From an uncultured Pseudomonas sp. (GTDB taxonomy: Bacteria; Pseudomonadota; Gammaproteobacteria; Pseudomonadales; Pseudomonadaceae), in assembly GCA_937863915.1 (NCBI GenBank), contig CALMID010000528.1, forward strand, positions 1 to 12,658: a stretch of DNA of 12,658 nucleotides, read 5' to 3'. Within the stretch, counting starts at the first letter, position 1; each line of letters opens with the position of its first letter. The position numbers were made by a program, and so were the translations under genes. Under the pieces are notes generated by a model. It worked only from the letters and a program-made list of their open reading frames with translations, was not told the origin of the DNA and ran no database searches. Positions 1 to 12,658 of the stretch are shown here, in pieces.

Positions 1-1863
1 GCTGGCTATCGCCGGATACAGCGCGTTGAAGCGTTCGCGCACCTGTTGCAGGTAGGCATAGCTGCTGAAGAACGCGAGGTAGTTGCCGGGTGCGCGCTGG
101 TACTGCTCGGCCATCAGCCGGCAGATGGGATCCAGGCTGGCGTCGCGGTGCTGGTAGCGGGTCGAGAGGTTGCGTACCACCCGTACATCCAGCTGCTCGG
201 CGGAGAAGGGCGACTCCACGTCGATCCACTGGGTTTCCTCGGGCAGCCCCAGCAGATCCTGGTAATAGTTGGCCGGGCGCAGGGTGGCGGAGAACAGGGT
301 TGTGGTGTGAGCGTTGCTGAAACGTTCAGCCAGAAACGGCGCTGGCACGATGTTGCGCAGGCACAGGGTGGTGTGGTCGCCGATGGCCTGGCTGTCCTGG
401 CGGGTCACGTCGAACAGCGAGTGCGGCCCATAGGCCTCGCTGAGCCGGCAGAACAGCATGGCGTTCAGATAGAACTGCAGCAGCAGACGATCCTGGCCGT
501 TGGGGTGGTCGGTCAGATGATCGGTGATGGCGCTGACCGTCCGTTGCAGGGCCGCCACCAGCAGGTCAGGCACCAGCGGGTGAATCTGGTAGTCGTCCTG
601 CTGTACCTGGTTGAGCTGCTCCCAGTGCCGGCTGACCCGCTGCAGGGTGCTGCGCAGGCTGGCGGGGGCGATGCGGCACAGCTCGTGAAACTCCAGCTGA
701 TCGAGTTCGGCGCTGTACATGCCGCGGGCCCTCTCGACCAGGTTGTGCGCCTCGTCCACCAGCACGGCCACGCGCCACTCGTTGATCTGCGCCAGGCCAT
801 AGAGCAGGGCGCCGAGATCGAAGTAGTAGTTGTAGTCACACACCACCACATCAGCCCAGCGGCACAGTTCCTGGCTCAGGTAGTAAGGACAGACCTGGTG
901 GGCCAGGGCGATGGCGCGTACCCGCTCCTGGGTCAGCCAGCCGTCCTGCAGGGCGGCTTTCCGGGCTTCGGGCAGACGATTGTAGAAGCCCTTGGCCAGG
1001 GGGCAGGATTCACCATGACAGCTTTTTTCCGGGTGCTCGCAGGCCTTGTCGCGGGCGACATGCTCCAGCACGCGCAAAGGTGTTGGGCTCTGCTGATCAC
1101 GCAGGCGCTGCAGGGCATCCAGGGCCAGGCGCCGGCCGGGCGTCTTGGCGGTCAGGAAGAACAGCCGGTCCAGTTGCTGGCCTGGCATGGCCTTGAGTTG
1201 GGGGAAGAGGGTGCCCAGCGTTTTGCCGATGCCGGTGGTGGCCTGCGCCATCAGGGTATTGCCGTCGCGGGCGCAGCGGTACACCGCCTCTGCCAGTTGC
1301 CGTTGGCCTCGGCGAAAGTCGGGGTAGGGAAAGCTCAGCGCCTGCAGATAGCTATCGCGGCGTGCTCGGTGGGCTTCTTCCTGTTCGGCCCATTGCAGGA
1401 AACGCTGGCACTGCTCGGCAAAGAATTCGCCCAGAGCATCGGCGCTCAGCACTTCAACGAAGGCATTCTCGGTATGGGTGAGCACGTTGAAGTAAACGAC
1501 GGCCAGCTCCAGCTCATCCAGGCCGAGTTGCTGGCAGAGCAGCCAGCCGTAAACCTTTACCTGCGCCCAGTGCAGTGCGCGGTGGTTGGCCGGAATGCGG
1601 CTGATGTCACCGCGGTGGGTTTTGATTTCCTCCAGCCGGTTGCGCTCCGGGTCATAGCCGTCGGCGCGACCGCTAACCAGCAGGCCCGGGTAGTGACCGC
1701 TCAGCGGCAGTTCGGCCAGGTAGCTGTCACCGCGTCGGCTGACAACCGTCTGGTGCCCGGCAATGCCTTCCTGGGCTGTCGGCGATGGGGTGAAACGCAG
1801 GTCGAGGTCGCCCTCCTTGGCGGTGAACTCGCAGAGGGCGCGGACGGCCACCGAGTAGGTCAT
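1..1863 (-). CDS. ATP-dependent DNA helicase of the XPD/DinG family with an N-terminal RecB-like nuclease domain (3' end outside the window)
   Basis: Superfamily 2 Fe-S helicase, expected to unwind DNA 5'-3' with ATP; 621 residues are visible and the C-terminus lies beyond the left edge. Residues ~25-130 form a PD-(D/E)XK nuclease of the RecB/Cas4 type: H37, D68 (SGRADG), E79-I-K81 and Q101-x3-Y105 match its active-site motifs. The helicase part begins near 180, with Walker A ATTGIGKT ending at T215, four cysteines suited to a 4Fe-4S cluster (C275, C282, C287, C325) and a DEAH box at 370-373 (VLVDEAHNL). The later helicase motifs near the C-terminus are not in view. The ATG overlaps the fan1 stop in an ATGA, so translation is probably coupled. 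This architecture recalls Dna2 (nuclease plus helicase), but with an XPD-type motor. The family assignment is clear from the motifs; a role in repair is inferred from the neighbour and the SOS-like box. Confidence 0.93.
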   Translation of the reverse strand, partial: MTYSVAVRALCEFTAKEGDLDLRFTPSPTAQEGIAGHQTVVSRRGDSYLAELPLSGHYPGLLVSGRADGYDPERNRLEEIKTHRGDISRIPANHRALHWAQVKVYGWLLCQQLGLDELELAVVYFNVLTHTENAFVEVLSADALGEFFAEQCQRFLQWAEQEEAHRARRDSYLQALSFPYPDFRRGQRQLAEAVYRCARDGNTLMAQATTGIGKTLGTLFPQLKAMPGQQLDRLFFLTAKTPGRRLALDALQRLRDQQSPTPLRVLEHVARDKACEHPEKSCHGESCPLAKGFYNRLPEARKAALQDGWLTQERVRAIALAHQVCPYYLSQELCRWADVVVCDYNYYFDLGALLYGLAQINEWRVAVLVDEAHNLVERARGMYSAELDQLEFHELCRIAPASLRSTLQRVSRHWEQLNQVQQDDYQIHPLVPDLLVAALQRTVSAITDHLTDHPNGQDRLLLQFYLNAMLFCRLSEAYGPHSLFDVTRQDSQAIGDHTTLCLRNIVPAPFLAERFSNAHTTTLFSATLRPANYYQDLLGLPEETQWIDVESPFSAEQLDVRVVRNLSTRYQHRDASLDPICRLMAEQYQRAPGNYLAFFSSYAYLQQVRERFNALYPAIAS

Positions 1864-3494
1864 GCCGCGTCCCAGCTCACGTAACAGACCTCGACGGGGA
1901 TGCCGTGCTCGGCGGCAAAGGCCAGCCAGCGTTTCTGGTTGTCCTGCAGGCGGTCGCCGGGACCTTTCACCTCGATCATCCGGTAGCGCCGCTCGGCCAG
2001 GTAGAACTGAATCAGGTCGGGCATACCGGCGCGGTTGGCCTTGAGATCACGCAGCAGGCGTTCGAAACAGGCGCGCAGATGCCGGGCGGGGATGCACAGC
2101 AGCGCCTGTTCCAGCAGAGGCTCGTCCAGCCCTTCCCAGAACACGAATGGCGACTGGATGCCGAACTTTTCGTGGTAGCGCTGGCGAATCCGCTCGCCGT
2201 GCTCCTCACGGTCCAGCCGTGCCAGGCAATCCTCGAACAGGTGCTGGCGCCGGGCATGGAAGTCATCTCGGTAGAGGTCGGCCGGGCCGCTGTGAAAGGG
2301 ATGAAAGAATGCACCCGGCAACGGCGCGAAGATCGCCTCCCAGCACAGCAGGCCGAACAGGCTGCAGAGCAGGGTGTTCTCGACGTAGTGCACCGGCGCG
2401 GCAGCATCGTGCAGATGGTCGCGTACGGCGAACTCCACGCTGCCCTGTGGCGGGCGCGCCAGGCTCAGCTCAAAACGGCATTCAGCCGGCGCCTGGCGTC
2501 TGCCTGTCTGCGCAACGCCAAGCTTGCGCTGCAGCCGCTGTAGGGCGCGCCCCAGACGCTGAGCCTCTTCATCGCTATGCGGTTGGGTGCTGAAGTGCTG
2601 CGCCTGCTCAAGGGCCTCGGCCGGACGGTCGAGCTGTTCCAGTACGCGCACCTGACGCCAGCGGGCCTCGCCGTGGTCGCAGACTTGATAGAGCGCCAGC
2701 GCCTCGTCAAGCCGACCCTGGCGTTCCAGTTGCTGGGCCAGCTGGAATTGCAGCCGCGCATGGCGGGAAAGCAGGTGCGGATTGTCGCTGCTGAAGGCGA
2801 GCAGGGCAGGCAGTATGGCATCGACCGGCTCGCCCGACTCGAAACGCTCGCGCCAACGGTAGAGCTGCAGGTAGTCGTCGACATCCTGCCGGCAGCGAAA
2901 GCCCCGTGACTCGGGGCCGATCTCGACGGGCTCGTAACGGTAGATGCCCAGATCGGCCAGCACGAACTCCGACCAGTCCTGGGCGAGATTGCCGAAGAAC
3001 ATCAGCCGCAGGCGATCACAGAACTCGCCGACCAGCAGGGTATAGATACGGTCCTCCAAAGCCGGGCACCAGTCCGAAAAGGGCTTTGCGGGCAGTCCGA
3101 GAGCCTGCAACTGCGCATCCAGGTCGCTCTTCTTCTGAGTGCTGCGCCGGTCGGTTAGCGGCAGCTGGGCGAGCATTTCATCCTTGCGCAGCAGCGCTGC
3201 CACTTCACCGGCTTCAAGTGGCGCACGATCACTGATCCAGCCCCGGGCCAGCAGCACGGCAGCGGCCGCTTCGGTATCGCCGATTTCGGCATAGACCAGC
3301 TTGCTGCGGCGAAAGTGCACGCCCCGGCGCATGATCATGCGCACCAGCAGAGCCTGGGCAGGCCAGTCGGTGACGGCAAATTCGCGAAGAAAGAGCTGTT
3401 CCTCGCTCGTCAGCAGGTCGGCATAACGCTCGTTCACCCAGGCGAGTGCCGTGCGGAAGTTGCTGAGGTAATAAAGCTCGGGAGGAAGGGGCAC
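1860..3494 (-). CDS. fan1: FAN1-type structure-specific nuclease (VRR-NUC domain protein)
   Basis: Bacterial FAN1 homologue, 544 residues, close to the size of Pseudomonas FAN1. FAN1 enzymes cut 5' flaps and other branched DNA and help unhook interstrand crosslinks. An N-terminal DNA-binding region (~1-220, starting with the family-like YYLSNFRTAL) is followed by a helical TPR-like part (~235-325). The C-terminal VRR-NUC domain (~365-540) carries the catalytic residues E372 (in VEN), D493 (GMPDL), E508 and K510 (IEVKGPGD) and Q520 (DNQ). The chosen start is GTG at 3494. The frame stays open far upstream, but that stretch contains the LexA box and has no family similarity; no in-frame ATG is close, and no clear Shine-Dalgarno is seen. 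The gene is first in an operon with the helicase, overlapping it by 4 bases. Likely SOS-regulated through the box at 3512-3527. Function is certain at family level; the exact start is less so. Confidence 0.94.
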   Translation of the reverse strand: MPLPPELYYLSNFRTALAWVNERYADLLTSEEQLFLREFAVTDWPAQALLVRMIMRRGVHFRRSKLVYAEIGDTEAAAAVLLARGWISDRAPLEAGEVAALLRKDEMLAQLPLTDRRSTQKKSDLDAQLQALGLPAKPFSDWCPALEDRIYTLLVGEFCDRLRLMFFGNLAQDWSEFVLADLGIYRYEPVEIGPESRGFRCRQDVDDYLQLYRWRERFESGEPVDAILPALLAFSSDNPHLLSRHARLQFQLAQQLERQGRLDEALALYQVCDHGEARWRQVRVLEQLDRPAEALEQAQHFSTQPHSDEEAQRLGRALQRLQRKLGVAQTGRRQAPAECRFELSLARPPQGSVEFAVRDHLHDAAAPVHYVENTLLCSLFGLLCWEAIFAPLPGAFFHPFHSGPADLYRDDFHARRQHLFEDCLARLDREEHGERIRQRYHEKFGIQSPFVFWEGLDEPLLEQALLCIPARHLRACFERLLRDLKANRAGMPDLIQFYLAERRYRMIEVKGPGDRLQDNQKRWLAFAAEHGIPVEVCYVSWDAA

Positions 3495-3511
3495 GTGTGA
3501 CTGACCAGATA

Positions 3512-3527
3512 CTGTTTTTACATACAG
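3512..3527 (-). promoter_or_regulatory. LexA operator (SOS box) upstream of fan1
   Basis: On the minus strand this reads CTGTATGTAAAAACAG, which has the invariant CTG-N10-CAG frame of gammaproteobacterial LexA sites and matches the CTGTATATATATACAG consensus at 13 of 16 positions. It ends 17 bases before the GTG start of fan1 and begins 1 base after the candidate -10 element, so bound LexA would block the transcription start of the fan1-helicase operon. Its location in front of a DNA-repair operon makes a chance match unlikely. Binding is predicted, not shown. Confidence 0.75.
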
Positions 3528-3528
3528 G

Positions 3529-3557
3529 ATTGTCTCGCTGGTATGGAAAATCAGCAA
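3529..3557 (-). promoter_or_regulatory. Candidate sigma-70 promoter of the fan1-helicase operon
   Basis: On the minus strand TTGCTG (3557-3552) is followed after 17 bases by GACAAT (3534-3529). The -35 is weak (3 of 6) and the -10 moderate (4 of 6), but spacing is ideal. Transcription would start inside the adjacent LexA box, the usual layout of an SOS-repressed promoter, leaving a leader of about 30 bases before the GTG. Confidence 0.4.
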
Positions 3558-3935
3558 CCGCTGGCGTCGCGCAGAAACGGCGTGGTGGTGGCTGGCTGCT
3601 GGGTGTGATCTGAAAAGGCAGGCACTCGCGTAAGACTGCGCATCAAGTACCTGGAATATCCGCTGTGACTCAGTCTCCGGACGCGTCATCATCAGGCCGG
3701 GTGCTGTTTTTTGAGAGGCCTGGCGCAAGGCCAAAACTCCAGTCACTGTGCTTAGCCAGGCATGGCCAATTCGACGGGCTGCAGGTGCTATCGTTGCATG
3801 GCGGGGGCAGGGGCTGAAGCCTGTTGCCTGCGATGCACCGTAAAGTTTTTTCATCGAGCAAAGACATGGCCTGTAAGGTTGGAGCGGTTGAACCCGATGT
3901 CCCATGCTGTGCAAGTTGCTGTAGGGAAGGCCGCA
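3558..3935. other. Gene-free interval between the divergent fan1 operon and the cyclase operon
   Basis: I see no protein family in any frame here. Open frames run in from both neighbours but carry unlike, family-free sequence. It holds a small hairpin (GGCCT 3717-3721, AGGCC 3728-3732, loop of 6) downstream of a run of six T, and a second T-run at 3845-3850. I found no convincing sigma-70 or sigma-54 promoter for the cyclase operon, although one must lie here or a little upstream. The interval is long enough for a regulated leader. Confidence 0.5.
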
Positions 3936-5279
3936 ATGCCAATGAGAAACGCCGGTTTCATGGTCAACAACAATGTGATGGATCTGCTGCTGGATGCCAT
4001 CTGTGTTGTCAGTCGTGAAGGTCGCTTTGTTGGAGTTAGTCCCGCCTGTGAGCGGATTTTTGGCTATTCGCCCGAGGAATTGATTGGGCGGGCCATGATC
4101 GAGCTGGTTTTCCCCGATGATCGCGAACGTACCCTGCAGGCGGCGCGCGACATCATGGCGGGCGTCGATATGCTCTGCTTCGAGAACCGCTACGTTCACA
4201 AGGACGGGCGGATCGTGCATATCCTGTGGTCGGCGCGCTGGTCGGAAGTCGACCATGTGCGCGTGGCCGTGGCCCACGACATTACCGAGCGAAAGCGCAG
4301 TGAACTGAGGCAGGCCGCGACCTTTGCCATCTCCGAGGCGACCCACGCAGCGCAAGACCTGGCCGGTTTGCTGCAGCGTATTCATCAGATCATTGCCGAA
4401 CTGATACCCGGCAGCGATTTTGCCGTTGTTCTGCAGAATGAGGATGCCAATTCGCTTCGTGTGGCTTACCCACTGACAGTGCAGGGCGCGAGCTCAACGG
4501 TGCTCGACTTTGCCCGGCAGGTCATCCACGGCACGCTGGATTTTGTCGAGGCGGGCGGTCTGGTCAGCCCTCAGGATGGCGACGCGCCTGTCTGGCTGGG
4601 CGTGCCGCTCAACGCCGGTCAGGATGGCCTGGGGGCTCTGATCCTTCACGGAACATCCGAGGTTCGCTACACCGATCAGGACAAGCAGCTGCTGCATTAT
4701 GTCGCGACTCAGCTAGCCACCTTTATCGAGCGGCAGCGCATGCTCAGCCGCTTGCAGTTCATGGCGCAGTTCGATCAGCTCACCGGCCTGCCCAACCGGG
4801 CCCTGTTGTTTGACCGCCTGCACATTGCCCTGGCGCGCGCCAAGCGCGAGCAGACGCAGCTGTCGCTGCTGTTCCTCGATCTGGACAAGTTCAAGCAGGT
4901 CAACGACAGTCTCGGTCACAAGGCCGGCGACCAGTTGCTGCAGATGGTCGCTCAGCGTTTGCTGGGCTGCATCCGTGAGTCCGATACGGCGGCGCGCCTG
5001 GCGGGCGATGAGTTTGTCGTACTGCTGGAAGATGCCGGTGCAGCAGAAGGCATTGCCGGCGTCGCCGAAAAGATCCGCTTCACCCTCAGTCAGCCCTTTG
5101 AGCTGGAGGGCCTGGCGCACTTTGTATTGCCCAGCATCGGCGGTGCTGTGTATCCCCAGCATGGCAGCGAGGCGCAGCAGTTGTTGCAACGGGCCGATCA
5201 TGCGATGTATCAAGCCAAGCGGGCTGGCGGTAATCGTTTCCAGCTCGCTCACGATTCAGACCTTTCGATGATGCTGTAG
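3936..5279 (+). CDS. Diguanylate cyclase with PAS and GAF sensor domains
   Basis: Makes cyclic di-GMP from two GTP; 447 residues, with no signal peptide or membrane segment, so cytoplasmic. A PAS domain spans ~15-117 and ends in the typical DITERKRSE linker. A GAF domain follows (~130-265), then the GGDEF domain (~275-440) with DQLTGLPNR, FLDLDKFKQVND and the active-site loop AGDEF at 356-360. The first Gly of the motif is Ala, a variant found in active enzymes. An inhibitory I-site RESD (347-350) lies five residues before it, so product feedback is likely. The ATG at 3936 is chosen for the AGGGAAGG ribosome site at 3923-3930; in-frame ATGs at 3942 and 3897 are alternatives. Stop TAG is 4 bases before the next cyclase, indicating an operon. 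Signals sensed by PAS and GAF are unknown. Confidence 0.92.
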   Translation: MPMRNAGFMVNNNVMDLLLDAICVVSREGRFVGVSPACERIFGYSPEELIGRAMIELVFPDDRERTLQAARDIMAGVDMLCFENRYVHKDGRIVHILWSARWSEVDHVRVAVAHDITERKRSELRQAATFAISEATHAAQDLAGLLQRIHQIIAELIPGSDFAVVLQNEDANSLRVAYPLTVQGASSTVLDFARQVIHGTLDFVEAGGLVSPQDGDAPVWLGVPLNAGQDGLGALILHGTSEVRYTDQDKQLLHYVATQLATFIERQRMLSRLQFMAQFDQLTGLPNRALLFDRLHIALARAKREQTQLSLLFLDLDKFKQVNDSLGHKAGDQLLQMVAQRLLGCIRESDTAARLAGDEFVVLLEDAGAAEGIAGVAEKIRFTLSQPFELEGLAHFVLPSIGGAVYPQHGSEAQQLLQRADHAMYQAKRAGGNRFQLAHDSDLSMML

Positions 5280-5283
5280 GTGC

Positions 5284-6678
5284 TTGTTGCGCTATTTACT
5301 GTTTTTGAGCGTGCTGCTTTCCCTGCCGGTGATGGCGCAACTGTCCCTGACTGGCGAGCAACAGGATTACCTGCGGCGCAATCCCCAGGTCAGCCTGTGT
5401 GTCGACCCGGACTGGGTACCTTTTGAAGCACTGGATTCGCAGGGGCGGCATGAGGGTATCGCCGCCGATCTGTTGCGATTGCTGGCCAGCCGCGCCGGTC
5501 TGAACCTGCGCATTCATCCGACCCGGAACTGGGAGGCGTCTCTGGCGGCGTCCCGCGCCGGCGATTGCCAGTTGCTGAGTTTTCTCAATCAGAGCGCCGA
5601 GCGCGATGCGTGGTTGCTGTTTACCGACCCGATATTCAATGACGGCAATGTCCTGATCAGCCGGGAGGAGCATCCGCGCGTCGACGACCTGGCGGAATTT
5701 GTCGGCTCACGCATGGCCCTGCCTGCCGGTACCTCGGTCGAGACGCGCTTGCGCCGTGACTACCCGGGCTTGGAAATCATCCTGACGGAAAGCGAGGCCC
5801 AGGCGCTGGCGCTGGTCAATGAGCGCAAGGCGGAACTGACCATGCGCTCGCTGACCGTGGCCGCCTACACAATCAAGAAGGAAGGCTGGTTCAACCTGAA
5901 AATTGCCGGCCAGGTTCAGGGCTACGACAACCTGTTCCGCATTGGAGTACTCCGCAGCGAGCCGGTGCTGCGGGACATTCTCAATCAGGCGATTGCCACC
6001 CTGACCCCCGAAGAGGTCAATGGCATCGTCAATCGGCATGTGGCCATCCGTGTGGAGTCGCCCACGGATTACCGCCTGTTTTTCCAGTTGCTGGTGGTCT
6101 TCGGGGTGATCCTCCTGAGCAACCTGTTCTGGGTGGCCCGCCTGCGTCGGGCGAATCGACAGCTGGAGGAGCAATCGCTGTTCGATGTGCTCACGGGGCT
6201 GGCCAACCGCAAGCAGCTCAATGGCTTTTCGCAGATCTGTTTCGAGCTGTCCCGGCGTCATGAACGACCGATGGCCGTGGTGATGTTCGATATTGATTAC
6301 TTCAAAACGGTAAATGATCAGTTGGGGCATCTGGCCGGCGACAAGGTGCTCAAGGAGGTTGCAGAGCTGCTGTCGGCCTCGGTGCGCAAGGGCGATTGCC
6401 TGGGGCGCTGGGGCGGTGAGGAGTTCTTGCTGATCTGCCCCGAGACCACGCTGGAAAGCGCCATGCTTTCAGCCGAGCGGATACTGGAGAAGATGCGCCA
6501 TTGCCGCTTCTCCACCGGGCAGGCCTACACCCTGAGTGCCGGCGTTGCCCAGTTGGCGCCTGGCGAAAACCTCGATGAGCTGATCCAGCGTGCCGATGAC
6601 GCGCTCTATGCCGCCAAGGCGGCCGGCCGAGATCGTGTGTGCGCGGCGAATCCAGCCCCGGCGCCAGCTTTGGCGTGA
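5284..6678 (+). CDS. Membrane diguanylate cyclase with periplasmic solute-binding sensor (SBP_bac_3-GGDEF)
   Basis: c-di-GMP synthase of 464 residues. A signal peptide (LLFLSVLLSLPVMA, cleavage near residue 18) precedes a family 3 solute-binding domain (~25-255), which should lie in the periplasm and bind a small ligand. R107 in SAERDAWLLFTDP sits where amino-acid-binding members hold the ligand carboxylate, so an amino-acid-like ligand is possible. A membrane helix (~264-284) leads to the GGDEF domain (~298-455): DVLTGLANRK, FDIDYFKTVND and a full GGEEF (377-381), with I-site RKGD (368-371) five residues ahead. The start is TTG at 5284 or the adjacent TTG at 5287; the AGG at 5278-5280, overlapping the previous stop, suits 5287 better. 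It is probably co-expressed with the upstream cyclase. Catalytic activity is well supported; the ligand is a guess. Confidence 0.92.
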   Translation: MLRYLLFLSVLLSLPVMAQLSLTGEQQDYLRRNPQVSLCVDPDWVPFEALDSQGRHEGIAADLLRLLASRAGLNLRIHPTRNWEASLAASRAGDCQLLSFLNQSAERDAWLLFTDPIFNDGNVLISREEHPRVDDLAEFVGSRMALPAGTSVETRLRRDYPGLEIILTESEAQALALVNERKAELTMRSLTVAAYTIKKEGWFNLKIAGQVQGYDNLFRIGVLRSEPVLRDILNQAIATLTPEEVNGIVNRHVAIRVESPTDYRLFFQLLVVFGVILLSNLFWVARLRRANRQLEEQSLFDVLTGLANRKQLNGFSQICFELSRRHERPMAVVMFDIDYFKTVNDQLGHLAGDKVLKEVAELLSASVRKGDCLGRWGGEEFLLICPETTLESAMLSAERILEKMRHCRFSTGQAYTLSAGVAQLAPGENLDELIQRADDALYAAKAAGRDRVCAANPAPAPALA

Positions 6679-6717
6679 GGCGGGCCAGCGAGCTTGAGTG
6701 TGCCGACGGTTAGCCGC

Positions 6718-7419
6718 TTACCACTCGATACGTTCGCCGTTGTACGAAAAGAAACCGCCACTGTCGGCGGGCAGGCTGCGGTCGATCACCGCTAGTAGCT
6801 CCATGGCGGCCTGGGCGGCGGGGCGAGAGGCTGCGGCGCCACGAAAGGGCTGCGATAGGGCGGACTGGACCGTGCCGGGGTGCAGGCTGAGCAGGCGAGC
6901 GTGAGGAGACTGGCGTGCCAGCTCGATGGCGGCCGTTTTGACCAGCATGTTCAGCGCGGCCTTGGATGCCCGATAGGCATACCAGCCACCGAGACGGTTG
7001 TCGCCAATACTGCCGACCCTGGCTGAAAGCACCGCCATGGCACCCTTGCGATCCAGCAGTGGCAGAAAGTCGCGCAGGACCATTGCCGGACCCAGGGCAT
7101 TGACCTGGAAGACGGCCTGCAATGCCTCCGGCTCAAGCGCCGCCAGCGACTTTTCCGGTTGCACGCCCTGGCGATGGAGCAGGCCGCTGGTCAGCACAAT
7201 CAGCTGATAAGGCGCCTGATGGGCTAGCGACTGGGCCGCGGCGGCGATACTGGCCGGCTCTTCAAGATCGACAGCGGGCGTGGTCGCGCGCCCCAGTTCG
7301 GTGACCCCCGCGCAGCCTGGGTCGTTGCGCAGGTGCTCGCAGAAGGCCTGGCCGAGAGCGCCGCTGTTGCCGATGACCAGCGCCCGATACGCCGTGCCGA
7401 ACGACTGCAGCCTGAACAT
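6718..7419 (-). CDS. Short-chain dehydrogenase/reductase, C-factor (CsgA)-like
   Basis: NAD(P)-dependent oxidoreductase of 233 residues with a Rossmann fold. Visible motifs are the nucleotide loop GNSGALG (17-23), the NALG stretch (N107), catalytic S137 in SARVGSIGD, and Y149-x3-K153 in YAYRASK, with Ser and Tyr 12 residues apart as usual. The SARVGSI context and the short, incomplete-looking substrate side resemble the C-factor subgroup, whose natural substrates are mostly unknown. The ATG shares its A with the stop of the upstream lipoprotein gene (TGATG), so the two are likely translated together. It converges on the cyclase operon with a 39-base gap that holds no clear terminator. Substrate not predictable. 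Confidence 0.9.
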   Translation of the reverse strand: MFRLQSFGTAYRALVIGNSGALGQAFCEHLRNDPGCAGVTELGRATTPAVDLEEPASIAAAAQSLAHQAPYQLIVLTSGLLHRQGVQPEKSLAALEPEALQAVFQVNALGPAMVLRDFLPLLDRKGAMAVLSARVGSIGDNRLGGWYAYRASKAALNMLVKTAAIELARQSPHARLLSLHPGTVQSALSQPFRGAAASRPAAQAAMELLAVIDRSLPADSGGFFSYNGERIEW

Positions 7420-7943
7420 CAGGGTTGCCGCCGGAAGAACAGCGTGACCTGTCCCAGTTCGACACCCAGCTTGAGCATGCTGGAGCGATTGATCAGGGTG
7501 TCCTCATCCATCAGGTACATCCAGTCGTCAAACGTGACCACATAGGTCGTACCGTCCACGGGCAGGTTGAGTTGGTAACGCCAGCGCAGGGCGTTGCCGG
7601 CCAGTTCGCCGGTCGCCTCACCCACCACGTCGTCGGCGGTTCCCCGCCAGCGGTTCTGCCCATCCGGAATCAGTGTCCAGACGCGCCGCTGAGTGCTGCC
7701 ATCGCTGTAGACGAAGCGCTCGTCGAGGATCAGCCGATCGCCATCCCGACGGCTGGTTATATCGACATGGAAACGTTTGAGGACTTTTCCCGAGCGGTCC
7801 TGATAAATCCCCCAGGCCTGGACGGGCCGGTCAAAGAAGCGTGTCAGGTCCAGAACCGGCTTCTCGGTGGCATAGTCGTCGACCGACACCGAACCGCAAC
7901 TGGCCAGGACCACGCAGCAAAGCAGCAGAAGCCATCGTTTCAT
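7419..7943 (-). CDS. DUF3833-family lipoprotein
   Basis: Predicted outer-membrane lipoprotein of 174 residues and unknown function. The N-terminus MKRWLLLLCCVVLASC has a lipobox (LASC) with the lipidated cysteine at 16 followed by Gly, not Asp, so the Lol pathway should send it to the outer membrane. The body (DRPVQAWGIYQDRSGKV, WMYLMDEDTLINRSSMLKLG) matches what I recall of DUF3833, rich in beta strands. The start ATG at 7943 is chosen over an upstream ATG because the signal peptide begins there and a GAGGTG ribosome site stands 4 bases before it. Its stop overlaps the SDR start by one base. A promoter candidate lies at 8090-8118. Confidence 0.88.
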   Translation of the reverse strand: MKRWLLLLCCVVLASCGSVSVDDYATEKPVLDLTRFFDRPVQAWGIYQDRSGKVLKRFHVDITSRRDGDRLILDERFVYSDGSTQRRVWTLIPDGQNRWRGTADDVVGEATGELAGNALRWRYQLNLPVDGTTYVVTFDDWMYLMDEDTLINRSSMLKLGVELGQVTLFFRRQP

Positions 7944-8089
7944 TACCCACCTCATACTCGGCCTAGTACAGGAAATAGCCTCGCCAGAACGGCACAACTG
8001 CGTCGTCAGAATTGATCTGTGCCTGATTGTCGGCAGTGTTCTGGCTGGGCTTTCTTTTGCAAAGCCTATACAAATAATTGGATATGTAC

Positions 8090-8118
8090 AGTATTTGCTG
8101 AGGTGTTCAGCCTGTCAG
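8090..8118 (-). promoter_or_regulatory. Candidate sigma-70 promoter for the lipoprotein-SDR pair
   Basis: On the minus strand CTGACA (8118-8113, 5 of 6 to consensus) and AATACT (8095-8090, 4 of 6) are separated by 17 bases. The -35 overlaps the TGA stop of the YjbR-like gene, and the region just downstream is an AT-rich island in otherwise GC-rich DNA. The resulting leader would be about 140 bases. A small inverted repeat, GGCTTT/AAAGCC at 8048-8066, lies within that leader. Confidence 0.4.
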
Positions 8119-8483
8119 CTCGCGCTGTTTTCAGGATCGATGAGCAGGGCGAGACGGCGGTACTTGGGCAGGCGCGCCACCACCAGCTGGTGCGAGCGGC
8201 GCAGCAGGCTGTGCAGTTCATCGGCACTGGCCTGGTAGGGATGGCTCAGGCTGACCCAGTGGGCGCGGGCCAGGTAGGGCGCGGGGCGGAAGCCGGGGCG
8301 GTCGCAGTAGCCGAGGAACAGGTCGTCGTCGACCTTGAACGCCAGGCTGGCGCTGCCGGACAGGTCGAGCAGGGCGAACATCTTGTTCCCGGCGATGGAG
8401 AACACACGCACGCCGCCCCACTTGATGTCTTCACGGGCGCCAGGCAGGGCCAGGCACAGGGCGGCGATCTGCTCGGGCGTCAT
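8115..8483 (-). CDS. MmcQ/YjbR family protein
   Basis: Small cytoplasmic protein of 122 residues with the MmcQ/YjbR fold (CyaY-like, double-wing). Family features are the opening MTPEQIAALCLALPGAREDIKWGG split around the PGA turn, the core KMFALLDLSGSASLAFKVD, and the closing region with Asp-Glu-Leu and a helical C-terminus. Members are often called DNA-binding, but a molecular role is not established. It overlaps ppiC by ATGA at 8480-8483 and so depends on that gene for expression. No truncation is seen; length is typical for the family. Confidence 0.88.
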   Translation of the reverse strand: MTPEQIAALCLALPGAREDIKWGGVRVFSIAGNKMFALLDLSGSASLAFKVDDDLFLGYCDRPGFRPAPYLARAHWVSLSHPYQASADELHSLLRRSHQLVVARLPKYRRLALLIDPENSAS

Positions 8484-8758
8484 TCGCGGTAGAACACCTG
8501 GATCAGGTGGTAACCGAACTGGGTCTTCACCGGGCCATGCACCTCGCGCAGGGCCTTCTTGAAGATCACCTGGTCGACCGCTCGCACCATCTGTCCTGGA
8601 CGTACTTCACCCAGATCACCGCCCTTCTTTCCGGAGGGGCACAGCGAGTGCTTGCGGGCCAGGACGTCGAAAGCTTCGCCTTTGGCGATGCGCTGCTTGA
8701 GCTGCGCGGCCTCGGCCTCGGTTTTGACCAGGATGTGGCGGGCCATTGCCTTTGCCAT
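8480..8758 (-). CDS. ppiC: Parvulin-type peptidyl-prolyl cis-trans isomerase C
   Basis: Catalyses cis-trans isomerisation of Xaa-Pro bonds during protein folding. At 92 residues with no signal peptide it is a stand-alone cytoplasmic parvulin like E. coli PpiC (Par10). Active-site residues are visible: H8 (RHILV), C40 (SLCPSGKKGGDLG), M57 (PGQM), F81 and H84 (KTQFGYHLIQV). The ATG at 8758 is preceded by AGGA with a 7-base gap, which decides it over the ATG four codons later. First gene of a two-gene unit with the YjbR-like gene, and divergent from the pilus ATPase gene. Confidence 0.95.
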   Translation of the reverse strand: MAKAMARHILVKTEAEAAQLKQRIAKGEAFDVLARKHSLCPSGKKGGDLGEVRPGQMVRAVDQVIFKKALREVHGPVKTQFGYHLIQVFYRE

Positions 8759-8904
8759 GACGGGGTCCTCATTTCTCGGGTGACGCTATTGTGCCAGCAT
8801 TTGCTGCGCCAGCAGAATGACGCCAATAACAAGTCGATATCGCCGCCCAGTGCGCCTGAAAATATCGCCTACCTTTTCTATTCCTGTCTGCCGGAAGCCG
8901 AATC
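8759..8904. promoter_or_regulatory. Divergent intergenic region ppiC / pilus ATPase
   Basis: Promoters for both directions should lie in these 146 bases, but I see none that matches consensus well. The 8-base word ATATCGCC occurs twice as a direct repeat (8837-8844 and 8862-8869, 25 bases apart) upstream of the pilus ATPase gene, and a short inverted repeat TGCTG-CGC-CAGCA lies near 8802-8814. A ribosome site GGAAG (8893-8897) serves the ATG at 8905. Confidence 0.4.
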
Positions 8905-10128
8905 ATGGACCTCACCGCAATGCTGAAAATCCTGGCCAATCAGGATGGCTCGGATCTTTATCTGTCCACCGGCGCGCCGCCCTGCGCCAAGTTCAATGGT
9001 GTGCTCAAGCCGCTGTCGAGCGACGCGCTGAAACCTGGCGAGGTCGAGCAGATTGCCCGTGGTGTGATGGATGAGGAGCAGCGCCAGCAGTTCGAGCGCG
9101 AGCTGGAGATGAACCTGGCCATGTCGGTGCCGGGTGTCGGGCGTTTTCGCATCAACATCTTCCGTCAGCGCAACGAAGTGTCCATGGTCTGCCGCAACAT
9201 CAAACTGGACATCCCGCTGTTCGAAGACCTCAAACTGCCGGAAGTCCTGCTCAAGGTGGTGATGGAAAAACGCGGTCTGGTGCTGTTCGTTGGCGGCACA
9301 GGCTCGGGCAAGTCGACCTCGCTGGCGGCGCTGATCGATCACCGCAACCGCAACAGCAGTGGCCACATCATCACCATCGAGGACCCGGTGGAGTATGTGC
9401 ACCGGCACAAGAAGTCGATCATCAACCAGCGCGAGGTGGGCGTGGATACCCGCAGCTTCCAGGCGGCGCTGAAGAACACCCTGCGCCAGGCGCCGGACGT
9501 GATCCTGATCGGTGAAATCCGCGACCGCGAGACCATGGAGCATGCCCTGGCTTTTGCCGATACCGGGCACCTGGCGATTTCCACTCTGCACGCCAACAAC
9601 GCCAACCAGGCGCTGGACCGCATCATCAACTTCTTCCCCGAGGAGCGTCGGCCGCAACTGCTCAACGACCTGGGCAACAACCTCAAGGCGTTTGTCTCCC
9701 AGCGCCTGGTCAAGACCCAGGACGGCAAGCGTCGAGCGGCGGTGGAGGTGTTGCTGGGCACGGCGACCATCAGCGACATCATCAAACGCGGCGAATTCGA
9801 CCTGATCAAGGAGGTCATGGACAAGTCGCGCAACCTCGGCATGCAGACCTTCGATCAGGCGCTGATCGAGCTGGCCAAGGAAGGAGTGATCAGCGATGAC
9901 GAGGCGATCAAGAACGCCGACTCGGCCAACAACGTGCGCCTCAAGCTCAAGCTGTATCGCGATGACCCGGCCAATGCGGCATTGCAGCCGGCGGCTGCCG
10001 CGCCAGTGGCGGCTCCCGCTGCCACGGCATCGGTCAAGAGTGAACCTGGCAGTTGGGGGCTGGAGTTGAAGCTGGAGGAAATTGAGGAAGAACAGCCACC
10101 GGAGGATCCGGGGCGGCCGGGTATCTGA
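8905..10128 (+). CDS. PilT/PilU-family type IV pilus retraction ATPase (PilU-like paralogue)
   Basis: Hexameric motor ATPase that powers pilus retraction at the inner membrane; 407 residues. An N-terminal PAS-like domain (~1-100, with GSDLYLSTGAPP) precedes the RecA-like core: Walker A GGTGSGKST (130-138), Asp box IITIEDPVEYVH, Walker B with catalytic E204 in VILIGEIRD, and His box TGHLAISTLHANN (H222, H229). Sequence features (HRHKKSIINQREVG, ALDRIINFFPEE) look closer to PilU than PilT. After ~355 comes a tail absent from typical PilU: an Ala/Pro stretch (359-375) and an acidic segment with EEIEEEQPPED. It is not next to pilT, so it is likely an extra paralogue rather than canonical pilU, whose usual partner is adjacent. 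Start ATG has GGAAG 7 bases upstream. Converges on the LysR gene with a 7-base gap. Confidence 0.9.
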   Translation: MDLTAMLKILANQDGSDLYLSTGAPPCAKFNGVLKPLSSDALKPGEVEQIARGVMDEEQRQQFERELEMNLAMSVPGVGRFRINIFRQRNEVSMVCRNIKLDIPLFEDLKLPEVLLKVVMEKRGLVLFVGGTGSGKSTSLAALIDHRNRNSSGHIITIEDPVEYVHRHKKSIINQREVGVDTRSFQAALKNTLRQAPDVILIGEIRDRETMEHALAFADTGHLAISTLHANNANQALDRIINFFPEERRPQLLNDLGNNLKAFVSQRLVKTQDGKRRAAVEVLLGTATISDIIKRGEFDLIKEVMDKSRNLGMQTFDQALIELAKEGVISDDEAIKNADSANNVRLKLKLYRDDPANAALQPAAAAPVAAPAATASVKSEPGSWGLELKLEEIEEEQPPEDPGRPGI

Positions 10129-10145
10129 GGGCGCCTCAGGCGCCC
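10129..10145. terminator. GC-rich hairpin between convergent genes
   Basis: A perfect 7-bp inverted repeat, GGGCGCC-TCA-GGCGCCC, directly follows the pilus ATPase stop (10126-10128). Its 3-base loop is the stop codon of the convergent LysR gene. No T-run follows on either strand, so intrinsic termination would be weak; it may protect 3' ends of both transcripts. Confidence 0.45.
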
Positions 10146-11062
10146 TGTTCGGCCCTTTCCTGGGCCGTGATCTGCTGGGCCAGCTCGATCATCTGCTCAC
10201 GCATCCAGCGGTTGGCCGGGTCCTGGTCGGTGCTTTCGTGCCAGTACAGGTGGGTTTCCAGCGGCGGCACATCCTTAACCGGCAGAGTCATGAAGTGCAG
10301 ATTGTGGCGGCGGGCAAAGCGCTCCGGCACCGTGATGGCCATGTCGGTATCGCGCATGACGCTGGAGGCCATCAGGTAGTGCTGCGAGCGCAGGGCAATC
10401 TTGCGCTGGATGCCCATCTTGCCCAGCGCCAGGTCGACATGGCCGAGGCCACTGCGGCGGCTGGAGATGTGGATGTGGGTCAGTGACATGTACTCGTCCA
10501 GGCTCAGCTTGTCCTTGGCCAGCGGGTGCCCCTGGCGCACGGCGCAGACATAGCGATCTTCCATGAGCTTGACGTGGCGCACCTGCGGATCGGTGTTCAG
10601 CGGCGCGTCGACGGCGAAGTCCAGGCGTCCGGCAGCCAGCTCCTTGGTGGTTTCGCGGCGCTTGGCCAGGAAGCTTTCGATGAAGATGTTGGGGGCCAGC
10701 CGGCGCAGGCGCTGGAACAGTGGCGGCAGAAGAATCTGCTCGGAAAGGTCGGTCATGCTGATGCGGTAGGTCTTGTTGGCCTGCTGCGGATTGAAGCTGC
10801 GGCTTTCCTGTACCGACACGCGCAGAAGCTGCAGGGCGCTGCGCACCGGGCCGATGATGTTCTGCGCCATGGGCGTGGGCACCATGCCCTGGGCGGTGCG
10901 CACGAACAGCGGGTCATTGAAGGTTTCGCGCAGACGGGCCAGGGCGTTGGACACTGCCGGCTGGGTGATGCCGACGATCTGCCCGGCGCGGGTCAGGTTG
11001 GCTTCGGTATAGATGGCGTCGAAGACGATGAACAGGTTGAGGTCGACCTTGGTGAGATTCAT
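10136..11062 (-). CDS. LysR-family transcriptional regulator (NodD/MexT-like subgroup)
   Basis: DNA-binding regulator of 308 residues. The winged helix-turn-helix occupies ~6-65 (KVDLNLFIVFDAIYTEANLT, then QPAVSNALARLR and DPLFVRTAQGM), in the style of NodD, MexT and LeuO-type members. The effector-binding domain (~95-300) follows and has normal length. It is divergent from the acyl-CoA dehydrogenase gene with 161 bases between, the classic arrangement for a LysR protein that controls its neighbour, and a 14-bp palindrome at 11123-11136 is a candidate binding site. The inducer is unknown; an acyl-CoA or organic acid handled by the dehydrogenase is a reasonable guess only. Confidence 0.93.
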   Translation of the reverse strand: MNLTKVDLNLFIVFDAIYTEANLTRAGQIVGITQPAVSNALARLRETFNDPLFVRTAQGMVPTPMAQNIIGPVRSALQLLRVSVQESRSFNPQQANKTYRISMTDLSEQILLPPLFQRLRRLAPNIFIESFLAKRRETTKELAAGRLDFAVDAPLNTDPQVRHVKLMEDRYVCAVRQGHPLAKDKLSLDEYMSLTHIHISSRRSGLGHVDLALGKMGIQRKIALRSQHYLMASSVMRDTDMAITVPERFARRHNLHFMTLPVKDVPPLETHLYWHESTDQDPANRWMREQMIELAQQITAQERAEQGA

Positions 11063-11122
11063 CTATACCGCTCCTGACAGGTGATGGGGCTGATCATACC
11101 CATCACGGGATCATATATGGCT

Positions 11123-11136
11123 TATGAATGTTCATA
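11123..11136. promoter_or_regulatory. Palindromic candidate LysR operator
   Basis: TATGAATGTTCATA is a perfect inverted repeat (6-bp arms, 2-base centre) of T-N12-A form, close to the T-N11-A core of LysR sites. It lies in the 161-base region between the LysR gene and the dehydrogenase gene, in an AT-rich patch. A second palindrome, CATATATG (11112-11119), is 3 bases to the left, and GATCATA occurs twice (11092 and 11109, 17 bases apart), as expected for multiple binding sites. Confidence 0.5.
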
Positions 11137-11160
11137 CACGAGGAAAATAGCTTAGATAAA
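11131..11160 (+). promoter_or_regulatory. Weak candidate promoter of the acyl-CoA dehydrogenase gene
   Basis: TTCATA (11131-11136) and GATAAA (11155-11160, 4 of 6 to TATAAT) are 18 bases apart. The -35 overlaps the right arm of the palindrome, as in activator-dependent LysR promoters. Match is poor on its own and would fit a promoter that needs activation. Confidence 0.25.
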
Positions 11161-11223
11161 TCTCCGGGGCTGATCTAGCATCTTCTCATCCGATACAACC
11201 AAGCCCGTCAGAAGGTAGCTCCC

Positions 11224-12453
11224 ATGGATTTCGCCTACTCCCCCAAAGTCCAAGCACTGCGTGAACGCGTTATGGCGTTCATGGAAGAGCATGTTTATCC
11301 CGCCGAAGCGATCTTCGAGCAGCAGGTCAACGAAGGTGATCGCTGGCAGCCGACCGCGATCATGGAGGAGCTCAAGGCCAAGGCCAAGGCTCAGGGTCTG
11401 TGGAACCTGTTCCTGCCGGAGTCCGAGCTGGGTGCCGGCCTGACCAACACCGAATACGCGCCGTTGGCCGAGATCATGGGCAGCTCGCTGATCGGTGCCG
11501 AGCCGTTCAACTGTTCCGCGCCGGACACCGGCAACATGGAAGTGCTGGTGCGCTACGCCAACGAAGCGCAGAAGCAGCAGTGGCTGGTGCCGCTGCTCAA
11601 TGGCGAGATCCGCTCCGCCTTTGCCATGACCGAGCCGGCCGTGGCCTCCAGCGACGCCACCAACATGGAAGCCCGCGCCGTGCGCGAGGGCGACGAGTGG
11701 GTAATCAACGGCCGCAAGTGGTGGACCTCCGGCGCCTGCGACCCGCGCTGCAAGATCATGATCTTCATGGGCCTGACCAACCCGGACGCGCCGCGTCACC
11801 AGCAGCACTCGATGATCCTGGTACCGACCGAGACGCCGGGCGTGAAGATCGTTCGTCCGCTGCCGGTGTTCGGCTATGACGATGCCCCGCACGGCCACGC
11901 CGAAGTGGTGTTCGAGAACGTCCGCGTGCCTTACGAGAACGTGTTGCTGGGCGAAGGCCGTGGCTTCGAGATCGCCCAGGGTCGCCTTGGCCCAGGCCGC
12001 ATCCACCACTGCATGCGCTCCATCGGCATGGCCGAGCGCGCCCTCAAGCTGATGTGCCAGCGTGCCGTGACCCGCACTGCCTTCGGCAAGCCGCTGGCAC
12101 GTCTGGGTGGCAACCTCGATCACATCGCCGACTCGCGCATGGAGATCAACATGGCGCGTCTGCTGACCCTGAATGCGGCCTACATGATGGACACCGTGGG
12201 CAACAAGGTGGCCGCCAGCGAAATTGCCCAGATCAAGGTGGTGGCGCCGAATGTAGCGCTCAAGGTGATCGACCGCGCCATCCAGATTCACGGTGGCGCC
12301 GGCGTTTCCAACGACTTCCCGCTGGCCTACTGGTACGCCATGCAGCGCACCCTGCGCCTGGCCGACGGCCCGGACGAAGTGCACCGCATGGCTATCGGCA
12401 AGTACGAAGTGGGCAAGTACGTGCCGCGTGAGGCGATGAAAGCCTCGCGCTGA
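11224..12453 (+). CDS. Acyl-CoA dehydrogenase, ACAD10/11-like
   Basis: FAD enzyme of 409 residues that introduces a double bond between C2 and C3 of an acyl-CoA, passing electrons to electron-transfer flavoprotein. The usual three parts are visible: helical N-domain (~1-130), middle beta domain with [15 protein letters not shown] (133-147) and WWTSG (166-170), and C-domain with [15 protein letters not shown] (354-368). The loop that holds the catalytic Glu in medium-chain enzymes (EG) reads [11 protein letters not shown] here, placing D381 at that point; this form is typical of the ACAD10/11 branch. Some members of that branch act in 4-hydroxyacid breakdown with a kinase partner, but no such kinase is in the window. 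Start ATG has AAGG 8 bases upstream. Probably regulated by the divergent LysR. Substrate not known. Confidence 0.93.
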
Positions 12454-12471
12454 TTCATCTCCACGCTGTTT

Positions 12472-12502
12472 CGACAAGGCCCGCCATGTGCGGGCCTTGT
12501 CG
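12472..12502 (+). terminator. Terminator-like hairpin after the acyl-CoA dehydrogenase gene
   Basis: A perfect 13-bp inverted repeat, CGACAAGGCCCGC and GCGGGCCTTGTCG, with the 5-base loop CATGT, starts 18 bases after the stop codon. The stem is very stable. Only TTC follows rather than a long T-run, but position and strength fit the end of this transcript. Confidence 0.8.
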
Positions 12503-12556
12503 TTCACTTAATAAGGTCCCCACTCCGCAGCTCATTGCCGACGTGGCCGGACAGCT

Positions 12557-12658
12557 GGGTTTCGCCCTGCTGGGCGAGTTTCTTTTGGCATTGCCCCAAA
12601 AGAAACCAAAAGGTCTAGCCCCGTCATCCGGCCCTGCGCTTGGCGCAGGGTTCCTTCG
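12557..12658. repeat. Hairpin-rich intergenic repeat unit (runs off the right edge)
   Basis: Three inverted repeats follow one another: TCGCCC/GGGCGA (12562-12577, loop 4), GTTTCTTTTGG/CCAAAAGAAAC (12578-12606, loop 7, 11-bp perfect) and CCCTGCGC/GCGCAGGG (12632-12650, loop 3). No gene is seen. The order of elements (a GGGCGAG arm, an AAAAG-rich stem, then CATCCGGCCCT and a GGGTTCCTTCG end) resembles a dispersed intergenic repeat that I recall from Pseudomonas genomes; copy number cannot be judged from one copy. The stretch 12503-12556 between terminator and repeat holds nothing I recognise. Confidence 0.6.

Follow-up and report, generated by a model that had tools for sequence, protein, structure and literature searches.

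Do the FAN1-type nuclease gene and the Fe-S helicase gene that meet at one end of a contig from an uncultured Pseudomonas sp. constitute a single repair unit under DNA-damage control, as proposed in the original prediction, and do their products act together? The window, i.e., the whole 12,658-nucleotide stretch of DNA analysed here, represents one entire contig of a 2.74 Mb genome that comprises 559 contigs and is 77% complete. A Pfam scan of ten window proteins revealed no csf-type gene such as would accompany a type IV CRISPR CasDinG, with only one flank of the helicase gene lying inside the window. The window also contains a Cas10-palm match below the Pfam cut-off, located within a GGDEF domain.

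On the reverse strand, fan1 occupies positions 1860..3494 and encodes a protein of 544 aa when read from GTG at 3494, its inferred start. Pfam matches to VRR_NUC (123.8 bits), FAN1_HTH (116.5 bits), and FANC_SAP (31.9 bits) all exceed their cut-offs, and the VRR-NUC catalytic domain (1872..2204, reverse strand) contains P492-D493 and E508-x-K510. Residues E372, D493, E508, and K510, which we take to be the catalytic residues of FAN1, are conserved at 165, 165, 164, and 165 of 165 loci, respectively. The protein is a full-length homologue of PDB entries 4r89 and 5y7g (588 bits over residues 3-542), which are presumably P. aeruginosa FAN1, an assignment also backed by a 93% match to strain PA7. 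Animal FAN1, which in humans is a crosslink-repair nuclease, belongs to the same nuclease family, with PDB chains scoring 72-77 bits over residues 371-539. For the P. aeruginosa enzyme, 5'-flap or crosslink-unhooking activity is known, as indicated by titles referenced in PMC12796719.

The predicted ATGA overlap between the fan1 stop codon and the helicase start codon was observed at 1860-1863 (reverse strand), and ATGA ends fan1 in only 33 of 110 Pseudomonas loci. The downstream gene (1..1863, reverse strand) encodes an EndoDinG-type nuclease-helicase of 621 aa that is incomplete at the contig end; complete relatives are 748-797 aa long, excepting one 16-aa fragment, and the second motor domain of the window copy is incomplete. 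That this protein is a Fe-S helicase with its own nuclease domain, as originally proposed, is borne out by a DEAD_2 match above the Pfam cut-off together with conserved nuclease residues and four cysteines. The N-terminal PD-(D/E)XK nuclease core (1534..1776) includes H37, E51, D68, E79, K81, Q101, and Y105; H37, D68, E79, and K81 are each present in 72/72 sequences and E51 in 71/72. It is followed on the same strand by a Walker A motif, ATTGIGKT (1219..1242; aa 208-215), the Fe-S cysteines C275, C282, C287, and C325 (889..1041), and a DEAH box (745..756; aa 370-373). All four cysteines, as well as the helicase-motif residues K214, D370, E371, and H373, are each found in 72/72 sequences, with C282 being nearly, not fully, invariant once two distant members join the alignment. 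As described in a section of a review (PMC11981726), Bdellovibrio bacteriovorus EndoDinG likewise combines an N-terminal PD-(D/E)XK domain bearing H, E, D, E, and K with a CCCC Fe-S motif and a DinG-like helicase, the matching of H37, E51, D68, E79, and K81 to the review's positions being our own assignment. Against the E. coli-type DinG model NCBIfam NF008729, the window helicase reaches 48.9 bits relative to a cut-off of 598. A sequence comparison with PDB chains gives one relative at 294 bits (9kqh), followed by animal FANCJ, a distant Fe-S helicase relative, at 35 bits. Judged in this way, the window helicase resembles EndoDinG-type enzymes more closely than it does FANCJ.

A LexA-type box, CTGTATGTAAAAACAG, lies before fan1 at 3512-3527 (reverse strand), with the likely GTG start 17 nt after it. 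Hand comparison with CTGTATATATATACAG confirmed the predicted 13 of 16 matching positions and the presence of CTG-N10-CAG, while CTGTATATAWWHACAG differs from the box by a single mismatch; no other window site matches CTGTATATAWWHACAG with three or fewer mismatches (shuffle mean 0.05). Across the whole genome, CTGT-N8-ACAG occurs at 10 sites versus 5 for a reversed control pattern, and two of the 10 are located upstream of lexA. The host lexA gene is preceded by CTGTATAAAAAAACAG and CTGTATATATTCACAG, and the fan1 operator matches this lexA box of the same genome. The promoter said to adjoin the box fared less well: a possible TTGCTG-N17-GACAAT element (3529-3557, reverse strand), recognised by eye, ends 1 nt before the box, and TTG...GACAAT with similar spacing also occurs in the relatives L012, L013, L014, and L015, whereas a promoter scan reported no promoter, leaving this element a weak candidate.

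With fan1 loci oriented by tblastn, the box proved to be conserved among Pseudomonas, a strict box rule being satisfied at 101 of 110 loci and failed by nine, compared with a mean of 0.6 and a maximum of 4 in shuffles; controls gave 0/110 at each of two intragenic positions and 0/30 in a region farther upstream. A looser rule, under which the best-scoring site carries CTG-N10-CAG, retains 106 of 110. Ten of 11 named loci have the box, including P. aeruginosa PA7, two of three Herbaspirillum loci, and one from Pollutimonas. Outside Pseudomonas, 17 of 45 loci score at least 21, corresponding to a strong CTGT-N8-ACAG-type site, versus 0.19 expected. A good box is missing in front of fan1 in several families (f176, with 0/6, as well as f169, f172, f173, f183, and f184); seven of eight fan1 loci in f168 have only a degenerate site, and four of six sites in f140 end in CAC, not CAG.

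Families f205 and f208 show a different operator, with GAAC-N7-GAAC present at all five of their fan1 loci (four genomes; 0.005-0.02 per locus in shuffles) versus 0/40 fan1 loci elsewhere. The same motif is found in the lexA promoters of 4/4 f205/f208 genomes and 0/26 others. Since fan1 carries GAAC-N7-GAAC where the host lexA promoter does, operator type follows the host LexA. In genome G759, the pair is split and a box precedes each gene.

Published expression data point in the same direction. The P. aeruginosa fan1 gene is PA1865, and strain PA7 has the same gene pair and box, with a mod-type transporter and a TetR-type regulator as neighbours according to their translations. In strain PA14, PA1865 is among eight ciprofloxacin-induced genes, along with recA, recX, sulA, lexA, and recN (PMC8526614), and UV-C induces both PA1865 and PA1866, which the relevant part of that study lists outside known LexA-like regulons (PMC12796719). 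The P. aeruginosa genes PA1044-PA1045 (dinG), reported LexA targets including the DinG helicase (PMC12796719), resemble the present pair as SOS genes with a DinG helicase but form another locus, and the window helicase stays far below the DinG cut-off. An identity of the pair with PA1044-PA1045 was ruled out, as FAN1 is PA1865 according to the parts of both papers that bear on it (PMC12796719, PMC8526614). Because the box is conserved, the operator type matches the host lexA promoter, and induction has been published, the predicted SOS control is strongly supported; direct LexA control is very likely, and fan1 and the EndoDinG gene most probably form a LexA-repressed two-gene DNA-repair operon.

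On the basis of sequence and of the induction reported for the P. aeruginosa genes, LexA in the undamaged cell would block transcription by occupying the box that separates promoter from start codon; after damage, RecA-stimulated LexA cleavage would release the box, and a single transcript, in which the fan1 stop codon overlaps the helicase start codon, would yield both proteins. Judging by the known activities of both families, EndoDinG at a stalled fork or crosslink probably travels along single strands in the 5'-3' direction and unwinds the duplex there, FAN1 may then cut the exposed 5' flap or unhook the crosslink, and the nuclease of EndoDinG itself may trim or cut the displaced strand. 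We infer a likeness to FAN1-FANCJ crosslink repair in animals, from which the bacterial arrangement differs in two respects: the helicase itself contains a nuclease domain, and both genes belong to a single predicted operon induced by damage.

The pairing of fan1 with the helicase gene, another element of the original prediction, is real. Among 398 genomes of a phylum sample, 36 contain both genes, 19 FAN1 only, 7 EndoDinG only, and 336 neither (Fisher p 3e-30), and the two genes are adjacent in 35 of the 36 genomes having both. EndoDinG partners in genomes G736 and G893 were considered as distant FAN1 proteins and rejected, as tblastn found no match to FAN1, Pfam none for either, and NCBIfam none for the one tested. 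Both genes occur in 38 of 50 Pseudomonas genomes, only one in none, and neither in 12, three of which are merely 73-86% complete. An rpoB tree of 25 of these 50 genomes and four others, with parsimony repeated after removal of two incomplete genomes, indicates 8 to 9 presence/absence changes of the pair. Co-loss is common for adjacent genes, which tempers the co-inheritance evidence.

Taken as a whole, the analysis puts the chance that FAN1 and EndoDinG act jointly on one substrate at roughly even. Tentatively, and at rather less than even probability, they may represent a dedicated, physically coupled, damage-induced flap/crosslink machine consisting of one helicase and two different PD-(D/E)XK-type nucleases, with selection for LexA control strong enough for the operator to be rebuilt after a change in LexA specificity or a split of the operon. 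The pair could instead be a true LexA target whose enzymes act independently on different lesions, with adjacency serving co-regulation only; SOS-like boxes at FAN1 genes without EndoDinG (6/6 loci in f140 and 5/5 in f205/f208) and the separate boxes of EndoDinG genes without FAN1 in genomes G765 and G834 agree with such independence, but the strong co-occurrence and adjacency, and the lack of single-gene Pseudomonas genomes despite repeated gain or loss of the pair, make it rather unlikely. An anti-phage or plasmid-defence module is highly improbable: the helicase part matches PADLOC typeIV_DinG (1.6e-84, residues 174-615) and VRR-NUC domains are common in phages, but FAN1 has no PADLOC match and fan1 is core-like, occurring in 286 of 298 Pseudomonas genomes, and this reading was dropped on these grounds. 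Least probable of all is that another repressor or a nucleoid protein binds the box, whose likeness to a LexA box would then reflect descent or coincidence; such a reading would accommodate the reported repression of PA1865 by hydrogen peroxide, whereas other SOS genes rise (PMC12796719), but not the tracking of the host lexA promoter by operator type (GAAC-N7-GAAC versus CTGT-N8-ACAG), the position of fan1 behind umuDC in genome G595 (umuD-umuC-fan1-EndoDinG in line), or the rise of PA1865 with canonical SOS genes under ciprofloxacin (PMC8526614).

The enzyme families and the damage induction were already known. In the literature searched, mostly at listing level, the operator, the operator switch, and the conserved pair are not described, and neither is a link of bacterial FAN1 to LexA or to a helicase; FAN1 is absent from the main text of the EndoDinG review, whose EndoDinG section mentions neither SOS control nor gene partners (PMC11981726). 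In the portion concerned, the P. aeruginosa UV-response study, published in 2026, assigns no known LexA-like regulator to the induced genes PA1865 and PA1866 (PMC12796719). The conserved box predicts that PA1865 and PA1866 are direct LexA targets and, if true, bacterial FAN1 and flap/crosslink repair would join the SOS response. This gene arrangement behind a LexA-like switch recurs across Pseudomonas and beyond, and the locus offers a small bacterial system, apart from the animal Fanconi pathway, for genetic tests of cooperation between FAN1 and a Fe-S helicase.

On the minus strand of the window, the FAN1-type nuclease gene fan1 (3494-1860) is followed by the gene for EndoDinG, a DinG-like Fe-S helicase with an N-terminal PD-(D/E)XK nuclease (1863-1, running past the contig end), and the box CTGTATGTAAAAACAG (3512-3527, minus strand) lies 17 nt upstream of the likely GTG start of fan1. 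The ATGA overlap of the original prediction is present, as is its LexA-type box, the sole such site in the window against a dinucleotide-shuffle mean of 0.05. Divergent from fan1, two GGDEF genes (PAS-GAF-GGDEF and solute-binding-domain-GGDEF) stand in tandem on the plus strand (3762-6678). The window is an entire contig of 12,658 bases from a 77% complete assembly (2.74 Mb in 559 contigs), probably of a Pseudomonas: the closest named FAN1 matches are from Pseudomonas sp., while Stutzerimonas, Ectopseudomonas and other genera split from it rank lower. Genome-wide, CTGT-N8-ACAG occurs at 10 sites versus 5 for the reversed pattern. Two of the 10 precede lexA (LexA identified by NCBIfam), one, CTGTTTAAATATACAG, precedes a PA0069-family radical SAM gene truncated by the contig start (L002 1-414, contig C21), and another, the LexA-like box CTGTATATAAAAACAG, lies 15 nt upstream of a TIGR03916 putative DNA modification/repair radical SAM gene (L010 242-1756, contig C518); at least four of the remaining sites have GC-rich centres. 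The box before fan1 is similar to the SOS boxes of the genome itself. The TIGR03916 gene overlaps a second gene, truncated by the locus end, with a partial, below-cut-off match to TIGR03915 (putative DNA repair), and the two are likely another SOS pair. The palindrome CTGTATGTGCATACAG (L003 1501-1516, contig C153), between two convergent genes whose products look like a chemotaxis receptor and a PAS-GGDEF protein, is probably not a promoter operator.

Within the genus, fan1 is present in 286 of 298 genomes, and the expectation that its upstream box would be conserved in relatives was borne out across 110 fan1 loci from 109 genomes (the window's own, 29 further search-returned loci and 80 hand-picked regions). 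The best-scoring upstream site has CTG-N10-CAG at 106 loci, and a strict rule that also demands at least five of eight central bases A or T, plus T4 or A13, is satisfied at 101, including L091, where the site lies 142 nt upstream, farther than elsewhere. In shuffled versions of these sequences the rule was satisfied 0.6 times on average and 4 times at most, whereas two intragenic positions gave 0/110 each and a region farther upstream gave 0/30. The strict rule fails at nine loci: L074 and L079 combine CTGT-N8-ACAG with a centre richer in GC, the ends are CTGG..CCAG at L016 and L017, the centre is GC-rich at L073, the first C is missing at L134, the spacing at L071 is one base short, and L026 and L030 show no similar site upstream of fan1. 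In named records, 10 of 11 loci carry a site, including P. aeruginosa PA7 (CTGTATGCATGAACAG), two of three Herbaspirillum and Pollutimonas; L188 has none within the 144 nt of upstream sequence covered.

Lineages with a different LexA specificity provide the strongest test of LexA control. Of 398 genomes sampled across the phylum, 55 have FAN1_HTH, yielding 45 loci in 44 genomes outside the genus. A CTGT-N8-ACAG-type site scoring at least 21 of 24 occurs at 17 of these loci, where shuffles predict 0.19; four of these sites, each from family f140, have CAC at the end. Families f205 and f208, from another class of the phylum, show this type at none of their loci, and all five of their fan1 loci carry GAAC-N7-GAAC, the alphaproteobacterial LexA box (0.005-0.02 per locus in shuffles; 0/40 at other non-genus loci). 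The same motif occurs in all four lexA promoters of these genomes and in none of 26 other lexA promoters, 20 of which have the CTGT type at a score of at least 21. Since fan1 and lexA share the motif within the same genomes, the predicted operator type before fan1 matches the host's LexA. Other lineages give a less clear picture. In family f168, a degenerate site, ATGGAT-N4-GA(A/C)CAG, precedes fan1 at seven of eight loci (L242, L244, L248, L250, L251, L253, L256), and all five lexA promoters examined fall below score 21, a possible shift of LexA specificity. No site was found upstream of fan1 at the six f176 loci, and no good site in f169, f172, f173, f183 or f184. In genome G595, fan1 directly follows umuD and umuC (UmuD above, UmuC just below the NCBIfam cut-off) and may therefore be induced from that operon. 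At L272 (genome G538), which has a box-like site, the open frame spanning the FAN1_HTH match covers just 118 aa, and the gene may therefore be broken.

fan1 and EndoDinG go together, though not without exception. EndoDinG follows fan1 at 11/11 named-record loci, and at the 67 of 110 genus loci where the analysed stretch includes its start, that start is no more than 30 nt from the fan1 stop; fan1 ends in ATGA at 33 of 110, which makes the 4-nt overlap common, not general. Among 50 Pseudomonas genomes, comprising all 12 without fan1 (nine at least 99% complete, three 73-86%) and 38 hand-picked with it, the helicase is present in 38/38 and 0/12, respectively. Parsimony on a 29-genome rpoB tree (11 without the pair, 18 with; 25 from the 50-genome set and four others in which the helicase was seen; G284 left out for want of an rpoB match) gives nine changes, or eight without the two least complete genomes; some branches have low support, and the genomes with the pair were hand-picked. 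The phylum sample contains 36 genomes with both genes (adjacent in 35), 19 with FAN1 only, seven with EndoDinG only (E ≤1e-10) and 336 with neither (Fisher p 3e-30). In a class-wide sample of 229 genomes, FAN1_HTH exceeds the cut-off in nine, with EndoDinG beside FAN1 on the contig in five, a weak match elsewhere in G357 and absence in three; G404 has EndoDinG without FAN1. In G759 the genes lie on separate contigs, each with its own box (CTGTATATGCATACAG, CTGTACATCCATACAG). Where EndoDinG is missing, FAN1 has a site in f140 (6/6) and not in f176 (0/6); where FAN1 is missing, EndoDinG has a site in two f179 genomes and a weaker site in G884, with none in the four other f108 genomes. Such sites at lone or split genes suggest that, in some lineages, each gene belongs to the SOS response independently of the other. 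Separately, G255 holds two fan1-EndoDinG pairs (L013, and L071 with the second fan1 copy), and in G080 the matches number two for fan1 and four for EndoDinG, pointing to two broken or badly assembled genes. At L262 (G736) and L266 (G893), the gene overlapping EndoDinG encodes roughly 300 aa, has no Pfam match and carries a PD-(D/E)XK-like stretch, D...EVKASRADLL; it may be a nuclease partner of a second type.

Both enzymes appear active from their conserved residues. In 72 helicase relatives, H37, D68, E79, K81, Q101, Y105 and four cysteines are kept in all, E51 in 71, and the Walker A and DEAH motif residues in 69 to 72; FAN1 catalytic residues are kept in 164 or 165 of 165. The features named for EndoDinG in a section of the 2025 review (N-terminal H, E, D, E, K; CCCC Fe-S) are present in the window helicase, and endonuclease cutting by the founding member is cited there as unpublished data (PMC11981726). 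FAN1 open frames span about 550-690 aa at the Pseudomonas loci listed, not counting that of the window, and 724-784 aa at f205, f208 and f140 loci (L226, L228, L229, L230, L235, L237, L238, L239), probably reflecting an extra N-terminal part.

A passage of PMC8526614, which names the P. aeruginosa fan1 gene PA1865 as Fanconi-associated nuclease 1, cites work in PA14 that found eight genes to rise with ciprofloxacin: recA, recX, PA3413, sulA, lexA, PA2288, PA1865 and recN. A UV-response study reports PA1865 and PA1866 as induced by UV-C and lists them outside the known LexA-like regulons; it also gives PA1865 as up with ciprofloxacin, and as down with hydrogen peroxide (PMC12796719), the latter being at odds with simple SOS control. 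Damage induction of fan1 alongside SOS genes has thus already been published. In the relevant part of PMC10714927, PA1865 is mentioned solely as the boundary of a large deletion. PA1866 is taken to be EndoDinG from the gene order in PA7. A full-text literature search, mostly at the level of search results, found no paper assigning fan1 to LexA.

At the sequence level, the operator, gene order, active sites and cross-species conservation are established, and direct LexA control of the operon is predicted with high confidence. LexA would repress the operon and be released upon damage, whereupon the helicase would open a fork or crosslink and FAN1 would cut the flap; joint action on one substrate is an evenly balanced possibility. 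The apparent SOS link of each gene separately in some lineages favours a shared pathway and argues against strict mutual dependence.
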